Shown here piece by piece: positions 1 to 64,000 of a stretch of DNA of 64,000 bases. How positions within the stretch are numbered: position 1 is the first letter of the stretch; each line of letters starts with the position of its first letter. This DNA comes from Thermoguttaceae bacterium. GTDB lineage: Bacteria > Planctomycetota > Planctomycetia > Pirellulales > Thermoguttaceae. The notes beneath the pieces are model-generated. The model was not told where the DNA came from, did no database searches, and saw only the letters and a list, made by a program, of their open reading frames with translations. The stretch spans positions 1 through 64,000 of the forward strand of contig JANXAQ010000171.1 of NCBI GenBank assembly GCA_025062105.1, written 5' to 3'. The position numbers were made by a program, and so were the translations under genes.

Positions 1-1
1 A

Positions 2-139
2 GACGAGCCAGGCAATAGTGTACATAAAGATCAACTCCGCTATTGGGAAGGGCAGATTTTGGGGAACCCCTATCTGCCAGTAGTCAAGAGCGTGTTTGAA
101 AAGATGGTCGAGGAATACGGGACTGAGGAACACAAGTAG
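2..139 (+). CDS. C-terminal fragment of an unknown protein (5' end outside window)
   Basis: An open frame enters from the left edge and runs 45 codons to a TAG stop. The predicted tail is hydrophilic, rich in Glu, Lys and Tyr, and reads like a natural soluble C-terminus (for example WEGQILGNPYLPVVKSVFEK). I do not recognise the family. No start or upstream domain is visible, so no function is proposed. The frame could be spurious because the opposite strand also carries a decayed coding frame over part of this stretch. Confidence 0.4.
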   Translation, partial: DEPGNSVHKDQLRYWEGQILGNPYLPVVKSVFEKMVEEYGTEEHK

Positions 140-1112
140 GCTGTGTCGCCAAGCAGTACTAGGAACTGGCTGAACCCCCAGCTGCTCAAAGCCTCCTGCC
201 AACCGAACGTGGCCAACCCCATCACCGTCAACTTCAACCCCACATACCTAACCGCACAAACCCCAACGGATGCCGTCCAAAAGCAGCTTCTGGACCGGAT
301 GCTGGAATCGAACCGGAGTTTTACGACTCCAATAAAGCCGAGCGACGAGCAGCCAGGCCAAAACAGCCCAGCCAACAGCTTTTCGGACAGTGGGCAGCGA
401 CACGATCTGCCCCATATACCATAGGCTGAGCACTATCCCCGTTCCATAAATTAATAGGCATGTATTCCCGTCGAAAGTCACGGCTCGGGTTAATTCCAAA
501 CGCTCATGCCAATCCGGCAGAAACCAAACTTGTACAAATATATCTGCCTATATATAGATACACACAGTTCTTCCTAGCAGTCCCCTTGGCCCACTCTTCC
601 AAAAGATCCCAAGAAATATCGGCGTACTACGGAACAAAAAGAAGAAGATCGGAGGATATCGGCCAGGTAGAATTGCTCGGCCAGGATCACAATGGAGCAT
701 AAATGTTCTCAAAAACTTCGCGTGGGCAGAAAATCTTCCAGCACATAAGGAATCCGGATTAGTCCTGCCTCGGCGCCTGCCAATAACAGTATCCCTCCAC
801 TAGATAATGAAGCAACAGAATGCTTACCGTCAGCCCAGATAGTGTGCTATCCGAAGGCTAGCGGGCGGGAGGCGGCTTAGACCCATCCTCACCCAAAGCC
901 CTGAAGTCTCCACGAACCTCTCGGCTACAAAGTTGAGCCCCTGGATCACTGGTAACAAAACCAACGAGAAAAACTCTGGGGTGGGAGAGCATATGTGAGA
1001 CGGCCATGCCGAATATATACATACCTCGCCAAAAATCTATGCGTTGATTCCCAGAAATATTTCTAACCGAAGGAGCAGACAAAACCGCTTCAGAACCGCC
1101 ATGGGAATTCAT
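75..1112 (-). pseudogene. Decayed multi-pass membrane protein, OpgC/acyltransferase-like N-terminus
   Basis: Minus-strand coding traces run from just after the CYTH gene stop towards the left edge, but the frame is broken several times. The first piece (1112 to 858) has the motif RIDFWRGMYIFGMAVSHML, which resembles the N-terminal first membrane segment of OpgC-type and related membrane acyltransferases (consensus roughly R-x-D-F-x-R-G ... H). Later pieces in shifted frames are strongly hydrophobic (for example near 840-750, and 499-248 with segments such as AVGWAVLAWLLVARLYW). An in-frame TAG interrupts the frame near 555, and a frame change is needed near 250. The gene would have followed the CYTH gene with a 13-bp gap, as in an operon. 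The acyltransferase assignment rests on one motif; the decay is inferred from the broken frames. Confidence 0.38.
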
Positions 1113-1125
1113 CGATTGCGATCAT

Positions 1126-1650
1126 TTATCTAGAGGGCAACTTTTCCTCTTTAAGATCGGCGTAGGAGCCGGCCAATAGGTCCTCCGACTGGATGTGGAA
1201 TATCTGGACCAGATGGGCCAGCTGGGTCTGGGCCTCGGCTTCCCCTTGATCGGGTCCTAGCATCGCCTCAAACTCTAGGAATGTACCCATACCGGGCAAT
1301 TCATCCAGATGAATCCGTACATTCTGCCAGAGAAAAATCTCCCGCCGCTTTTGCACAACCCCCCGGATGCCCAGAGCAGCCGCTAGCACCGTTTTTACAG
1401 TTTCCGGATTGGCTACCGGCGCTCGGTAATACAGGCTGCAGCGAGCCTGGGGCTGATCCGGCCGATCATACCAGATAAGTTCCGCCTGCAGGCCGTTGAT
1501 CTGACGGAGTTTCAATCGGCCTTGGCCCACTCGAAAATAGGTATCTATCTGCTCCTGGCAGCCGACGTATCGAGCCTCCAAAGTCGCGAGGATCTTTCGG
1601 GCTTCGGCCAGGTCACCAAGTCGAGATTTTAACTCTATATTTTTACCCAT
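1126..1650 (-). CDS. CYTH-domain protein (class IV adenylate cyclase-like / triphosphate tunnel enzyme)
   Basis: This 174-residue protein has the compact size of a stand-alone CYTH (CyaB/thiamine-triphosphatase) domain. The N-terminal strand carries NIELKSR, the charged tunnel motif. It is followed by a DTYFRVGQGRLKLR segment typical of the CyaB branch, an ELIWYDRPDQ strand, an HLDELPGMGTFLEFEAML strand and a C-terminal SYADL motif. These enzymes bind triphosphate substrates and metal inside a beta-barrel tunnel. Some make cAMP and others hydrolyse inorganic or organic triphosphates, so the exact activity cannot be read from sequence. A GAGGAA ribosome site lies about 8 nt before the ATG. Upstream DNA is filled with repeat elements. 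The neighbour downstream is a decayed membrane protein. Confidence 0.85.
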   Translation of the reverse strand: MGKNIELKSRLGDLAEARKILATLEARYVGCQEQIDTYFRVGQGRLKLRQINGLQAELIWYDRPDQPQARCSLYYRAPVANPETVKTVLAAALGIRGVVQKRREIFLWQNVRIHLDELPGMGTFLEFEAMLGPDQGEAEAQTQLAHLVQIFHIQSEDLLAGSYADLKEEKLPSR

Positions 1651-1699
1651 AGTGGTTGTTCCTCATACTTGGGCTTTTGTCATTTTTTAAAAGTTCGTT

Positions 1700-1807
1700 G
1701 ACTTTGTTGAAAGGTTCTCCTCCCAGGGGATGTTTTGCCATTCTGATTGCATTTGCTCCACTTTTGAGGGGTTTATGAGTCCAACCGAAAACCTGTTCAA
1801 TAGAGCC
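1700..1807. mobile_element. Family C element, copy C1 (108 bp)
   Basis: The ends are imperfect inverted repeats, GACTTTGTTGAAAGG on the left and a CTGTTCAATAGAGCC match on the right. The interior closely matches the copies at 29223 and 48983 (GGATGTTTTGCC, GGGTTTATGAGTCCAACC). There is no coding capacity. The degraded ends suggest this is the oldest of the three copies. Confidence 0.75.
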
Positions 1808-1821
1808 AACTTCTTTTTCAA

Positions 1822-2161
1822 CTCGAGCTTTGCCATTTTTTAAGGGAACCTTTGCAAAATCCTGAACACATAGTGCACTTCATGACCTTTTGATTCTTAG
1901 GCCTTCCGTTCTCCTAGTCGAAGATCTACTATCTATTGGCTGCTAGCAATGCTAGCAACTCTATATGTTGGGCTAAAAGGACCACAAGCCAAAATAGTAT
2001 AAAAATATCCTTCTTGAATTATGCAGAGGTTCCTAAGTTCTTTTATTTCAGGAAGTTAGAATTTGAGAAATCTTTATTCACAAAGTCCCTAACTTAAAGA
2101 TGTTCAAAGGGTTAGGATATCCCAAAAGAGGCGGCACCCTGGAAAATGGCAAAAATCGAGT
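1822..2161 (+). mobile_element. Family B element, copy B1, interrupted by A1
   Basis: The left end ACTCGAGCTTTGCCATTTTT and right end GGAAAATGGCAAAAATCGAG form the family B inverted repeat. The element is split by the 189-bp A1 copy and one 4-bp duplication; removing these leaves about 147 bp, the usual B length. A degenerate second B-like right half follows to about 2287, ending in AAAATGGCAAAAGCAGAG. Confidence 0.75.
1845..2033 (-). mobile_element. Family A element, copy A1 (189 bp), nested in B1
   Basis: It begins GGAACCTTTGCAAAATCC and ends AATTATGCAGAGGTTCC, the inverted ends of family A. The internal blocks CTACTATCTATTGG, GCTAGCAATGCTAGC and AGTATAAAAATATCC are conserved with other copies. 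The tetranucleotide TAAG lies directly on both sides (1841-1844 and 2034-2037) as a target-site duplication. Confidence 0.85.
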
Positions 2162-2287
2162 TTTTCAACTGGGGAGTAGGATTTGAGGATTCTCTGTTCA
2201 GGAAATGTCCCAACTCCAATATTTTCAAAGAGTTAAGACATCTAAAGGAGGTTGCCCCCCTGAAAAATGGCAAAAGCAGAGCCTCAC
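2162..2287 (+). repeat. Degenerate family B right part
   Basis: The stretch repeats the body of the preceding B copy (GGATTTGAGGATTC, TTCAGGAAATGTCC, CCAATATTTTCAAAGAGTTA) and ends AAAATGGCAAAAGCAGAGCC. The left inverted repeat is shared with or lost into the right end of B1, as if one B copy lies directly against another. Confidence 0.55.
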
Positions 2288-2423
2288 GGCGCAGGAAAAC
2301 AATCATGGTACTCTCTTCGGCAGAAACAGGATAAAGTAGTTTGTACTTTTTTGCGGTCGGTGCTCTGCTATAATAGTCATCCTGCATTGTGAGTTACTGT
2401 GGTTTCTACTTCGCCAAGCAGTG

Positions 2424-4844
2424 CTATGAAACTGCTGGTGCTGGATTTCCGGGCGGCGGTTCCCGGAGGGGCAATTGAAAGACCAGTTCTCGCACCTGCT
2501 CCAAGGCCCATTCGGCCTGATGGAGCAGAAGGCGGCATCGGTCCTTGGGTAACATAGGGCCAAAAGGCGAAGATGCCCAGTCCAGGGATTGGCTAAGACG
2601 TTCTTCTGACAGAAAGCACGGTCGGTTGGCTAGAGCAGGATGGGAAGGGGAAGACGGCGGCTGGGGGGTGTCTGTCGGGGCGAAAAAAGCCTCTGGGGTT
2701 CCCTTCGCCATTAGAGTTTCGGTCGATCTTGGATATTTATATATTCGTTCCCCTTTAGCCCAACTGCGGATCGTTTCCACCAGGACTTCCATTGCTCGCA
2801 GAAGGGCAGCATCTCGGTGGCTGGGCTGGAGAGCAAAATGCAATTGGGCATCGGCTCGGTCGGCCAACTGGGCCGCCCACGGATTCATCCAGCCCGGCTG
2901 CGGACGAAGATAATCCCGATAACTTCGTACCCGTCCCGGCGCCAGCAATCCTCGATACTCCAAATCTCGTCGGGTTTGGCTGTCGTAAAGGGGAATGGTA
3001 AACGGACTGCTAGCAATGCGCATCCCCGGCCGACGTAGCGCCGCTTGCACTAGTAGCCAAACCGCATCCACCACTTCCTCCGGCGTACTCTGAAAATCGC
3101 TCAGGAGAATAAAGACGGTATAATCCTGGCGGGTGGCTTCCAGGGCGTCGGCCACTTGCTGGAGTTGGGCTACAGTGTGACGTTTCTGCCAGCGGTGCAG
3201 CTGTTCCGGATGAAACGACTCCCCACCCAGTTGGATCATCGGTTTAAGTCGGTCGATCCACTCAAAAAGTTCCTGATCCACTTGACCACGCCGATTCAAC
3301 AAGCTCCGGGGGTTGGTTTGGAAGCTAAGCCGATATCGGTATTTCAAGGGGCTTGATTCCCAAAGTCGAAAAAACTGGATGGCCCGATCCCGTAGCAAGA
3401 AAAAATCTTCATCATATACAGCAGCCCATGCGACCCGAAGCTTTTGCCATTCAGGCTGTTTGGTATAGGCGAAAAGAGGCCACCGCTGAACAGGAAGGCG
3501 GCCCGCCTGCACCAACTCATCAGCACGCTCGATCTCCTCCAGAAGCCGAGCCGCACTCTTCCACCGCACCTGAGAACCGTGCAACTTGGCGCAGAAGGTA
3601 CATCCGCCCGGACATCCCCGGCTACCAATAAAAAATAAACTCTCCATCGGTCGGTCGAATCCTTCCAGCAGCGACCAATCCAACCGGTTGGCTTCCAAAA
3701 CAGCCGAGCTAGCTATCGGCCGTACCCAATGCCTTCGTTGCCAGCTTTGGCTCCAACCGGTAGGAAAGTCCGGATCGGCACTCTGAAACTTTTCCCCGCT
3801 TTCTGCAAAAGCGGGGGGCAGTTGGCCAACCGGAGTCAATTCGACAGCCTGTGCAGCGTGTCTATAGGCATTCTGGGGTCCGATGGCTCCGCTGGCCGCA
3901 GGAGAAGCTTCGGCCATCCTGTCAGCCGGGTCGCTGGGGCCGGCTATTTGCTGGTTTAAATCGGCTCGGAGAGAAACAGACAGGGAGGCGGAAGGATGGG
4001 CATCGGGATCGGCAGCGGTCCGCCCGTAGCCATCGGCAGGCAACGTATTATGAAAGCACCGGCCGCCATATTCATACGCCAAGCCAGGAATTTCGACTAC
4101 CGATTCCTTGACATTCGATGTTCGAGCAAGACGAAGAAATTGAGCAAATGTTTCTTCTGCTTCTCCGGCAAATACATAGTCCGCTCCAAGATCTTGGAGG
4201 ACTTCGATCGGATGGCTGGTGGCGGTTGGCCCTCCCAGCACAATCTCCGCTTTGGAGAAGAGTCGGCAAGCCCGAATAAAACTAGCTACCTGCTCCTCAT
4301 CGGCACCTTCTAGGCGGAAGCCGATCACATGGGGTCGAAACCGAATCAGCCGATCCAAAAACGCCCCGCCTACCGCACCTAATGCATCCCACAACTCCGC
4401 CGAGAGACTTTGTCCGGTAAGAGGAAGATTCCAATTATAGACGAATTTTCCTACCTGATGGGTCGCCCTCTCATATTCTCCAATTGCCTGCCGGCAGTCT
4501 GGCCAAGCTAATCGGGTGGCATCGAACAGCTCGGCTCCTTCCGGCCGACAGAGGATATAAAAATCTATCTGTTGGTTCGGCCTTTGGATGATCCAACCGC
4601 CTGCCACTGGCATCAATTGGGCTTGGTCTGAAGTGGGGAGTGGGGCCTCTTCTAATCGCTCTTGGAGCCAATCTGGCACCCGGCCAGCACATAATTGGAC
4701 CGTTTCAACCGCCGAAAGCTGGAGCACTTTCGCCGGGTGTATCTGGCGAATGACCACCTGGGCCAGGCCCTGCGCGACTGCCCAACTGCCCACCTCCAGC
4801 AGACCGCTCGGCCAACCTGGTGTACCAAATAAAACCCGAATCAT
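2424..4844 (-). CDS. B12-binding-domain radical SAM protein
   Basis: This 806-residue protein has a Rossmann-like cobalamin-binding region at about residues 150-245 (PHVIGFRLEGADEEQ, IVLGGPTATSHP, LGADYVFAGEAEETF) and a radical SAM core from about 400. The core carries the [4Fe-4S] motif C411-x3-C415-x2-C418 (RGCPGGCTFC). No DxHxxG cobalamin histidine motif is visible, so cobalamin would be bound base-off without it, or not at all. Residues about 270-370 are a low-complexity Ala/Ser/Pro linker. The C-terminal 200 residues hold no recognised domain. The family modifies unactivated carbon centres or RNA/peptide substrates; the substrate here is unknown. It stands alone between repeat-filled gaps. 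Confidence 0.85.
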   Translation of the reverse strand: MIRVLFGTPGWPSGLLEVGSWAVAQGLAQVVIRQIHPAKVLQLSAVETVQLCAGRVPDWLQERLEEAPLPTSDQAQLMPVAGGWIIQRPNQQIDFYILCRPEGAELFDATRLAWPDCRQAIGEYERATHQVGKFVYNWNLPLTGQSLSAELWDALGAVGGAFLDRLIRFRPHVIGFRLEGADEEQVASFIRACRLFSKAEIVLGGPTATSHPIEVLQDLGADYVFAGEAEETFAQFLRLARTSNVKESVVEIPGLAYEYGGRCFHNTLPADGYGRTAADPDAHPSASLSVSLRADLNQQIAGPSDPADRMAEASPAASGAIGPQNAYRHAAQAVELTPVGQLPPAFAESGEKFQSADPDFPTGWSQSWQRRHWVRPIASSAVLEANRLDWSLLEGFDRPMESLFFIGSRGCPGGCTFCAKLHGSQVRWKSAARLLEEIERADELVQAGRLPVQRWPLFAYTKQPEWQKLRVAWAAVYDEDFFLLRDRAIQFFRLWESSPLKYRYRLSFQTNPRSLLNRRGQVDQELFEWIDRLKPMIQLGGESFHPEQLHRWQKRHTVAQLQQVADALEATRQDYTVFILLSDFQSTPEEVVDAVWLLVQAALRRPGMRIASSPFTIPLYDSQTRRDLEYRGLLAPGRVRSYRDYLRPQPGWMNPWAAQLADRADAQLHFALQPSHRDAALLRAMEVLVETIRSWAKGERIYKYPRSTETLMAKGTPEAFFAPTDTPQPPSSPSHPALANRPCFLSEERLSQSLDWASSPFGPMLPKDRCRLLLHQAEWALEQVRELVFQLPLREPPPGNPAPAVS

Positions 4845-4922
4845 CCATTTGGTCCTACGACGGCTATTACGGGTGAGATTTTCCAGTAAACTCCACTTTT
4901 GTCATTTTTAAGAACCTCTGCA

Positions 4923-5073
4923 AACTCCACTTTTGCCAATTTTCCTAACCGCTTTTGTTTCCAGGAGTTAGGACAAATGCTGCTTTTGTGCACCGAATTT
5001 CCTACCCCCGATAATCACAAGCAGTTCGAACATTACTCTTCCAGGCTGAAGCCAAAAGTGCCAAAAGTCGAGC
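4923..5073 (+). mobile_element. Family B element, copy B2, with duplicated left end
   Basis: It starts AACTCCACTTTTGCCAATTT and ends GTGCCAAAAGTCGAGCT. The left end is present twice (near 4889-4910 and 4923), separated by AACCTCTGC, a family A end. This looks like the scar of an A element that was lost or truncated. It abuts the A2 copy on the right. Confidence 0.7.
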
Positions 5074-5253
5074 TGCAAAATCTTGAACATGAGGTGAATC
5101 ATTTGAACTTTTGAAGCCATAGCTTTTAAACACTGCCATTTAAACACCTATTATATGTAGGAGCAGTGCTGCCAGAAACACAATATATTGGGTCAGCCCT
5201 GGAAGGAGCCAAAACGATATAAAAATATCTCCTTCGAATTATGCAGAGGTTCC
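5074..5253 (-). mobile_element. Family A element, copy A2
   Basis: It runs from GCAAAATCTTGAACATGAGG to AATTATGCAGAGGTTCC. The outermost left inverted repeat is missing, where the copy abuts the B2 right end. The block CGATATAAAAATATCTCC is conserved. It is more diverged in the middle than A1. Confidence 0.75.
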
Positions 5254-5385
5254 TTTTGTATTATTTCGAGCGGTTAGGCTTTGAGGATTCTTTGCGAACT
5301 GAATTTCCTAACGCCTATATTCTCAAAGGCTTAGTAGACCTTAAGGAGCTACCTCAAGAAATCGGCAAACCTGGACTCACGAAAA
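5254..5385 (+). repeat. Degenerate family B-like sequence
   Basis: Blocks TTAGGCTTTGAGGATTC, GAATTTCCTAACGCC and ATATTCTCAAAGGCTTAG match the B variants at 2162 and 33526. The terminal repeats are eroded. From here to the DUF1080 gene (5386-5787) I see no convincing gene, only the candidate promoter listed separately. Confidence 0.45.
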
Positions 5386-5671
5386 CCTTCTCCTATAGAT
5401 ACTATATTCGTACCACTTCGGGCTGGTAAGGGAACCTTTTTCTCTAGGAAATGCCATCTAGCGGAATTCCTGCAAACGGGGCGGTCTGGATTTCTTGGGG
5501 TGGAAGCAGGAAGGGGGGCCTGCTATTGCCCGATGGACAGTTGCGATTCTCCGCTTGACGGACGTGTTCCTATGGTTTTGTGTGTTTATGGCTACCCGCA
5601 GTTCCTGTGGCGGCTTTCTCTGGCAGCATGGGAGTGGTGAGGAGTTAGACTGGGAAATTGGTGGTTTCCGC

Positions 5672-5701
5672 TTGACATTGTCAGGAAAGTGGTCATGATA
5701 A
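5672..5701 (+). promoter_or_regulatory. Candidate sigma-70-type promoter for the DUF1080 gene
   Basis: A TTGACA hexamer at 5672-5677 is followed after 18 bp by TGATAA at 5696-5701, about 86 bp before the ATG at 5788. The match is by eye only and planctomycete promoters are poorly defined. Confidence 0.3.
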
Positions 5702-5787
5702 AAGCAAGTTTTTAGCTGGATGCCGATAGAACTTACTGAATGGAAGGGTTTGTGTTTTCTCTGGCTTGTTTTGGTGGGAGGTGAACC

Positions 5788-6438
5788 ATGTTGCGACAAG
5801 ATTCTTGGCTAGGTTGGCTGTTTTTGGCTGTTGGTCTGGTAGCAGCAGGGGGCGCTGGTGGGACGTTAGCGGCTGAGGGAGAAAAACCGGCCCTCCAAGC
5901 CGACTGGAAGCCTCTGATGGATGGTAAAACGCTGGCCGGCTGGCATCCGGTGGGCATGGGCCGCTGGACCGTAGAAGACGGCGCTTTTGTCGGTCGGGCC
6001 AACAACGAGAAACTATATGGCCTTTTGTTTAGTGATAAAACATTCAAAAATTTTGTCGTGCGATTCAAGTTCCGATGTCCCAGCGGCGACAGCGGCTTCT
6101 ATATCCGTACCATTTTCAAAGAGCCAGATCAGGCTCATGGCTTGCAGATCCAGGTAGGCCCTGCTGGCAGCGGTTGCGGCGGAATCTACGAAAGCTATGG
6201 CCGCGGCTGGCTGGTCAAACCGCCTGTCGAACTAGAAAAGAAATTGCTAAAAACCGATGATTGGAACACCATGCAGATCGAAGCCCAGGGCCCGAAGATC
6301 GTCGTTACTCTTAACGGCGTGAAAACCGCGGAACTGGTGGATGAAAAAGGTCGGCCGGAAGGCCATTTTGCCCTCCAAATGCATGCCGGCTGCCTCATGG
6401 AAGTCCGCTTCAAAGACATTGAAATCCAGGAGAAGTAA
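5788..6438 (+). CDS. Secreted DUF1080 (3-keto-disaccharide hydrolase-like) protein
   Basis: This 216-residue protein has an N-terminal signal peptide (hydrophobic residues 8-28, probable cleavage after TLAA near 30), then one DUF1080 domain of concanavalin-like fold: FKPLMDGKTL-like strand (WKPLMDGKTLAGWHPVG), a WTVEDGAFVG strand, SGDSGFYIRT, and the closing strand GHFALQMHAG with VRFKDIEIQ. The family is greatly expanded in planctomycetes and some members act on 3-keto-glucosides. Here the substrate is unknown. A strong GGAGGTGA ribosome site lies 4 nt before the ATG. The gene stands alone between repeat-filled gaps, so it is probably monocistronic. Confidence 0.88.
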   Translation: MLRQDSWLGWLFLAVGLVAAGGAGGTLAAEGEKPALQADWKPLMDGKTLAGWHPVGMGRWTVEDGAFVGRANNEKLYGLLFSDKTFKNFVVRFKFRCPSGDSGFYIRTIFKEPDQAHGLQIQVGPAGSGCGGIYESYGRGWLVKPPVELEKKLLKTDDWNTMQIEAQGPKIVVTLNGVKTAELVDEKGRPEGHFALQMHAGCLMEVRFKDIEIQEK

Positions 6439-6453
6439 TCGCCCAATACTTGG

Positions 6454-6590
6454 AAGCTCCACCTGTTGGACTTTTGCTATTTTTCCTAACTGCGTTGGTT
6501 GCTGGGAGTTACGGGAAACGATTCTTTCGTGCCTGTAGTTTGCTAACGCCAATAATTCTAGGGAGTTAATCGCTTCTAGCAAAATGGAGC
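6454..6590 (+). mobile_element. Family B element, diverged copy B4
   Basis: It starts AGCTCCACCTGTTGGACTTT and ends TAGCAAAATGGAGC. The body retains TTTTTCCTAACTGC, GGGAGTTACGGG and CCAATAATTCTAGGGAGTTA. It abuts the family A copy A3 on the right and starts 15 bp after the DUF1080 stop. Confidence 0.6.
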
Positions 6591-6796
6591 ATCTGCATAA
6601 TTCAAAGGGGATATTTTGATACCATTTTGGCTGGTCCTCCCCCTAACACAACATAGCAGTCCCCAATTGATAGTAGATATCCAGATAGGACAACCGAACG
6701 GCGAGACAATCGAAGGTTCACGGGGTTCCCTATATGTTCAGGATTATGCAGAGGTTCCTATAAAAATATCTGCTTCGAATTATCCGGAGGTTCCCT
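6591..6796 (+). mobile_element. Family A element A3 plus a second A end
   Basis: The copy runs from ATCTGCATAATTCAAAGGGG to GGATTATGCAGAGGTTCC (6758). It is shortened to about 168 bp by loss in the middle. It is followed directly by a 38-bp inverted A end (TATAAAAATATCTGC ... GGAGGTTCC), the mark of a second, mostly deleted copy. The remaining 6797-7224 holds nothing I recognise except the leader of the next gene. Confidence 0.75.
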
Positions 6797-7224
6797 AACC
6801 GCCGGAAATCTAGCTTTCCACAGCAGCTATCCATGCTATTCTGGATAGGAAGAGATTTACACCTCTGCAGAAAGCCTAGCCCCTGGCTTTGGAGCCTGAT
6901 TTTGGCATTTGGGTTTTTGTTCTTCCAGATGCCAGGCAGATCCCGTTGGATGGAACTGGCCTGTAGCTATCTTTCTTTCTCATCCTTCCTAAACGTATCA
7001 CAAAAAAATCTGCCCCACCGCAGATGCAGTTTGGCCACTGCGCTGAAATGTAAGAAGGCCAGTTGTTGGCCAAAGCTGGCTTAGTGGAGTTGGAAGGCTA
7101 GGATGTTCTTATCTTGCCCAATGAGCTACTAAATTTCAGTCGTTCTTTGTTTTAAACTCTCCCTTGACCGGTTACGGGGGTTGATTTTAGGATAAAGGAT
7201 TCCAGCTAGTCTAGAGGTAGGTTT

Positions 7225-8529
7225 ATGAAACCGATCAAGGTGGCTATTATTGGGTTTGGCACGGTGGGTTCTGGGGTGGCCAAGCTGCTGTTGGAGGAGC
7301 GGGAGCGACTTGCGCGGCAGGTAGGCTGCCCCTTGGAACTGGCCCGGGTGGTGGATGTGGATTTAGAGCGGCCTAGGAATGTGCGGTTGCCGCCGGGACT
7401 ACTGACCGATCAGCTTTCCACCGTATTGGAAGACCCTGAAATCCAGATCGCCGTAGAACTGATCGGCGGGTTGGAACCGGCCCGAACGATTGTACTTCGG
7501 CTGCTGGAGGCAGGCAAAGATGTGGTAACAGCAAATAAAGCCCTGTTGGCCGAGCATGGCACGGAACTATTTGAGGCTGCCCGCAAATATGGCCGTTCCA
7601 TTGCTTTTGAAGCCTCGGTTGCTGGCGGTATCCCAATTATTGCTGCCATTGCGGAAAGCCTTGCTGCTAACCAAATCCAATCCATCTATGGGATTCTGAA
7701 CGGTACGACGAATTTCATCCTCACCCAGATGGCCGAGCAAGGAAGCATGTATGCCGACGCGCTTCGCACGGCGCAGCAGCTGGGTTATGCCGAAGCCGAT
7801 CCCAGCTTGGACGTTAACGGCACCGATGCCGCCCAGAAATTGGCCATTTTGGCCCATTTAGCTTTCGGCGTACACGTGCGCTGGCAAGAGATTCCGCGTA
7901 CCGGGATTGATACCGTGCAGGCGGCCGACATGAAGTATGCAGCCGAATTGGGCTATACGATTAAGCTGTTGGCTGTAGCGGAGTTGGTTGGAGGCGGTCT
8001 GGAGCTGCATGTATCGCCCACGTTGGTAAGTCGGCACAATCCTTTAGCGCATGTACGCGGAGCGTTTAATGCCATTCGGGTTGTAGGCGATGCGGTGGGG
8101 CCGGTATTTTTCCATGGGCAGGGAGCCGGACAAATGCCTACCGCCTCCGCCGTGACCGCCGACATCATCAGTACCGCCCTGGGCCGTACCGCTATCACCT
8201 TCCGCACGCTTCGGCTCTGGTCGCCAGATCGACCTTCCGTGGTCCCCCTTCGGGACCCGGCTGCTATAAGCAGCCGTTATTACCTTCGGCTGAATGTAGA
8301 AGATCGGCCCGGCGTGTTGGCCGAAATCGCTGGCATCCTCGGCGCCCATCAAGTCTCTATCGCCTCGGTCATCCAACACGAAACTGAAGAGCCGGGGGAT
8401 CATCCCATGGTCCCGTTGGTCATAATGACCCACTCCGCCCCCGCTGGTAAATTAGCCGAATCATTAGCCAAAATCGAACGTCTCTCCTGTGTGGAACCGG
8501 GCGTAGTCTGCATGAGAGTACTTAGTTAA
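7225..8529 (+). CDS. hom: Homoserine dehydrogenase
   Basis: This enzyme reduces aspartate semialdehyde to homoserine with NAD(P)H, the branch point to threonine and methionine. The 434 residues match the usual length of ACT-containing homoserine dehydrogenases. The order is a Rossmann dinucleotide site (GFGTVGSGVAKLL, residues 8-20), the catalytic region (GILNGTTNFILTQM near 158-171, then the AEADPSLDVNGTDAAQKLAI segment) and a C-terminal ACT domain from about 352 (YYLRLNVEDRPGVLAEIAG), which usually senses threonine. A GAGGT ribosome site precedes the ATG. Aspartokinase and a likely homoserine kinase lie 26 kb away. A 25-bp direct repeat covers the last codons and stop. Confidence 0.95.
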   Translation: MKPIKVAIIGFGTVGSGVAKLLLEERERLARQVGCPLELARVVDVDLERPRNVRLPPGLLTDQLSTVLEDPEIQIAVELIGGLEPARTIVLRLLEAGKDVVTANKALLAEHGTELFEAARKYGRSIAFEASVAGGIPIIAAIAESLAANQIQSIYGILNGTTNFILTQMAEQGSMYADALRTAQQLGYAEADPSLDVNGTDAAQKLAILAHLAFGVHVRWQEIPRTGIDTVQAADMKYAAELGYTIKLLAVAELVGGGLELHVSPTLVSRHNPLAHVRGAFNAIRVVGDAVGPVFFHGQGAGQMPTASAVTADIISTALGRTAITFRTLRLWSPDRPSVVPLRDPAAISSRYYLRLNVEDRPGVLAEIAGILGAHQVSIASVIQHETEEPGDHPMVPLVIMTHSAPAGKLAESLAKIERLSCVEPGVVCMRVLS

Positions 8530-8555
8530 AGTCTGCATGAGAGTACTTAGTTAAA
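8506..8555 (+). repeat. Perfect 25-bp tandem duplication over the hom stop codon
   Basis: The unit starting GTCTGCATGAGAGTACTTAG occurs at 8506-8530 and again, identically, at 8531-8555. The first unit encodes the last residues of homoserine dehydrogenase and its TAA. The second copy lies entirely after the stop, so the protein is unchanged. Confidence 0.95.
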
Positions 8556-8740
8556 GGGACGTGGCCGGGGAGGTCTACGAGGGAAATAGTGGGGGACAAC
8601 GGGGGCGTGGTGAAGGCGCCTGGTTACGTGGCTAGCAATAAGCACACTGCGATGTACGTCGCGGAGAACCGATTCCCGATAAACGATGGATCGGGCAGGC
8701 GGGTTTTCCTCGCCAACATCTCGGACGGGAGGGGCAAACC

Positions 8741-10243
8741 ATGACGACAAAAGCCGGTTGGAGTACTAGAGGATTTCTGGTTGCCGGACTGTGCGTGGGT
8801 ATCGGAATGAGTTTTTCTCCGGCTTGGTATCGAGCTGGTAGGCTTCGGGCAGCGGAAAACCCGCAGGCAGTGCTGGCTGCTTTGGAAGCGGGATTGACCG
8901 AAGCCATTGCGAGAGCAGAGAAATCGGTAGTTGCCATTGCTTTGGTAGCTCGTCCTGCTGCAGGCCATGCTTTTCAGGGCGAACAGCCTCCCGATGCGTT
9001 CGGACGCCGACACCCTGTGCCTGTTCAGCCGGGTCCTTTAGACCCCGATTTTGTTCCTAGCCAATATGCTACCGGCGTGGTGATTGACCCGAACGGGCTA
9101 ATCCTGACTGCCTTTCATGCTTTGCCCGAAGAGTGTGAATATTTTGTTACCACACCGGATCGAAAAACATATCGTGCTTTGATCAAGGGGGCCGATCCTC
9201 GGAGCGATTTGGCTGTCTTAAGCATCGAGGCCAAGGGTTTGACACCTATTGCTTTTGGTGATGCGCAACAGGTGCGAAAGGGGCAAATCGTCATTGCTTT
9301 GGGCAATCCGTATGCGATTGCCCGTGACGGTCAGGCTAGTGCCAGTTGGGGCATCGTTTCCAATCTGTCGCGAAAGGCGCCTCCACAGCCAGATGAAAAC
9401 GATCCGGTTGGCAAAACCGCCTTATATCATTTTGGTACCCTGATTCAGACGGACGCCCGGCTGAATTTGGGCACTAGCGGCGGTCCGCTGGTGAACCTGC
9501 AAGGGGAAATGATCGGTTTATGTGTGTCGTTGGCTGCAGTAGCAGGCTATGAAACCGCAGCCGGCTATGCCATCCCAGTGGATCCGACCTTCCGTCGGGT
9601 GGTGGATACCCTGAAGACAGGCCGGGAGGTGGAATACGGGTATTTAGGGGTTCGCCGTTCCAGCGGAGCTGCTGCTCTGGAGACCGGGACGGCTGTAGGA
9701 GGCCGGGTGGAGGATGTGGTACCCGGCTCGCCAGCCCATCGCAGCGGCCTTCGGCCCGGTGATCTGATCACTGCGGTCAACGGGAAACCGATCTACGATT
9801 TTGACGGCCTGGTGCTGGAAGTCGGCAAGTTGCCTGTCGAAAGTCGGGTTCGGTTGGATGTGCTCCGAGATGGCCGGAGCATGACTCTGGAAGTGGTCTT
9901 AAGCAAATATCCGATCCGGGGGCGGAAAGTGATTACCCAGCGGCCGCCGGCCTGGCGAGGTTTGTGGGTCGATTATCTCAGTGGCGTGGTAGATGGGAGC
10001 GGCCGGCCCATGTTTCCAGCTTTACCGTTCGATCTAGGAGTGGCCGTGACTGAAGTACAAGAAGGTTCACCTGCATGGCATGCTGGACTGCGCCCAGGAA
10101 TGATCATCAGTCATGTGGGCCGGGTACCAGTCCGCACCCCACGGGAATTTCAAGAGGCCGTCGCTCAGCAAACTGGCTTTGTGGAAGTCCGCTTGGCCGA
10201 TCAGCCAGATCGGCCGGTCCGAATCCCTCCGCCTGGCTCCTAA
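8741..10243 (+). CDS. HtrA/DegP-like secreted serine protease with two PDZ domains
   Basis: This is a 500-residue periplasmic or exported protease. A signal peptide spans about residues 10-38. The trypsin-like domain has His126 (LTAFHAL), Asp156 (DPRSDLAVL) and Ser246 (NLGTSGGPL), so the triad looks complete. It departs from the usual TNxHV and GNSGG motifs. PDZ1 lies at about 295-385 (VEDVVPGSPAHRSGLRPGD) and PDZ2 at about 425-490 (VTEVQEGSPAWHAGLRPG). HtrA proteins degrade or refold misfolded envelope proteins, and the PDZ domains bind exposed C-termini. A GGGAGGGG ribosome site precedes the ATG. The gene probably has its own promoter in the 180 bp after hom. Confidence 0.9.
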   Translation: MTTKAGWSTRGFLVAGLCVGIGMSFSPAWYRAGRLRAAENPQAVLAALEAGLTEAIARAEKSVVAIALVARPAAGHAFQGEQPPDAFGRRHPVPVQPGPLDPDFVPSQYATGVVIDPNGLILTAFHALPEECEYFVTTPDRKTYRALIKGADPRSDLAVLSIEAKGLTPIAFGDAQQVRKGQIVIALGNPYAIARDGQASASWGIVSNLSRKAPPQPDENDPVGKTALYHFGTLIQTDARLNLGTSGGPLVNLQGEMIGLCVSLAAVAGYETAAGYAIPVDPTFRRVVDTLKTGREVEYGYLGVRRSSGAAALETGTAVGGRVEDVVPGSPAHRSGLRPGDLITAVNGKPIYDFDGLVLEVGKLPVESRVRLDVLRDGRSMTLEVVLSKYPIRGRKVITQRPPAWRGLWVDYLSGVVDGSGRPMFPALPFDLGVAVTEVQEGSPAWHAGLRPGMIISHVGRVPVRTPREFQEAVAQQTGFVEVRLADQPDRPVRIPPPGS

Positions 10244-10408
10244 CTTAACAGTAACCTTTCAGCCGAACAAACTACTACTCTATTCTTCCAAGCCAAAGCA
10301 CCTCATTGCCAAAAGCAATGCCAACTGGAGGCAAAAAAGACCGTCTACCGGATCGTTTCCCAATTACCTTTATCCCCTTTGGGACACAGGGGAGGGAGAA
10401 AACGTAAG

Positions 10409-10601
10409 GGAACCTTTGTATCATATAATTTAAAGAGGGTATTTTTACATCATGTTGGTGCTTTCTAACTCTACCCAATAATAGAGTTGATAGCACTGCG
10501 AGCAATCTACCTGGCATGGGTCTTTGAATGGACCAGGCCAATCTCGACGAAATGAAAGGTTCATAAAGTTCACCATATGTTCAGAATTTTGCACAGGTGC
10601 C
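10409..10601 (+). mobile_element. Family A element, copy A4 (193 bp)
   Basis: It begins GGAACCTTTGTATCATAATT-like sequence and ends TTTTGCACAGGTGCC. The blocks GGGTATTTTTACATCATG, GTTCATAAAGTTCACC and ATATGTTCAGAATTTTGC are conserved. TAAG precedes it and TAGA follows, a possible diverged 4-bp duplication. The rest of 10244-10707 shows no gene. Confidence 0.75.
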
Positions 10602-10707
10602 TAGAGGTACTCGATTCGGCTGAGCTGTTAAGTTCGAAGGACCTGCCCAGCCTGCTAAGGAAACCTCTGTAGGGTGAGCCCTCTTTTGCTGATAGAGGAG
10701 AAAATCG

Positions 10708-11940
10708 ATGCCTCTTTGCGGGGGTCCACTGCGAGGCAAACGGATTGCCATTGTGGGACGGCTGATTAGCATCAGTCGGCGAGAGTTAGCCCACCTACTT
10801 CGTCAGCAGGGAGCCACCATTGTAGAACAGCCCGATCCGCAAACAGACATCGTTATTCTGGGAGAAGGATATCTAGGAGCCGATTGCCAGCCGGGGTCTT
10901 CGGTCTGGCCTGGGCTCCCGCCGACAATTCAGGAATCAGCGGACCAAGGTGGATGGGAACTTGTGCGGGAGAGCCAGCTTTGGGAGCGTCTCGACTTGAT
11001 GGACGAATATCCAGATATCCGGCGTCTTTACACCCCAGCCATGTTGGCGGAGCTACTGCGGGTTCCTTTGGCGCAAATACGGAGCTGGTATCAGCGAGGA
11101 TGGCTTCGGGCCAGAAAATTGGTCCACAAATTGCCCTACTTCGATTTTCAGGAAATAACGGTTGCCCGTCGATTAGCAGAACTTTATCAGGCTGGTGCTT
11201 CGCGCCAGGCTATTCAGCGTCAAATGGCCGACTTAAGCCGATCTCGGCCCGATCTGGATCGCCCTCTTGGTCAACTGCCCGTGCGGATTGAAGGAAAACA
11301 GATTTTGTTTTGGGACGGGGATCGGCTTATGGAACCTGGTGGGCAATTGCGCCTGAACTTTGAGACACCGGCCCCTCTGCCCCAACAAGACCAAACAACG
11401 GAGAGCCTTTGCGAGTCGGCTTTGGCAGGTTTGCCCCAGAGGCACGCCATTGCCTGGGCGGCGGACAGCCCCCCTTATTACACCCCCGAGCAGATGTTGC
11501 AGATGGCCATGCAGTTGGAAGACAGCGGTCAACTTCGCGAAGCTGCCGAAATGCTGCGGGCCGCCTTAGCTGCCGCCGGACCCTCGGCAGAAGTTTGCTT
11601 CCGGTTAGCCGAGCTGCTCTATCGGATGGGCGACCTCTCGGCAGCAAGGGAACGTTATTACATGGCCATCGAATTGGATGAGGATTTCGTGGAAGCGCGC
11701 TGTAACCTGGGATGTCTGCTGGCAGAAACCGGAGAGACAGAGCTGGCTGTGGCGGCCCTGCAAGGTGCCTTGGCCTATCATCCCCAATATGCCGACGCCC
11801 ATTATCACCTGGCTCGTCTATTGGACCAGTTGGGCCGCACCGAACAAGCCAAATCCCACTGGCGCAGCTTCCTGGCTCTGGCCCCAGAAAGCCCCTGGGT
11901 CCAGCAGGCCCGAAGCCGCCTGGCAGAGGAAAACCTTTAA
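10708..11940 (+). CDS. BRCT - MerR-type HTH - TPR fusion protein
   Basis: This 410-residue protein joins three recognisable parts. Residues 5-55 look like the start of a BRCT domain (GGPLRGKRIAIVGRL, LLRQQGATIVE, DIVILGE), as in DNA ligase or replication/repair proteins. Residues about 106-175 are a MerR-like winged helix-turn-helix (YTPAMLAELLRVPLAQIRSW, WLRARKLVHKLPYFDFQEI). Residues about 260-405 hold at least three TPR units (SAEVCFRLAELLYRMGDLSA, ARCNLGCLLAETGETELAVA, ADAHYHLARLLDQLGRTEQA). It is probably a DNA-binding regulator or scaffold that uses the TPR part for protein contacts. No signal or membrane segment is seen. The target is unknown. The ATG follows an AGAGGAG ribosome site. 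Confidence 0.8.
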   Translation: MPLCGGPLRGKRIAIVGRLISISRRELAHLLRQQGATIVEQPDPQTDIVILGEGYLGADCQPGSSVWPGLPPTIQESADQGGWELVRESQLWERLDLMDEYPDIRRLYTPAMLAELLRVPLAQIRSWYQRGWLRARKLVHKLPYFDFQEITVARRLAELYQAGASRQAIQRQMADLSRSRPDLDRPLGQLPVRIEGKQILFWDGDRLMEPGGQLRLNFETPAPLPQQDQTTESLCESALAGLPQRHAIAWAADSPPYYTPEQMLQMAMQLEDSGQLREAAEMLRAALAAAGPSAEVCFRLAELLYRMGDLSAARERYYMAIELDEDFVEARCNLGCLLAETGETELAVAALQGALAYHPQYADAHYHLARLLDQLGRTEQAKSHWRSFLALAPESPWVQQARSRLAEENL

Positions 11941-11997
11941 AGGTTTGTCCTATAATGGTATTTTCAGGAGAAAAACTTTACCCTCCTGAATTGCTCA

Positions 11998-12148
11998 GAG
12001 GCTGTCTGAAAATTGAAACATCCAGCGGTTTGCCAGGACCTCGCTCAGGGGATTGCCTTTGCACCACCGCAAAAATAAGGGTTTCATTCCCATCGCAACA
12101 AAGGGCTCTCCCTACCTTCTAGCCTAAAATACTTTTTCAGATAGCCTC
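11998..12148. mobile_element. Family E element, copy E1 (~151 bp)
   Basis: The ends GAGGCTGTCTGAAAA and TTTTTCAGATAGCCTC are inverted repeats. The interior differs from E2 and E3, so E1 may be a subfamily sharing only the ends. It is followed two bases later by B5. Confidence 0.6.
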
Positions 12149-12150
12149 TT

Positions 12151-12302
12151 AGCTCGACTTTTGCCATTTTCCCTAAGTCCTTTTGTTTCCAGTAGTTACG
12201 ACGAAACCTCCTCTTGCTCAGCCAATTTCCTAAGTCCAATAGTTACAAGAAGTTAGAACTTTTCCCCTCCGGGAGGAAGCTAATAATGGCAAAGGGCGAG
12301 CT
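12151..12302 (+). mobile_element. Family B element, copy B5 (152 bp, near-intact)
   Basis: The left end AGCTCGACTTTTGCCATTTT pairs with the right end AATGGCAAAGGGCGAGCT. Internal blocks are CCTAAGTCCTTTTGTTTCC, AATTTCCTAAGTCC and AATAGTTACAAGAAGTTAG. It serves as a reference full-length copy, and it abuts A5. Confidence 0.85.
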
Positions 12303-12305
12303 AAT

Positions 12306-12492
12306 AGAAACCTCTGCATAATTTTAAGGAAATATTTTTGCCCTATTTTGGTACCCCCTTTACCCCAATAGATAGGACTGATAACACTGCTAGTAACCTC
12401 CGTAGAGTAGTTCTCTGCACGGGGTGGAGGATCCCCTACCGAATCAAAGGGTTGTGAAGATTACTGTATGCTTAGGATTTTCCACAGCTTCC
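12306..12492 (+). mobile_element. Family A element, copy A5 (187 bp)
   Basis: It begins AGAAACCTCTGCATAATTTT and ends TTTTCCACAGCTTCC. The core has CCCAATAGATAGG and AACACTGCTAGTAAC. It is followed at 12493-12640 by fragments of B elements (AATTGGCAAAAGTCAAGCTT, CGACAAACCAAGTTCGG) that reach close to the next gene. Confidence 0.75.
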
Positions 12493-12660
12493 AAATATTT
12501 TTCAAAGCCTTAGCACATCCAAGGGGCATTGCCTGCTAGAAATTGGCAAAAGTCAAGCTTAGGAAATTAGGTGTGCAAAAAGGGGCTTCGCTGGAACGGT
12601 GGGCGACAAACCAAGTTCGGAAAAATACAAAGATTGAGAATACTGCCTCAGGTTTTGACC

Positions 12661-13722
12661 ATGGCCAAGCACTGTCATTTCTTCCGATTGCTTTTGGGAT
12701 TGCTTGCCGGAGGATGTTTGCAGGACGTGGTTATATGCCCCTATGCATCGGCTGAGCAAACCACCAGTGGGGAGCAAACGCCTAGTGGTTTACCGGCTGG
12801 ATGGGCGGACCGACTTTTTGAACAAAAAGTGTATGATTTTGGTCGGGTGCCAGCTAAGGCACATGCCGAGTTCGATTTTCAGATTACCAATCCTTATCCG
12901 TTCGACGTGGAAATCAGTCGGGTCCGGTACACCTGCGAATGCACCGAACCGATTTTACAAAAAGCGAGTTTAGCTCCCGGAGAACAAACGCATCTTACTG
13001 CCCGCCTGCGGACCGACCGATTCCAAGGGCGCAAAGGCTCTACCCTTACTGTTACCTTCATCCGTCCGGAATTTGCCGAAGTCCAATTGCATGTAACAGC
13101 GTATATCGACCCGGGAGTCTCCCTCCACCCGCCCGAATTGGATTTCGGCACACTGCAACCAGGCCAAAAAGCCCTTCTGCAAGCCGAGATTACCTGCCGG
13201 GACCGACCCAATTGGCGTATTGACTCCCTCAGGAGTCCTCAGCCGTACATCCAAGCCACCCTAACACAGATCGAACGCTCGGCGGCGCAAGTACGCTATA
13301 GGCTTCAAGTCCAGATGGAAGCTACCGCATCCATAGGTCCATTCAAAGAAGTCTTATGGCTGCAAACCAATGAGTCGCAGACTGCTGAAATTCCAGTGCT
13401 GATTACTGGTCGGGTGGCAGCGGAGCTGGAAGTGCATCCGCCGGTGGTTTGGTTCGGAGTTATGCAGCCGGGTCAGACAGTAACCAAACTGTTGGTGCTG
13501 CGCAGCCACCGGCCTTTTACCATTCGATCGGCTACGACGAATCTAGCTGGCCTGAGTGTTCAGTTGCCACAGACCGCCCAAGGACAAACGCTCTACCGAG
13601 TTACCATCCGGTATCGATCCCCAGCTAGTGCCGGGAAATATAAAGGCCTTATCCGTCTGCAGACCGACCTCGGCCCACAGGTTCTGGAAATCCCGGTGCA
13701 GGCTATTGTCCTAGCTGAATAG
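12661..13722 (+). CDS. Secreted DUF1573-containing protein
   Basis: A 353-residue exported protein if started at the ATG at 12661. The frame is open back to 12571, but that part is repeat-derived (B fragment), so I reject the longer start. A signal peptide with hydrophobic core near residues 8-20 is followed by a likely cut after YASA. The mature part begins with a DUF1573 domain (VYDFGRVPAKAHAEFDFQIT, TCECTEPIL) and has two further immunoglobulin-like repeats with LDFGTLQPGQ and VVWFGVMQPGQTV. DUF1573 proteins are abundant in planctomycetes and Bacteroidetes and their role is unknown. No good ribosome site is visible before 12661. Confidence 0.8.
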   Translation: MAKHCHFFRLLLGLLAGGCLQDVVICPYASAEQTTSGEQTPSGLPAGWADRLFEQKVYDFGRVPAKAHAEFDFQITNPYPFDVEISRVRYTCECTEPILQKASLAPGEQTHLTARLRTDRFQGRKGSTLTVTFIRPEFAEVQLHVTAYIDPGVSLHPPELDFGTLQPGQKALLQAEITCRDRPNWRIDSLRSPQPYIQATLTQIERSAAQVRYRLQVQMEATASIGPFKEVLWLQTNESQTAEIPVLITGRVAAELEVHPPVVWFGVMQPGQTVTKLLVLRSHRPFTIRSATTNLAGLSVQLPQTAQGQTLYRVTIRYRSPASAGKYKGLIRLQTDLGPQVLEIPVQAIVLAE

Positions 13723-13746
13723 GGAAGTTGGAAGGTGCTCTATCCA

Positions 13747-13899
13747 TTCTCGACTTTGGACATCGTTTTTTTTAAACTTGGTTTGCCTCCAGGAGTGAAG
13801 GCTATCGCTTCTTTGGAGCACGCAATTTCCTCACTCCAATAATTACTGAGATTTAGATCTTTCTGCTTTTGGAAGGATGCCAAAAAAGGCAAAAGGCCA
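13747..13899 (+). mobile_element. Family B element, diverged copy B6
   Basis: It starts TTCTCGACTTTGGACATCG and ends AAAAAGGCAAAAGGCCAG. The interior retains AATTTCCTCACTCC and AATAATTACTGAGATTTAG. It lies 25 bp after the stop of the DUF1573 gene. Confidence 0.65.
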
Positions 13900-13907
13900 G
13901 GTTATGA

Positions 13908-14010
13908 TAAAAACTTTTGCATAATTCAATGGAGATATTTTTATACCATTTTGGGGTGCAACGCCTCTAAGCCAATAGATTGGGTGCTAGCAAGTTAGCC
14001 AGCCTCTACG
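13908..14010 (+). mobile_element. Family A element, partial copy A6
   Basis: It has the left end (AAACTTTTGCATAATTCAAT), the conserved GATATTTTTATACCATTTTG block, and then CCAATAGATTGGGTGCTAGC. The right part is lost. From 14011 to 14300 I see nothing I can name. Confidence 0.65.
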
Positions 14011-14299
14011 GGGCGGCTGATTTTTGCGGTCCGTTTAGGGGATTTGGCAAAGATAAGTGGCACTCCGAGCCATCGAACCATCTCCCCTGCTAGCGACACC
14101 GGCTAAGAGGCTGCGTACTGTAGGAAGCAAGGAGTCGGTCGCAGCGTTTAGGCCCTATATGTTGGACGGAAGAAGGGAAGGAAAAGAGGGTTTCTATTGG
14201 TAGCTGCTATGCAAAGCTGGTTTGCAGGAGGCCGAAGCCTATTTTGGCTATATTGTCTATCTTGGCTATTTAACCCACAAAATTTCAGGCGCATCCAAG

Positions 14300-14667
14300 C
14301 ATCTATATTGGGTTAGGGGAGGGTAAGCCAAAGAAGGTATAAACATATCCCTCTGCCATGACGCCTCGCTGTTATACACATCTTTTGGGATTGGATTTCC
14401 CATCCCAATGGGCTAACGCGATTGCCCCACCCAGGGGTATAACAAACCTCTCGAAAGAAGCCAAACGTTACTTTGGCGAAATGACACCATTAGGAAAAGA
14501 TCATTTCGAAGGTCAGGAAGTGTTTGGTTTCAGAAACTGTTTTGTCTATATTGCCTGTTTTATCCATTCAATTTCCTTCCACAAACTTTCGGAATTTTCC
14601 TAAAGCGATGTCCGATCCCCGGAACTCTAACTTGTGTATAACAGCGAGGCCATGAGGCAGAGGTTCC
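14300..14667 (-). mobile_element. Family A element, copy A7, interrupted by D1
   Basis: The A body (CTATATTGGGTTAGGGGAGG, GGTATAAACATATCCCTC) is cut by the 286-bp D1 element. The end GGCAGAGGTTCC resumes on the other side. The copy lacks its far half. Confidence 0.7.
14364..14649 (+). mobile_element. Family D element, copy D1 (286 bp), nested in A7
   Basis: The ends CCTCGCTGTTATACACA and TGTGTATAACAGCGAGG are a perfect 17-bp inverted repeat. The flanks CCATGACG (14356-14363) and CCATGAGG (14650-14657) form an 8-bp target duplication with one mismatch. The interior carries AAGAAGCC, AAAGATCATTTCGAAG and TTTTGTCTATATTGCC. A short open frame (81 codons) crosses it but is not conserved in other copies. 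Confidence 0.85.
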
Positions 14668-14717
14668 TGCATATCCGGAACGGAAGCGGGATGCAAGAAA
14701 TAAGATGAACTAAGCGA

Positions 14718-17700
14718 TCATTCCAATTTCTCCAGGCCAGCGATTGGGATTCGACCTGCAGCGCCGGTCAACCGACGTTTCGGTAAAAACCGAGGTTCCA
14801 CACTCAAAAATACTCCTGTATCTTTGCGAATCGCGTCTACACTAACCCCCAGATTCACCACCAGGGATTCGCCGATTCGGGTTACAGAGGCACTTTGCCC
14901 GATATTTTGGCCGGTTAAATCCACCGAGGCACTTACGGTGCCGATCCATTTGGGGCTCATCTGATAGGAGAAGGAAGCCAAAAGCACCTGGCTTCGCAAG
15001 GGGCCTTCCAGCAGGTTGAGGCCCAGATACAGCTGGCCCCGAGGCGGGCGTTCCAAATAGCCTCCAATAGTAATCACCTGTGCTCCGTCATGGAAGAAAT
15101 CGAACAATCCGGTCGAAACAAGCGTCAGCCGATCACCGATAAACCACCGGTAATGGTAATCCAGCAGGCCCACGGCTGTGCCAAAATTATCTCGGTCTGG
15201 GTCTGGGAAAATGGTGAGATTCGTATCCAGGGTCATCCAGTCGATAATTCGGCGGTTTTCCGGTAGGCCGCGTTTGGTCTGGAGTCGGTGCTGCATCCCG
15301 AGACGGAAAGCCATCAGGTCGTCGGCCACTTCCACCGGAGCGGTCACCCAACCGGCCAGACCGGTCCGCACAGCATAAAATCGTTCATCAAATGGTAGCG
15401 GAATGGCTGCCACTGTCCCCTGGGGTAGCCCAAAGGTGCGCACGGCAAACCGTCGGCGCAGCGCCTCAATGCCGTCGTCATCCAACGGGTCATAAAGGGG
15501 CAGCAGACTGAGATCCCGATTGGCCTCAGCAAAAGCAAACTCTGTTTCCAAGGTAACTTTGTGGGCCAGGCCGTGGAGATTCCACAAAAGGCTTTCTACC
15601 TCCGGAAAGCTCCGCCAGAAAGGCAGACTGGCCCGGACCCCTACTTGATAGTACAGCCGTTGCAAGTCATCGCCGGTGCGATCTTCACCCCAATGGGCTA
15701 TCTCGGCTAGGGCATACGGGACCAGCTTGACTGGCCCTAATTGCAGCGGCCAGTCGATCTCCTGTCTGGTAAATACTCGTTCTCCATCAGCCTTTAGCGG
15801 TACCCCTGGTGAGCCGGGCGGGCCGGGTGATTCCCAAGGCAAATAGCTAAACAAAGCAGCGTCTTTGGCAAAGGTAGGTGCCGCAGCGGTCCGAAACCGC
15901 CCATAGCCAACGCCGGAATGCGAAAACCAGGTCAACCCCTCAGCGAGCCGTTGACCCAGAATAAAATGATCTGCCCTAGGCAACCACTCCGTCTGTGTCT
16001 GAAAGTCGTTTAGCCGAACGTCTGCCGACACCCCCCAGCTGATATGATCCCTGGCACGGCGTAATTGCACCCCAGTAGTAAAATCCTTAAACGTCTCCCA
16101 CTCATTCCGGTAATACTGCTCCAGGAAATTGCGATCACTAATCCAGTTGACTTCCGCCGATAGTAGATACTCGCCAGCAATCTGCTGCCGGTGTTTCCAG
16201 AAGAGACGATAGCGGTATTCCGATTCGGGCCGCACCCATCCTCGACCGGCTAATAGATCCTCACCGTGGTCCCGAATACCCCAATAGTCCACCAGTCCAG
16301 ATACCGGTCCCCTAATACCGAGAAAATCATTCCGGCGATAGGTGAACGTAGTACCATGTCCTAAACCCCGCTTGTCCAAATAATCAATACTGGCATCCCA
16401 CCGGGTTCCTTCCGGTCGCTGTCGGATGCCGAAGATCTGATATGCGTTCCAGTCGGTAAAAACCTGATTGCCGAACGATTTGTCGTATTTATACCGCACC
16501 CGGCGGATGTAAAGCGTTGGTTCGCTCAGATCGGCCGCCATCCAAGGCCAATATAACACCGGGACTTCTTCCAGAAAAAGGAAATTGTGCCGACTCGTAA
16601 AGTTTTGCTGATGGTCCAGAACCAGTTCTCCGGTTTGCGGATCGACCTGAACTTGGCCAGTCGCTGGATCGTATATCGGCACTTGCACATCTTCAAAATA
16701 GACCTCCCGGGCCTGAAGCCGATACCGCGGAGTTCCCAAGCGACTCGAGGTAACAAAGGCATCCTGCGCGAAAAAGCGACCTGGACCTGTCTGCTGAAGC
16801 ACCTCGGCCCGGAGTCGTAAAAGGCCTTCATACTTAGGGGCTGGGGTAAGCACCTCGGCCCCCAAAACGGTTCCCCAACGCCGACGCACATCATAATAAA
16901 GCCGATCCGCCCAAATGATCCGCTGGCCCTGCCGGAAGACTACATTGCCTTCTAGATAGATTTCCAGCGGTGTTTCTGAATCCTGGAAAGCCTCGCCGGA
17001 AAGACCGGGTTCCTGGTCAGCACGTGTCCAGATAACCATTCTGTCTGCGGAAATATCTACGGTCCCCCATTGGCCTGCCTCATCAATGACAATATTCACC
17101 CCACCGTCAATGACAGCAATGCCTTGATTGGTCTGAGGATCGGGAAACCATTGGGCCTGGATACGTACGTCGCTTCGGGAAAAGACGCGGATGCGGCGAG
17201 TTCGACTTGGAAGCGCTGATGCTGGTTGAGCTGAGGCCAGTCTGGCCAAGTGGGTTTCCGGCCCTGCCATAGCTACGGGTGGGGCTAAAGCATATTGGCC
17301 TCCCGGCATGCCCGATCCGGTTCCAGACCTGGCCTGTTGGGCCAGGCCGGCTGCTGCCTGAAACAGTTGTTCCGAAGGGGCTATGCTTCCTCCGGCTCCC
17401 GGGGCGCTAATCGGCTCCGCCATGCTAGCAGAGCTATGGGGCTTTTGTTCAGGAAGTCCTTCGGGTTGTTGTTGAAAGTCCTCCGCTAGCTCCTGGCGAC
17501 GACGGGCTACTGCGCGGTGGTACCAGGGGGGTTTTTCCCTTGGCTCTGGGAGCAATTGGCCGACCTGTACCTCCGGCCCTTCCTGCGTGATCCATCGGCC
17601 TAGCCAAGTTTGGTCAGCCCATCGGGCTTGGTTGCCGACCCCTTGGACCTGGGCTTCCCCTTGGCCTTCTAGATAGCTAATCAATGGAGTTTGACCAGGC

Positions 17701-18143
17701 TGGAAAACCCCTTGGCTACCGATCCAAATGATTGCCCGGGGTGCTTGGACTCTGGTAGGACCTTGAACCAGCTGCACATTGCCCTCCAGGGCCCAAACTT
17801 GGTAGGTCCCTTCGGTCCACCGGGCCCCGCGATCAGCGGTGATTTTCATGGGCAAAGAGGGTGCGGGGTTCGGCAGTTCCACCTTGGCTTGCCAACCGGA
17901 GGCTGTACTAGCCCAGGCCGGGCACCTAGGGGCAAGCCCGGAAAAAAGCAAGACTGCTAATGCCGCTCTAACCAGCAGGAGTAAACAGGGGAAATGGGAA
18001 AAAAGCTGGCCGCCCAAATTCCAAACAGGAAATAAAAATCTGCGGCCTCCGGCAGCGGATCGGCAGTACACACTCTGAGCGGCCTGGCCAAGAGCCGGTT
18101 TGTGCCACTCAAGACAGTCTTGAACCAGATTACCTGTCTGCAA
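14718..18143 (-). CDS. lptD: LptD-like outer-membrane LPS assembly protein
   Basis: This 1141-residue exported protein has a signal segment at about residues 52-78 (CLLLLVRAALAVLLFSGLAP). An OstA/LptA-like beta-jellyroll follows at about 98-170 (ITADRGARWTEGTYQVWALE). A long Ala/Gln/Pro-rich linker spans about 200-305, with a second OstA-like region at about 315-470 (IYLEGNVVFRQGQRIIWADR). A large beta-barrel region runs to the C-terminus. LptD inserts lipopolysaccharide in the outer leaflet, and related large forms occur in planctomycetes. The start is a TTG with AAGGA 6 nt upstream; no suitable ATG lies before the signal peptide. It lacks lpt neighbours here. Assignment rests on domain pattern, so 'LptD-like' is safer than LptD. 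Confidence 0.75.
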   Translation of the reverse strand: MQTGNLVQDCLEWHKPALGQAAQSVYCRSAAGGRRFLFPVWNLGGQLFSHFPCLLLLVRAALAVLLFSGLAPRCPAWASTASGWQAKVELPNPAPSLPMKITADRGARWTEGTYQVWALEGNVQLVQGPTRVQAPRAIIWIGSQGVFQPGQTPLISYLEGQGEAQVQGVGNQARWADQTWLGRWITQEGPEVQVGQLLPEPREKPPWYHRAVARRRQELAEDFQQQPEGLPEQKPHSSASMAEPISAPGAGGSIAPSEQLFQAAAGLAQQARSGTGSGMPGGQYALAPPVAMAGPETHLARLASAQPASALPSRTRRIRVFSRSDVRIQAQWFPDPQTNQGIAVIDGGVNIVIDEAGQWGTVDISADRMVIWTRADQEPGLSGEAFQDSETPLEIYLEGNVVFRQGQRIIWADRLYYDVRRRWGTVLGAEVLTPAPKYEGLLRLRAEVLQQTGPGRFFAQDAFVTSSRLGTPRYRLQAREVYFEDVQVPIYDPATGQVQVDPQTGELVLDHQQNFTSRHNFLFLEEVPVLYWPWMAADLSEPTLYIRRVRYKYDKSFGNQVFTDWNAYQIFGIRQRPEGTRWDASIDYLDKRGLGHGTTFTYRRNDFLGIRGPVSGLVDYWGIRDHGEDLLAGRGWVRPESEYRYRLFWKHRQQIAGEYLLSAEVNWISDRNFLEQYYRNEWETFKDFTTGVQLRRARDHISWGVSADVRLNDFQTQTEWLPRADHFILGQRLAEGLTWFSHSGVGYGRFRTAAAPTFAKDAALFSYLPWESPGPPGSPGVPLKADGERVFTRQEIDWPLQLGPVKLVPYALAEIAHWGEDRTGDDLQRLYYQVGVRASLPFWRSFPEVESLLWNLHGLAHKVTLETEFAFAEANRDLSLLPLYDPLDDDGIEALRRRFAVRTFGLPQGTVAAIPLPFDERFYAVRTGLAGWVTAPVEVADDLMAFRLGMQHRLQTKRGLPENRRIIDWMTLDTNLTIFPDPDRDNFGTAVGLLDYHYRWFIGDRLTLVSTGLFDFFHDGAQVITIGGYLERPPRGQLYLGLNLLEGPLRSQVLLASFSYQMSPKWIGTVSASVDLTGQNIGQSASVTRIGESLVVNLGVSVDAIRKDTGVFLSVEPRFLPKRRLTGAAGRIPIAGLEKLE

Positions 18144-18646
18144 GAGGCATCCTTGTCAAGAGGAGACGGCCGCTTTTCCTGCTCAAAAACCTAACCCAAA
18201 AATACCAAACCACTTACAATCGAAAAGCTCCTTCCGGCGGGGCAAAGATTATAAAGAGAACCCCCCAGAGAATCAAGGCGGGTTCTTCTGGGCCCAGGAT
18301 GCCATAACCATTTGTGTGGCAATCAGTTACGACAATTTGCCTGCCGTCGAGCTTACCAGGAAGGCCTCAACTGCCAGTCCATGTTAAACAGCATCCTCCC
18401 TGAGGCCTCCAGACTAGGTCCCTATAGGAAGACCTTGACTACCCACAGTGTCGAAGCTCCCTGACAAACCCAGTTTTTCTAGAGTCCGGCGGAAAAACGG
18501 GTTTTGGCACGGTCGATTGCCAACTTGGTTCCACCACCAGAAGGGCTACAGCGCAGATTTAGTTACCTTGGCCATCCAGAGCTTTCCTCGGCCGTTGGAA
18601 TTTGGCATTAGGGAGAGTCTCTACATCGCTTTTCTAACAGCCTCTA
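18144..18646. other. Intergenic stretch without recognised features
   Basis: No gene, tRNA or clear member of the repeat families is visible. The last bases (TTTCTAACAGCCTC) resemble the right end of a family E element, possibly a remnant. The leader of the LptD-like gene must lie at the left edge. Confidence 0.5.
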
Positions 18647-18792
18647 AGCTCGACTTTTGCCAATTTTTCTAAGTTGACTTGCCTTCGGGAGTTAGGGCGA
18701 ACGCTCCTTTTGTTCACGCCTAACCCCAATAATTACAAGGGCTTAGCGTTTTCCCCTTTTCGGCAAGAGGCAAAAATGGCAAAAGTCGAACT
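18647..18792 (+). mobile_element. Family B element, copy B7, overlapping a gene end
   Basis: The ends AGCTCGACTTTTGCCAATTT and AAATGGCAAAAGTCGAACT are inverted repeats. The element overlaps the 3' end of the minus-strand glycosyltransferase gene by about 60 bp and provides its stop codon. Confidence 0.85.
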
Positions 18793-20211
18793 AAGGCGGT
18801 TAAAAGACAGACTAAAAGCTGCCGCCAGAGCCAGGACCGTCGTTAGAGGGGATCGCATCCGCATTTCCGTCCAATAAAAGGTATGAAGCCCAGTTAATAG
18901 GACCGCCCAAACCAATCCCAGCAAAAGGGTGTTTCGAAGGATAGAATTCTGATTCGATTTTGTGTAGATGCCCCAAATTCCCCAAATTGCCAGAATAAAC
19001 TCCCCCCCGTACCACCCTACACAAGCATAATAAACCACCTGATCGAAGAGATTGTCACCAACCCGAGAAGGGGCGAGTTGCCAAAGTCGGCCCCACCGTA
19101 ATAAAACCGCCCAAGCAAAGATGCTCGGATTTTCCCAGATGGTGCGCATTGCTTGCTGATAGGCCCACCGATCTGCCCCGAATTCGTCGATCATCCAACG
19201 GCACGGGTCAGGAAAAAGGCCTTTGGTGCTTGGTTGCTCAGAAAAGATATCCGAAGGCTGAGGTGCCATATTCCTTAAAAGAGGTTTATGGAGAAGAAAA
19301 CGTTCTTCGATCTGCTGATGCCATGCCTGGTGGAAGGGTTGGGGATTCCAATCGGAGAGGCTGCCCCCTTGACTAAGGTGCTCATATAGCCAGGAATTAT
19401 TGGCCAATAGCATCGTATAACCACCATGGGTAGTGGTCAGAATCGGCCAGCCGAATTGCACGGCGTTTCGGATTACCCAAGGCACTAGGACCAAGGTGGC
19501 TCCTACGGTATAAAGGGCCAAAGAGGCACATACCATTGGACTGCCCTCCCCTCCGTCTGCCTGCCAGAGGGAATGGCCTAGGATGTGAGCGTCGGAAGAG
19601 TTCGAGCGGCTTTTGTGCTTGGGGCAGATCAGCAGGATGGCGGCGCTAGCAAGCAGCCACACAAGCCAGCCAGGCCGACACAACACTCCCAATCCCATTA
19701 GAGCACCTAGCAAACCAGCCTTCCAAGGGGTAGGTTGTCGGAGGTAGCAGGCCCACTGATGGAGAGCAGCCGTTGCTAGAAGGGTGGCTAAGGTTTCGGT
19801 CATGACCAGGGTGCTTGCCCGGAGGAGTAGCGGATCGCAGGCCACCAGAGCAGCTACTAACCACCGCTGTAGCCTATGGAGTCGACACTTATGGGTCAAA
19901 TCCCAAGCCAGCCAAACTGTGGCCACTCCCATAGCCAAATGGCCCAGTGCGAGTACCCCTCGAGCAGCCGGTCCAAATACTCCGCAGAAGGCCAAAATCA
20001 GCGGATAAAGCGGTGGGCGCACCGCAGTCGGCTGGTTCCCATGGCCTAAGACCCTATGCTGGAGCAGGTTTTCACCAACGGTTCGATAGCCGTCCGGATC
20101 GGCTTGAAGGGCATTGGGCACCAGCAGCAGTACCACCGCCCGCACCAGGAAGGCGAAAGCAGCTACCCACAATCCTTCCGGCCAGCCTCTCAAAGAGCTT
20201 GGAAATTGCAT
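18733..20211 (-). CDS. GT-C family membrane glycosyltransferase (ArnT/GT39-like)
   Basis: This protein of about 492 residues has roughly ten hydrophobic membrane segments. The N-terminal loop carries an acidic motif (ADPDGYRTVGENLL) typical of GT-C enzymes, which transfer sugars from polyprenyl-phosphate donors on the outer face of the membrane. AVRPPLYPLILA follows, a usual feature of dolichyl-phosphate-mannose-type members. The acceptor is unknown. It starts 17 bp after the DUF4159 gene stop, so the two are probably cotranscribed. A GTG at 20214 is an alternative start. The last 19 codons (SSTFAIFASCRKGENAKPL) are encoded by the B7 repeat, not by ancestral gene sequence. Confidence 0.8.
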   Translation of the reverse strand: MQFPSSLRGWPEGLWVAAFAFLVRAVVLLLVPNALQADPDGYRTVGENLLQHRVLGHGNQPTAVRPPLYPLILAFCGVFGPAARGVLALGHLAMGVATVWLAWDLTHKCRLHRLQRWLVAALVACDPLLLRASTLVMTETLATLLATAALHQWACYLRQPTPWKAGLLGALMGLGVLCRPGWLVWLLASAAILLICPKHKSRSNSSDAHILGHSLWQADGGEGSPMVCASLALYTVGATLVLVPWVIRNAVQFGWPILTTTHGGYTMLLANNSWLYEHLSQGGSLSDWNPQPFHQAWHQQIEERFLLHKPLLRNMAPQPSDIFSEQPSTKGLFPDPCRWMIDEFGADRWAYQQAMRTIWENPSIFAWAVLLRWGRLWQLAPSRVGDNLFDQVVYYACVGWYGGEFILAIWGIWGIYTKSNQNSILRNTLLLGLVWAVLLTGLHTFYWTEMRMRSPLTTVLALAAAFSLSFNRLSSTFAIFASCRKGENAKPL

Positions 20212-20228
20212 CACTGGTGGATTTCTAG

Positions 20229-22625
20229 CTACCGATGCAGTGCGTAGAGGATGACATTGATAGCGATTCGGACGGCGTCGTCACGCCTGTAGCCGAAGCA
20301 TTCTAAAGAGTCGTGCTTTTCCAAGGCACAGCTTAAGTCGTACGGGGAAAACAGGACGGCCCACCGGTTGTCGATTTTAATTCCTTCGAACGAAGGCGGA
20401 GTTTGACGAATGGCTGCTCGAAGTTTGCCTCCGGAGGTTGACGGCTGCGGATCGCGACGGGAAACTGTTTTCAGATCGAATCCGCCAAAAGCGGGCGTCC
20501 AGAGCGGATCATTCGGTGGCACACGCTCCAGGGGTGTTTTTGGAAAGAGCAGGGCCATTTCTTGCCGGAAGGAATCGACAAAGGCCTGACTGCCGCAGAT
20601 GGCGTTGGCAAAAAGCGTGCCGCCCCGTTCTAAGAAGATGCGTAGTTGATCCCGTTCGGCCGGAGTCAGACGGAAGGCGCTGCGGCCATGCATAAAAAGC
20701 AGATGATAGTCGAACAGAGCTTCATCTGTAAGGGCCAATTCTACCGGATCGGAGGGCACGCGGAGTTTGAGTTCCTGGTGCAAGGTTTCTAGCAAACTGC
20801 GAAGAGCTCGAGGGGCGGCGGTGCAACCGCCCGGATGGCGGAGACTGGCAATGGCTAAACGTCCACGTACCAAGTTGTCTTTGCTCCCCCCGATCTCCGG
20901 ACGCCGCAGATAATATTCTTTCGGCTTTAGCTCCCGATTGGTGGCATAGGCCAGGACATTAATTCCAATCGAAAGAGCAGCGTCGATCTGGTTCTGGACC
21001 GCTGCAGGTAAACTGCTAGGCCGACCAGGCTGGGATAGCTCCCATAAACAGGAAAGCGAAGGACCGGGGGATTCCGCCGGATGGGGTGGAAAATAGATTA
21101 GACTAGTTCGGCAGCCGAATTCCACGCCCAAAATTGGCCGATGATACTTTGGATCCACTGTTTCTTCCGCCCGCCAGATAGGATGCTCCGGGGGTAAAAG
21201 CCGAAGGCGGTATTCCGGTTCGGGAAAAATCCGTTGCACCAGGGAGCGAAATCCTTGATCAAATTCTTGGCCTGTGCAGTTAGCCTCGGCCCAGAGAAAC
21301 CCGCCCCGTTCCAGGTAGGCGCGAAGTTTGTCGGCTAGTTGGTCGATCGCTTCTGGCGAAGCGGGCCTGGGATCCAAACTGCCGCTCATAAACAGCACCG
21401 GACACTGCAGAAGATCCTCCACAGAAGCGGAACGGATATCTACGCTCTGCCAGGTCAAATCCAACCCCCAGCGGGGCTCCACATACCGGGTCAATTTAGC
21501 CACATCGTTCGGATGACGGTTCCAATCCGGGTCGGAACGGTACTGAAGTTTGGCTAGCAGCGTAGGCCGCCGACCTTTGGATAAAAACAGCAGTGCCAGA
21601 CTTGTAGCAATCAGCGGATCGTTTTCCGCATAGCCTCCTCCACGCCAAAACCCCGATAGGCCATCAGGCGGATCTCGCAGGACCAGTTGTTCACAGCCTT
21701 CCCGATACCAATCATGTTGGCCGAAAAACCGCCGCCCGGTCATTCGCCCCACACGTTCTAATCCGTACAGATAATAGAAAAGCCATTGCCGAGAACCCGG
21801 ATTATGGCTTACGGCGAACACGCCAGGTCGGCTCAGCCAAGCAAGTCCTCGTTGAATGGCATCCGAGGCTGATTCCGAAACCTGGCAACAGAGGATCCGG
21901 CCGGTGGTCGGATCATAAGCCACGTTCGGCTGGGCCAATACTTCATTACAAATAACCAGGCTGGCAATGCCCGCACAGGTCATGCTCCCGGTCCCGGGCA
22001 CTCCTTTATAGTAGCCCCAGGAGCCATCTGGGTTTTGACAATCTTCCCAATAGGCCTTGGCCAGACGCCAATTGCGTTCCGGAAACCGCACCCCGACCCG
22101 ATCAGCCTCGTAAAGGGCTAGAATGGCGAATTGACTGTTGGAATTATCCCCTTCACCCAGGCCCGCTCGATACGCCCAAGCTCCTTTCCGAGGCCCGTCT
22201 TGCTTTTGAATCCGAAGCAACATCGCCACATTATCCCGAATCAACGGTAGGTCCCGGAGCGGTTCCGCTAGACACAACACCATCGTCTGCAAAGAAATCG
22301 CATACGTAGAGTCCGGACGGATTTTTCGGAGGTTGGCCAGCGCTTTTTGGATAGTCGGCTCTGAAGGTTTCAGCCCCGCATTTAAAAGGGCCAAAGTACA
22401 TAGGGAAGTTCGGGCACCCGGTTGCAAAGGCCAATCCCCCCAGGAACCATCCGGATTTTGCGTATTCTTTAGGTAGTTTACCCCCCGTTGGATGGCTTCC
22501 CGAACCATCTCCGGTGTAATTCCCTGTCCGGAGGATTCTGAAACCCCCCAAAAATAGCAAATCAATCCCCCTGTCACCCACATCAGTCCCACTATCCAGT
22601 TCCGAGAAGATAGAGACTTCCCCAT
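20229..22625 (-). CDS. Secreted protein with prenyltransferase/cyclase-type repeats and two DUF4159 domains
   Basis: This 798-residue protein has an N-terminal signal or anchor (residues 10-33). The first half (about 38-370) is an alpha/alpha-toroid with QNPDGSWG repeats (two clear copies, KNTQNPDGSWGDW and CQNPDGSWGYY), as in squalene-hopene cyclase and related folds. The catalytic DxDD of cyclases is not seen, so enzymatic cyclisation is unlikely. The second half holds two DUF4159 domains: one with LTWQSVDIRS, VLFMSGSL and LRAYLERGGFLWAEANC, the other with LLFMHGRSAF and LRIFLERGGTLFANAICGS. Such proteins often occur near MoxR/BatA genes in planctomycetes; a MoxR cluster starts 1.6 kb upstream on the other strand. 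AAGGA precedes the ATG. Confidence 0.8.
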   Translation of the reverse strand: MGKSLSSRNWIVGLMWVTGGLICYFWGVSESSGQGITPEMVREAIQRGVNYLKNTQNPDGSWGDWPLQPGARTSLCTLALLNAGLKPSEPTIQKALANLRKIRPDSTYAISLQTMVLCLAEPLRDLPLIRDNVAMLLRIQKQDGPRKGAWAYRAGLGEGDNSNSQFAILALYEADRVGVRFPERNWRLAKAYWEDCQNPDGSWGYYKGVPGTGSMTCAGIASLVICNEVLAQPNVAYDPTTGRILCCQVSESASDAIQRGLAWLSRPGVFAVSHNPGSRQWLFYYLYGLERVGRMTGRRFFGQHDWYREGCEQLVLRDPPDGLSGFWRGGGYAENDPLIATSLALLFLSKGRRPTLLAKLQYRSDPDWNRHPNDVAKLTRYVEPRWGLDLTWQSVDIRSASVEDLLQCPVLFMSGSLDPRPASPEAIDQLADKLRAYLERGGFLWAEANCTGQEFDQGFRSLVQRIFPEPEYRLRLLPPEHPIWRAEETVDPKYHRPILGVEFGCRTSLIYFPPHPAESPGPSLSCLWELSQPGRPSSLPAAVQNQIDAALSIGINVLAYATNRELKPKEYYLRRPEIGGSKDNLVRGRLAIASLRHPGGCTAAPRALRSLLETLHQELKLRVPSDPVELALTDEALFDYHLLFMHGRSAFRLTPAERDQLRIFLERGGTLFANAICGSQAFVDSFRQEMALLFPKTPLERVPPNDPLWTPAFGGFDLKTVSRRDPQPSTSGGKLRAAIRQTPPSFEGIKIDNRWAVLFSPYDLSCALEKHDSLECFGYRRDDAVRIAINVILYALHR

Positions 22626-22655
22626 CGGCAGGATCCTTTGAAGGATTCGGGCTTT

Positions 22656-22859
22656 AGCTCGACTTTTGCCATTTTAGCTCGACTTTCCCATTGTAAGCTT
22701 CTGGACGAACGCGGAAAGTTCTAACTCCTTGGAATTGTTGGAGGTAAGCAATCGTGTGGACAATAAGGGGGTTCGCCGTAACTCCTTGAAACAAAATAAG
22801 TTAGGGAAAATAGCAAAAGCCGAAGACTCGCCCCTAAAAATTAACAAAACTCAAGCTTA
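22656..22859 (-). mobile_element. Family B element, copy B8, with a doubled set of ends (B in B)
   Basis: Two left ends (AGCTCGACTTTTGCCATTTT and AGCTCGACTTTCCCATTG) and two right ends (AAATAGCAAAAGCCGAAG and AAAATTAACAAAACTCAAGC) are present in order. The inner B appears to have inserted in an outer B, or the end has been duplicated. The inner body has GTGTGGACAATAAGGGGGTT and GTAACTCCTTGAAACAAAAT. Confidence 0.7.
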
Positions 22860-22882
22860 GAGAGGCCTGTTTGAAATATGTT

Positions 22883-23074
22883 GGAACCTCTGCATAATTC
22901 AAAGGGGATATTTTGATACCATTTTCGCTGTCCTCCCTCCAACACAACATATAGAAGAGTTTTTAGCATTGTAAGCACCCAATAGATAGTAGCTGTCCAA
23001 GTAGGGTAACCAAACGGCTAGAGAATTAAATCTTTCCAAAGTTCACTACATGTTCAGGATTTTGCAGCGGTTCC
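22883..23074 (+). mobile_element. Family A element, copy A8 (192 bp)
   Basis: It is near full length, from GGAACCTCTGCATAATTCAA to GGATTTTGCAGCGGTTCC. Conserved blocks are GATATTTTGATACCATTTTC, CAACACAACATATAG and CCCAATAGATAGTAGCTGTC. Flanks TGTT and TTTT match at three of four positions. Confidence 0.85.
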
Positions 23075-23210
23075 TTTTTATTTTGGCGGGTTCCTGGAGG
23101 TTTGGCTCTCCCTAGTTAAAAAAGAGATTTTAAGAGTCCTAGGGAATTTAGGGAAAATAGGAAAATTGGTCATGGGCAAAACACCCTCCCTTTTCAAAAA
23201 GGAACCTCTG

Positions 23211-23332
23211 CATAATTGATTCGTTCCCCCATCTCCGACTCCCAATTAGGATTGCTAGCACTGCTAGCAACGGACATTAGGTTTTTATAGGAGACAGCCA
23301 ATGACTTTAATCAAAAATCCCTGATGTTCAGG
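23211..23332 (+). mobile_element. Family A element, truncated copy A9
   Basis: It opens GGAACCTCTGCATAATTGAT and carries the palindrome GCTAGCACTGCTAGC. Its right part ends TGATGTTCAGG, joined directly to the left end of A10. The middle is shortened. Confidence 0.65.
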
Positions 23333-23805
23333 AACCTCTCCATGGGAAGCTCGCTGTGATACCCATTTGGGAGGTATTTTCCATTCTAACGGCGGCAAAG
23401 TATTACCCCAAACAGGGGAATAACGAAGCTTTCAAAAAGAAGCATTGTTCCTTTGGAGAAATTGCAGCATTTAGGAAAGATCACTTCCAAGAACAAAAAG
23501 TGTTTGATTTCAAAGACTGTCTTAGCTAGATGACCTAATTTTTTTCATTTTCCGTTTGTTCAACTAAGCTTTTGGTATTTGCCTAAAGTGAAGTTCGAAC
23601 GCTTCAACGCCAACTTGTGTATCACAGCGAGCCATAGGAAAGGGGTAGTATCTTTTTCCATATAGGCGGACCCTCCCTCTAACCCAATATATAAGCTTGT
23701 AAGCAATTGTTAACACCTAGTGGCTAGTAGGTGTTCGGGTAAGCCATCGGCTATGGAATTAAAAGTTCATGAAGTTCCTTAGTTCAGCATCATGGAGAGG
23801 TTTCT
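23331..23805 (+). mobile_element. Family A element, copy A10, interrupted by D2
   Basis: The left end GGAACCTCTCCATGGGAA is cut by the D2 element after 18 bp. The body resumes with CATAGGAAAGGGGTAGTATC, CCCAATATATAAGC and ATGAAGTTCC, and ends near CATGGAGAGGTTTCTT. Confidence 0.75.
23349..23632 (+). mobile_element. Family D element, copy D2 (284 bp), nested in A10
   Basis: The ends GCTCGCTGTGATAC and GTATCACAGCGAGC are inverted repeats. The flanks CATGGGAA (23341-23348) and CATAGGAA (23633-23640) are an 8-bp target duplication with one mismatch. The interior matches D1 (GAAAGATCACTTCCAAG, AAAGTGTTTGATTTC). Confidence 0.85.
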
Positions 23806-23899
23806 TAATTTTATCCCAGCTAAAACACTCATTGAAATGAGATGAGAATCCCCAGATTACTCTCAAGAGGGGTTATCACCATTGGAAGGGAGTCTTCTC

Positions 23900-24050
23900 C
23901 TCTCGACTTTTGCCATTTTCCCTAACTCCTTTTGCCGCCAGTAGTTACGAGTGCCTTTCTTTTGTTCACGCAATTTCCTAAGTCCAATAGTTACAAGTAC
24001 TTAGAGTTTTGCCCTTCCGGTAGGAGGCCTAAAATAGCAAAAGTCCAGCT
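23900..24050 (+). mobile_element. Family B element, copy B9 (151 bp)
   Basis: The ends are CTCTCGACTTTTGCCATTTT and AAATAGCAAAAGTCCAGCT. The interior has CCTAACTCCTTTTGCCGCC and CAATAGTTACAAGTACTTAG. The 218 bp from here to the MoxR start carry the leader of that gene. Confidence 0.85.
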
Positions 24051-24267
24051 CCTATAGCCCTACTTATTTAGGACCACCCCCCATTTTAGGGGATTCAGAA
24101 CTTCGTCCGGAAGAACCCCGCTTCTGGGAGCAGATCACAATGAAGCTATAATGAAACATAAAGAGGAATTTTTGGCTTGCATATGAAAGTGCAAACGGCT
24201 GTATCTTAGTCCTTCGAGATTTAGGTGAGTTCCCCCCTTTAGTAGCATAAGGAAAAAAGGAAAAGCC

Positions 24268-25293
24268 TTGTCCACTAAACCACGTAGTCTTGGAGAGGTT
24301 CTTCAGGAGTTCCGATTACAGCGGCAGCGCATGCAGGAGGAACTCCAGAAAGTTATAGTGGGGCAAACCGAAGTCATCGAACAGATATTTGCGGCCATAT
24401 TTGTTCGGGGGCATTGTCTGTTGGTCGGAGTGCCGGGATTGGCCAAGACGCTGATGGTCAGCACGCTGGCCCGGATCTTAGACCTGGATTTTAAACGGAT
24501 CCAGTTTACGCCGGACCTAATGCCTTCGGACATTACTGGGACCAATGTGTTGGAGGAGGACGAACACGGGCGGCGGAACTTTCGCTTTGTGCCAGGCCCG
24601 GTCTTTACCAATATTCTGCTGGCTGACGAGATCAACCGCACTCCGCCCAAAACCCAGGCTGCCCTTCTGCAGGCGATGCAGGAACGGGAAGTAACCGTTG
24701 GGCAGAAGACCTATCCGTTGCCGGAGCCTTTCTTTACCATTGCCACGCAAAACCCAATCGAACAAGAGGGTACCTATCCGCTGCCGGAAGCCCAACTGGA
24801 CCGATTCATGTTCAATATCAAGGTGGATTATCCTTCGGCCGAGGAGGAGGAGCAGATATTGGCCGTTACTACCCGAAGCGAAAAAGTGGAGGTTAACAAG
24901 GTGCTAACGGCCAAGGCAATTTTGAACCTGCAGAAGTTAGTGGCTTCGGTGGCGGTAAGTCCGTACATAGTAAAATATGTGGCTCGGCTGGTGCGAGCCA
25001 CCCGGCCGTCAGATCCTTCAGCACCCAGTTATATTAAAGAATGGGTGGATTGGGGGGCGGGGCCCAGGGCAGGCCAATTTTTGATTTTGGGCGGCAAAGC
25101 CCTAGCGGCTATGGACGGGCGATTTTCCGTCTCCATCCAAGATGTGCAAAAAATAGCCATCCCTGTGCTCCGCCATCGTATCAGCACCAACTTCCAAGCC
25201 CAAGCCGAAGGCATCAGCCCGGAAGATATCATCCAACGATTGCTTCGAGAGATCCCGCCGCCGCCCATGCCCAAGTTCGAAGGTCGAGAATGA
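24268..25293 (+). CDS. moxR: MoxR family AAA+ ATPase
   Basis: This 341-residue protein is a chaperone-type AAA+ ATPase that acts with DUF58/VWA proteins to mature or regulate complexes at the membrane. Walker A is GVPGLAKT at 54-61 and Walker B is [15 protein letters not shown] near 115-130. Sensor 1 is TIATQNP, followed by [18 protein letters not shown] with the arginine finger region, and a C-terminal lid domain. The start is a TTG at 24268 preceded by AAGGAAAAAAGG. The first internal ATG (24331) would remove conserved N-terminal residues. It heads a plus-strand cluster with DUF58, BatA-like and VWA genes. Confidence 0.93.
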
Positions 25294-25715
25294 CGTTTTT
25301 CGGAATTGCTTCGGCTATGCCCACAGCCGAGATACCTACGGCCCATTGGTATCTACAGCTCTTTTCGGACCCACAATATGTTGGGCTAAACTGCGGGACA
25401 AGGCCACAACATCTGGAAGAAGAAAGCCGTCATGTAGATACCAATGCCTACGGCCAGAGCCAGAAGAAGTCGAGACCGAGGTTTCTCGGAAACTACTCGC
25501 CAAAGAGGCTAAAATTGGCCCGTCTCCCGAGGGAAAGAGATTTCCCCCGAGAGCAGCTGCTCCAGGGGGAAAGTAATGGTTTTCCGAAGCAGCCGGAGCA
25601 GCAGCTCCTGGGGCTGCTGCTGGCTCTGGCAGCAGCCTATGTGGGGAGGAGTTGGGTTTGCTGCGTGCTTCGGAATGTCACCAAGAGTTCCGCCGGAAAA
25701 AGGATTGACCCTTAG
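25290..25715 (+). CDS. Possible small ORF translationally coupled to moxR
   Basis: An ATG overlaps the moxR stop as ATGA, the classic arrangement for translational coupling, and stays open for 141 codons. The product begins with a short apolar stretch, then a basic Arg/Lys/Pro-rich middle, then one predicted membrane segment near residues 108-121 ([16 protein letters not shown]). I recognise no family. The 643-bp gap between moxR and DUF58 is unusually large for such an operon, which supports something being there. The composition is untypical, however, and it could be a decayed gene or chance frame. The region also holds an inverted repeat (TTGGTATCTACA near 25348, TGTAGATACCAA near 25433). 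Confidence 0.33.
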
Positions 25716-25936
25716 TACCTATCATGAAGTGGATTTTGAGGGCCTATCCGGAAAGAGGAATTTTGAGGTTTGCGGATGCCCTTTAGACTGATCAGTCTTT
25801 TCCCTCGACGCTTTTGGAAAATAGAAGGTTCGGGATCTAGGGAATTTTAGGAAGAAAAACTGTCGTTCTGGGGCACATGGCTGTTTTAGGCTGCTTCTGA
25901 GGGCATTCCCTAGCTGCATCCAGTGGTTAATTACCT

Positions 25937-26833
25937 ATGTCCTTAGTAGCCAAATACCTTAAACCGGAAGTAGTTCGGCAGATCCGGCGATTAGATCTGC
26001 GGGCGAAGTTTATAGTCCGAGGCTTTTTCCAGGGCTTGCATCGGAGTCCGTTTCATGGGTTTTCGGTGGAGTTTAGCGAACATCGCAAATATACGCCCGG
26101 GGATGATCCGAAAGACATCGACTGGATCGTCTATGCCAAGACAGACAAATACTATGTCAAAAAGTTCGAGGCCGAGACCAATATCACGGGGTATTTGACT
26201 TTGGATTTAAGCCGATCGATGGGTTACACCTATCGACAGGAAGTCACCAAATGGGATTATGCGGTAAGTCTTGCGGCGGCCCTCTGTTATTTGATGATTC
26301 AACAGCAAGACCCTGTGGGCCTTTTTACGTTTGATGAGAAGGTGCGTGCCAGTCTTCGGCCGAAAAGCAAACGGACTCAGTTAGGCGATGTACTAGCGAT
26401 CCTGGCCCGCTCTCAGCCTACGGGCCGAACGGATGTGGCCGCCTGCCTCACCCAAATAGCCGGAATGCTTCGCCATGCCAGTTTGGTAATGGTCTTTTCT
26501 GATCTTTTGGGCCAACCGGAGCCGATCTTGCAGGCACTGTATCGGCTGCGACACCGAGGCCATGATGTTATCGTGTTTCATATCTTAGATGAAGCAGAGG
26601 TGCGATTTCCCTTTGACGGATTGGTGGAATTGGAGGAGCCGGAAACCGGACAACTGGTGGAAGTGGATGCCTCCGATTTTCGGCACGCCTATTTAGAAGA
26701 GCTCCAGCAGTTTCAAAACACTTTCCGGCGAGAGTGTGCCCAGGCCAAAATTGATTATGTGCCTTTAGATACCAGTATGCCGTTCGATCGGGCTTTGAGT
26801 GAATACCTGATCAACCGAAGCCAACGGTCCTAA
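25937..26833 (+). CDS. DUF58 domain protein (cluster 1)
   Basis: This 298-residue soluble protein carries a DUF58 domain: GFSVEFSEHRKYTPGDDPKD near residues 42-61 is the family signature, with IDWIVYAKTDKYYVKKFEAE. It runs into a VWA-like fold with a MIDAS-type DLSRS motif. DUF58 proteins partner MoxR ATPases, which supports the cluster assignment. The paralogue at 44027 is similar in length and motif order. No strong ribosome site is seen before the ATG. A 44-bp gap separates it from the next frame, whose real start is at 27034. Confidence 0.9.
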   Translation: MSLVAKYLKPEVVRQIRRLDLRAKFIVRGFFQGLHRSPFHGFSVEFSEHRKYTPGDDPKDIDWIVYAKTDKYYVKKFEAETNITGYLTLDLSRSMGYTYRQEVTKWDYAVSLAAALCYLMIQQQDPVGLFTFDEKVRASLRPKSKRTQLGDVLAILARSQPTGRTDVAACLTQIAGMLRHASLVMVFSDLLGQPEPILQALYRLRHRGHDVIVFHILDEAEVRFPFDGLVELEEPETGQLVEVDASDFRHAYLEELQQFQNTFRRECAQAKIDYVPLDTSMPFDRALSEYLINRSQRS

Positions 26834-27033
26834 CTGGCAGCCTGTGTTCTTCCTCTGTCAGTGACCATGGAAAGCAGTTGATTCGGCTTTGTGCAGCCTG
26901 GGCTAGAGAGAGTAAGGGACATGTGGAATTTTGTTCTCTTCAAGGTTACCACTCGCTGGCCGACCTTTTGTCCTGGTACATCCGTGGGACCTGTGGGCAG
27001 TTACCGGAAATAGGCTTTGGGGAGTGGGCGGGG

Positions 27034-29172
27034 ATGACATTTTTGAATGTTAGTTTGTTAGGAGGCATGGCGCTGATAGCGGTGCCGATATTGTTGCATT
27101 TGCTTTTGCGGCGTCGGCCTCGGCGGGTGGAGTTTCCGGCCATTCAGTTTGTTCGGCAGCGGCAATTGCCGCAGAAACGGCGGCTTCGGATCCGCCATTG
27201 GTTGCTTTTGGCCTTACGGGTGGCAGTGATAGGTTTGTTGTCGCTGGCCATGGCAAGACCGAGTGTGATTTTCTCAGGCGATTGGGCCTTAACCGAAGAG
27301 CCGGTAGCTGCCGCCTTGATCTTCGATACCTCCGTGCGCATGGAATATCGGCACGAGAATCGGACACGTTTGGAGGCGGCCAAGGAGTTGGCCCTTTGGC
27401 TTTTGGCGGAATTGCCTCAACAGAGCGATATTGCGGTGCTTTCCAGCCGGTCAGGTCCAGTGGCCTTTGAGGTGGATCGAGCTTCTGCCAGGCAGCGGAT
27501 CGGTCGGTTGGAATCCAGTGCGGACAGTCTTCCATTACCTACCGTCATTAGCCGAGCCTTGGAACTGCTGCAACAGAATGAAAAACGGATTCGGGAGATA
27601 TACATATTTACTGATCTCGCCCGTGTTGCTTGGCCTACCTCGGCACTAGCCCAACTGGCTTCCCAACTGCAAAACAGCGTTGGCTTAAGTGTGTACTTAG
27701 TGGATGTGGGTGTGCCAGAACCGAAAGATTTTGCCCTATCGGGTCTCCAACTGCCTCGGCAAATCCTTTCCAGCCGGGGCACTCTGGTAGTCCAGACGCA
27801 ACTGGAAGGAATTGGCATTGGCGGCCCCTGCACGGTCCAACTGGAGTTACTGGAAGTGGATCCGAGCACCGGTCGTCGCAGTTGGCAGAAGCGTGAGGAG
27901 AAACTCTGCCAGGTCCAAGCCGGTCAGGCCCAGCAGGTGGTTTTCCGCCTCCGAGGACTATCGGCCGGTCTGCATCAGGGGCAGGTGCGGATCGTAGGTG
28001 GAGATGCCCTGCCGGCAAATGATGTCCGATATTTTACCTTCGAGGTCAAAACCCCTTGGCAACTGCTGCTCGTTGCCCCGGATAGTAGCCATTTAGTGCC
28101 TGGGTTTGTCAGCGAGGCGTTGGCCCCGCGGGAATACCGGTTGACCGGTCAGGCCCGGTATGACTGTCGGCTGATCCGCCAAGAAGAATTATCCGGAGTG
28201 GATCTGAGCCAGTATGCGGCGGTCATCCTTTTGGACCCAAAACCCTTGGAGGAGCTCTTATGGCAGAAGTTGGCTGGCTATGTGGCGGACGGCCATGGGC
28301 TGGCCATTTGTCTAGGGCGTAACGCCCAGCCGATGGATTCCTTCTTGACTCCGGCGGCGCAAAGTCTTCTGCCCGGTCCGCTTCAGATGCAAGTGCGGCG
28401 TCCGGATTTTGATACCTATTTGGCCCCATCGGATCGACAACATCCGATCCTGGCGGAGTTCCGTCGGCTGGCCGGCACCGTGCCATGGGACGATTTTCCG
28501 GTGCTATGCTACTGGCAACTGGGCGAGTTGGCCAAGGGGGTCAATGTGATCGTCTCCTACAGCGACGGACGTCCTGCCCTGCTGGAACGGCCCGTAGGCA
28601 AAGGCCGGGTACTGACTCTGACCACCCCCCTAACGGACGATACCAATCAGGAACCATGGAACTTGCTACCTGTGGGAGACGCCTGGCCCTATTTGATTTT
28701 GGTCAACGAGCTAGCTGCCTACTTGGTTGGCGCCGCTGAACATCAACTCAATTATACTGTTGGCCAAACTGTCGTCCTTAAACTACCCTTTTCCGGCGGA
28801 AGACGCTCCTACGTTGTCACCGCTCCAGATGGCACGACCTTTACTGCCCAAACCGAAGGGCCAAGCAATCAATTGCTCCTTAGCCCACCGACTTTGCCAG
28901 GCAATTACCGAGTACAAGCCGGGGGAAGCCCTGATAGCGGATTCAGCATCAATCTTGGGCCGGAACAAACTCGCCTGGAGCGGCTCCGGCCCGAAGAACT
29001 CAACCAACTGCTGGAGGCGAACAACGTTCGATTGGCACGCAACAGACAAGAAATCAACCGGCATGTAAGCCTGGGTCGGGTCGGCCAGGAATTGTTTCCT
29101 CTCCTGATCGCTCTGGTCGCCTGCTTATGGGGCGCCGAACTGCTGGTAGCCAACCGGTTTTATAAAGATTAA
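27034..29172 (+). CDS. BatA-like membrane protein with degenerate VWA site (cluster 1)
   Basis: A 712-residue protein from the ATG at 27034, which has a purine-rich GGGGAGTGGGCGGGG just upstream. A longer frame from 26878 adds 52 residues with no family match and is rejected. The N-terminus is a BatA domain with two membrane segments (LLGGMALIAVPILLHLLL and HWLLLALRVAVIGLLSLA) and the conserved RRRPRRVEFPAIQFV between them. The VWA-like domain has FDTSVRM where a MIDAS site would read DxSxS, so the second serine is replaced and metal binding may be lost. A glutamine-amidotransferase-like region follows (VILLDPKPLEELLWQKLAGY). A C-terminal membrane segment ends the protein. Its stop overlaps repeat B10 by two bases. 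Confidence 0.85.
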   Translation: MTFLNVSLLGGMALIAVPILLHLLLRRRPRRVEFPAIQFVRQRQLPQKRRLRIRHWLLLALRVAVIGLLSLAMARPSVIFSGDWALTEEPVAAALIFDTSVRMEYRHENRTRLEAAKELALWLLAELPQQSDIAVLSSRSGPVAFEVDRASARQRIGRLESSADSLPLPTVISRALELLQQNEKRIREIYIFTDLARVAWPTSALAQLASQLQNSVGLSVYLVDVGVPEPKDFALSGLQLPRQILSSRGTLVVQTQLEGIGIGGPCTVQLELLEVDPSTGRRSWQKREEKLCQVQAGQAQQVVFRLRGLSAGLHQGQVRIVGGDALPANDVRYFTFEVKTPWQLLLVAPDSSHLVPGFVSEALAPREYRLTGQARYDCRLIRQEELSGVDLSQYAAVILLDPKPLEELLWQKLAGYVADGHGLAICLGRNAQPMDSFLTPAAQSLLPGPLQMQVRRPDFDTYLAPSDRQHPILAEFRRLAGTVPWDDFPVLCYWQLGELAKGVNVIVSYSDGRPALLERPVGKGRVLTLTTPLTDDTNQEPWNLLPVGDAWPYLILVNELAAYLVGAAEHQLNYTVGQTVVLKLPFSGGRRSYVVTAPDGTTFTAQTEGPSNQLLLSPPTLPGNYRVQAGGSPDSGFSINLGPEQTRLERLRPEELNQLLEANNVRLARNRQEINRHVSLGRVGQELFPLLIALVACLWGAELLVANRFYKD

Positions 29173-29222
29173 CTCGACTTTTGCCATTTTTGGCCTACTG
29201 CCGAAAGGATAAAGTTTAACGT

Positions 29223-29331
29223 GGCTCTGTTGAACGGTTCTCCCCACCGTGGGATGTTTTGCCGATTCTGATTGGTTTTGTTCCGCTTTCGGGCGGTTCA
29301 TGAGTCCAACGGAAACCTTTTCAACAGAGCC
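29223..29331. mobile_element. Family C element, copy C2 (109 bp), nested in B10
   Basis: The ends GGCTCTGTTGAA and TTCAACAGAGCC are perfect inverted repeats. The interior has GTTCTCCCCACC, GGGATGTTTTGCC and GGTTCATGAGTCCAAC. Flanks TTTAACGT and TTCTACCT match only partly, so the 8-bp duplication is eroded. Confidence 0.85.
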
Positions 29332-29359
29332 TTCTACCTTCTAAGAATTATTGAACTTA

Positions 29360-29546
29360 GGAACCTCTGCATAATTCAAAGGGTGTATTTTTATACCATA
29401 TTGGCCGGACCTCTCTAACACAACATATAGTTGTGTTAGCATTACGCCACCCAATAGATAGTAGGTGGCCAGGTAGGGCAATCCAACAGTGAGAGAAGCG
29501 AAGGTTCACAAAGTTCACTATATGTTCAGGGTTTTGCAGAGGTTCC
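29360..29546 (+). mobile_element. Family A element, copy A11 (187 bp), nested in B10
   Basis: The ends GGAACCTCTGCATAATTC and GTTTTGCAGAGGTTCC are intact. Internal blocks CTAACACAACATATAG, CCCAATAGATAGTAGG and CAAAGTTCACTATATGTTC match other copies. Flanks CTTA and ATTA match at three of four positions. Confidence 0.88.
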
Positions 29547-29657
29547 ATTAAGCGATTGGGTGCACAAAAGAAAGATTACCCCAACTCTTGGGGTCAAAAC
29601 AAGTTAGGAAAGACGGCAAAAGTCCAGCTCAGGACGAAAAGGGCAAAGACAGATTGT

Positions 29658-31946
29658 ATGGTCAGTTTAACCTGGGAACCGGTCGGTGGTTGGTTGGGAG
29701 TGGTGGCTCTGGTAGTGGGGCTGCTTATGTTATTGCCTTGGGGGCCGCCTCGAAGCAAAGCCAGGGGGCAGCGCCGCTATGTACTATTGGGGCTCCGGTT
29801 GGGCAGTTTTGTGGTGTTGCTTTTGGCTTGGTTTCGGCCCACTTTGGTTTATACCCAGCTGAAGCCGCAGCAGGCTACTGTAGTGCTGCTGGCTGATAAG
29901 TCCCGGAGCATGTCGATTCCGGACGGCATTGGGGGCCAAAGCCGCTATGAAGTTCTTCGACAAACCTTAGCCGATGCCAAAGCTTCCCTTCGCAGCCTGG
30001 CCGAGCAGTTTGAACTAAAAGCTTATGCCTTTGATGCCTACTTAGAGCCACTCCAGGTGGCCGATGGGCAGGTGCTGTTACCCGACACGCCCCAAGGCAA
30101 TCAAACCGCCTTGGGCGCCGCCTTGGACGACCTTTTGCAACAGGAAGCGGGAAAGCGCATCTTGGGGGTGCTGCTTCTGAGCGACGGCGTTCAACAGGCT
30201 CGGCCGCCTCGGGATCTACCCGTACAGACGGCCGCTGCCCGTCTGAAAGCACAAGGTATCCCTTTATATACATTTCCGATCGGCCAATCCCGTGGCTTGG
30301 GTCAGGCTCAGGATGTACGCCTTTCCTCCCTCCGATGTAATCCGACCGTTTTTGTCAAAAATGAGCTGAACGTTTCAGCCGACTTAGAGGCCTACGGCTA
30401 TGTACATCGAAGTCTGGTGGTTCGACTGCTTTTCGAAACTCAGCCGGGGCAACTGCAGGAAGTAGCGCGCAAGGAAGTAGATGTGCAAGCTGCTGGCGAG
30501 CGGATGGCGATCGACTTCGTTTATGTTCCTTCCATGCCGGGCGATTATAAGTTATCGGTCCGGGTGGAGCCGCAGCAGGGAGAACTGATTACTACCAATA
30601 ATGAAATGGCTACGTTTGTTCGGGTGCTCAAAGGCGGCATTAACGTTTTATATTTGGAGGGGCAAGTGCGAGTAGAAAGCCGATTTCTCTTGCAGGCCCT
30701 GCAAGCGGCCCCGAATGTGCAGGTGGATTTTTATCGAATTAGCCGGGATCCTACCATCCCGCTGGAGCGTGGGCCAACAGCCGCCTTCGTTCGACCGGCT
30801 GAGTTGGATTTATCCGAAGCGTTCCGACCGGGCAAATACGATGTGTATATTCTAGGGGATTTGGATTCGGCGGCCTTTCGGCCCGAAGAGCTGGCGCAGC
30901 TGGCTGAGGCCGTCTCCCAACGGGCTGGTTTGCTCATGCTGGGTGGTTTTCATAGTTTTGCACCAGGAGGCTACGGGCAAACCCCCCTGGCGAAGGTCCT
31001 GCCGGTGGCCATGGATCGATTCGGCAGACAACGGTTTGAAGAAAAGATACGAGAAGATATGCATCTGCCGGGGCCGATTCGGATGGTGCCCACCCCGATC
31101 GGTCAGAGGGCTTCCCCCATGCGCCTGGCTACCGATCCGGAAGAGAATCGCAAACTCTGGCTTCAGTTACCGCCACTAGAAGGAATCAATCGACTGGGTA
31201 GTCCGGCTCCTGGGGCATTGGTCTGGGCCACCGATCAGGCGCAGAACCCGGTGCTGGTGGCCCACAGTTTTGGCGGAGGACGGGTGCTGGCTTTTGCAGC
31301 CGACAGCACCTGGCGATGGTGGATGCGCGGCTTCCAGACGGAGCATCGCCGATTTTGGCGGCAGGTGATTCTGTGGCTCGCCCAGGCTGACGAAGCCGAG
31401 CAGGCCGACCTCTGGATCAAGCTGGCTCAACGTCGCTTTGCCCCAGGCGACCGGGTGGAATTTCAACTGGGTGTTAATGACCCAGCGGGGCAACCGATTC
31501 GGCAAGCCCAATTCCGAGCTGAAGTCCAGCTGCCCAATGGCCGCTCAGAACCAATCCCCCTGGTCTCGACCGACTCAGGTTGGCAAGGCGCCTTTTTACA
31601 GACAGACCTGCCAGGAGATTACACCCTACGGGCTACCGCCAAATTGCCTGATGGGCAGGAGCTAACCAGCACCGCCCGATTTTTGGTCTTTGAACAGGAC
31701 TTGGAACTGGATCTGGCGGCCGCTGATATCGGCACCATGGAAACCATTGCTACCATGACCGGCGGCCAAGCACTAGCACCAGAACAACTGCCAAGCCTCC
31801 TCCAGAAGCTGCTACGGGAAACCAGCAGCTTACAGATCGAACAAGTGCGCAAACTGTCTCTCTGGGACACCTGGCCAATGTTTTTGCTATTTGTCGGTCT
31901 GCTAGGCACTGAATGGTATCTGCGCAAACGCTGGGGGCTGGTGTAA
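29658..31946 (+). CDS. VWA-domain membrane protein with glutamine amidotransferase-like domain (cluster 1)
   Basis: A 762-residue protein from the ATG at 29658. The frame is open back to 29556, but the extra part is translated repeat B10, so the later start is preferred. Two N-terminal membrane segments (WLGVVALVVGLLMLLPWG, VLLGLRLGSFVVLLLAW) precede a VWA domain with MIDAS-like ADKSRSMS. A class I glutamine amidotransferase-like fold follows (VLYLEGQVRVESRF, DVYILGDLDSAAFRPEEL, LMLGGFHSFAPGGYG) without an obvious catalytic cysteine. The C-terminus has an immunoglobulin-like region and a final membrane segment. It is a paralogue of the gene at 44984. It probably works with MoxR, DUF58 and BatA-like partners. 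Confidence 0.85.
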   Translation: MVSLTWEPVGGWLGVVALVVGLLMLLPWGPPRSKARGQRRYVLLGLRLGSFVVLLLAWFRPTLVYTQLKPQQATVVLLADKSRSMSIPDGIGGQSRYEVLRQTLADAKASLRSLAEQFELKAYAFDAYLEPLQVADGQVLLPDTPQGNQTALGAALDDLLQQEAGKRILGVLLLSDGVQQARPPRDLPVQTAAARLKAQGIPLYTFPIGQSRGLGQAQDVRLSSLRCNPTVFVKNELNVSADLEAYGYVHRSLVVRLLFETQPGQLQEVARKEVDVQAAGERMAIDFVYVPSMPGDYKLSVRVEPQQGELITTNNEMATFVRVLKGGINVLYLEGQVRVESRFLLQALQAAPNVQVDFYRISRDPTIPLERGPTAAFVRPAELDLSEAFRPGKYDVYILGDLDSAAFRPEELAQLAEAVSQRAGLLMLGGFHSFAPGGYGQTPLAKVLPVAMDRFGRQRFEEKIREDMHLPGPIRMVPTPIGQRASPMRLATDPEENRKLWLQLPPLEGINRLGSPAPGALVWATDQAQNPVLVAHSFGGGRVLAFAADSTWRWWMRGFQTEHRRFWRQVILWLAQADEAEQADLWIKLAQRRFAPGDRVEFQLGVNDPAGQPIRQAQFRAEVQLPNGRSEPIPLVSTDSGWQGAFLQTDLPGDYTLRATAKLPDGQELTSTARFLVFEQDLELDLAAADIGTMETIATMTGGQALAPEQLPSLLQKLLRETSSLQIEQVRKLSLWDTWPMFLLFVGLLGTEWYLRKRWGLV

Positions 31947-32139
31947 GCAAGCAGGGCAGGTGAGAATCTCGCGGCCGGTAGGCTCCTAACCACGTTACGT
32001 TCCGGAGGGTTCAACACAGCAATACAGGCAAGGCCCTCTTGTGTTCCAAGAGCTTCTACCAAAATCCATTTGCCTCCTTTTAGGAACGGGAAGACGGCCT
32101 CACCGATCTTGCTGGAGTTTCATTTTGTTGGAGCCTCTA

Positions 32140-32292
32140 AACTCGACTTTTGCCAATTTTCCCTAACTTCTTTTCGCATCGAAAGTGGCGGAGCACCTTC
32201 CGTTTGTACATGCAATTTCCTAACCCTAATGCCGATAAAGACTTAGAGAGTGGCACATCCGCTACATGGTCAAAAATGGCAAAAGTGGAGCT
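32140..32292 (+). mobile_element. Family B element, copy B11a (153 bp)
   Basis: The ends AACTCGACTTTTGCCAATTT and AAAATGGCAAAAGTGGAGCT are inverted repeats. It lies directly against B11b in opposite orientation. The stretch 31947-32139 shows no gene. Confidence 0.8.
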
Positions 32293-32299
32293 AAAACTA

Positions 32300-32443
32300 T
32301 CTCGACCTTTGCTATTTTGGCCTTCTGCCAACGGGAAAAGCTCTAACTGCCCGGAATTATTGGACTTAGGAAATAATGAAAGGAAGAATCGCCACAACTT
32401 CTGGAGACAAACCAAGTTCGCAAAAATGGCTAAAAGTCGAAGT
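32300..32443 (-). mobile_element. Family B element, copy B11b (144 bp)
   Basis: The ends TCTCGACCTTTGCTATTTTG and AAATGGCTAAAAGTCGAAGT are inverted repeats. The right end lies 3 bp before the stop codon of the minus-strand flavodoxin gene, so the element follows that gene's 3' end. Confidence 0.8.
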
Positions 32444-32446
32444 AAA

Positions 32447-33118
32447 CTATGGGGTCTGGTGGAATTTTTTGGCCAATTGGGCGATGCGCTGGCCGAGACG
32501 GCGAGCGGTGAAAAGTTCTGCTTCGCTTAGGCCTGGGTCCAGCGGGCCGGTGGCGGCCGAAGCGCCCAGTTCGCCCCATTTATCTTCGCCCTGTTGATCT
32601 TCGTACAAGGGGCCGGCCACGATCATCCGATGGTTGATCATGAACAAAAGCAGTGAGGTGATCACAAATTCCTTTCCTCCGGTTAGTCCTCCGCCGGTGG
32701 CAAACGCTCCGCCTACCTTGTCCGTAAAATCCACCTTCCACTTCCAGTTCCAATCGTCCATCAACACCTTCATTTTGCCTGGGATATTGGCAAAATAGGT
32801 CGGGCAGCCCAAGATTAGGCCATCGGCTTCGATTAATTCCTGTTTGGTAACCTCTTCTACCTTTTTTACTTTCACAGTTACTCCTGCCACCGAGCGGGCC
32901 CCTTCTGCTACCGCAGCCGCCATCTTTTCGGTCGTGCCGCCCAGGGTGTAATAGACGATCAGCACATGGACATCGGCTGGTGCGGTCGGCGGTACGGCCT
33001 CGGAGGCTGCCCAGCCCTGCCAACCCCATCCCACCAAATAGCTCCCCAAGCCCAAGATCCCCATCCCCACAACTATCCACCCACCTCCTCTCCCGATCTG
33101 TCTTTGCATAGTCGGCAT
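32447..33118 (-). CDS. Membrane-anchored flavodoxin / NAD(P)H:quinone oxidoreductase-like protein
   Basis: This 223-residue protein is started at 33118, where the ATG has a perfect AGGAGG ribosome site 6 nt upstream; the frame is open back to 33187 without such a site. Residues 10-37 form a signal anchor (GWIVVGMGILGLGSYLVGWG). The flavodoxin fold follows: VLIVYYTLGGTTEKMA is the FMN phosphate loop, LILGCPTYFANIPGKMKVLM and GGAFATGGGLTGGKE are the WrbA-like second and third FMN loops. Such proteins carry two-electron reduction of quinones or serve as electron carriers. The location would be the outer face of the membrane. The neighbours are repeat-filled gaps and an unrelated plus-strand operon. 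Confidence 0.85.
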   Translation of the reverse strand: MPTMQRQIGRGGGWIVVGMGILGLGSYLVGWGWQGWAASEAVPPTAPADVHVLIVYYTLGGTTEKMAAAVAEGARSVAGVTVKVKKVEEVTKQELIEADGLILGCPTYFANIPGKMKVLMDDWNWKWKVDFTDKVGGAFATGGGLTGGKEFVITSLLLFMINHRMIVAGPLYEDQQGEDKWGELGASAATGPLDPGLSEAELFTARRLGQRIAQLAKKFHQTP

Positions 33119-33696
33119 TTTTATCCTCCTTTGCTCTAAAAACCTGTAAGGAATCAGCCCTATCCGGAGTACTCCAAAAAGTAGCATGGTCCGGGCTTAT
33201 CCGGCTGTCAAGATTGAGGCGATCTCTGCCCATTGCTCCCGGCAATCAAAAAGCTTCCTGAAACCGGGGACCACTACTTTACGCTTGACCATCTTCTAGA
33301 TATCATTAAAGGTCTCTAACAAAAAGGGTAACAGTTCAGTGGAAGGGAGACTAGGTACTTATCCTCCCTGCGAAAGTTTCCAATCCAGCCTTGTTTCCGC
33401 CCCAAGCGGAAAAAAACAGGCTTGTTCCCGCGAAAGCAGGAAACCAGAAAACTACCAGCAAAAACCTGCACCGCTGCTTACGCAGGAATACCTTCTTCCG
33501 CTATTCGGCGGAAGTGGTACATTGATTTTAAGGAGTTAGGTGGGGAGGTCTCTTTGTTCAGGGAATTTCCTGACGCCGATATTTTCAAAGGGTTAAAACA
33601 TCCAAGGGGGGCAGGAGCCTGAACAATGGCAAGACGGGAGCCGGGAAGTTGGGATTTCTAACCGGTAGGTAGTTTTCCTGTTAGGGCGGATTCGGT
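33119..33696. other. Intergenic stretch with small hairpins and a B-like remnant
   Basis: 33388-33510 holds a run of small hairpins, for example TTTCCGCCCCAAGCGGAAA, TTCCCGCGAAAGCAGGAA and TTCCGCTATTCGGCGGAA. 33526-33640 is a degenerate B relative (AGGGAATTTCCTGACGCC, ATATTTTCAAAGGGTTAAAA). No gene is seen here. Confidence 0.5.
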
Positions 33697-34908
33697 GTGA
33701 AATATGTAATTATTATTCCGGATGGCGCTGCCGATGAGCCGCTAGAATCCTTAGGGGGCCGAACTCCGTTGGAGGCGGCCCGAACGCCCGCGATGGACCA
33801 AGTGGCAGCGGATGGGCTGGTGCTTCGGGCCAACCACACGCCGGCTAGCCTCCCGCCTGGTTCGGATATTGCCTGCATGAGCCTATTGGGCTATAACCCG
33901 TTGGATTATTACACCGGCCGGGCGCCGTTGGAGGCAGCTGCTCAAGGAATTGAACTTGGCCCATACGATTGGGCTATCCGCTGCAATCTGGTTACCATCG
34001 AAGATCAGATCATGCGCTCCTTTACGGCCGGACAGATTAGCACGCAGGAGGCCGCGGCACTGATGGCCGCAGCGCAGGAAAAGCTCGGCTCGGAACGAAT
34101 CCGGTTTTATCCGGGCGTGGGCTACCGGAACTTGGTGATTTATCGGGGTACTGCTGAGCAACCTGCACCTTTTTCTGCCGATACCCGAACCACGCCGCCC
34201 CATGATTTAACCGACCAACCTGTGCTGGACCATTATCCTCGGGGACCAGGCAGCGATCTGTTGAACCAACTGATGAGCGATAGCATAGGCGTGTTTGCCG
34301 AGCATCCGGTTAACCTGGCTCGGCAAGCCGCCGGAAAACTGCCGGCCACCAACATTTGGCTCTGGGGCCTGGGCCAGGCGCCGAAACTGCCCCGATTTGC
34401 CGACCGCTTCGGTCTGCAAGGGGCCATGATTACGGCAGTGGACCTGCTGCGCGGTTTGGCAGCCCTTTTGGGCTGGCGACGGATCCATGTGCCGGGAGCC
34501 ACCGGATACTTGGATACCGATTATGCTGCCAAAGGTCGATATGCCATCCAGGCCCTTCAGGAGGTAGATCTGGTCTGTGTGCATATCGAGGCGCCCGATG
34601 AGGCCTCCCATGAAGGTCATCTGGAGGCTAAAATTCAAGCCTTAGAGCAGATTGATCAACATATTGTGGGCCCCATTTACCAGGCCCTGCAAACCATAGG
34701 GGAGTATCGAATCATGATCCTGCCGGATCATCCCACACCGATTCGGCTAAAGACCCATGCCCACGGCGATGTGCCGGTGGCCATGGCCGGTTCCGACATC
34801 CAGCCGGACCAGGCACGCCGATACGACGAACTCACAGCAGTCCAGTCCTCCCTCTACTTCCCTGAAGGCTGGAAACTAATGAATTTCTTCCTGAGCCGAT
34901 CCGGTTAA
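33697..34908 (+). CDS. apgM: apgM-family protein; probable homoserine kinase (or phosphoglycerate mutase)
   Basis: This 403-residue alkaline-phosphatase-fold protein belongs to the archaeal-type cofactor-independent phosphoglycerate mutase family. Metal ligand Asp9 lies in IIIPDGAADEP, and the nucleophile Ser56 lies in PGSDIACMSLLGYNP. The C-terminal metal motifs include HIEAPDEASHEGHL and LPDHPTP. One branch of this family is known as a proposed alternative homoserine kinase because it sits in threonine operons (TIGR02535). This gene lies 46 bp upstream of aspartokinase on the same strand, and no ThrB-type kinase is seen in the window. I therefore favour a homoserine kinase role, with phosphoglycerate mutase as the alternative. 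The start is GTG with AGGGCGGA upstream. Confidence 0.88.
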   Translation: MKYVIIIPDGAADEPLESLGGRTPLEAARTPAMDQVAADGLVLRANHTPASLPPGSDIACMSLLGYNPLDYYTGRAPLEAAAQGIELGPYDWAIRCNLVTIEDQIMRSFTAGQISTQEAAALMAAAQEKLGSERIRFYPGVGYRNLVIYRGTAEQPAPFSADTRTTPPHDLTDQPVLDHYPRGPGSDLLNQLMSDSIGVFAEHPVNLARQAAGKLPATNIWLWGLGQAPKLPRFADRFGLQGAMITAVDLLRGLAALLGWRRIHVPGATGYLDTDYAAKGRYAIQALQEVDLVCVHIEAPDEASHEGHLEAKIQALEQIDQHIVGPIYQALQTIGEYRIMILPDHPTPIRLKTHAHGDVPVAMAGSDIQPDQARRYDELTAVQSSLYFPEGWKLMNFFLSRSG

Positions 34909-34954
34909 GAAAGTACCTGAACTCAAAGAGAGTTTTTTCAAGGAGCACTTGTCC

Positions 34955-36730
34955 ATGTCCGTGATTGTGCAGAAGTTTGGGGGAACCAGTGTAGCAGATA
35001 GTGCGAAGATTTTGGCAGCAGCTCGAAAGGCCATCCAGGCCAAACGCGAAGGCCATGATGTGGTGGTGGTTGTTAGCGCCATGGGCCATACCACCGATAT
35101 GCTCATTGACTTGGCCAAGCAAATTACGGATTCTCCTTCGCCCCGAGAGATGGACATGTTGCTATCGACGGGCGAGCAGGTGAGTGTGGCATTGATGGCC
35201 ATGGCGGTGCATCGTCTGGGTTACGAGGCGGTCAGTTTCACCGGTGCCCAGATCGGCATCGTGACCGACAGCACCCATACGAAGGCCCGGATCCGCTCGA
35301 TTTCTACCGATCGGCTCAAAAAGGCCTTCAAAGAGGGGAAGATTGTCATCGCTGCCGGCTTTCAGGGAGTGGACGAGCATGGCAATATCACCACGCTAGG
35401 TCGGGGCGGAAGCGATACGACGGCCGTGGCGCTGGCGGCCGTGTTGGGCGCAGAACGATGCGAAATCTATACTGATGTCGATGGCGTCTATACCACCGAC
35501 CCCCGCATCGTGCCGGAAGCCCGCCTGTTGAAGCAAATCAGCTACGACGAGATGCTGGAATTGGCCAGTGCCGGTGCGGCCGTCATGCATAACCGATCCA
35601 TTGAGTTCGGCAAAAAGTTTTTGGTGCCCATTTACGTGCGGAGCAGTATGACGGAGTCGCCAGGCACATTAATCACCACAGAGCCGGAAAGTCTCTCGCA
35701 GCCGGTCTGTGGGGCTGCCATGGTCAAAAACGAAGCCCGGATCACGGTGCAGCGGGTGCCGGATCGGCCTGGGGCGGCCATGACGCTTTTCTCCCGAATT
35801 GCCGCCCGAAATATCCCAACCGATATGATCGTGCAGAATGTGGCCGAAAATGGCGAGGCAGATATTTCCTTTACCGTCTTTCGGGACGATCTGCCTGGAG
35901 CATTGAAAGCCGTGGCCGAGGCCGTCCAAGAGTTAGGAGCAGGCGGCTACAGCTATGATGAAAATGTATCGAAAATTTCGATCGTTGGTCTTGGGATGGC
36001 TCAGCAACCCGGCGTAGCACAAAAGATGTTCGCCGCCTTGGCAGACCGAGGAATTAATATCCTGATGATCAGTACGAGCGAGATCAAAATTTCTACCGTA
36101 GTGGATCGGGACCGGGCCGAAGAGGCGCTTCGGGCGGTGCACGAGGCATTTCGGCTGGACCAGCCACCAGAAAAGGTCCTCCCCGCCCATCCGCCCGCAC
36201 ATCCCAGTAAGGCGAAAGCGGCCGTCAATTATGCCGCCCGAATGGCTGGCATGGAAGACTTGGTCATTACCGGTCTAGAGCTTGACGATACCCAAGCTCG
36301 GATTACTCTGGTGGGGGTTCCGGATCGACCTGGTGTGGCCGCCCGGATCTTCGATCAAATCGCTCAGGCCGGCGTCGTAGTGGATATGATCGTGCAAAGC
36401 ATTGCCCGAGAAGGCAAAGCCAACGTTACCTTCACCGTCCCCCAAAAAGATCTAGAACGTTGTTTGCAAGCGGCCAGTGCGGTGGCCAAAGCCCTAGGTT
36501 CTCCGCCGCCCAGCAGCAGCCCCAAGGTGGCAAAACTCTCGCTGAGCGGCGTCGGCATGCGCACCCACACCCTCCTGGTCCGCCGAATGTTCCAATGCCT
36601 GGCCGACGCCAAAATCAACGTCGATATGATCTCCACCAGCGAGGTCCGATTCCATGTGGTGGTCGATGCCGCCCTCGGCCGAAAAGCTCTGGACGCTCTC
36701 AAAAAAGAATTCGCCGACGTCCTGGTCTGA
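34955..36730 (+). CDS. lysC: Aspartate kinase with duplicated regulatory ACT region
   Basis: This protein of about 591 residues phosphorylates aspartate, the first step to lysine, threonine and methionine. The kinase domain begins VIVQKFGGTSVAD and has FTGAQIGIVTDSTHTKARI, LGRGGSDTTAVALAAVL and EIYTDVDGVYTTDPR. After residue 265 come ACT units: ARITVQRVPDRPGAAMTLFS, ISIVGLGMAQQPGVAQKMFA, then a linker, ARITLVGVPDRPGVAARIFD and LSLSGVGMRTHTLLVRRMF. Four units are therefore present rather than the usual two. The ATG at 34955 sits 9 nt after AAGGAG; an upstream TTG at 34949 is too close to it. It probably forms an operon with the apgM-like gene. Confidence 0.95.
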   Translation: MSVIVQKFGGTSVADSAKILAAARKAIQAKREGHDVVVVVSAMGHTTDMLIDLAKQITDSPSPREMDMLLSTGEQVSVALMAMAVHRLGYEAVSFTGAQIGIVTDSTHTKARIRSISTDRLKKAFKEGKIVIAAGFQGVDEHGNITTLGRGGSDTTAVALAAVLGAERCEIYTDVDGVYTTDPRIVPEARLLKQISYDEMLELASAGAAVMHNRSIEFGKKFLVPIYVRSSMTESPGTLITTEPESLSQPVCGAAMVKNEARITVQRVPDRPGAAMTLFSRIAARNIPTDMIVQNVAENGEADISFTVFRDDLPGALKAVAEAVQELGAGGYSYDENVSKISIVGLGMAQQPGVAQKMFAALADRGINILMISTSEIKISTVVDRDRAEEALRAVHEAFRLDQPPEKVLPAHPPAHPSKAKAAVNYAARMAGMEDLVITGLELDDTQARITLVGVPDRPGVAARIFDQIAQAGVVVDMIVQSIAREGKANVTFTVPQKDLERCLQAASAVAKALGSPPPSSSPKVAKLSLSGVGMRTHTLLVRRMFQCLADAKINVDMISTSEVRFHVVVDAALGRKALDALKKEFADVLV

Positions 36731-36951
36731 CCGTCCGTAAGTTGCAAATCCTCCAAAGGTACTTCCTGCTACCGCACCTCTCTGAGTGGGGTGCAGGAGG
36801 GGGTGTAGGTCCTGGCGGCTAAAGAAGACGATGATCTCTACAACCCAAAAGGCCCGGTTCCGCCCCGAAAGGGCCGCTCAGCTAAACGCCCCTGCAACCT
36901 ACAAAAGAACTCCGCCAGCAAGCACGAAATTTGCAGGCCACTTTCAAGGGT

Positions 36952-38265
36952 TTACTGGAAGCGTTTTGGTTGTCCGGTAGCGGCCAGAACGGCGGCCCAC
37001 AGATCGCCCTCTTCATCCACGTAGCGCCGTCGGCCTACGGAGAGGGTCCACGGTACATGGACAAATGATCCATTCAGTAGCCCGATCATCATCCCCGTCT
37101 TGCCGGCCATGGCCGCATGCACGGCATGACGCGCAAATTGATCACACAGAATGTCATCTTCGCTCGAAGCCGGCACACTGCGAATGATGTAACTAGGATC
37201 AATATATTTGAGGCTCACCTCTGGGCCGTGCTCGGCAAAATAGGCGGTGATCCGCTCTTTTAAAAAAAGGCCGATGTCCCGGAGTTTCCGGTTGCCGGAG
37301 GCATCGCGTTCGTCCAACGGCCCCCCCATGAGCTGTTGGCCTGCTCCTTCTGCTACTACTATGACGGCATGACGCCGATCCAACAGACGGCGCCGGAGAG
37401 CTGGCAAAAAACCACCAGGCCCTTCTAAGACAAAAGGTACTTCTGGGATTAGGGTAAAATTTACCTCTTGACTGGCCAAAGTGGCTGCCGCTGCAATGAA
37501 ACCAGATTCCCGCCCCATGAGCTTGACCAAACCGATTCCATACGGAGCACCTTTGGATTCGACATGGGCGCAGTCCAACACCCTGGCGGCTTCGGCAACA
37601 GCCGTGGCAAATCCAAACGAACGCTCACAGTACAAAATATCATTATCAATCGTTTTCGGCACACCCACCACGGCAATTGGCAACCCACGGCGCTGGATTT
37701 CCTCGAAGATTTTCTGTCCGGCCTGTTGGGTACCGTCGCCACCGATGCAAAGGAGCAGATTGATTTTTTGATCGACCAGAAAATCTACCATAACGGTTAC
37801 ATCCTGCGGCCCCCGCGACGTGCCCAAAATCGAGCCACCCGCCTGATGGATCCGTTCGACCATCTCCAGCGAAAGACGAACCGGAGGATCACCTATCGCC
37901 GGATTTAATCCCCGGAAGCCATACCGGATTCCCAAAACCTCCGAAACACCATAATTCAGGTGTAATTCCAAAAAGGCCGAGCGGATCACATTGTTTAACC
38001 CTGGACATAATCCGCCACAGGTAACCACAGCCGCTCGCACCGCACCCGGCTCAAAGAAAATCTGCTGCCGGGGACCGGCCTTTTCGAAAAGCAATTCTTC
38101 CTCCGGCGGTTGCTGCGGGTTCCATTCCACAGGATACCGCACATATTGCGTCGGAGCGACAAACTTTGGCAACCCATCGCCCACCTGGCTGCTACGCCGC
38201 AGCGGCGAAGGCACCCACGCCGACCCTAAACTCGGCACCGAAACAACCCGTCTATTACCCTCCAT
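36952..38265 (-). CDS. pfkA: 6-phosphofructokinase (long-type PfkA family)
   Basis: This protein of about 437 residues phosphorylates fructose 6-phosphate in glycolysis. It has GGLCPGLNNVIR, the active-site segment LLCIGGDGTQQAG and PKTIDNDI with ESKGAPYGIGLVKLMGRESGFIA. The GGDGT motif has Gly where PPi-dependent enzymes have Asp, which points to ATP. The lysine in PKTIDND is, however, the PPi-type residue at the second specificity position. This Gly/Lys pairing also occurs in plant-type ATP enzymes, so ATP use is likely but unproven. The ATG at 38265 has AGGA 8 nt upstream; a TTG at 38271 is an alternative. It stands alone and convergent with lysC. Confidence 0.9.
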   Translation of the reverse strand: MEGNRRVVSVPSLGSAWVPSPLRRSSQVGDGLPKFVAPTQYVRYPVEWNPQQPPEEELLFEKAGPRQQIFFEPGAVRAAVVTCGGLCPGLNNVIRSAFLELHLNYGVSEVLGIRYGFRGLNPAIGDPPVRLSLEMVERIHQAGGSILGTSRGPQDVTVMVDFLVDQKINLLLCIGGDGTQQAGQKIFEEIQRRGLPIAVVGVPKTIDNDILYCERSFGFATAVAEAARVLDCAHVESKGAPYGIGLVKLMGRESGFIAAAATLASQEVNFTLIPEVPFVLEGPGGFLPALRRRLLDRRHAVIVVAEGAGQQLMGGPLDERDASGNRKLRDIGLFLKERITAYFAEHGPEVSLKYIDPSYIIRSVPASSEDDILCDQFARHAVHAAMAGKTGMMIGLLNGSFVHVPWTLSVGRRRYVDEEGDLWAAVLAATGQPKRFQ

Positions 38266-38324
38266 TGTCAATGTCCTAAAAGAACCTCCTTCCAGAAGAT
38301 TCGCACCGAAAAAGGAAAACTTCT

Positions 38325-38440
38325 TCTACCTACCAAGGCGGTAGGCTTGTCAGTGCCGCAGAAGCAGGAATTCAGAAACCCACTAAATCCCTGCTTGCGG
38401 AGGATAACATACCAAAACTGCTCTCTGCCGGAGGCCCGGG
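38325..38440. repeat. REP-like palindromic sequence
   Basis: GCAGAAGCAGGAATTCAG and CCCTGCTTGCGGAGGA form a small inverted pair. Similar sequence occurs near 33440 and 43980. The region upstream of the phosphofructokinase gene otherwise shows nothing. Confidence 0.4.
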
Positions 38441-38467
38441 TAGTTTGCTCGGTAGAAATAGAGGTGT

Positions 38468-41400
38468 TTAGTTTTTGGTCTGCGGTAGATTCCAGCCGGT
38501 GAGTTTCAAGACCGGCTCTTGGCCGTCTGCCTGGGCCGTCGGAAACCGGGCCCGGATCTGTCGGGTTTCGCCTGGGAGAATCGACAAGTAGTTATCCTCC
38601 CACCAGACCGGCAGGATCTCAGCACCGTCGCTCGGCCGGCAGATAGATAACTGTACCATAAAAGCAATCCGATCGGAAGGGTTCTGGACAGTTAGCTCGG
38701 CTACTGTCTCGATGGTCTGGGGGTGCAGGGTCATCTGGGCCACCACCGTTGCTGGCGGCAGTTTTTCTAAATGGGCCAGTTCCTTCAAGTCTTTTTGGGC
38801 CAGCCAATAGAAGTTTTGCGACATCGGCCTCCCGTTTCGATCGGCCAGATCCAGCCGAACAAAATACACCGGGCTAATATCTTCCGGCACTTCGATAGCA
38901 AAAACGTCCCGGAAGCAATTGGCCGGTATGTCTAAGTTGGCCTGTCGTTGCCAGCGGAGTCGGCTTTCGAAGTCTAGTAGCCTGGCTTGCACCCGAAGGC
39001 CCTCCATCGGTGTGAAGCGATTATTGACCACCTGCACCATCCGATCCACCGGCTCCATCTGCACATGGACCGGCTCGCACGCCTTTCGGACCGCAAAGAA
39101 GCTCACCATGGGCCGAAGGTACCAGTCGTAAAGTTGCCACTCCACCGATGGCCAGCAGGCGTTCAGCTTCCACTGGGAAAAGCCGCTGGTAATGTCCCAC
39201 ATCCGGTGCTGTGCCGCCTCGAACATCGCTCGATGCTGATCATAACTGAGCAGGTTCGCCCATCGGCAGTACTCGGCAACCGATTTCGGTTGGCCGAAAA
39301 TCCTCCGTAGCGCCTCGTCAAACGGCTTGAAATAACTGCATGCATCATGATGCGCCCAGGCATCGGTAAGCGGATATACCGGACTGGCGGGGTCTGCTTT
39401 GTCCAGGTCCGGTAAAAACCGGCGCAGGCTTTCTATCGGCGGGACCGATGGCGCACCAGTTTCTAGCATGAACATCCAATTATCCTTTTCTCGGACCCAC
39501 CGGAAAAACTGCTCCGGCGGAACCCAGCCATAAGAATTTGGTGGATAGTCGTTTATCCCAGCTGGTAAATCCTGCCGAATCCACTCCGGCACATCCTTCC
39601 GATAATCCGGAAACGAACCCGAAGGAATCCAAAGTCGGGTGCCGTCGTGCTGTTGGATCGCCTCCCGCCACATGGTATAGACTTCCCGCCGGGTTTCGCC
39701 TTCGTTCATCGCCATATAAAGCACCAAGCTCGGATGGTTCCGAATGCGTTTAATAATATCCACGGTGCTGCGAGCCAGCAGCTCCAGGTCTTCCGGATGG
39801 TTGGTGCCGGGCTGCATCCAGTAGCAGCCATAAAAACAATTGCCGAACATTAGTCCATATCGATCGCAGGCATCTAAAAACTCCTCCGGCGGCACCGGGA
39901 TATCTTCAAAATAGACCAGGTTCATGCGGGCCTCAGCTAGATAGCGGACTTCGGTTTCCATGCGACGGGCGTCCCAATCGAATAGTATTTCAGGCTGGAG
40001 ATAACCGCCCCGGCAAAAAATGCGTTGACCATTTACATACACTCGTAACCCATGGGCGTGGCCCCGCCGGTAGAGCTCCCGTTTGACCTGCCGGATGCCA
40101 AACCGCACATGCTCTTGGTCGGATAACTGGCCCAGGTTGGCGCTGGCGTTTAGCCCGCTGGCCCTTTTTTCGGATAGGATTTTCTCCGAGTAGATGGTTT
40201 GGGTTGTTTGGGCCAATTGGCCTCCTGCCTCCGCCGAAAAGACCAGGCTAGAAAGCATGTCGGCTGAGGGAGCCAATTCGCTCCTCCCATCCGCCGGAGA
40301 GACCGGTTGAGCCGAAGGCGAAGTTACACAAGGGGCTGACGCCTTCCTCTGCTCCGCCCTTTCAGCCTGCTTTTGCACCGGCTTGGTCAAATAAAACTGT
40401 AGCCGAAGGTCATAAAGCGGCTGGTTCCCATAGCCGTTTGGCCACCATAACCGGGGATTTTCCACTATCAACGCCGGATGCTCTTCCGGCTTGAAAACTA
40501 CTTCCTGAGTTTGGCCGGGTGGCAGGACCACCCGAGCGGAAAACTCTCCGCCGGTCTGTTCCAATCGGCCACAAAGCACTCCTTCGATCGCCGTGTGGGA
40601 GCAGTTGGCCAGCTCGGCTGATACGGTCAGCTTGGCTGGGCTGGTCGACGGCAGGGGCAACTCGGTGCGCACAAACGGATGCCGAATATCGACCGGCCCG
40701 GTCCACTCCACCGCTACCCCTTGCCAGAGGCCCAAATGCCGGTCCGGCACGGTGGGCATACAGTCGTAGCCGATCGACATGACCAAAGTTACATCTCGCA
40801 TGATTTCTTTCTGGTAGCTGCGGCATGGGCCGAGCGGCTCCAACTGCAGGTCCGGCTCGCCGGGATGATCCACCGTATGGATGGATAGGGCTAAGCCGTT
40901 TTGCCCGGGCCGGGCCGCTTCGGTAATATCCAGCCGATAACGGGAAAATGCGCCCACCACCTGCCGGGCGTCGGCAATCTGTCGGCCGTTGACCCATACA
41001 TCCGCCCGATAATTGATCCCCTTGAGCACCAACCAGATCCGCCGACCTTGTACCGATTTCGGCAATTGGAAAACAGTGCGGAACCAGTACGGATCCCGCC
41101 ACGGATTCCGGCCATCCGGCAAATAGCTATACTTGGCCAAATCATGCTGTTTGTTGAACTCATCCGAGGCGTCCGGGATCCGAAAGCTATTTAGGCCAAT
41201 TCGTATATCAGGATAAACGCCGTTTCGGATTAGCGTACTCAGGGCCGTAGCCGGTAGCCTAGTCGGATACCACTCGTTGGCCTGGTAGTCCGGCATCGAA
41301 ACCTGCTGGCCCCCGTCGGCTACCAACACCGAGGATTTCATCTGCCAATTTTCGTCCAGTTGGATCCGGCCGACCGGCGCGGAGGGGATATCGTGGCCGG

Positions 41401-41500
41401 CGCTAGGCGAATAGATCAGCCCGGCTCCAAGGAACCCTACCATTCCCAAAAACCGGAGAGGTAATTTTGCAATTCGAGCGTTCTTTCCCGATTTTTCCAT
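38468..41500 (-). CDS. Secreted GH2 glycosidase, exo-beta-glucosaminidase/mannosidase-like
   Basis: A 1010-residue protein from the ATG at 41500; the frame is open to 41602 but would overlap the upstream gene by 47 bp, so the inner start is preferred. A signal segment (FLGMVGFLGAGLIYS) is followed by a sugar-binding jellyroll (PYWFRTVFQL, GINYRADVWVNGRQI), an immunoglobulin-like domain and a TIM barrel. The acid/base lies in LVLYMAMNEG (Glu600) and the probable nucleophile in FMLETGAPSVP (Glu680), the pattern of CsxA-type exo-glucosaminidases and mannosylglycoprotein beta-mannosidases. A Ser/Ala/Pro-rich insertion of about 85 residues interrupts the middle domain near 375-460. It follows a BatA-like gene with a 55-bp gap. 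Confidence 0.85.
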   Translation of the reverse strand: MEKSGKNARIAKLPLRFLGMVGFLGAGLIYSPSAGHDIPSAPVGRIQLDENWQMKSSVLVADGGQQVSMPDYQANEWYPTRLPATALSTLIRNGVYPDIRIGLNSFRIPDASDEFNKQHDLAKYSYLPDGRNPWRDPYWFRTVFQLPKSVQGRRIWLVLKGINYRADVWVNGRQIADARQVVGAFSRYRLDITEAARPGQNGLALSIHTVDHPGEPDLQLEPLGPCRSYQKEIMRDVTLVMSIGYDCMPTVPDRHLGLWQGVAVEWTGPVDIRHPFVRTELPLPSTSPAKLTVSAELANCSHTAIEGVLCGRLEQTGGEFSARVVLPPGQTQEVVFKPEEHPALIVENPRLWWPNGYGNQPLYDLRLQFYLTKPVQKQAERAEQRKASAPCVTSPSAQPVSPADGRSELAPSADMLSSLVFSAEAGGQLAQTTQTIYSEKILSEKRASGLNASANLGQLSDQEHVRFGIRQVKRELYRRGHAHGLRVYVNGQRIFCRGGYLQPEILFDWDARRMETEVRYLAEARMNLVYFEDIPVPPEEFLDACDRYGLMFGNCFYGCYWMQPGTNHPEDLELLARSTVDIIKRIRNHPSLVLYMAMNEGETRREVYTMWREAIQQHDGTRLWIPSGSFPDYRKDVPEWIRQDLPAGINDYPPNSYGWVPPEQFFRWVREKDNWMFMLETGAPSVPPIESLRRFLPDLDKADPASPVYPLTDAWAHHDACSYFKPFDEALRRIFGQPKSVAEYCRWANLLSYDQHRAMFEAAQHRMWDITSGFSQWKLNACWPSVEWQLYDWYLRPMVSFFAVRKACEPVHVQMEPVDRMVQVVNNRFTPMEGLRVQARLLDFESRLRWQRQANLDIPANCFRDVFAIEVPEDISPVYFVRLDLADRNGRPMSQNFYWLAQKDLKELAHLEKLPPATVVAQMTLHPQTIETVAELTVQNPSDRIAFMVQLSICRPSDGAEILPVWWEDNYLSILPGETRQIRARFPTAQADGQEPVLKLTGWNLPQTKN

Positions 41501-41555
41501 AACAGAACACCTATGCGAGAGCAACAAGAAGTAGGAGCAGTGTGGTTTGCGGGAT

Positions 41556-43808
41556 TCAGGATGCGGCCAGGGGTGCAGGACGGCGGCCGCGGCGGGCTGC
41601 ATACGGGCCTAGGTATTGCAGCTGTTCTTCCTCTTGCTTCGGACTGAAATAATTCGAGACAAAAGTTTCAAACACCAACACGAGGAGCACCGCCGTGAGA
41701 AACGTCTCCCACAGGCTTTCGCCTTCATGAAGGAGTTTGAAGGTACTCGAAAGGTCTTCGGGATTTTCGGCAAACAGAAGGCCGGCGGGAGAGAAACGTT
41801 TCTCCAGTTCTGCCCGATCGATCTTGGTGGTATTGGCTTCTTCAGGGTCAACATTGACTGAATACCAGCGTTCTTTCGGCTGGGGGCCGCCCAGGAGTTT
41901 GACGGTGTAGATGCCCGGTTCGTAGGTATGCTTGAAACGGACTTCCGCCAGGGGGGTGCCGGTTTGAGTGTCGATGGTCTGAAGTTGGTCTCGCTGACCC
42001 GACGGAGGAACGACTTCGACAATCGTGGGGCGTTGCGGGTCATCCAGATGCACGACAATAGGGTGTCCGGCCAACAGAGAGGCCTGGGCCTGTTCGACGC
42101 CCAGCATGTCAAAGCAAAGGCGGACAAACAGTGGCAAGAACAGCGGTTTTAGCGGCAGGTTGGTCCAGCCGACATGCACACTGGTGCCCCAGAAATAGAC
42201 TCGTCCCCGTTCCACAGGGCGTTCGACGAAGATGGGCTGGCCGTCATCCAGGCGGGCCAAGACGCGCAGGCCGCCGGCCTCGGGCGCCCGCTCGTCGATC
42301 CGCACATATTTATAGACCAATACCGACTGATACAAAGTAGCCGGTTCCAGGAAGAGTTTCATGGTTTTGTGTTCTCGGTCCAGAGTGCTGATGAACCAAC
42401 TTTCCCGTCCACTGCCCGGCGCCGGTTCCTGCACATCCAAAAGCGGGGCCGGAAGCAGTCGGCTCTGAGCCTGTTCATTCATGGCGTTATACTCAGCTGG
42501 GCGAACGTTTTCGCCGCAGATCCAGATCAGGTTGCCGCCGTGCTCCACATACTCCCGGAGCCGTTCCACTAGGCCTGCCGATGGCGCCGGAACATTGACC
42601 AAGAAAATGGCCAGATACTGGCTTAGATTTTCGCTGCCCAGTTCAGTCAGGGTAAGGACTCTGGGTTTTATCGCCCAGCTTTCTGCCCCGCTAGGCATAA
42701 AAGCCTTTTCCAGGTAGAAGGTATCGTTCAGATAGGTGATTTCATGAGCCTGGGCTTTGACGATGGCGATGGGGATATTCTGATTGACTTCCATGGCGAA
42801 AAAGTAGCGGTCGTCCATCGAGGAGCCGTCTTCGCCGACCAACCGTACTTCACACCGATGCCGACCGCCGGTTCGGAACCGGAATTGGAAGGAGAATTCT
42901 TTGGTGCCTTCGGCGGGGATTTCGATAGCCGGACTGGTTTGATCCCGCACGCCGTCGATGTAGAGTTCCAGGTGGCGTTGTTGGGGCGCGGAGGAAGCAT
43001 TATACAGAAGAACATCGGCCTTGATCGGGACCCCGGCCACCGGCACAGCCGCCTCGGCGGTTACTCGCTGAATGGCCACATTCGGCTTGGGTGCCTGATG
43101 GCAATCGACAATCACCACCGGGATTTTCAACTCCTTTTGTTGCTCCTGGTCCAGATCTTCCAAACGGGTACCTTCGGGTTGGGCTTCATAACCCTCCCAG
43201 CTATTGGCTTGCAAGTCAGTAAGGACATAGATGAGCTTATTGCGCACATCCAGTTTGGCCAATGCTTTTCGGGCATCACGGACATGAACGGCCAGATCGG
43301 CCCGTTCATAGCTAGGAGCAGCTTGATTGAGCATCTGGATTACCTTGTCGGGCGACTGAGCCAGTTTGCCTTCTTCAGGAAACTGGGGGCCGCCCGTAAG
43401 AAACAGGCCCACATAGTCGCCATCACGCAGCTGGTCCAGGATTTGTCGGGCCGCACCCAAAGCGGTCTCAAACCGCACCCGCTCCCCATCCACCGCTCCC
43501 ATACTGGCTGAGTTGTCCAAAATGATCATCACTCCAGTAGAAGACCCGGCCCCCAGCAAGCTACCCAATTTAGTAACCGTCGGTTTGGCTAACCCCAGGG
43601 CAATCAGGATCAAAGCCGCCATCCGTACCACCAGCAGAAACAGGTCTTGAATCCGGCGGCGTCGCCGCGTCTTTTGCGCAGCAATGCGCAAAAACCGAAG
43701 CGTCGGAAATGGCAAATCCTTGGCCCGCTGCCGGTTGATCAAGTGCAAAATCACCGGAATGACCGCAGCTAACGTGGCTAACAAAAACAAGGGGGCTAAA
43801 AAGGTCAT
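41556..43808 (-). CDS. BatA-like VWA membrane protein (cluster 2)
   Basis: This 750-residue protein starts with a BatA domain: membrane segment FLAPLFLLATLAAVIPVIL, loop RQRAKDLPFPTLRFLR and a second segment LFLLVVRMAALILIALGLA. The VWA domain has intact MIDAS sequence ILDNSASMG. A glutamine-amidotransferase-like region follows (AIFLVNVPAPSAGLVERLR, GGNLIWICGENVRP), then an immunoglobulin-like domain and a C-terminal membrane segment. It is a paralogue of the gene at 27034 but keeps the metal site that gene lacks. Such proteins are thought to work with MoxR and DUF58. The GH2 gene follows after 55 bp. Confidence 0.88.
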   Translation of the reverse strand: MTFLAPLFLLATLAAVIPVILHLINRQRAKDLPFPTLRFLRIAAQKTRRRRRIQDLFLLVVRMAALILIALGLAKPTVTKLGSLLGAGSSTGVMIILDNSASMGAVDGERVRFETALGAARQILDQLRDGDYVGLFLTGGPQFPEEGKLAQSPDKVIQMLNQAAPSYERADLAVHVRDARKALAKLDVRNKLIYVLTDLQANSWEGYEAQPEGTRLEDLDQEQQKELKIPVVIVDCHQAPKPNVAIQRVTAEAAVPVAGVPIKADVLLYNASSAPQQRHLELYIDGVRDQTSPAIEIPAEGTKEFSFQFRFRTGGRHRCEVRLVGEDGSSMDDRYFFAMEVNQNIPIAIVKAQAHEITYLNDTFYLEKAFMPSGAESWAIKPRVLTLTELGSENLSQYLAIFLVNVPAPSAGLVERLREYVEHGGNLIWICGENVRPAEYNAMNEQAQSRLLPAPLLDVQEPAPGSGRESWFISTLDREHKTMKLFLEPATLYQSVLVYKYVRIDERAPEAGGLRVLARLDDGQPIFVERPVERGRVYFWGTSVHVGWTNLPLKPLFLPLFVRLCFDMLGVEQAQASLLAGHPIVVHLDDPQRPTIVEVVPPSGQRDQLQTIDTQTGTPLAEVRFKHTYEPGIYTVKLLGGPQPKERWYSVNVDPEEANTTKIDRAELEKRFSPAGLLFAENPEDLSSTFKLLHEGESLWETFLTAVLLVLVFETFVSNYFSPKQEEEQLQYLGPYAARRGRRPAPLAAS

Positions 43809-43894
43809 GGCAAAAATCCGTTTATCCCAATAAAAAGGTTCCCATGAATCATTTCTGTGGAATGGATTAACTGCTTATCGCTGTGTAAATAGCG

Positions 43895-44026
43895 GGAAGC
43901 AAGTTTTCCTCACCTGCCCTACTGGCGCAGGCTGAGTTCTCGCCCAGAATGGCAAAGCGAGATTGGACGCACACGCTGCCCCTACTCTCAGTACCTGGCT
44001 TCCTGCTTGCGCAGGAATGACACTTT
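43895..44026. repeat. REP-like palindrome between cluster 2 genes
   Basis: TTCCTGCTTGCGCAGGAAT at about 44001-44019 is a perfect hairpin. GCGCAGGCTGAGTTC and related pieces precede it. The sequence lies directly after the DUF58 gene stop. Confidence 0.5.
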
Positions 44027-44920
44027 TTACAATCGATTTCGTTTAGCCAGGTATCGGGAGAGCATGAAGTCATACGGTACAGATGTATCTGTCATGATAT
44101 AGTCAATCTGCGATTCGGCGCATTGTCGGCGATAGGTTTCGGTAAACTCCCGGATTTGCTCCAAATAGGCCTCTCGGATATAGGCCGGGTCGATCTGGAT
44201 GCGTTCGTCCGTTTCCAAGTCGTGGAAGGCAATAGTGTCTTTAAAGGGCAGTTCCAGTTCAGCTTTGTCGAACACATGGAAGACGATTACCTCATGACGG
44301 CGATGGCGGAAGTGGTGCAAGCCCCGCATCACCTCTTCCGGATCGTCGTATAGGTCACTAATCAGCACAATCAAGCAACGCCGTTTGAACCGGTTGGCCA
44401 GCCGATGGAGGGTCTGGGAAATATCGGTCTCCCCGCCCGGTTGAATCGCCTCTAATTGCCGCATCATCTCGTTAAAATGCCTAGCAGAACCCCGAGGCGG
44501 CATGTCCAGACGAATTTCTGTATCAAAGGTCGTCAGTCCGACCGAATCCTGCTGCCGGATCATCAGATAACTCAAAATCGCCGTCAAATAGCAACCATAT
44601 TCTAATTTGGTAATCTTGGCCGAATGGCGGTAGTTCATCGATCCGCTGGTGTCCAGCAGGATCTGGACTCGCATATTTGTCTCTTCTTCATACTGTTTGA
44701 TATATAACCGTTCGGTGCGGGCCAACATCTTGTAGTCCAAGTGCCGGGGATCATCGCCGGGCACATATTCTCGGTGCTCGGCAAACTCAATACTAAAGCC
44801 CTTGTAGGGGCTGGCGTGAAGCCCACTGATAAAACCTTCCACCACGCCTCGGGCTACCAGCGAGAGGTTTTTAACCCGAGCTAAAGCTTCCGGCTCTAAA
44901 AACCGATAACCGGTATCCAT
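44027..44920 (-). CDS. DUF58 domain protein (cluster 2)
   Basis: This 297-residue soluble protein carries the DUF58 signature GFSIEFAEHREYVPGDDPRH and a VWA-like fold with intact MIDAS sequence LLDTSGSM. The length and motif order match the cluster 1 paralogue at 25937. AAGGAG lies 11 nt before the ATG. It sits between VWA (63 bp upstream) and BatA-like (218 bp downstream) genes. No MoxR gene lies in this second cluster, so it may use the MoxR encoded at 24268 or one outside the window. Confidence 0.92.
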   Translation of the reverse strand: MDTGYRFLEPEALARVKNLSLVARGVVEGFISGLHASPYKGFSIEFAEHREYVPGDDPRHLDYKMLARTERLYIKQYEEETNMRVQILLDTSGSMNYRHSAKITKLEYGCYLTAILSYLMIRQQDSVGLTTFDTEIRLDMPPRGSARHFNEMMRQLEAIQPGGETDISQTLHRLANRFKRRCLIVLISDLYDDPEEVMRGLHHFRHRRHEVIVFHVFDKAELELPFKDTIAFHDLETDERIQIDPAYIREAYLEQIREFTETYRRQCAESQIDYIMTDTSVPYDFMLSRYLAKRNRL

Positions 44921-44983
44921 CGGAAAAAATGCTCCTTCAAGTGCTCAGGCAGAGAGAACCCATGGTACATGATCAAGGGATTG

Positions 44984-47224
44984 TTATCGCAGTTGGAAAC
45001 GACGGCGTAGAATCCATTCGACGGTCAGTACCAGGACAAACAGTGCCCAGAAGCCCGGGGGCCAGTACAACTTAGCTTGTAGTTGTTGCTGGCGTTTACG
45101 CACAGCCGTATCTAGTTGATCCACCAACCGATCCGCGGCCGTAATGTGCATATACCGGCCTTTAGCGTGTGCGGCAATCTGGGCTAGCATCTTTTCATCC
45201 AAATCCAGTTTTTCAAATTCCAGATTGGGTCGGCCCACTTCGATTTTGAGTTTTTCGGCCGAGATAGTTTGATCGGTCAATCGTGCTTCGACGTCGATTT
45301 CGTAGGGGCCGGGGACTTTCGGTTCAAAGGTGCCGCTGTAATGACCGGCCGGTCCAGGAATGGCTGTCAGTTCGACCAAGTCCGGTCTTCCCCCAGGCCC
45401 CCGAATTTTAGCCTGTACCTTGGCGTCTCGTGCGCCTTCGCCTCGGCTATCGCGCACAATGGCAGAGATGCGGACCGGTTCTTCGGGTTCATAGTAGCCT
45501 TTGTCCGTGGCAGCGGTGATGCTGGCTTCCGTTTTGACTTCTTCGCTTCGGCCCGCTAACCATCGGACCACCTGCCCCCAGAACTGCAAAAACGGCGATT
45601 GTTGGTTGAGAGCCCGTGGGCCTTGTTGCCATTTGCGGGTGGTATCCGCGGTGAACACTGCCACTCGGCCTTTGCCCTGAGTGCGGATGGCCAGCACGGG
45701 CATATCGTTTTCCAACGGGCAAGTGGCCAAGACCAGGGCATCCGGCTTGGCGGCGCCAACACGAGTACATCCATCCAAAGGCGGCAGTCCCTCCACTTTT
45801 GGGCTGCGTTGCTTGGTAGGGAAAAAGTCGGCGATATTGGCAAAAATTGGATGGGCTACGCCCTCGGGCGTAAGCTGCGGCAAAAACTCATCTGTTACTT
45901 GCCCGATGTCCCGGGAACCCAGGACCACCGGCAAAGCCTCGCCAATTGGAGTGCCGGCATACCCGCCCGGCCCTAAACTGTGATAGCCGCCCAGCATCAT
46001 CAGGCCCGCCCCGTTTTCCACCCGGTCCATGATCAACTTTTGTACCTCGGGGCGTAAAAACGAACTATCCAAGTCCCCAATTAAAAACACATCAAACGTA
46101 TTGATCACGGCCGGATCCGTAGGAATCTCGGTTAATGCCAGCTGGGGGATATTGCTCCGCATGACGAAGTTGTTTTGCTTGGTTTGCCAAAGGGCGCAGA
46201 ATTCCAGGTCAGGATCTTTGGCCAGGAACCGGCCCACAATTGCACCGATTTCCGCCCGGATAGTGCCTTCCAGATACAAGACCCGAATGCCCGGCTCAAC
46301 CACCAGCGAAACGGCCGATCGCCGGTTGTTTTCCACAATGCGTTCTTCCGGGACCGGTTCCACTCGGGCAGTGTAAACATGCCTGCCTTTGACGGTGGGC
46401 CGAAACTCAAACTCCACTATCTGCGCCCCTTCGACTTCGTCGAGCCTAAGATCTTGCTGAGCGATTTCCTTCTCATCCTCCTGAAGCAGCACCTTCACCA
46501 CTCGCCCGGGCAGTCCTACTCCCTCAACGGAGACCTTGATTTTCGCCACATTGTTGATGAGCATCCGTTCTGCTACATCGAGACCCGTAACCTGTACATC
46601 CCGATAGGAGACATCGCTTTTCAACGTAGCGCCGACGCCTACCGTGTGGATGGTAACCCCCAGCCGCGCGGCTTCATCCACAGGTCGGCCTATGGAATTA
46701 TGGATGCCATCGGAAATCAAAAACACAGCTTCAATCTCACTGCGAGGAGCTTTCTTACAAGCAGCGCGAAGGCCTCGGGTAATGGAAGTTGCTTTGCCGT
46801 CCGGTCGCAGGGTAGCTAGTTGTTGCGGATCCCCCACATCCACCGCATCCTCGGCAAAAGCCAACAGATGCAAATGAACTGTATCTTTAAGCCGATCCCA
46901 CCATCGCTGCACTAACTCACAGGCCTGTAAATAGCGGTTCTGACCAGTAGCACTATCGGCAATGCTCATCGAAGCCGACCGATCGACCAACAAAATCACC
47001 GTCCGCTTTTCTTCCAACTCCTTCTGGTAGCTAAAAACGGGACGGAAAAGCAGGAGTGCCACAATCACAATGGCAATGATCCGAAGCACCAAAAGCGTCT
47101 GCCATTGCAGGGGCCGAAGCTTGCCAAAGGCAAAATAGTAAAACACCGACACCAACCCGATGGCCGTCACCGTAACCAGCAACGCCATTCCTAACGTAGA
47201 ATGTTCTAATGTCAGTTCGACCAC
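44984..47224 (-). CDS. VWA-domain membrane protein with glutamine amidotransferase-like domain (cluster 2)
   Basis: This 746-residue protein has two N-terminal membrane segments, a VWA domain with MIDAS sequence LLVDRSASMS and a glutamine-amidotransferase-like region (DVFLIGDLDSSFLRPEV, LMMLGGYHSLGPGGYAG). An immunoglobulin-like region, a short helix rich in Gln/Arg and a C-terminal membrane segment end the protein. It shares motif order with the gene at 29658, so the two clusters come from a duplication or parallel assembly. The start is GTG with AAGGGGA upstream. It heads the minus-strand cluster. Confidence 0.88.
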   Translation of the reverse strand: MVELTLEHSTLGMALLVTVTAIGLVSVFYYFAFGKLRPLQWQTLLVLRIIAIVIVALLLFRPVFSYQKELEEKRTVILLVDRSASMSIADSATGQNRYLQACELVQRWWDRLKDTVHLHLLAFAEDAVDVGDPQQLATLRPDGKATSITRGLRAACKKAPRSEIEAVFLISDGIHNSIGRPVDEAARLGVTIHTVGVGATLKSDVSYRDVQVTGLDVAERMLINNVAKIKVSVEGVGLPGRVVKVLLQEDEKEIAQQDLRLDEVEGAQIVEFEFRPTVKGRHVYTARVEPVPEERIVENNRRSAVSLVVEPGIRVLYLEGTIRAEIGAIVGRFLAKDPDLEFCALWQTKQNNFVMRSNIPQLALTEIPTDPAVINTFDVFLIGDLDSSFLRPEVQKLIMDRVENGAGLMMLGGYHSLGPGGYAGTPIGEALPVVLGSRDIGQVTDEFLPQLTPEGVAHPIFANIADFFPTKQRSPKVEGLPPLDGCTRVGAAKPDALVLATCPLENDMPVLAIRTQGKGRVAVFTADTTRKWQQGPRALNQQSPFLQFWGQVVRWLAGRSEEVKTEASITAATDKGYYEPEEPVRISAIVRDSRGEGARDAKVQAKIRGPGGRPDLVELTAIPGPAGHYSGTFEPKVPGPYEIDVEARLTDQTISAEKLKIEVGRPNLEFEKLDLDEKMLAQIAAHAKGRYMHITAADRLVDQLDTAVRKRQQQLQAKLYWPPGFWALFVLVLTVEWILRRRFQLR

Positions 47225-47260
47225 GACCAGTCCCCTTCTGGGAACGGAGCGAAAATAATG

Positions 47261-47450
47261 AGAACCTCAGGATAATTCAAAGGATATATTTTTACACTCT
47301 TTCGCCGCCTTTACCTCTAACCCAATCGATAGGGCTGCTCACACTGCTAGCAGACTCCATACAGTAGGACTTGGAATAGATGGGCCAATGCCTCCGAACC
47401 AAAAGTCAGTAAAGTTCACTATATGTTCAAAATTTTATATAAATTGCATG
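47261..47450 (+). mobile_element. Family A element, diverged copy A12
   Basis: It begins AGAACCTCAGGATAATTCAA and contains GATATATTTTTACACTC, CACACTGCTAGCAGAC and AAGTTCACTATATGTTC. The right inverted repeat is eroded. Confidence 0.7.
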
Positions 47451-47472
47451 CACGCTTTTTGCTTTTTCCTTT

Positions 47473-47622
47473 AGCTCGACTTTTGCCAGTTTGGACCTCC
47501 TACCGAAAGGAGAAAACTATAATTCCTTGGATTTTTCGAAGTTAGGAAAGGCGTATGAGCAAAAGGATATTCTGTCCTAACTACTTGGAACAAAAGCCGC
47601 TAGGGGAAATGGCAAAGTGAAA
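47473..47622 (-). mobile_element. Family B element, copy B14 (150 bp)
   Basis: The ends AGCTCGACTTTTGCCAGTTT and GAAATGGCAAAGTGAAACT are inverted repeats. It ends about 90 bp before the 3' end of the next minus-strand gene. Confidence 0.8.
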
Positions 47623-47714
47623 CTTACCAGTCCTTCGAAAAGGAAACTCCAGAAAGTTCAATAGGTCCCTCTTGCCGTTCATAAAAGGAAGCCCTCTTAT
47701 TTTGTGGAAAGCTC

Positions 47715-48527
47715 TTACTGTTTTTGGGGTTTTGGTTCGGGGGTCTGTTTGGAAGCTGCAGAACTGCTCCCCGGGCGGGCTGCCGCTTTCCGTCGTCCCT
47801 CCTCCAGGGCCTCTTCTCCCAGTTTAATACATTTCACATAAACAAGCGACTTTAGACTTTGACCAAATTCGCCTTTATGTCGCTTGTGCAGAATAAATCG
47901 CATGGGTTCCACCTCCGGCTGATAGGTTTTGGAGCCGGGTTCTGGCTTCGGCATATAGGGTTTGACATAGATGATTTCGGCCAACGGTCCGGTGATTTGG
48001 CGGCCATCTTGCAGAGTGATGGTATGGAGGTATTCACGAGCGGGGTATTCTCGTCCTGTGTACATTTTTTCGTCTAGCGCCAACTCCTTAAACCGCCACT
48101 CCTTCTCCATCCATTCTTTCTTGATATGACAGTCGATTTGTTTAACCACCCGGAGCGGAATTTCTCGCTGACGCTGCAACTGCTCGTCGTAGAGTTTGAG
48201 GCGTTTGTCTCGGGTCATGTAGATAAGGCCTGGATACACTTTCCCGTCGGAAGTTTCCACATAGCCGGGCACCGCATCTTCCCGGTCAGTAGGCCGAGGT
48301 CCGAAGGGATTAATCACGGGAGGTTCTTCCTCAGCGGCCCAGGTGGCCAGATAGCCCAGTGCCACCACTGCCCAGCCAGCTGCTGCCAACGCCAAAGCCA
48401 AGCCAGTTGCCCCACAGGCGCCAACTGGCTGCTTTGTTCGGTCGCTCTGGCCCATCTGCCCCTCGGCCAGAACACTGCTCCGAAACCAATTCCTCCCTAT
48501 CCACTTCATACCCAACCTTCTGGTCAT
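47715..48527 (-). CDS. Exported hypothetical protein
   Basis: A 270-residue protein. A long N-terminal basic region precedes a membrane or signal segment at about residues 41-64 (GLALALAAAGWAVVALGYLA). The mature part has a beta-rich core (VETSDGKVYPGLIYMTRDKR, LHTITLQDGRQITGPLAEII) with a basic Gln/Arg stretch, and a low-complexity Ala/Ser/Lys tail. I recognise no named family; it reads like a lineage-specific planctomycete protein. AAGGAGG lies 7 nt before the ATG. Repeats flank it on both sides. Confidence 0.75.
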   Translation of the reverse strand: MTRRLGMKWIGRNWFRSSVLAEGQMGQSDRTKQPVGACGATGLALALAAAGWAVVALGYLATWAAEEEPPVINPFGPRPTDREDAVPGYVETSDGKVYPGLIYMTRDKRLKLYDEQLQRQREIPLRVVKQIDCHIKKEWMEKEWRFKELALDEKMYTGREYPAREYLHTITLQDGRQITGPLAEIIYVKPYMPKPEPGSKTYQPEVEPMRFILHKRHKGEFGQSLKSLVYVKCIKLGEEALEEGRRKAAARPGSSSAASKQTPEPKPQKQ

Positions 48528-48775
48528 CGCTAGTCCTCCTTCTCCTGTAGGCCTCCTTCTTCAAACCAGTGGAACAAAGTCTCAAGCGGTATTTCTCCAA
48601 ACCCTCTGATGGTATCTTATTTGCCTGAGTGGCTCTCCGGAAAAACTCCCCCCGCTTCCAAGCACAGTTCTGCCTAGAGGCTTCACCCATAAAGCCATCG
48701 TTTATCCAGTTGCCGAAAGCCCCTTAGGCCAAAAATCTGTGGGAAACCGCTAAAACTCAGTTTACAGCACCTTTC

Positions 48776-48857
48776 AGCTCGATATGTACCCTTTTCCCTA
48801 GCTCCTTTTAGTTCCAAACTTCCAAAGGATTTACCCTTTCTCCACACAATTTCCTAA
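48776..48857 (+). mobile_element. Family B element, truncated copy B12
   Basis: The left end AGCTCGATATGTACCCTTTT and half of the body (CCACACAATTTCCTAAG) are present. The sequence is then cut by the next B copy. Confidence 0.65.
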
Positions 48858-49124
48858 GCTTGGCTTATGCCATTTTCCCTAACTTGGTTTACCTCCAGTG
48901 GTACGGGCACCCTTCTTTTGGTCCCGCAATTTCCTCCCCCTAATAGATGGAGGAGTTAGAACATTGGTCTTCCAGCTCCACAGGCTCTGTTGAAAGGTTG
49001 CCCGCAGGCTGGGAAGTTTTGCCCATACTGGTCGGTTTTGCTTCAGTTTTGATGGGTTTAGGCCTCCGACCAGAAAGGGTTTCAACAGAGCCAGCTCCAT
49101 ACCCAATATAGCAAAAGGCGAGCA
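48858..49124 (+). mobile_element. Family B element, copy B13, interrupted by C3
   Basis: It starts AGCTTGGCTTATGCCATTTT and ends ATATAGCAAAAGGCGAGC. Removing the 110-bp C3 and an 8-bp duplication leaves about 148 bp, the usual B length. Confidence 0.8.
48983..49092. mobile_element. Family C element, copy C3 (110 bp), nested in B13
   Basis: The ends GGCTCTGTTGAAAGG and CTTTCAACAGAGCC are inverted repeats. AGCTCCAC (48974-48981) and AGCTCCAT (49093-49100) are an 8-bp flanking duplication with one mismatch. The end sequence resembles that of IS6-family elements, which also make 8-bp duplications; this is a resemblance only. Confidence 0.85.
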
Positions 49125-49183
49125 AAAGCTTCTAACAGACGGATTTTTTCTCCCATCCCTAAAAGTGTAGGTAGAGCAGATCC

Positions 49184-49338
49184 ACTCGACTTTTGCTATG
49201 GTGGGCCTTTCCGGGCAAGATCAATATTCCAACTCTCTGTAGGAGTTAGGGAATTAGATGAACAAAAAGGAGGTTCGCGGTAAATCCTGGGAGCAAACCA
49301 AGTTGATAAAAAAGTTAGATAAAATGGCAAAAGGCAAC
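49184..49338 (-). mobile_element. Family B element, copy B15
   Basis: The ends ACTCGACTTTTGCTATGG and AAAATGGCAAAAGGCAACT are inverted repeats. The body retains GAACAAAAAGGAGGTTCGCG and GGGAGCAAACCAAGTTG. Confidence 0.75.
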
Positions 49339-50094
49339 TGCAAGATGCCTTGGAGGACATGGCTTTGTAGCCAAAGGCTAGCTCCGCTTGATTTCCTCTG
49401 CGAGGCCCCATCGGTAACAGTTAGCCAAATGGCGGAGGCTTTATTTTCCCCATCCTCTTGATGGGAAAGCGGGCCTATTTTTTTTCCCCTCTTACCCGGC
49501 CAAGAGGCACATGCTAATGGGGACAACCATCGAGGCCGAAGGCAGCAAGACAGAACGCAGACACAGACTTCTCCTCTTTCCCTCTGACGATGATTGTCCA
49601 AAGTGTTTGGTCCTCCACCTTCGGCCTTCAGGCTTCGGTCTGGGAGCTTACCTCCGCTAGGCAAGCTTATCAGCCGAAGCGGCCTCTGGCTTGAAGCCAA
49701 GAAGCAATTTCAACCCTTAATTATTATTATCCCCAAAACTCCCCTTGGTGGGTACTCTCCGAGAGGGACTTTGAGCGTCGAATGGGGTGGGGATGTTGGA
49801 GACCCTATTTGGCGGTTAGTAGGAGGGAGATTTGGCAACTTTATTTTGGGCTGGGGTGGAGAGATTAAGCCTAGGGGGATCCGAAACCTCCTTCAGGTTG
49901 GTGTACTTTGTAGAAAGATTATCCTGAGGGGTATATTTTGCACTTTTGATATTTTTTTACCAGTTTCCCTATAGGTTCTAATCGGCATAAGCGTTCGGTT
50001 GTCGGTTTTTCCTTCTGGTGGGGGGTGGGTGAGCGAGTAACCAGATTGCTGGTTGTCGGCTAGAATTCAATGGAATTTCGGGAGCAGAGGCTCA
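49339..50094. other. Intergenic stretch with inverted repeats, no gene seen
   Basis: TTTCCCCATC and GATGGGAAA near 49445-49468 form a hairpin followed after 9 bases by a run of Ts. GGACAACCATCG (about 49521) pairs with CGATGATTGTCC (about 49590), and GGCCGAAGG pairs with CCTTCGGCC nearby. Short frames here lack family features. The 5' region of the LysM gene lies at the right edge. Confidence 0.4.
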
Positions 50095-50760
50095 ATGGAC
50101 CACGGAGCGAGGAAACTATTGGCCTTGAGCATTTTGGTAGGGGGGCTGGGCTTAGCCTGGCTGCTGCGTCCAGCGGGCCAAGGATTAGGTTTTGGCCTGG
50201 CCAGCGGCCGGTTGATCCTTCGCAAACAGGCACCAGCGCCAGACCGATTGGTGCAGGATGCCTTCCGACGACCTCTATTACCCTCAGTTTTTCCAGATAC
50301 CCAGCAATCGGCTAGGCCCTCTGGGGGGAATTCCAGTAGGGATTCGGTGGCTTCGGTTGGCCGACAGATTCCCCACCTAGCTCCTCCGGTTTTGCCCCCC
50401 GAATTCCCTTACCCCCAGGCTCCAACTGGTCAACCTCCCGACAGCCCAAATGCCACTGCGGTCCGGCGTCATTCTACTGCGGTCCGTCGTCATCGGATCG
50501 CCGATGGCGATAGCCTGGAGAAACTGGCGGAACGGTATTTAGGTTCGCCAGCCTTGGCCGAGCAAATCTATCAGGCCAACAGGGCCTTGCTGCCGGATCC
50601 CTCCCTCCTGCCGATTGGACTAGAAATTATTATCCCCGACCCCCACACGCTCCAACCGATTCCGTTTAGCCAAATTCGGCAGGGAAAACTGGTGCCGTTG
50701 CCGGACTTCTGTGCTGAGGCAGAGGGTTCTAGGCTACTGTCTCCCCCAGGCACACCCTAG
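50095..50760 (+). CDS. LysM-domain protein with N-terminal membrane anchor
   Basis: A 221-residue protein from the ATG at 50095, with a purine-rich GAGCAGAGG just before it; an upstream TTG at 50053 keeps the frame but has no better site. Residues 7-23 form a signal anchor (LLALSILVGGLGLAWLL). A Pro/Ser-rich linker follows, with a short tandem RRHSTAVRRHRIADGDS stretch. The C-terminal LysM motif (DGDSLEKLAERYLGSPALAE ... IYQANRALLPDPSLLPIG) is expected to bind peptidoglycan or a related glycan. It probably acts in the periplasm. Neighbours are repeat-filled gaps. Confidence 0.8.
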   Translation: MDHGARKLLALSILVGGLGLAWLLRPAGQGLGFGLASGRLILRKQAPAPDRLVQDAFRRPLLPSVFPDTQQSARPSGGNSSRDSVASVGRQIPHLAPPVLPPEFPYPQAPTGQPPDSPNATAVRRHSTAVRRHRIADGDSLEKLAERYLGSPALAEQIYQANRALLPDPSLLPIGLEIIIPDPHTLQPIPFSQIRQGKLVPLPDFCAEAEGSRLLSPPGTP

Positions 50761-50830
50761 CTGCTTTTCTCTCCGTCTGCGCTTTGGTAAGCAATGGCAG
50801 CAGGGCCTTCTGAGGAAGGCGGACTTCCTC

Positions 50831-50952
50831 AGCTCGACTTTTGCCTTTTCCCTAATTTCGGTTCTGTTCAGGACTTACGCTAGCCCCACACAATTTGGAG
50901 AGTCAGCGATTTCTCCTTTCGACAAGAGGGGCCAAATGGCAAAAGTCGTGCT
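50831..50952 (+). mobile_element. Family B element, shortened copy B16
   Basis: The ends AGCTCGACTTTTGCCTTTTC and AAATGGCAAAAGTCGTGCT are intact. The middle is deleted, leaving 122 bp. Confidence 0.75.
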
Positions 50953-50973
50953 CTCAGAGCCTCTAACAAAAGG

Positions 50974-51452
50974 GCTCGCTGTTATACACATCTTTGGGAT
51001 TTGGGATAGATTTACCATCACAACACCAGCAAATTATTGCCCCAAATAGGGGATAACAAACCTTTCGAAAGAAGCTAACGGTATTTTGAAATTCCACAAT
51101 TTGGGAAAGATTATTTGGAAGCTCAGGAAAAAATTTGGTTTCCAAACTGTTTTGCTTATATTACTGGAATCTCTGCAAGATACTGAACGTATAGTGAACT
51201 TTGTGAACTTTTGATTCTCTAATCATTCAGTTGTCATATCCGGACAGCTACTATCTATTGGGTGCTAGCAATCCTTGCACCCTTATATGTTGTGTTAAAG
51301 GGAGCCCAAGCCAAAATGGTATAAAAGCATCCCCTTTCAATTATGCAGAGGTTCCTACCTTTTTATTCATTCTGTGTTGTTCTCCTAGTTTTCACAATTT
51401 ACCTAAAGTGATGTCCGATTCGTTGAACTCAAACTTGTGTATAACCAAGAAC
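50974..51452 (+). mobile_element. Family D element, copy D3, interrupted by A13
   Basis: It opens GCTCGCTGTTATACACATCT and closes CTTGTGTATAACCAAGAA. ACAAAAGG (50966-50973) and ACAAAGGG (51451-51458) may be an eroded 8-bp duplication. The A13 copy lies inside, after the TTTTGCTTATATTACT segment. Removing it leaves about 285 bp. Confidence 0.78.
51166..51355 (-). mobile_element. Family A element, copy A13 (190 bp), nested in D3
   Basis: The ends GGAATCTCTGCAAGATAC and AATTATGCAGAGGTTCC are inverted repeats. TACT and TACC flank it. The body has AGTGAACTTTGTGAAC, CTACTATCTATTGGGTGC and TATATGTTGTGTTAAAGG. Confidence 0.85.
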
Positions 51453-51471
51453 AAAGGGGAACTCCCCGAAA

Positions 51472-51764
51472 GCGACTGGTTGTTATCCACATCTTTTGGG
51501 AGGGATTTCCCATCCGAATGGCAAAGAATAATTCCCCCCAACTAGGTGGATAATGAACCTCTTAAAAGAAGCTAACTGCTACTCTGGAGAAATCACCCAT
51601 TAGAAAGATCATTACAGGAAGTTTTTGGTTTCAGAAAATATTTTGCCCATATTGGCTGTTTTATCCATTTTTCCTTCAACAGATTTTTTTCCTTCGACAG
51701 ATTTTCGGCATTTTCCCAAGGGTTGTTCGAGCCCTTGAACTCTAACTTGTGGCTCACAGCAAGC
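51472..51764 (+). mobile_element. Family D element, diverged copy D4
   Basis: It opens GCGACTGGTTGTTATCCACA and closes CTTGTGGCTCACAGCAAGC. The interior has AAGAAGCTAACTGC, AAAGATCATTACAGG and TTTTATCCATTTTTCC, with a small internal duplication (TTCCTTCAACAGATTTTT and TTCCTTCGACAGATTTTC). Confidence 0.75.
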
Positions 51765-51923
51765 CTAAAGCGTGGGGGGGTGTTTACCACTCTCAATGAT
51801 TGAGCTGTGTTGACACGGTTTCGGGTGGTTGGTATAAACCAACAAAAACTTAAGAAAAAGCGACCAGCATGGGCAACACATTCCCACACTGTAGACAAGC
51901 TTTGAACAAAGACAAAGAAAGAA

Positions 51924-52113
51924 GGAACCTCTGCAAAATCCTGAACATATAGTGAACTTTATGAACTTTTGCCTCTCTAGCCGGTTGATTCTCCCATCTG
52001 GAAATCTACTATCTATAGGGTGCTAGCAATGCTAGCAGCCCTATATGTTGTGTTAGAGAGAAGACCAGCCAAAATGGTATAAAAATATCCCTTTCGAATT
52101 ATGCAGAGGTTCC
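51924..52113 (-). mobile_element. Family A element, copy A14 (190 bp, near-intact)
   Basis: The ends GGAACCTCTGCAAAATCC and AATTATGCAGAGGTTCC are intact. The tetranucleotide AGAA lies directly on both sides, an exact 4-bp duplication. The centre carries GCTAGCAATGCTAGC. Confidence 0.9.
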
Positions 52114-52194
52114 AGAAAAGAGTAAACCTCATTTGGTTAGAGGCTCGAAGGATTGAGGTTAGCAGATTAGACGAAGGAAAGGAGATTTCGTGTA

Positions 52195-52356
52195 AATCGA
52201 CTTTTGCCACTGTAGGCTTCAGCCTGGCAGAGCAATGTTTTGATTTCTTGGAACTTATTGGAATGGAGAATTGGAATGGAATCGTGTGAACAAAAAGGGC
52301 GCTCGTCGTAACTATTGGAAACAAAACAACTGAGGGGAAATGGCAAAACTCGAGGT
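52195..52356 (-). mobile_element. Family B element, copy B17
   Basis: The ends AATCGACTTTTGCCACTG and AAATGGCAAAACTCGAGGT are inverted repeats. A short internal duplication (GAATGGAGAATTGGAATGGA) makes it longer than usual. Confidence 0.75.
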
Positions 52357-52418
52357 TGTAAGTACTGGAAGCAAAAAATAGCAGAATGGGCAACAGGCGA
52401 GCGAAGACGGTACGGGGG

Positions 52419-52970
52419 TCAATCGTATTGAATGAGGCTAAATACCGGATAGCCTTCCAGCCGGTTTCGCCCCCCCAAAGATCGCAGTTCTACCAAAAAC
52501 GCACAGCCAGCCACTTGCCCCCCTGCCTGCTCGATCATTCGGCAGCAGGCTTCTACAGTGCCGCCGGTGGCCAATACATCATCTAGGACAAGTACCCGTT
52601 GGCCGGGAGAAACGGCATCGGCGTGCATTTGAAGGGTATCCGTGCCGTATTCGAGTTGGTACGTCCAGGAGATGGTTTTCCAGGGGAGTTTGCCGGGTTT
52701 TCGGATCGGCACTACGCCGACGCCTAGTTCCAAGGCCACTGGACCGGCGAATAAAAATCCTCGGGCTTCGGCTGCCGCCACCACCTGGATTCCAGCGGTT
52801 CGGAAAGGCTCGGCCAGTCGGCGCACCGCCTCTCGAAACGCCTCGGCCGATCGCAAAAGCGGGGTAATATCTCGGAACAAAATCCCCGGCTTTGGGAAAT
52901 CCGGGATCGAACGGATATAGCCGCTCAGATCCAACGACTTCCGGCCCTCACAATCACAGTCTTTGCTCAC
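52419..52970 (-). CDS. apt: Adenine phosphoribosyltransferase
   Basis: This 183-residue cytosolic enzyme salvages adenine to AMP with PRPP. The length fits the family. The N-terminal region has [20 protein letters not shown], a strong signature, followed by [16 protein letters not shown]-like sequence. The PRPP-binding motif [13 protein letters not shown] lies at 126-138. The GTG start has GGAG about 9 nt upstream. A short Cys-containing extension precedes the conserved core. It is not in an operon with other purine genes here and is flanked by repeat elements on both sides. Confidence 0.95.
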
Positions 52971-53026
52971 CGTAGGATGCTCCTTTTTGAGTTTAGAGGT
53001 TATCTCTCAGCGGGTTTATTTTGTTA

Positions 53027-53193
53027 GAGGCTGTGCTAAAAAGCATTTTCTAGGAGTTCTAGATGAAAGGAGGTTTTCTTCCTATAATTCCCCAGAATCC
53101 CCAAAATCTCTGTGTTTAAGGGTTGTGGAGGGTAGGAACCGCTCGGCCAAAAACCATTGGAAACCGCCCAAATTCCAATTTCAGAACAGCCTC
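53027..53193. mobile_element. Family E element, copy E2 (~167 bp)
   Basis: The ends GAGGCTGTGCTAAAA and TTTCAGAACAGCCTC are inverted repeats. The interior matches E3 (AATTCCCCAGAATCCCCAAA, GGCCAAAAACCATTGG). It lies between the apt start and the 3' end of the next minus-strand gene. Confidence 0.75.
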
Positions 53194-53215
53194 TCAGACA
53201 AGGTCTTAGCGGTGT

Positions 53216-54736
53216 TCAGCCTGTTAGCCGATGCCGAGCCAGCCGACGGTCCATCTGCCCCCACAGGAAAGCCAAGCGTCCTGCCAGATACGCTCCCAAA
53301 GTCTGCACGGCAAGCACACAACCAAACCAACTGGGAGCCCAACGCCGAATCTGGCCGAGTCCCCAAGGGAGCTCCTCATAGCCCGGCGCCACGAGGGTAA
53401 ATGCCGTGGTTACCGCACTCAGGGTAGCCCCCGCCGCAAACACTACCATCACAATCCACAGGGCGATCCGGTGCACGCTTAGGATCATCCAGGCCACATA
53501 AGCCAACTCCCATAACCCAAGCAACACAACGGTCCTTGCCCAGCCAGGAGCAGTACTGAGCATAAGATACCGAAACGCTGGCCCAATACTGAACAGAACA
53601 ATCATCCCCAACCAAATTCCTAACCAACGAGCTTCCTGAGATCGGGCTGGATCTAAAGCCACAGACCTAGGCGAGGCGCATGGCGCGGATAGCGTCGTGC
53701 TGCGTTTTTTTACTAGGGTTCCCTTTGGACTGGACAACGACTCCATTTCGGCATGGTTTTGGGCGGAGGAGTTGGTCTGTTGTGGGCCAGTCCTCTTTGC
53801 AGCACCATCGCCTACCGACGGCTCCCTACTTAGAACGGAGCGAACTTCCTGGGCCGAGCCTGTAGGGCAGGCTTTCCATTTATTCTCCTTCTCCAGTGTA
53901 GCAGCAGAGAGCTCTTGAAGGCTCTCTAGATGTAGTAAATGAGCCTCGGAGGTGCTTGGCTCCAGGGGAACAATGGCAGCTTGGTTTGTCGAGGGGGCTT
54001 CCGGCAGAGTGGGCAAAGCCGCAGAAACCTTTCTTTCACTGGCTGTGCCAGAGGTTTGGATTTCCTCCAGCATCGGATTGCACCGCGCATTGTCTTGGGA
54101 CAGGTTAGACGGCTGCTGAACAAAAGAAAGTTCCTCCAAGCACCCCGGCTGTTGGGCGGTTGCTGGTAGCGTCTGGGACGGCGAGCAGACTCCGGAGGAT
54201 CGCCCCCCGGCAAGATCAGCCGCCCAGCCAGATTCCTGTCGATTTGGCTGCCCAACTGTCAACGCATCAGGATCGGAGGCCAACCAAACCAAGTCCACCA
54301 ATGGCTCCTGTGAGCCGGGCAGAGTCCCACTTTCTGATAATAAGGGCTGCCTGGATTGTCCATCCTCTGGCCATTTTCCCTTAGGAGCCGAAAAACTACT
54401 CTTCTGTTCAGCCAACGCTAATTCTGGTGACAAGGAAGACTTGGATAAAGAGGGTTCGAATTCGGCTAAAGTAACAGCTTTGAAGCACGTAGCCGGTTCT
54501 AGAGAAGCTTCTTGGCTGGAAACCAAGGGAAGCCCCTGTCCGACTTGCCGATTCTGCTGGTGGTCGAAGGGGTTTTGTGGCGCAGAGGAAAGCGACTGGG
54601 AAGGAGCTCGGCTTTGCCAATTCAGCAAGGGGACGATCACCCGCTGTCGGCAAGCGGGACAATGAATTAATTTCCCCTCTTGCGTCTCCGGCGCTTGAAG
54701 CCGATGGCCTAAAGGACAATAAAATCGAATCGGCAT
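53216..54736 (-). CDS. Zinc-ribbon and membrane protein of unknown function
   Basis: This 506-residue protein opens with a putative zinc ribbon, FYCPLGHRLQAP and IHCPACRQRV, in which the Cys/His residues are spaced like a zinc-binding site. A long Ser/Glu/Pro-rich middle (about 40-365) has no recognisable domain. The last 140 residues hold four or more predicted membrane segments (LGIWLGMIVLFSIGP, VVLLGLWELAYVAWMIL, LWIVMVVFAAGATLSAV). This layout is common in planctomycetes and the function is unknown. It follows the gene at 54746 with a 9-bp gap and is probably cotranscribed with it. Confidence 0.7.
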   Translation of the reverse strand: MPIRFYCPLGHRLQAPETQEGKLIHCPACRQRVIVPLLNWQSRAPSQSLSSAPQNPFDHQQNRQVGQGLPLVSSQEASLEPATCFKAVTLAEFEPSLSKSSLSPELALAEQKSSFSAPKGKWPEDGQSRQPLLSESGTLPGSQEPLVDLVWLASDPDALTVGQPNRQESGWAADLAGGRSSGVCSPSQTLPATAQQPGCLEELSFVQQPSNLSQDNARCNPMLEEIQTSGTASERKVSAALPTLPEAPSTNQAAIVPLEPSTSEAHLLHLESLQELSAATLEKENKWKACPTGSAQEVRSVLSREPSVGDGAAKRTGPQQTNSSAQNHAEMESLSSPKGTLVKKRSTTLSAPCASPRSVALDPARSQEARWLGIWLGMIVLFSIGPAFRYLMLSTAPGWARTVVLLGLWELAYVAWMILSVHRIALWIVMVVFAAGATLSAVTTAFTLVAPGYEELPWGLGQIRRWAPSWFGCVLAVQTLGAYLAGRLAFLWGQMDRRLARHRLTG

Positions 54737-54745
54737 ATCCGGCCC

Positions 54746-55855
54746 TTAAGGAGCTAGGCCTAAGTCGGCTGAGTTGTCGGAGGACCCGGGTTTATCTTCT
54801 GGAGCCGAGGCGGTTGAGGTGGACTCGGCCGACGTTTGGGGAACTTCGGTTTCCTTTAACCCTGCAGAAGGGGGTTGTCCTGCGAATTGCCACGAAGAAA
54901 AATCGAGTCCTTGGGGAACTTCCGCCCGCTCCTTAGCCCCCACCCGATAATACAGCACCACTGCAGTGGCAATGCCCAATCCTGCCGTGGCAACCAATAC
55001 CAGCACCAAAGGGAGACCGGTTAAAGGTGGGGTATCCGGTCGCAGTTTTGGCCGCGGCAGCCATCGGACGGTTTTGGCCACCAATGTCGGTGCAGTGCGC
55101 AGACCATCTTGGGCCATGTAGGCCACCCGCTTGAAATAAAAACCAGTAACTTCCACCTCCTCCTGAATCCGCAGACCTAACGGAAAACCTTCCGGCAGAT
55201 GCAGGCAATAGATTTGTATCGGATTGGAGGGTTGATCGACCGGTTGAAGCCAGGTTTGGTAATAATACTGCTGGCCCCAGGAATTGCTGGGCATGGGTAC
55301 CTGCTCAGCCCGGCGCAGTTGCCCTCGCACTGTTACCAGTCGGCCCCGATAGGCCGCCGATTGACGGAACAACTGTCCGTAGGTAACCAACCCCTCGGAT
55401 CGTTTTTGTAACTCGGACTCCTCCGTTTCTTGCAGCAGTTCCAAAAGCCGACTCCACACTTCCCGCTCCGCCCGCCGAAATAGCGAATCATCCTGAATCA
55501 GCTCTAACTGTTGACGGGATAGAACCGGCTCCTGCCGAAAACCTGCCGGCAGTATCTTGGAGGCCCAAGCCTGGCTTTCGACCGGTATAAACACCACCAC
55601 CTCAGCATCAAGTTCTTTATCAGGAGGAGCTAAACGAGTATCGATCGGCGGCTCCTGACCTGCCCCGAACCAGAAGCCTCGGGTAATCAATTGCCAGGTG
55701 GCCGGCTCCATCAAGGGCCCAGCCAAAATTACTATCACCCCCAAAAAAAACAGCATCCATACCCAACGGGACACTTCCGGACCATAGGGAAGTTTCTGGC
55801 TCCTAACCTTGGAGCGAAAATCCAACCTGCCCGACGGGGACCGAACATTTACCAT
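54746..55855 (-). CDS. Membrane-anchored protein of unknown function
   Basis: This 369-residue protein has an N-terminal membrane segment (MLFFLGVIVILAGPLM) near residue 35. A soluble middle of about 200 residues contains an OB-fold-like stretch (YRGRLVTVRGQLRRAEQV, EVEVTGFYFKRVAYM). A second membrane segment near 285-305 (LPLVLVLVATAGLGIATAV) and a Ser/Glu-rich tail follow. No family is recognised. It overlaps no gene and is followed after 9 bp by the zinc-ribbon membrane protein, so a shared role at the membrane is plausible. Confidence 0.7.
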   Translation of the reverse strand: MVNVRSPSGRLDFRSKVRSQKLPYGPEVSRWVWMLFFLGVIVILAGPLMEPATWQLITRGFWFGAGQEPPIDTRLAPPDKELDAEVVVFIPVESQAWASKILPAGFRQEPVLSRQQLELIQDDSLFRRAEREVWSRLLELLQETEESELQKRSEGLVTYGQLFRQSAAYRGRLVTVRGQLRRAEQVPMPSNSWGQQYYYQTWLQPVDQPSNPIQIYCLHLPEGFPLGLRIQEEVEVTGFYFKRVAYMAQDGLRTAPTLVAKTVRWLPRPKLRPDTPPLTGLPLVLVLVATAGLGIATAVVLYYRVGAKERAEVPQGLDFSSWQFAGQPPSAGLKETEVPQTSAESTSTASAPEDKPGSSDNSADLGLAP

Positions 55856-56162
55856 AGCCGTCGCCTACTGCATTAAAGCCTCACCGGCCGTTTTGGGTAC
55901 TGTGCAGCACCTCTTTTTTTATTGTAACCTGTTTTAGCCAGGTTGTCGCCGGTGGGAGGTCCGCCAGGTATCTAAAGGGCTTTTCAGCTCGGCCGGAGGA
56001 GACTTTGTACCAGTTCCACCAAATGGACACGCTCTTATTCCTGCGCAAAGAGCAGCCTCGTTTTTTACTGGTTTCTCTGTTCTGGGCGGCTAGCTTCGCT
56101 GCAATGAAAATAGAGGCTCTCTCTAGGCTAAAAAACCCAGCTCCTTTATTTGGGGAAATGTT

Positions 56163-56313
56163 ATCTCGACTTTTGCCATTCTAGGCCTTTTCCCGGAAGG
56201 GGAAAACTCTCAGTGCTTGCCACTGTTGGAGTTAGGACATTGTGTGAACAAACGGAAGTCTCGTCGTAACTACTGGAAACAAAAGGACTTAGGGAAAATG
56301 GCAAAAGTCGAGG
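56163..56313 (-). mobile_element. Family B element, copy B18 (151 bp)
   Basis: The ends ATCTCGACTTTTGCCATTCT and AAATGGCAAAAGTCGAGG are inverted repeats. The right end lies directly against the stop codon of the minus-strand aminotransferase gene. From 55856 to 56162 I see no gene. Confidence 0.85.
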
Positions 56314-57750
56314 TTAAGAGGCTTTTTTATCCAGCAGTTCCTGTGCCGCCTGTGCCATTGTCTCAAAAACCCCTTCGATCTGGTCTTCATCCAAGCCGGA
56401 GAAGGCAAATCGTATATCTGCCGTCCCGTCAGCAATCACGCCGATGCCATGCTGCAAAAGCAGATGTTGCCGATAGCTCTCCGCATCCAGACCCTTTAGC
56501 CGCAGACACATAAAATAGCCGCTGTTAAATGGATACGGCTCCCAATAGGAGGCAAACTTGGGATTTCGGAGGATCTGGGCCACTCGGTGAGCCCGTGCTT
56601 GGAGGATCTGCTGTTTGGCATGCCGCTGGGCGTCGGTAGCCGGGTCTGCCAAAGCTTTTGCCAAAATTGTCTGGGCTGGATGGGAGCAGTTGGATATGGC
56701 ACTTCGGATGGCCCCGGCCACCTTTTTCTCCAAGGCACCATAAAGGGTAGGCGGGCTTTGGGCAGCCCAAGCGCTGAAAGTCAGCATCCCAATGCGGAAT
56801 CCCCAGACGAACTCTTCCTTGGTCGGTCCATCCACTTTGATAGCCACCAGGCGTGGGTGCAGACCAGCCAATCGGGCAAAAAGCGACTCCCGATACACAT
56901 CCTCCTGGTAAAACAGACCGAAATAGGCGTCATCCGTAAGTACCAGGAGATTTCTACCGGCCGCTGCTGTCTCGGCCAGCAGAGCCTCAATCTCTGCCGC
57001 CTCCCGCTGGGTGATCGAATACCCGGTGGGATTATTCGGGAAGTTGAAAATCAGGATGGTTTTCGGCTTGTGGGCCTGGCTGGCTAAGGCCTGCCGAAGC
57101 CCTTCTAGGCAAAACCCACCAGCCGAGTTGAAAAACGGATAGAGCACTAGTTGGGCCTGGTATCGGATACTAAATAGAAGTTCATAATTTTCCCAGAACT
57201 TATCAGGCACCAGAACCACATCCCCCGCCTCAACGAACAAATCGGCCGCCAAACTCAAGGCATGGGTAACGCCACTAGTAACAATAGGCGTGGAAAAACT
57301 CTTACCCTGTAAGCTGGGGTTTTTTCGCAGAAGACCGTCTCGCCACTTTTTACGCAGTTCCGGCAGTCCCAGAGCCGGAGCATAGGGTAAGACCTCGTCG
57401 GCCTGGAGCCCTGAAAAATACTGCATCACACTGTCCAGTCCCATCGCATGACCCTCTTGCCGGGCAATGCCAATGGTGGCATCACACCGGTGGGCCTTCT
57501 CTTTAGCTTCTGCACTTTGTGCCAGGATGCCTTTAGGAAAATAAAGCCTTCGTCCCAAGGCCGAGAACATCTCATACAGATGGGGATTCTCTTTCTGGAT
57601 GATTTCATTCAGTTCCTGGGCTAACGGTCGCAGTTGGCTTCCGGGCGGCAAATACCGAATCGGCATCGGCTGCCCAGATAGCGAGGTCAGTTGAGTTCCG
57701 GAAGCAGTTTGGCTAACTTGCACTCCACCAGACGGATCATGCTGACTCAT
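56314..57750 (-). CDS. Pyridoxal-phosphate aminotransferase, class I/II
   Basis: This 478-residue protein has a fold-type I aminotransferase core. ILIFNFPNNPTGYSITQ is the conserved NPTG region, LVLTDDAYFGLFY follows, and the PLP lysine lies in VDGPTKEEFVWGFRIGML, where the more usual sequence is SFSK. An N-terminal extension of about 55 residues precedes the core. It may act on aspartate, aromatic or branched substrates; the specificity cannot be read. AAGGAG lies 9 nt before the ATG. The gene ends directly at repeat B18. Its upstream gap of about 1 kb is filled with A elements. Confidence 0.88.
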   Translation of the reverse strand: MSQHDPSGGVQVSQTASGTQLTSLSGQPMPIRYLPPGSQLRPLAQELNEIIQKENPHLYEMFSALGRRLYFPKGILAQSAEAKEKAHRCDATIGIARQEGHAMGLDSVMQYFSGLQADEVLPYAPALGLPELRKKWRDGLLRKNPSLQGKSFSTPIVTSGVTHALSLAADLFVEAGDVVLVPDKFWENYELLFSIRYQAQLVLYPFFNSAGGFCLEGLRQALASQAHKPKTILIFNFPNNPTGYSITQREAAEIEALLAETAAAGRNLLVLTDDAYFGLFYQEDVYRESLFARLAGLHPRLVAIKVDGPTKEEFVWGFRIGMLTFSAWAAQSPPTLYGALEKKVAGAIRSAISNCSHPAQTILAKALADPATDAQRHAKQQILQARAHRVAQILRNPKFASYWEPYPFNSGYFMCLRLKGLDAESYRQHLLLQHGIGVIADGTADIRFAFSGLDEDQIEGVFETMAQAAQELLDKKAS

Positions 57751-58365
57751 AGCGCTTTTTCTCCTTATGCTAAACCTTCTTCTTCCTCTTAACTCAGGTT
57801 AACCTTGGTTTACCGATCGGCCGAAGCAATGTCTTCCTCAGTGGCCGAAATCCACTAACTACTTACAAAAAAACAACTCCTTATGGGCAAGCCTTTGCTT
57901 CCCCAGACCGATACCACTGATGCCCAACCAACAAGAATCTCAAAACTGGCGGGTGCGGCTGAAATTCTGGGGTTAATGGGATACGATGAGTAATAATTGG
58001 CCAAAATAGGCTTCGGCACCTGCCAACCCACTTTGCACAGCTAAAACAAACCCTTCTACTCCCTTTTCCCTTCCAACATATAGGGCCCTAAACTCCTTCG
58101 AGCAATCCTGGCCGCTACAGTACGGAGCCTGTTGGCCTTTGTGAGCTACCAGGGGGGAAGGTTTCATGGAGGTGAAGGCTACCTATGTGCTTCGAATCCC
58201 ATACCCGACCACAAAAAATCAGTCACCCACATTGGGTGGGTAGTACTTCTGCCCCTCGCTTTGGTATATTGTAAAGAAAATTGAAGCGGCCCCAAGGGGA
58301 GTAGGCACTATAGAAACGTGTGAGAAGTCTGGGACCTTTGGGAACTTCTGCATAATTGAAAACAG
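57751..58365. other. Intergenic stretch without recognised genes
   Basis: I see no gene, RNA or full repeat. Near 58341 a single family A end (GGAACTTCTGCATAATTG) lies just left of A15. The leader of the aminotransferase gene lies at the left edge. Confidence 0.45.
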
Positions 58366-58555
58366 GGAATCTCTGCATAATTCAAAGGGGATGTTTTTAT
58401 AGCATTTTGGCTTGTGCTCCCTCTGACACAACATATGGGGGTGCCAGGATTGGTAGCCCCCAATAGATAGTAACTGTCCGGATAGGACAACTGAATGATT
58501 AGAGGCTCAAAAGTTCACAAAGTTCACTATATGTTCAGGATTTTGCAGAGATTCC
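58366..58555 (+). mobile_element. Family A element, copy A15 (190 bp)
   Basis: The ends GGAATCTCTGCATAATTCAA and ATTTTGCAGAGATTCC are inverted repeats. ACAG and CCAG flank it, matching at three of four positions. The body has CCCTCTGACACAACATATG and CCCAATAGATAGTAACTG. Confidence 0.88.
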
Positions 58556-58732
58556 CCAGATATGTTGATATCATTTTGGCTTCCTTCGCGTCTGCCTCAA
58601 TAATAAAAAAATATTAGGTTGCTACCACACTAGTACCCTACATATAATGGGCATTTGGATGGAGACACTTAAAGCCGAGCCAGCGAAAGTTCATGAAGTT
58701 CATTACATGTTCAGTATTATACCGAGGTCGCA
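58556..58732 (+). mobile_element. Family A element, diverged copy A16
   Basis: The blocks TGATATCATTTTGGC, ATATAATGGGC and GTTCATGAAGTTCATTAC are recognisable. The left end is missing and the right end TTATACCGAGGTCGC is eroded. It lies directly after A15 and ends just before the next gene. Confidence 0.65.
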
Positions 58733-58756
58733 ACCTTTATTTCGAAAGGGGAGCCG

Positions 58757-60085
58757 ATGCGCAAGACTCAAAAGAGGGTTTTCCTTCTGAGGGAGTTATG
58801 GATCGCGGGGATAGGATGGCTGATAGGGCTTAATACCTTAGCCGCCGACAAGCCGGGATCGGAAGCTCTGGCGCAACGGGAGGGCTGGCATAGCTATAGC
58901 CCCCGGCCCGAACTTGCCCCTCGTTTCTGGACGGAACAGACTAACGGCGGCTTGGTCTTAGGCATTGCCAGCCAGAGGCATCCCTCGCCCGATGGGCGAT
59001 GGATTCGCCATGTGCCAGTGCAGGCAGGCAAATTCTACCGCTTTCAAGCTGACTGGCAGGCAAAAAATGTACCGTATCCTGTGCGTTCGGTGGTAGTGCG
59101 GATTGGCTGGGAGGACCAGCGGGGGCAACGTTCTGCGCCGCCGGAATACATCTCGATCTTCGGCCCGACTACAGCCGACGGCTGGCAACAGGCCATCGGC
59201 ATTTTGCAGGTACCGGAAAAAACAGTGCAAGCCCGCCTGGAGCTGCATCTGCGTTGGACCTCGGAAGGCGAAGTCCGCTGGCGAAACATTCAGTTTGTCG
59301 AAGCACAACCGCCTCCGGCCAAAAAGGTACGACTAGCCGTAGTCCATCATCGACCACGCGGCGGAAAGACCCCAGAAGATAATCTTCAGCAATTCGTACC
59401 GCTTTTGGAAGAGGCGGCACGACAAAAAGCCGACATCGTCTGTCTAGGGGAACTAATCACCTACTGTGGCCTCGGGAAAAAACCAGCAGAACTCGCCGAA
59501 CCGATTCCCGGCCCGTCCACTCAATTCTTAGCCAACCTGGCACGTAAGCACCACTTCTACTTGGCCACCAGCATCCATGAACAAGAAGGTAACCTGATCT
59601 ATAATACAGCGGTGCTGCTGGGCCGGGACGGCACCTTGGTGGGCAAATATCGAAAAGTCTGCATCCCTCATGAAGAAATCGACGACGGCATTACTCCCGG
59701 CGATGCCTACCCGGTCTATGATACCGATCTGGGGCGGGTAGGCATGATGATCTGTTGGGATGTTCATTTTCCTGAAATCGCTCGAGCCTTAGCCTCCCAA
59801 GGTGCAGAAATCCTTCTCCTGCCCATCTGGGGCGGTAACGAGACGCTTGCCCAAGCTCGCTCCATCGAAAACCAAGTTTTCCTATTAGCAAGTGGCTATG
59901 ATTTTCGGTCGGCTATATACAATCGCCGCGGCGAAGCCCTCTGCCGAGCAGAAAAAGAATCCCAAGTCCTGGTAGTGGAGGTAGATTTGGCTGAAAAGGT
60001 CTATTGGCCCTGGCTGGGGCACTGGCGCACTCGCATCTGGCCGGAAGCCCCTCCCCTGTTTCCGCCCAAGCCGATTAGACCGTAG
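58757..60085 (+). CDS. Exported carbon-nitrogen hydrolase (nitrilase superfamily) with N-terminal beta domain
   Basis: This 442-residue protein has a signal peptide (about residues 8-30) and a beta-rich domain at about 40-185, like a carbohydrate-binding or galactose-binding module. A nitrilase-superfamily hydrolase follows. The catalytic triad is Glu232 (IVCLGELITY), Lys300 (GKYRKVCIP) and Cys333 (GMMICWDVHF), so the enzyme is likely active. It would cleave an amide or nitrile bond in an exported location; the substrate is unknown. AAAGGGGAG lies before the ATG. Both flanks are repeat-filled. Confidence 0.88.
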   Translation: MRKTQKRVFLLRELWIAGIGWLIGLNTLAADKPGSEALAQREGWHSYSPRPELAPRFWTEQTNGGLVLGIASQRHPSPDGRWIRHVPVQAGKFYRFQADWQAKNVPYPVRSVVVRIGWEDQRGQRSAPPEYISIFGPTTADGWQQAIGILQVPEKTVQARLELHLRWTSEGEVRWRNIQFVEAQPPPAKKVRLAVVHHRPRGGKTPEDNLQQFVPLLEEAARQKADIVCLGELITYCGLGKKPAELAEPIPGPSTQFLANLARKHHFYLATSIHEQEGNLIYNTAVLLGRDGTLVGKYRKVCIPHEEIDDGITPGDAYPVYDTDLGRVGMMICWDVHFPEIARALASQGAEILLLPIWGGNETLAQARSIENQVFLLASGYDFRSAIYNRRGEALCRAEKESQVLVVEVDLAEKVYWPWLGHWRTRIWPEAPPLFPPKPIRP

Positions 60086-60423
60086 CACCCGAGGTGCCTT
60101 CCGCCAAGCTCACCCGAAGCCCAGCCGCCGGCAAAGCTAACAACACCAGCTTCTCCCCCAGGTCCTCCGGTAACCAGGCGTACCCAGCTTTCTAATCCTG
60201 GAAGTCCGGCTAGACTCTCACTAGCAGATTCCTCTGCCACGTTGCAAGAAAATACATCCGCTTGTAATGCTGGCGGTCTAGAAGATGTTATCGAATTCAA
60301 GGGAAGATATTGTTATCCCATTTCGACTTCTCCTGCCTCTCATCCAGGATATGGGTTGCACGAATCGCTCGCAGCCAATAGACTACAAGTGTTTATCGAT
60401 AAAATGGTCATGCTTAAGCTTGG

Positions 60424-60476
60424 AACCTTTGCGTCATTCGAGGGAGATTTTTTATCCCATTTTGGCTGGCCTTCCT
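60424..60476 (+). repeat. Family A left-end remnant
   Basis: AACCTTTGCGTCATTCGAGG and TTTTTTATCCCATTTTGGCT match the left part of family A. The rest is replaced by B19. The stretch 60086-60423 shows no gene. Confidence 0.55.
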
Positions 60477-60479
60477 GGA

Positions 60480-60631
60480 AATTCGACTTTTGCCATTTTC
60501 CCTAACTTCTTTTGGCCTCGAAACTTACGGATCGTCTCTCATTTGTACATACAATTTGCTAACTCTAATATTCACAGAGAGTTAGAGCGGAACACATTCG
60601 GCACAGGCTTAAAAATAGCAAAAGTCGTGCT
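60480..60631 (+). mobile_element. Family B element, copy B19 (152 bp)
   Basis: The ends AATTCGACTTTTGCCATTTT and AAATAGCAAAAGTCGTGCT are inverted repeats. The body has CCTAACTTCTTTTGG and ACAATTTGCTAACTC. Confidence 0.85.
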
Positions 60632-60634
60632 GTA

Positions 60635-60776
60635 AGCTCGACGTTTGCCATTTTTCCTAACTGCTTTTGTTTCCAAGAGTTACGCCGGAACATCCTTTTG
60701 TTCACCCAATTTCCTAAGTCCAATAGTTACAAGAAGTTAGCCTCCGAGAAGAAGCTAAAAATGGCAAAAGTCGAGG
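60635..60776 (+). mobile_element. Family B element, copy B20 (142 bp)
   Basis: The ends AGCTCGACGTTTGCCATTTT and AAATGGCAAAAGTCGAGGT are inverted repeats. It is in tandem with B19 with a 3-bp gap, and directly followed by E3. Confidence 0.85.
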
Positions 60777-60779
60777 TAA

Positions 60780-60937
60780 GAGGCTGTCCGAAAAAGCATT
60801 TTCTATGATGAAAGGAAGTTTCCTTCTTTAATTCCCCAGAATCCCCAAAATCCCTGTTTTTAAGGAGTCTCGGGGATAGGAGCCGGTCGGCCAAAACCTA
60901 TTGGAAACCAGCCAAATCTCCATTTTAGAACAGCCTC
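60780..60937. mobile_element. Family E element, copy E3 (158 bp)
   Basis: The ends GAGGCTGTCCGAAAA and TTTTAGAACAGCCTC are inverted repeats. The interior matches E2. Its right end runs into the truncated A18. Confidence 0.8.
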
Positions 60938-61067
60938 TAACACAACATATAGGGGCGCTAACATTCCTAGCACCCAAAGATGTGGGTATCCAGGTAGGAC
61001 AACCAGACGGCTAGAGAATCAAAAGTGCACAATGTTCACTACATGTTCAAGATTTTGCAGAGGTTCC
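60934..61067 (+). mobile_element. Family A element, truncated copy A18
   Basis: It enters at CCTCTAACACAACATATAGG and runs to AGATTTTGCAGAGGTTCC. The left third is missing at the junction with E3, where the two share CCTC. Confidence 0.75.
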
Positions 61068-61071
61068 CTTT

Positions 61072-61222
61072 TCTCGACTTTTGCCATTTTGGTCCTCCTG
61101 CCGAAAGAGGCAAAATGTAACTTCCTGGAATTATTGGCGTTAAGAAATTGCATGAGCGAAAGAATAAAACTTCCTAACTCCTGGCGACAAACCAGGTTAG
61201 GAAAAATGGCAAAAGTCGAGCT
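61072..61222 (-). mobile_element. Family B element, copy B21 (151 bp)
   Basis: The ends TCTCGACTTTTGCCATTTTG and AAATGGCAAAAGTCGAGCTC are inverted repeats. It lies between the truncated A18 and the 3' end of the clpC gene. Confidence 0.88.
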
Positions 61223-61377
61223 CAGGAATTATCCACAGAAGTCTAGTTGTATATAACAGAGCGCCGATACAAAAGAGCCGAAAACAGATCAACCGCCTTT
61301 TAGCTCGCTGCCGGCTTTTGAGCAATCTGCTAACTGCGGCGGTGTGTCTTCAATCGGTAGCAATGGTACCGATCTGG

Positions 61378-63948
61378 TTATTCTCCCTCGGCGTCGGTTT
61401 GATCAGCGCTGGCAGCATCGCCGGCACCGGCCGCCGCCCCAACGGCCGGTTCTTCTGGCGGCAGTGGCCCCACGGAACCGACAAAGATCAACTGCTTCTT
61501 GCCGCCAACCTTTTTGACCTTGATCGTAATAGTGTCTTTACCTTCGAATTCGCCTTTGAGTAGTTCCTCAGCCAAGGGATCTTCCACATAGGTTTCGATG
61601 GCCCGCCGCAAGGGCCGGGCACCAAACTCCAGGTTGGAACCACGCTTGATCAAGAACTTTTTGGCCTCCTCGGTAAGCACCAGTTGGAGCCCCTTCTCCT
61701 TGAGGCGTTCTCGTACTTTGCGTAGTTCCAGTTCGACCACCTGACCCAAATCTTCTTGAGTCAGATGTCGGAAGACGATCACATCGTCCACTCGGTTGAG
61801 GAACTCGGGCCGGAACACCTTTTCAATATGTTCCAGCACCCGCTGTTTCATGCTTTCGTAGCTAGCGTCATCGGTGGGTTTTTGGAAGCCGAAAGCTGCT
61901 TCATTTTTGATGGCTTCGGCCCCAGCGTTGGTGGTCATGATGATGATCGTATTGCGGAAGTCGATATTTCGGCCGAAGCTATCCGTAAGGCGCCCTTCCT
62001 CCATCACCTGCAAGAGCATATTGAACACATCGGGATGGGCTTTTTCGATTTCATCCAGAAGCACCACCGAATAGGGGCGGCGCCGGATTTTTTCCGTCAA
62101 CTGGCCGCCTTCTTCGTACCCCACATAACCGGGCGGAGCACCGATGAGTCGGCTCACATTATGTTTTTCCATGTATTCGCTCATGTCGATTTGGACCAAG
62201 GCATCTTCATCGCCGAATAGGAACTCGGCCAAGGCCTTGGCTAACAAGGTTTTGCCCACGCCCGTCGGACCTGCAAAGATGAAGCAACCGACCGGGCGTT
62301 TGGGGTCTTTCAGACCGCTTCGGCTTCGACGCACCACCCGGGCCACCGCCTTGATGGCCTCATCCTGGCTGACGACCCGTTTATGCAGCTCCTCTTCCAT
62401 GTGCATCAGCCGAGCCGTATCTTCCGTCGTCAGCCGGGTGAGCGGAATCCCGGTCATCTTGGAGACCACCTCGGCTACCACCTCTTCATCCACTACGCCC
62501 TCGCCTTCCCGGGAACGTTCTCGCCATTGGCGCATGATCATCTGCTTCTTTTGCCGGAGTTTGTCCGCCTGATCCCGCAGAGCGGCCGCCTTTTCAAAGT
62601 CCTGATTGGCTACCGCCTCTTCTTTCTCCTTGTTAAGGCGTTCGATCTGCTCGTCGATCTCTTTTAAATCCGGCGGGCGAGTCATACTGCGCAGATGAAC
62701 CCGGGCACCCGCCTCGTCAATCACATCGATGGCTTTGTCCGGCAGGCAGCGACCGCTGATATATCGGCTGGATAGTTCCACGGCGGCATGAATAGCCCCG
62801 TCGGTAATCCGCACATGGTGATGCTTTTCGTACCGATCCCGCAGGCCCTTCAGGATTGCAATGGTCTCCTCTTTCGTGTTGGGTTCGACAATAATCTCCT
62901 GAAATCGGCGGGCCAAGGCACTATCTTTTTCTACATATTTGCGGTATTCATCCAGGGTGGTAGCACCGATGCATTGAATTTCACCCCGAGCCAAAGCCGG
63001 CTTCAATACGTTCGAGGCGTCGATGGCCCCTTCTGCCCCACCAGCACCAACCAACGTATGCAACTCGTCGATAAACAGAATCGTATTCCTGGCCCGGCGC
63101 ACCTCGTTCATCACCGCCTTAATCCGTTCCTCAAATTGGCCGCGGTATTTGGTACCAGCCACCATTAAGGCCAAATCCAACACCACAATCCGCCGATCTA
63201 AGAGGATTTCGGGCACATTGCCTTGGACAATCCGCTGGGCGAATCCTTCGACGATGGCGGTTTTGCCGACCCCCGCCTCACCTAATAGTACCGGATTGTT
63301 TTTGGTGCGACGGCAGAGGATTTGCATGGTCCGTTCAATTTCCCGCTCTCGGCCGATGACCGGATCGAGTTTCCCCTGCCGAGCCAATTCGGTCAGATCT
63401 CGGCCAAAACTATCCAAGGCAGGAGTTTTGGATTTTCGGGCGGCGGCCTGTTCGCCGGTTGGAGGCGTAAACGGACCGGAGCGTTCGGGGCTTTCGGCCC
63501 CTTCAATAGAGCCATGGCCCAAAAGATTCAATACCTCCTCCCGGACATCTTCTAACCGCACGCCAAGGTTCATCAGCACCTGGGCTGCCACGCCCTCTTG
63601 CTCCCGGAGAAGTCCAAGAAGCAAATGCTCCGTGCCGACATAATTATGGTTGAGATTCCTGGCTTCTTCCACCGCATATTCGAGCACCTTCTTGGCCCGG
63701 GGCGTATGCGGTAGCTTGCCCATGGTAACCATATCCGGCCCGCTCTGGACCAACTTCTCCACCTCCAAGCGGATTTTCCGCAGGTCGATGTCCAGATTCC
63801 GGAGTACGTTGGCCGCTACGCCCGTGCCCTCTTTAATCAGCCCAAGCAAAATATGCTCGGTGCCTATGTATTCATGGTTAAAACGCTGCGCCTCCTGATT
63901 GGCCAATTGCATGACCTTTCGAGCACGCTCGGTAAAACGTTCGTACAT
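61378..63948 (-). CDS. clpC: ATP-dependent Clp protease ATP-binding subunit ClpC
   Basis: A protein of about 856 residues from the ATG at 63948, the conventional ClpC start (MYERFTERARKVMQLANQEA). A TTG at 63972 would add eight residues. Two Clp N repeats lie at about 5-140, NBD1 has GEAGVGKTAIVEG and VLDLALMVAGTKYRGQFEER, then a UVR-type coiled-coil region (DQEIERLNKEKEEAVANQDF-like). NBD2 has GPTGVGKTLLAKAL and DMSEYMEKHNVSRLIGAPPG. The C-terminal domain ends with an Ala/Glu/Pro-rich tail. ClpC is a cytosolic AAA+ unfoldase that feeds substrates to ClpP. The promoter lies past the right edge of the window or in the last 50 bp. Confidence 0.95.
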   Translation of the reverse strand: MYERFTERARKVMQLANQEAQRFNHEYIGTEHILLGLIKEGTGVAANVLRNLDIDLRKIRLEVEKLVQSGPDMVTMGKLPHTPRAKKVLEYAVEEARNLNHNYVGTEHLLLGLLREQEGVAAQVLMNLGVRLEDVREEVLNLLGHGSIEGAESPERSGPFTPPTGEQAAARKSKTPALDSFGRDLTELARQGKLDPVIGREREIERTMQILCRRTKNNPVLLGEAGVGKTAIVEGFAQRIVQGNVPEILLDRRIVVLDLALMVAGTKYRGQFEERIKAVMNEVRRARNTILFIDELHTLVGAGGAEGAIDASNVLKPALARGEIQCIGATTLDEYRKYVEKDSALARRFQEIIVEPNTKEETIAILKGLRDRYEKHHHVRITDGAIHAAVELSSRYISGRCLPDKAIDVIDEAGARVHLRSMTRPPDLKEIDEQIERLNKEKEEAVANQDFEKAAALRDQADKLRQKKQMIMRQWRERSREGEGVVDEEVVAEVVSKMTGIPLTRLTTEDTARLMHMEEELHKRVVSQDEAIKAVARVVRRSRSGLKDPKRPVGCFIFAGPTGVGKTLLAKALAEFLFGDEDALVQIDMSEYMEKHNVSRLIGAPPGYVGYEEGGQLTEKIRRRPYSVVLLDEIEKAHPDVFNMLLQVMEEGRLTDSFGRNIDFRNTIIIMTTNAGAEAIKNEAAFGFQKPTDDASYESMKQRVLEHIEKVFRPEFLNRVDDVIVFRHLTQEDLGQVVELELRKVRERLKEKGLQLVLTEEAKKFLIKRGSNLEFGARPLRRAIETYVEDPLAEELLKGEFEGKDTITIKVKKVGGKKQLIFVGSVGPLPPEEPAVGAAAGAGDAASADQTDAEGE

Positions 63949-64000
63949 GGCCGTCGGTCTTTCTGAAACCAAGTAGCTGCTTTAAAGTTTTCTCAGCTTC

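What the first reader, a model, noticed from the sequence alone, without database searches (positions are those of the whole stretch)
14300..14667. Family D inserted at the same place in two family A copies
D1 sits inside A7 and D2 sits inside A10, both near base 18 from the same A end. Both show an 8-bp flanking duplication with one mismatch, CCATGACG/CCATGAGG and CATGGGAA/CATAGGAA. This implies either site preference for the A end or spread of a composite A+D unit.
Basis: seen in the sequence. Interest (0 to 1): 0.65.

Follow-up and report, generated by a model that had tools for sequence, protein, structure and literature searches.

The report
Tn5-like mini-elements nested in IS5-like ones
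Two short, gene-less transposon relics (Tn5-type "D") sit at the same base of another abundant relic family (IS5-type "A") because the A end happens to match D's general landing motif; they arrived independently, so this is ordinary transposon nesting with a well-defined target rule.

Summary
D1 (14365-14648) and D2 (23350-23631) each interrupt an A element, and both duplications begin at A position 10 of the same A end. The duplication is 10 bp, not 8: GCCATGACGC/GCCATGAGGC and CCATGGGAAG/CCATAGGAAA.

D is a ~282-bp MITE with IS50/Tn5-type ends. A complete relative in a same-family genome encodes a Tn5-like transposase and also makes a 10-bp duplication. A is a 190-bp IS5-type MITE with a 4-bp duplication.

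Co-transposition of an A+D unit is refuted: D1 and D2 lie in opposite orientation relative to A, have different duplications, are only 72% identical, and their nearest D relatives are not in A.

Preference for A as such is also refuted. Only 10 of 144 D copies lie in A (7%; A is about 12% of noncoding sequence). D recognises a dyad-symmetric motif, CYYY[CYNNNNNNRG]RRRG. A matrix trained on non-A sites predicts two hot spots in A: positions 9-12 (42% of weight) and 53-64 (27%). Eight of the ten nested copies lie there. A general target preference that the A end fits explains the coincidence. The only mildly new point is a Tn5-like group with a 10-bp duplication and this target rule.

The parts
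14365..14648 (+). D1: IS50/Tn5-type MITE, ends CTCGCTGTTATACACATCT / (rc) CTCGCTGTTATACACAAGT
14355..14364 (+). D1 left target duplication GCCATGACGC
14649..14658 (+). D1 right target duplication GCCATGAGGC
14299..14354 (-). A element (partial, model positions ~75 to 20), left of D1; the D1 duplication occupies A positions 10-19
14659..14667 (-). A terminal bases 9-1 (AGAGGTTCC), right of D1
23350..23631 (+). D2: second D copy, different D subfamily (71.7% identical to D1)
23340..23349 (+). D2 left target duplication CCATGGGAAG
23632..23641 (+). D2 right target duplication CCATAGGAAA
23331..23339 (+). A terminal bases 1-9 (GGAACCTCT), left of D2
23642..23804 (+). remainder of the A element carrying D2 (model positions 20-190; the end is approximate)
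50975..51446 (+). D3, interrupted by an A element
51166..51355 (-). A element inserted into D3 (reverse nesting)
51476..51765 (+). D4, not in A

Best explanation
D is a non-autonomous element (MITE) with ends of the IS4 family, IS50/Tn5 type. It was moved by a Tn5-like DDE transposase, most likely by cut-and-paste (inferred from Tn5). The transposase used a 10-bp staggered cut at a dyad-symmetric pyrimidine/purine target, CYYY[CYNNNNNNRG]RRRG. A is an unrelated IS5-type MITE whose left end (GGAACCTCT-GCATAATTCA-AAGGGG) happens to fit that motif with the duplicated 10-mer at A positions 10-19; a second fit lies at positions 53-64. A is a very abundant repeat of the noncoding DNA, so several D copies landed at these two places independently. 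Shown here: the 10-bp duplication, the motif, the agreement of position in A with the motif, the independence of the insertions, and the Tn5-type ends with a Tn5-like transposase in related genomes. Inferred: the enzyme that moved D in this lineage (no gene found in this assembly) and the cut-and-paste chemistry.
For: 10-bp duplication across 129-144 D copies. Target logo and matrix of 6.9 bits. A matrix trained only on non-A sites gives 42% of its weight inside A copies to duplication start 9-12 and 27% to 53-64. Observed starts are 9, 10, 10, 53, 58, 60, 60, 63, 99 (weak), 107. Eight of ten in these two intervals has P = 1.4e-7 under a uniform model and 0.37 under the matrix. Expected number at A 9-12 is 2.3, observed 3. 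D1 and D2 are independent. Ends fit the published IS50 signature CW------Y---CA-A--W- at every position for the D consensus and D1 (PMC2266710). Complete 1690-bp relative L246:1288-2977 has a perfect 10-bp duplication in GCCCCC[AGATTTATCT]GGGGGAC and a transposase matching Tn5 Tnp (E about 1e-25), PF14706 and PF01609 and the YREK signature. A: 4-bp duplication exact in 95 of 271 and an IS5-type partner with DUF772 + DDE_Tnp_1.
Against: No Tn5-like transposase was found in this genome, so the enzyme is inferred from relatives. Published IS50-subgroup duplications are 8-9 bp, not 10. D2's left end departs from the IS50 signature at two positions and its right end at one (decay). The 129-144 D copies come from contigs chosen partly because they hold D. 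Noncoding sequence was defined crudely (no ORF of 150 aa or more). Positions in A are read from profile edges and may be off by a few bases.
Confidence: 0.9

Rival explanations
1. A composite A+D unit moved as one element.
For: Two copies in one window at the same A position.
Against: Opposite D orientation relative to A; different duplications; D1-D2 identity 71.7%, with nearest relatives of about 90% outside A; the third copy at this A site (L156) belongs to yet another D group, with 97% relatives outside A.
Confidence: 0.02
2. D specifically recognises A ends, for example through A's terminal sequence or bound IS5-type transposase.
For: 3 intact nested copies plus one half-site at A 9-10.
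Against: Only 10 of 144 D copies are in A (7%) against 11.8% of noncoding sequence. As many or more hit the interior site 53-63. A matrix learned outside A predicts both places.
Confidence: 0.05
3. D targets extruded hairpins rather than a sequence motif.
For: Several sites are long palindromes: the G023 and G043 autonomous copies and the short relatives in L222 and L226.
Against: Across 97 D sites there is no excess of left-right pairing beyond column composition (z = 1.0 for the four arm positions, about 0 further out). A symmetric motif alone suffices.
Confidence: 0.15

Closest known systems
IS50 subgroup of the IS4 family (Tn5), PMC2266710
   Same: End signature CW------Y---CA-A--W- met. 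D ends share TTATACACA(T/A)(C/G)T with the Tn5 mosaic and outer ends (that comparison from memory). Relatives encode a Tn5-like YREK transposase.
   Different: 10-bp duplication (published 8-9). Target CYYYCYN6RGRRRG, which differs from Tn5's GNTYWRANC-type consensus (from memory). The G023 element is 1690 bp (published range 1350-1550). D has no gene.
IS231A inserting into Tn4430 ends (from memory; target-specificity papers cited in PMC2266710 but not readable here)
   Same: An IS4-family element with a 10-12 bp duplication and a symmetric target, whose hits in another transposon's terminal repeat follow from sequence preference.
   Different: Other subgroup, ends and motif; there the transposon end is the main known target, here A is a minor one.
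IS5 family MITEs (for A)
   Same: 4-bp A/T-rich duplication; a complete 1.58-kb element with matching ends carries DUF772 + DDE_Tnp_1.
   Different: Asymmetric interior and very high copy number (471 matches in 1.72 Mb, 314 full length).

Membership tests
IS4 family, IS50 subgroup (D) | End signature CW------Y---CA-A--W- | tested here: met
   D consensus, both ends, and D1 both ends: no violation; A ends violate it
IS4 family, IS50 subgroup (D) | Direct repeats of 8-9 bp | tested here: not met
   10 bp in D and in L246; 9 bp in L269. Fits the wider IS4 family ('about 10 bp', PMC2266710)
IS4 family, IS50 subgroup (D) | Tn5-like transposase with Y(2)R(3)E(6)K | tested here: inconclusive
   Present in the relatives L246 and L269 that carry matching ends; no gene in D or found in this genome
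MITE (D) | Short, terminal inverted repeats, no transposase gene, many copies, target duplication | tested here: met
   ~282 bp, 144 unique copies collected, 10-bp duplication
IS5 family MITE (A) | 4-bp duplication and ends matching an IS5-type element | tested here: met
   95 of 271 exact 4-mers; L195 element with A-like ends and DUF772 + DDE_Tnp_1

The most novel reading that the evidence does not exclude
A Thermoguttaceae/Pirellulales branch of Tn5-like elements uses a 10-bp stagger and a dyad-symmetric C/T-then-G/A target, often at the centre of intergenic palindromes, unlike Tn5. Its orphan MITEs amplified to several hundred copies in one genome.
Probability: 0.55. Interest if true: 0.35.

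Novelty: new member of a known kind. Interest (0 to 1): 0.25.

Why it matters
It shows that two mobile elements nested at the same base need neither co-transposition nor element-specific targeting: a degenerate symmetric target motif is enough. It also adds a large natural set of insertion sites for a Tn5-type system with a different stagger and target, useful for understanding Tn5 target choice.

Tried and rejected
Eight-bp and nine-bp duplications. Composite A+D unit. A as preferred target. Hairpin requirement. Structured-RNA origin of D and of the short relatives: no Rfam match. Autonomous D partner in this genome by end pairs, PF02281, PF14706, PF01609 and the relative's protein: none found. 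An exact search of named genomes for CTCGCTGTTATACACATCTTTG gave nothing. Literature searches found no readable paper on IS231A/Tn4430 or a Tn5-like element with this target.

Full report
WHERE. The window is contig C239 of a 6.07-Mb, 345-contig genome. A relative in the same family (G023) matches records titled Thermoguttaceae bacterium RGIG7588, so the host is most likely a planctomycete of that family. That is an inference from one relative; the host genome itself is unnamed.

OBSERVATION. D1 spans 14365-14648 and D2 23350-23631; both interrupt A sequence. Profiles were built from a 1.72-Mb sample of the same genome. They give an A element of 190 bp (471 matches, 314 full length) and a D element of about 282 bp (129 full copies in the sample, 144 unique with the extra loci). 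The D duplication is 10 bp. At the exact ends of D, 30 of 129 copies have perfect 10-mers against 5 perfect 9-mers, and identity falls towards background at 8 or 9. At least 8/10 identity occurs in 91 of 144 copies against 1.6 when partners are shuffled. For D1 the pair is GCCATGACGC/GCCATGAGGC and for D2 CCATGGGAAG/CCATAGGAAA. Both duplications start at A position 10 of the CATAATTCAAAGGGG end. The A carrying D1 is only a partial match (positions 1-75).

WHAT D IS. D ends read CTCGCTGTTATACACATCT on the left and CTCGCTGTTATACACAAGT (reverse complement) on the right. The consensus and D1 fit the published IS50-subgroup signature CW------Y---CA-A--W- at all positions (PMC2266710). Among 148 relatives, short elements with similar ends occur in small numbers. 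One complete element in G023 (L246:1288-2977, 1690 bp) has ends of this type and a 504-aa transposase. It has a perfect 10-bp duplication in a C-rich/G-rich symmetric site, GCCCCC[AGATTTATCT]GGGGGAC. Its protein matches Tn5 transposase structures, Pfam PF14706 and PF01609, weakly PF02281, and carries the YREK motif. A second element (L269 in G043) has CTCGTTGTT ends and a 9-bp duplication at the centre of a palindrome; its reading frame is broken by one stop as assembled. No such gene was found in the window's own genome, so D appears to be an orphan there. Missing sequence cannot be excluded.

WHAT A IS. Its duplication is 4 bp (95 of 271 exact). A 1.58-kb element with A-like ends in C56 carries a DUF772 + DDE_Tnp_1 transposase, which is IS5-type.

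WHY THE SAME PLACE. The D target logo is symmetric: CYYY, then the duplicated CYNNNNNNRG, then RRRG. A matrix from 90 sites outside A holds 6.9 bits. Applied to real A copies, it puts 42% of its weight at duplication start 9-12, 27% at 53-64 and 7.5% at 94-108. The ten D copies found inside A start at 9, 10, 10, 53, 58, 60, 60, 63, 99 (weak match) and 107. One more copy has A ending at this site on one side only. Eight of ten in the two predicted intervals has P = 1.4e-7 under a uniform model but 0.37 under the matrix. Overall 10 of 144 D copies lie in A. The expectation is 17 from A's 11.8% share of noncoding positions, or 5.5 from the motif-weighted share. So A is not sought out. At the A end itself, 2.3 are expected and 3 observed. 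Two of those three fall in this window, which is why they looked striking.

INDEPENDENCE. D1 is on the strand opposite to its A; D2 is on the same strand. D1 and D2 are 71.7% identical, near the median for random D pairs (72.7%), while each has about 90% relatives that are not nested at the A end. A moving A+D unit would need one orientation and one D type.

SYMMETRY, NOT HAIRPIN. The arms do not show pairing beyond column composition (z = 1.0). The data support a symmetric sequence motif, as expected for a transposase dimer, and give no evidence that a hairpin must form.

NOVELTY. This is a new family of a known kind: a Tn5-type MITE. The points that depart from the published subgroup are the 10-bp duplication and the target rule. 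Failing the 8-9 bp criterion means D should be filed in the IS4 family as IS50-like, not as a strict IS50-subgroup member.

Noticed in passing
window 50975-51446: Reverse nesting: a complete A (51166-51355) lies inside D copy D3, so both families were active over overlapping periods.
   Followed up: partly
L059 1501-2535 (G000:C116): Chain of D copies separated by exactly the 10-bp duplication (CCATGGCCGG / CCGGCCATGG): repeated insertion at one target.
   Followed up: partly
L220, L222, L224, L226, L233: Related species carry 1-4 copies of 219-364 bp elements with CTCGTTGTTCTACACATCT-type ends. Several (L222, L226) sit at centres of intergenic palindromes, and L222 and L226 contain many internal hairpin-like repeats.
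   Followed up: partly
window 12146-12304, 23897-24050, 56156-56316, 60475-60740 and others: A further abundant repeat family with CTCGACTTTTGCCATTTTCCCTAACT ends; not studied.
   Followed up: no
window 13910-14667: The A sequence around D1 may be a longer element with two left-type A ends (A positions 3-92 at 13912 and 75-1 at 14299-14667) and about 300 bp of unrelated interior.
   Followed up: no
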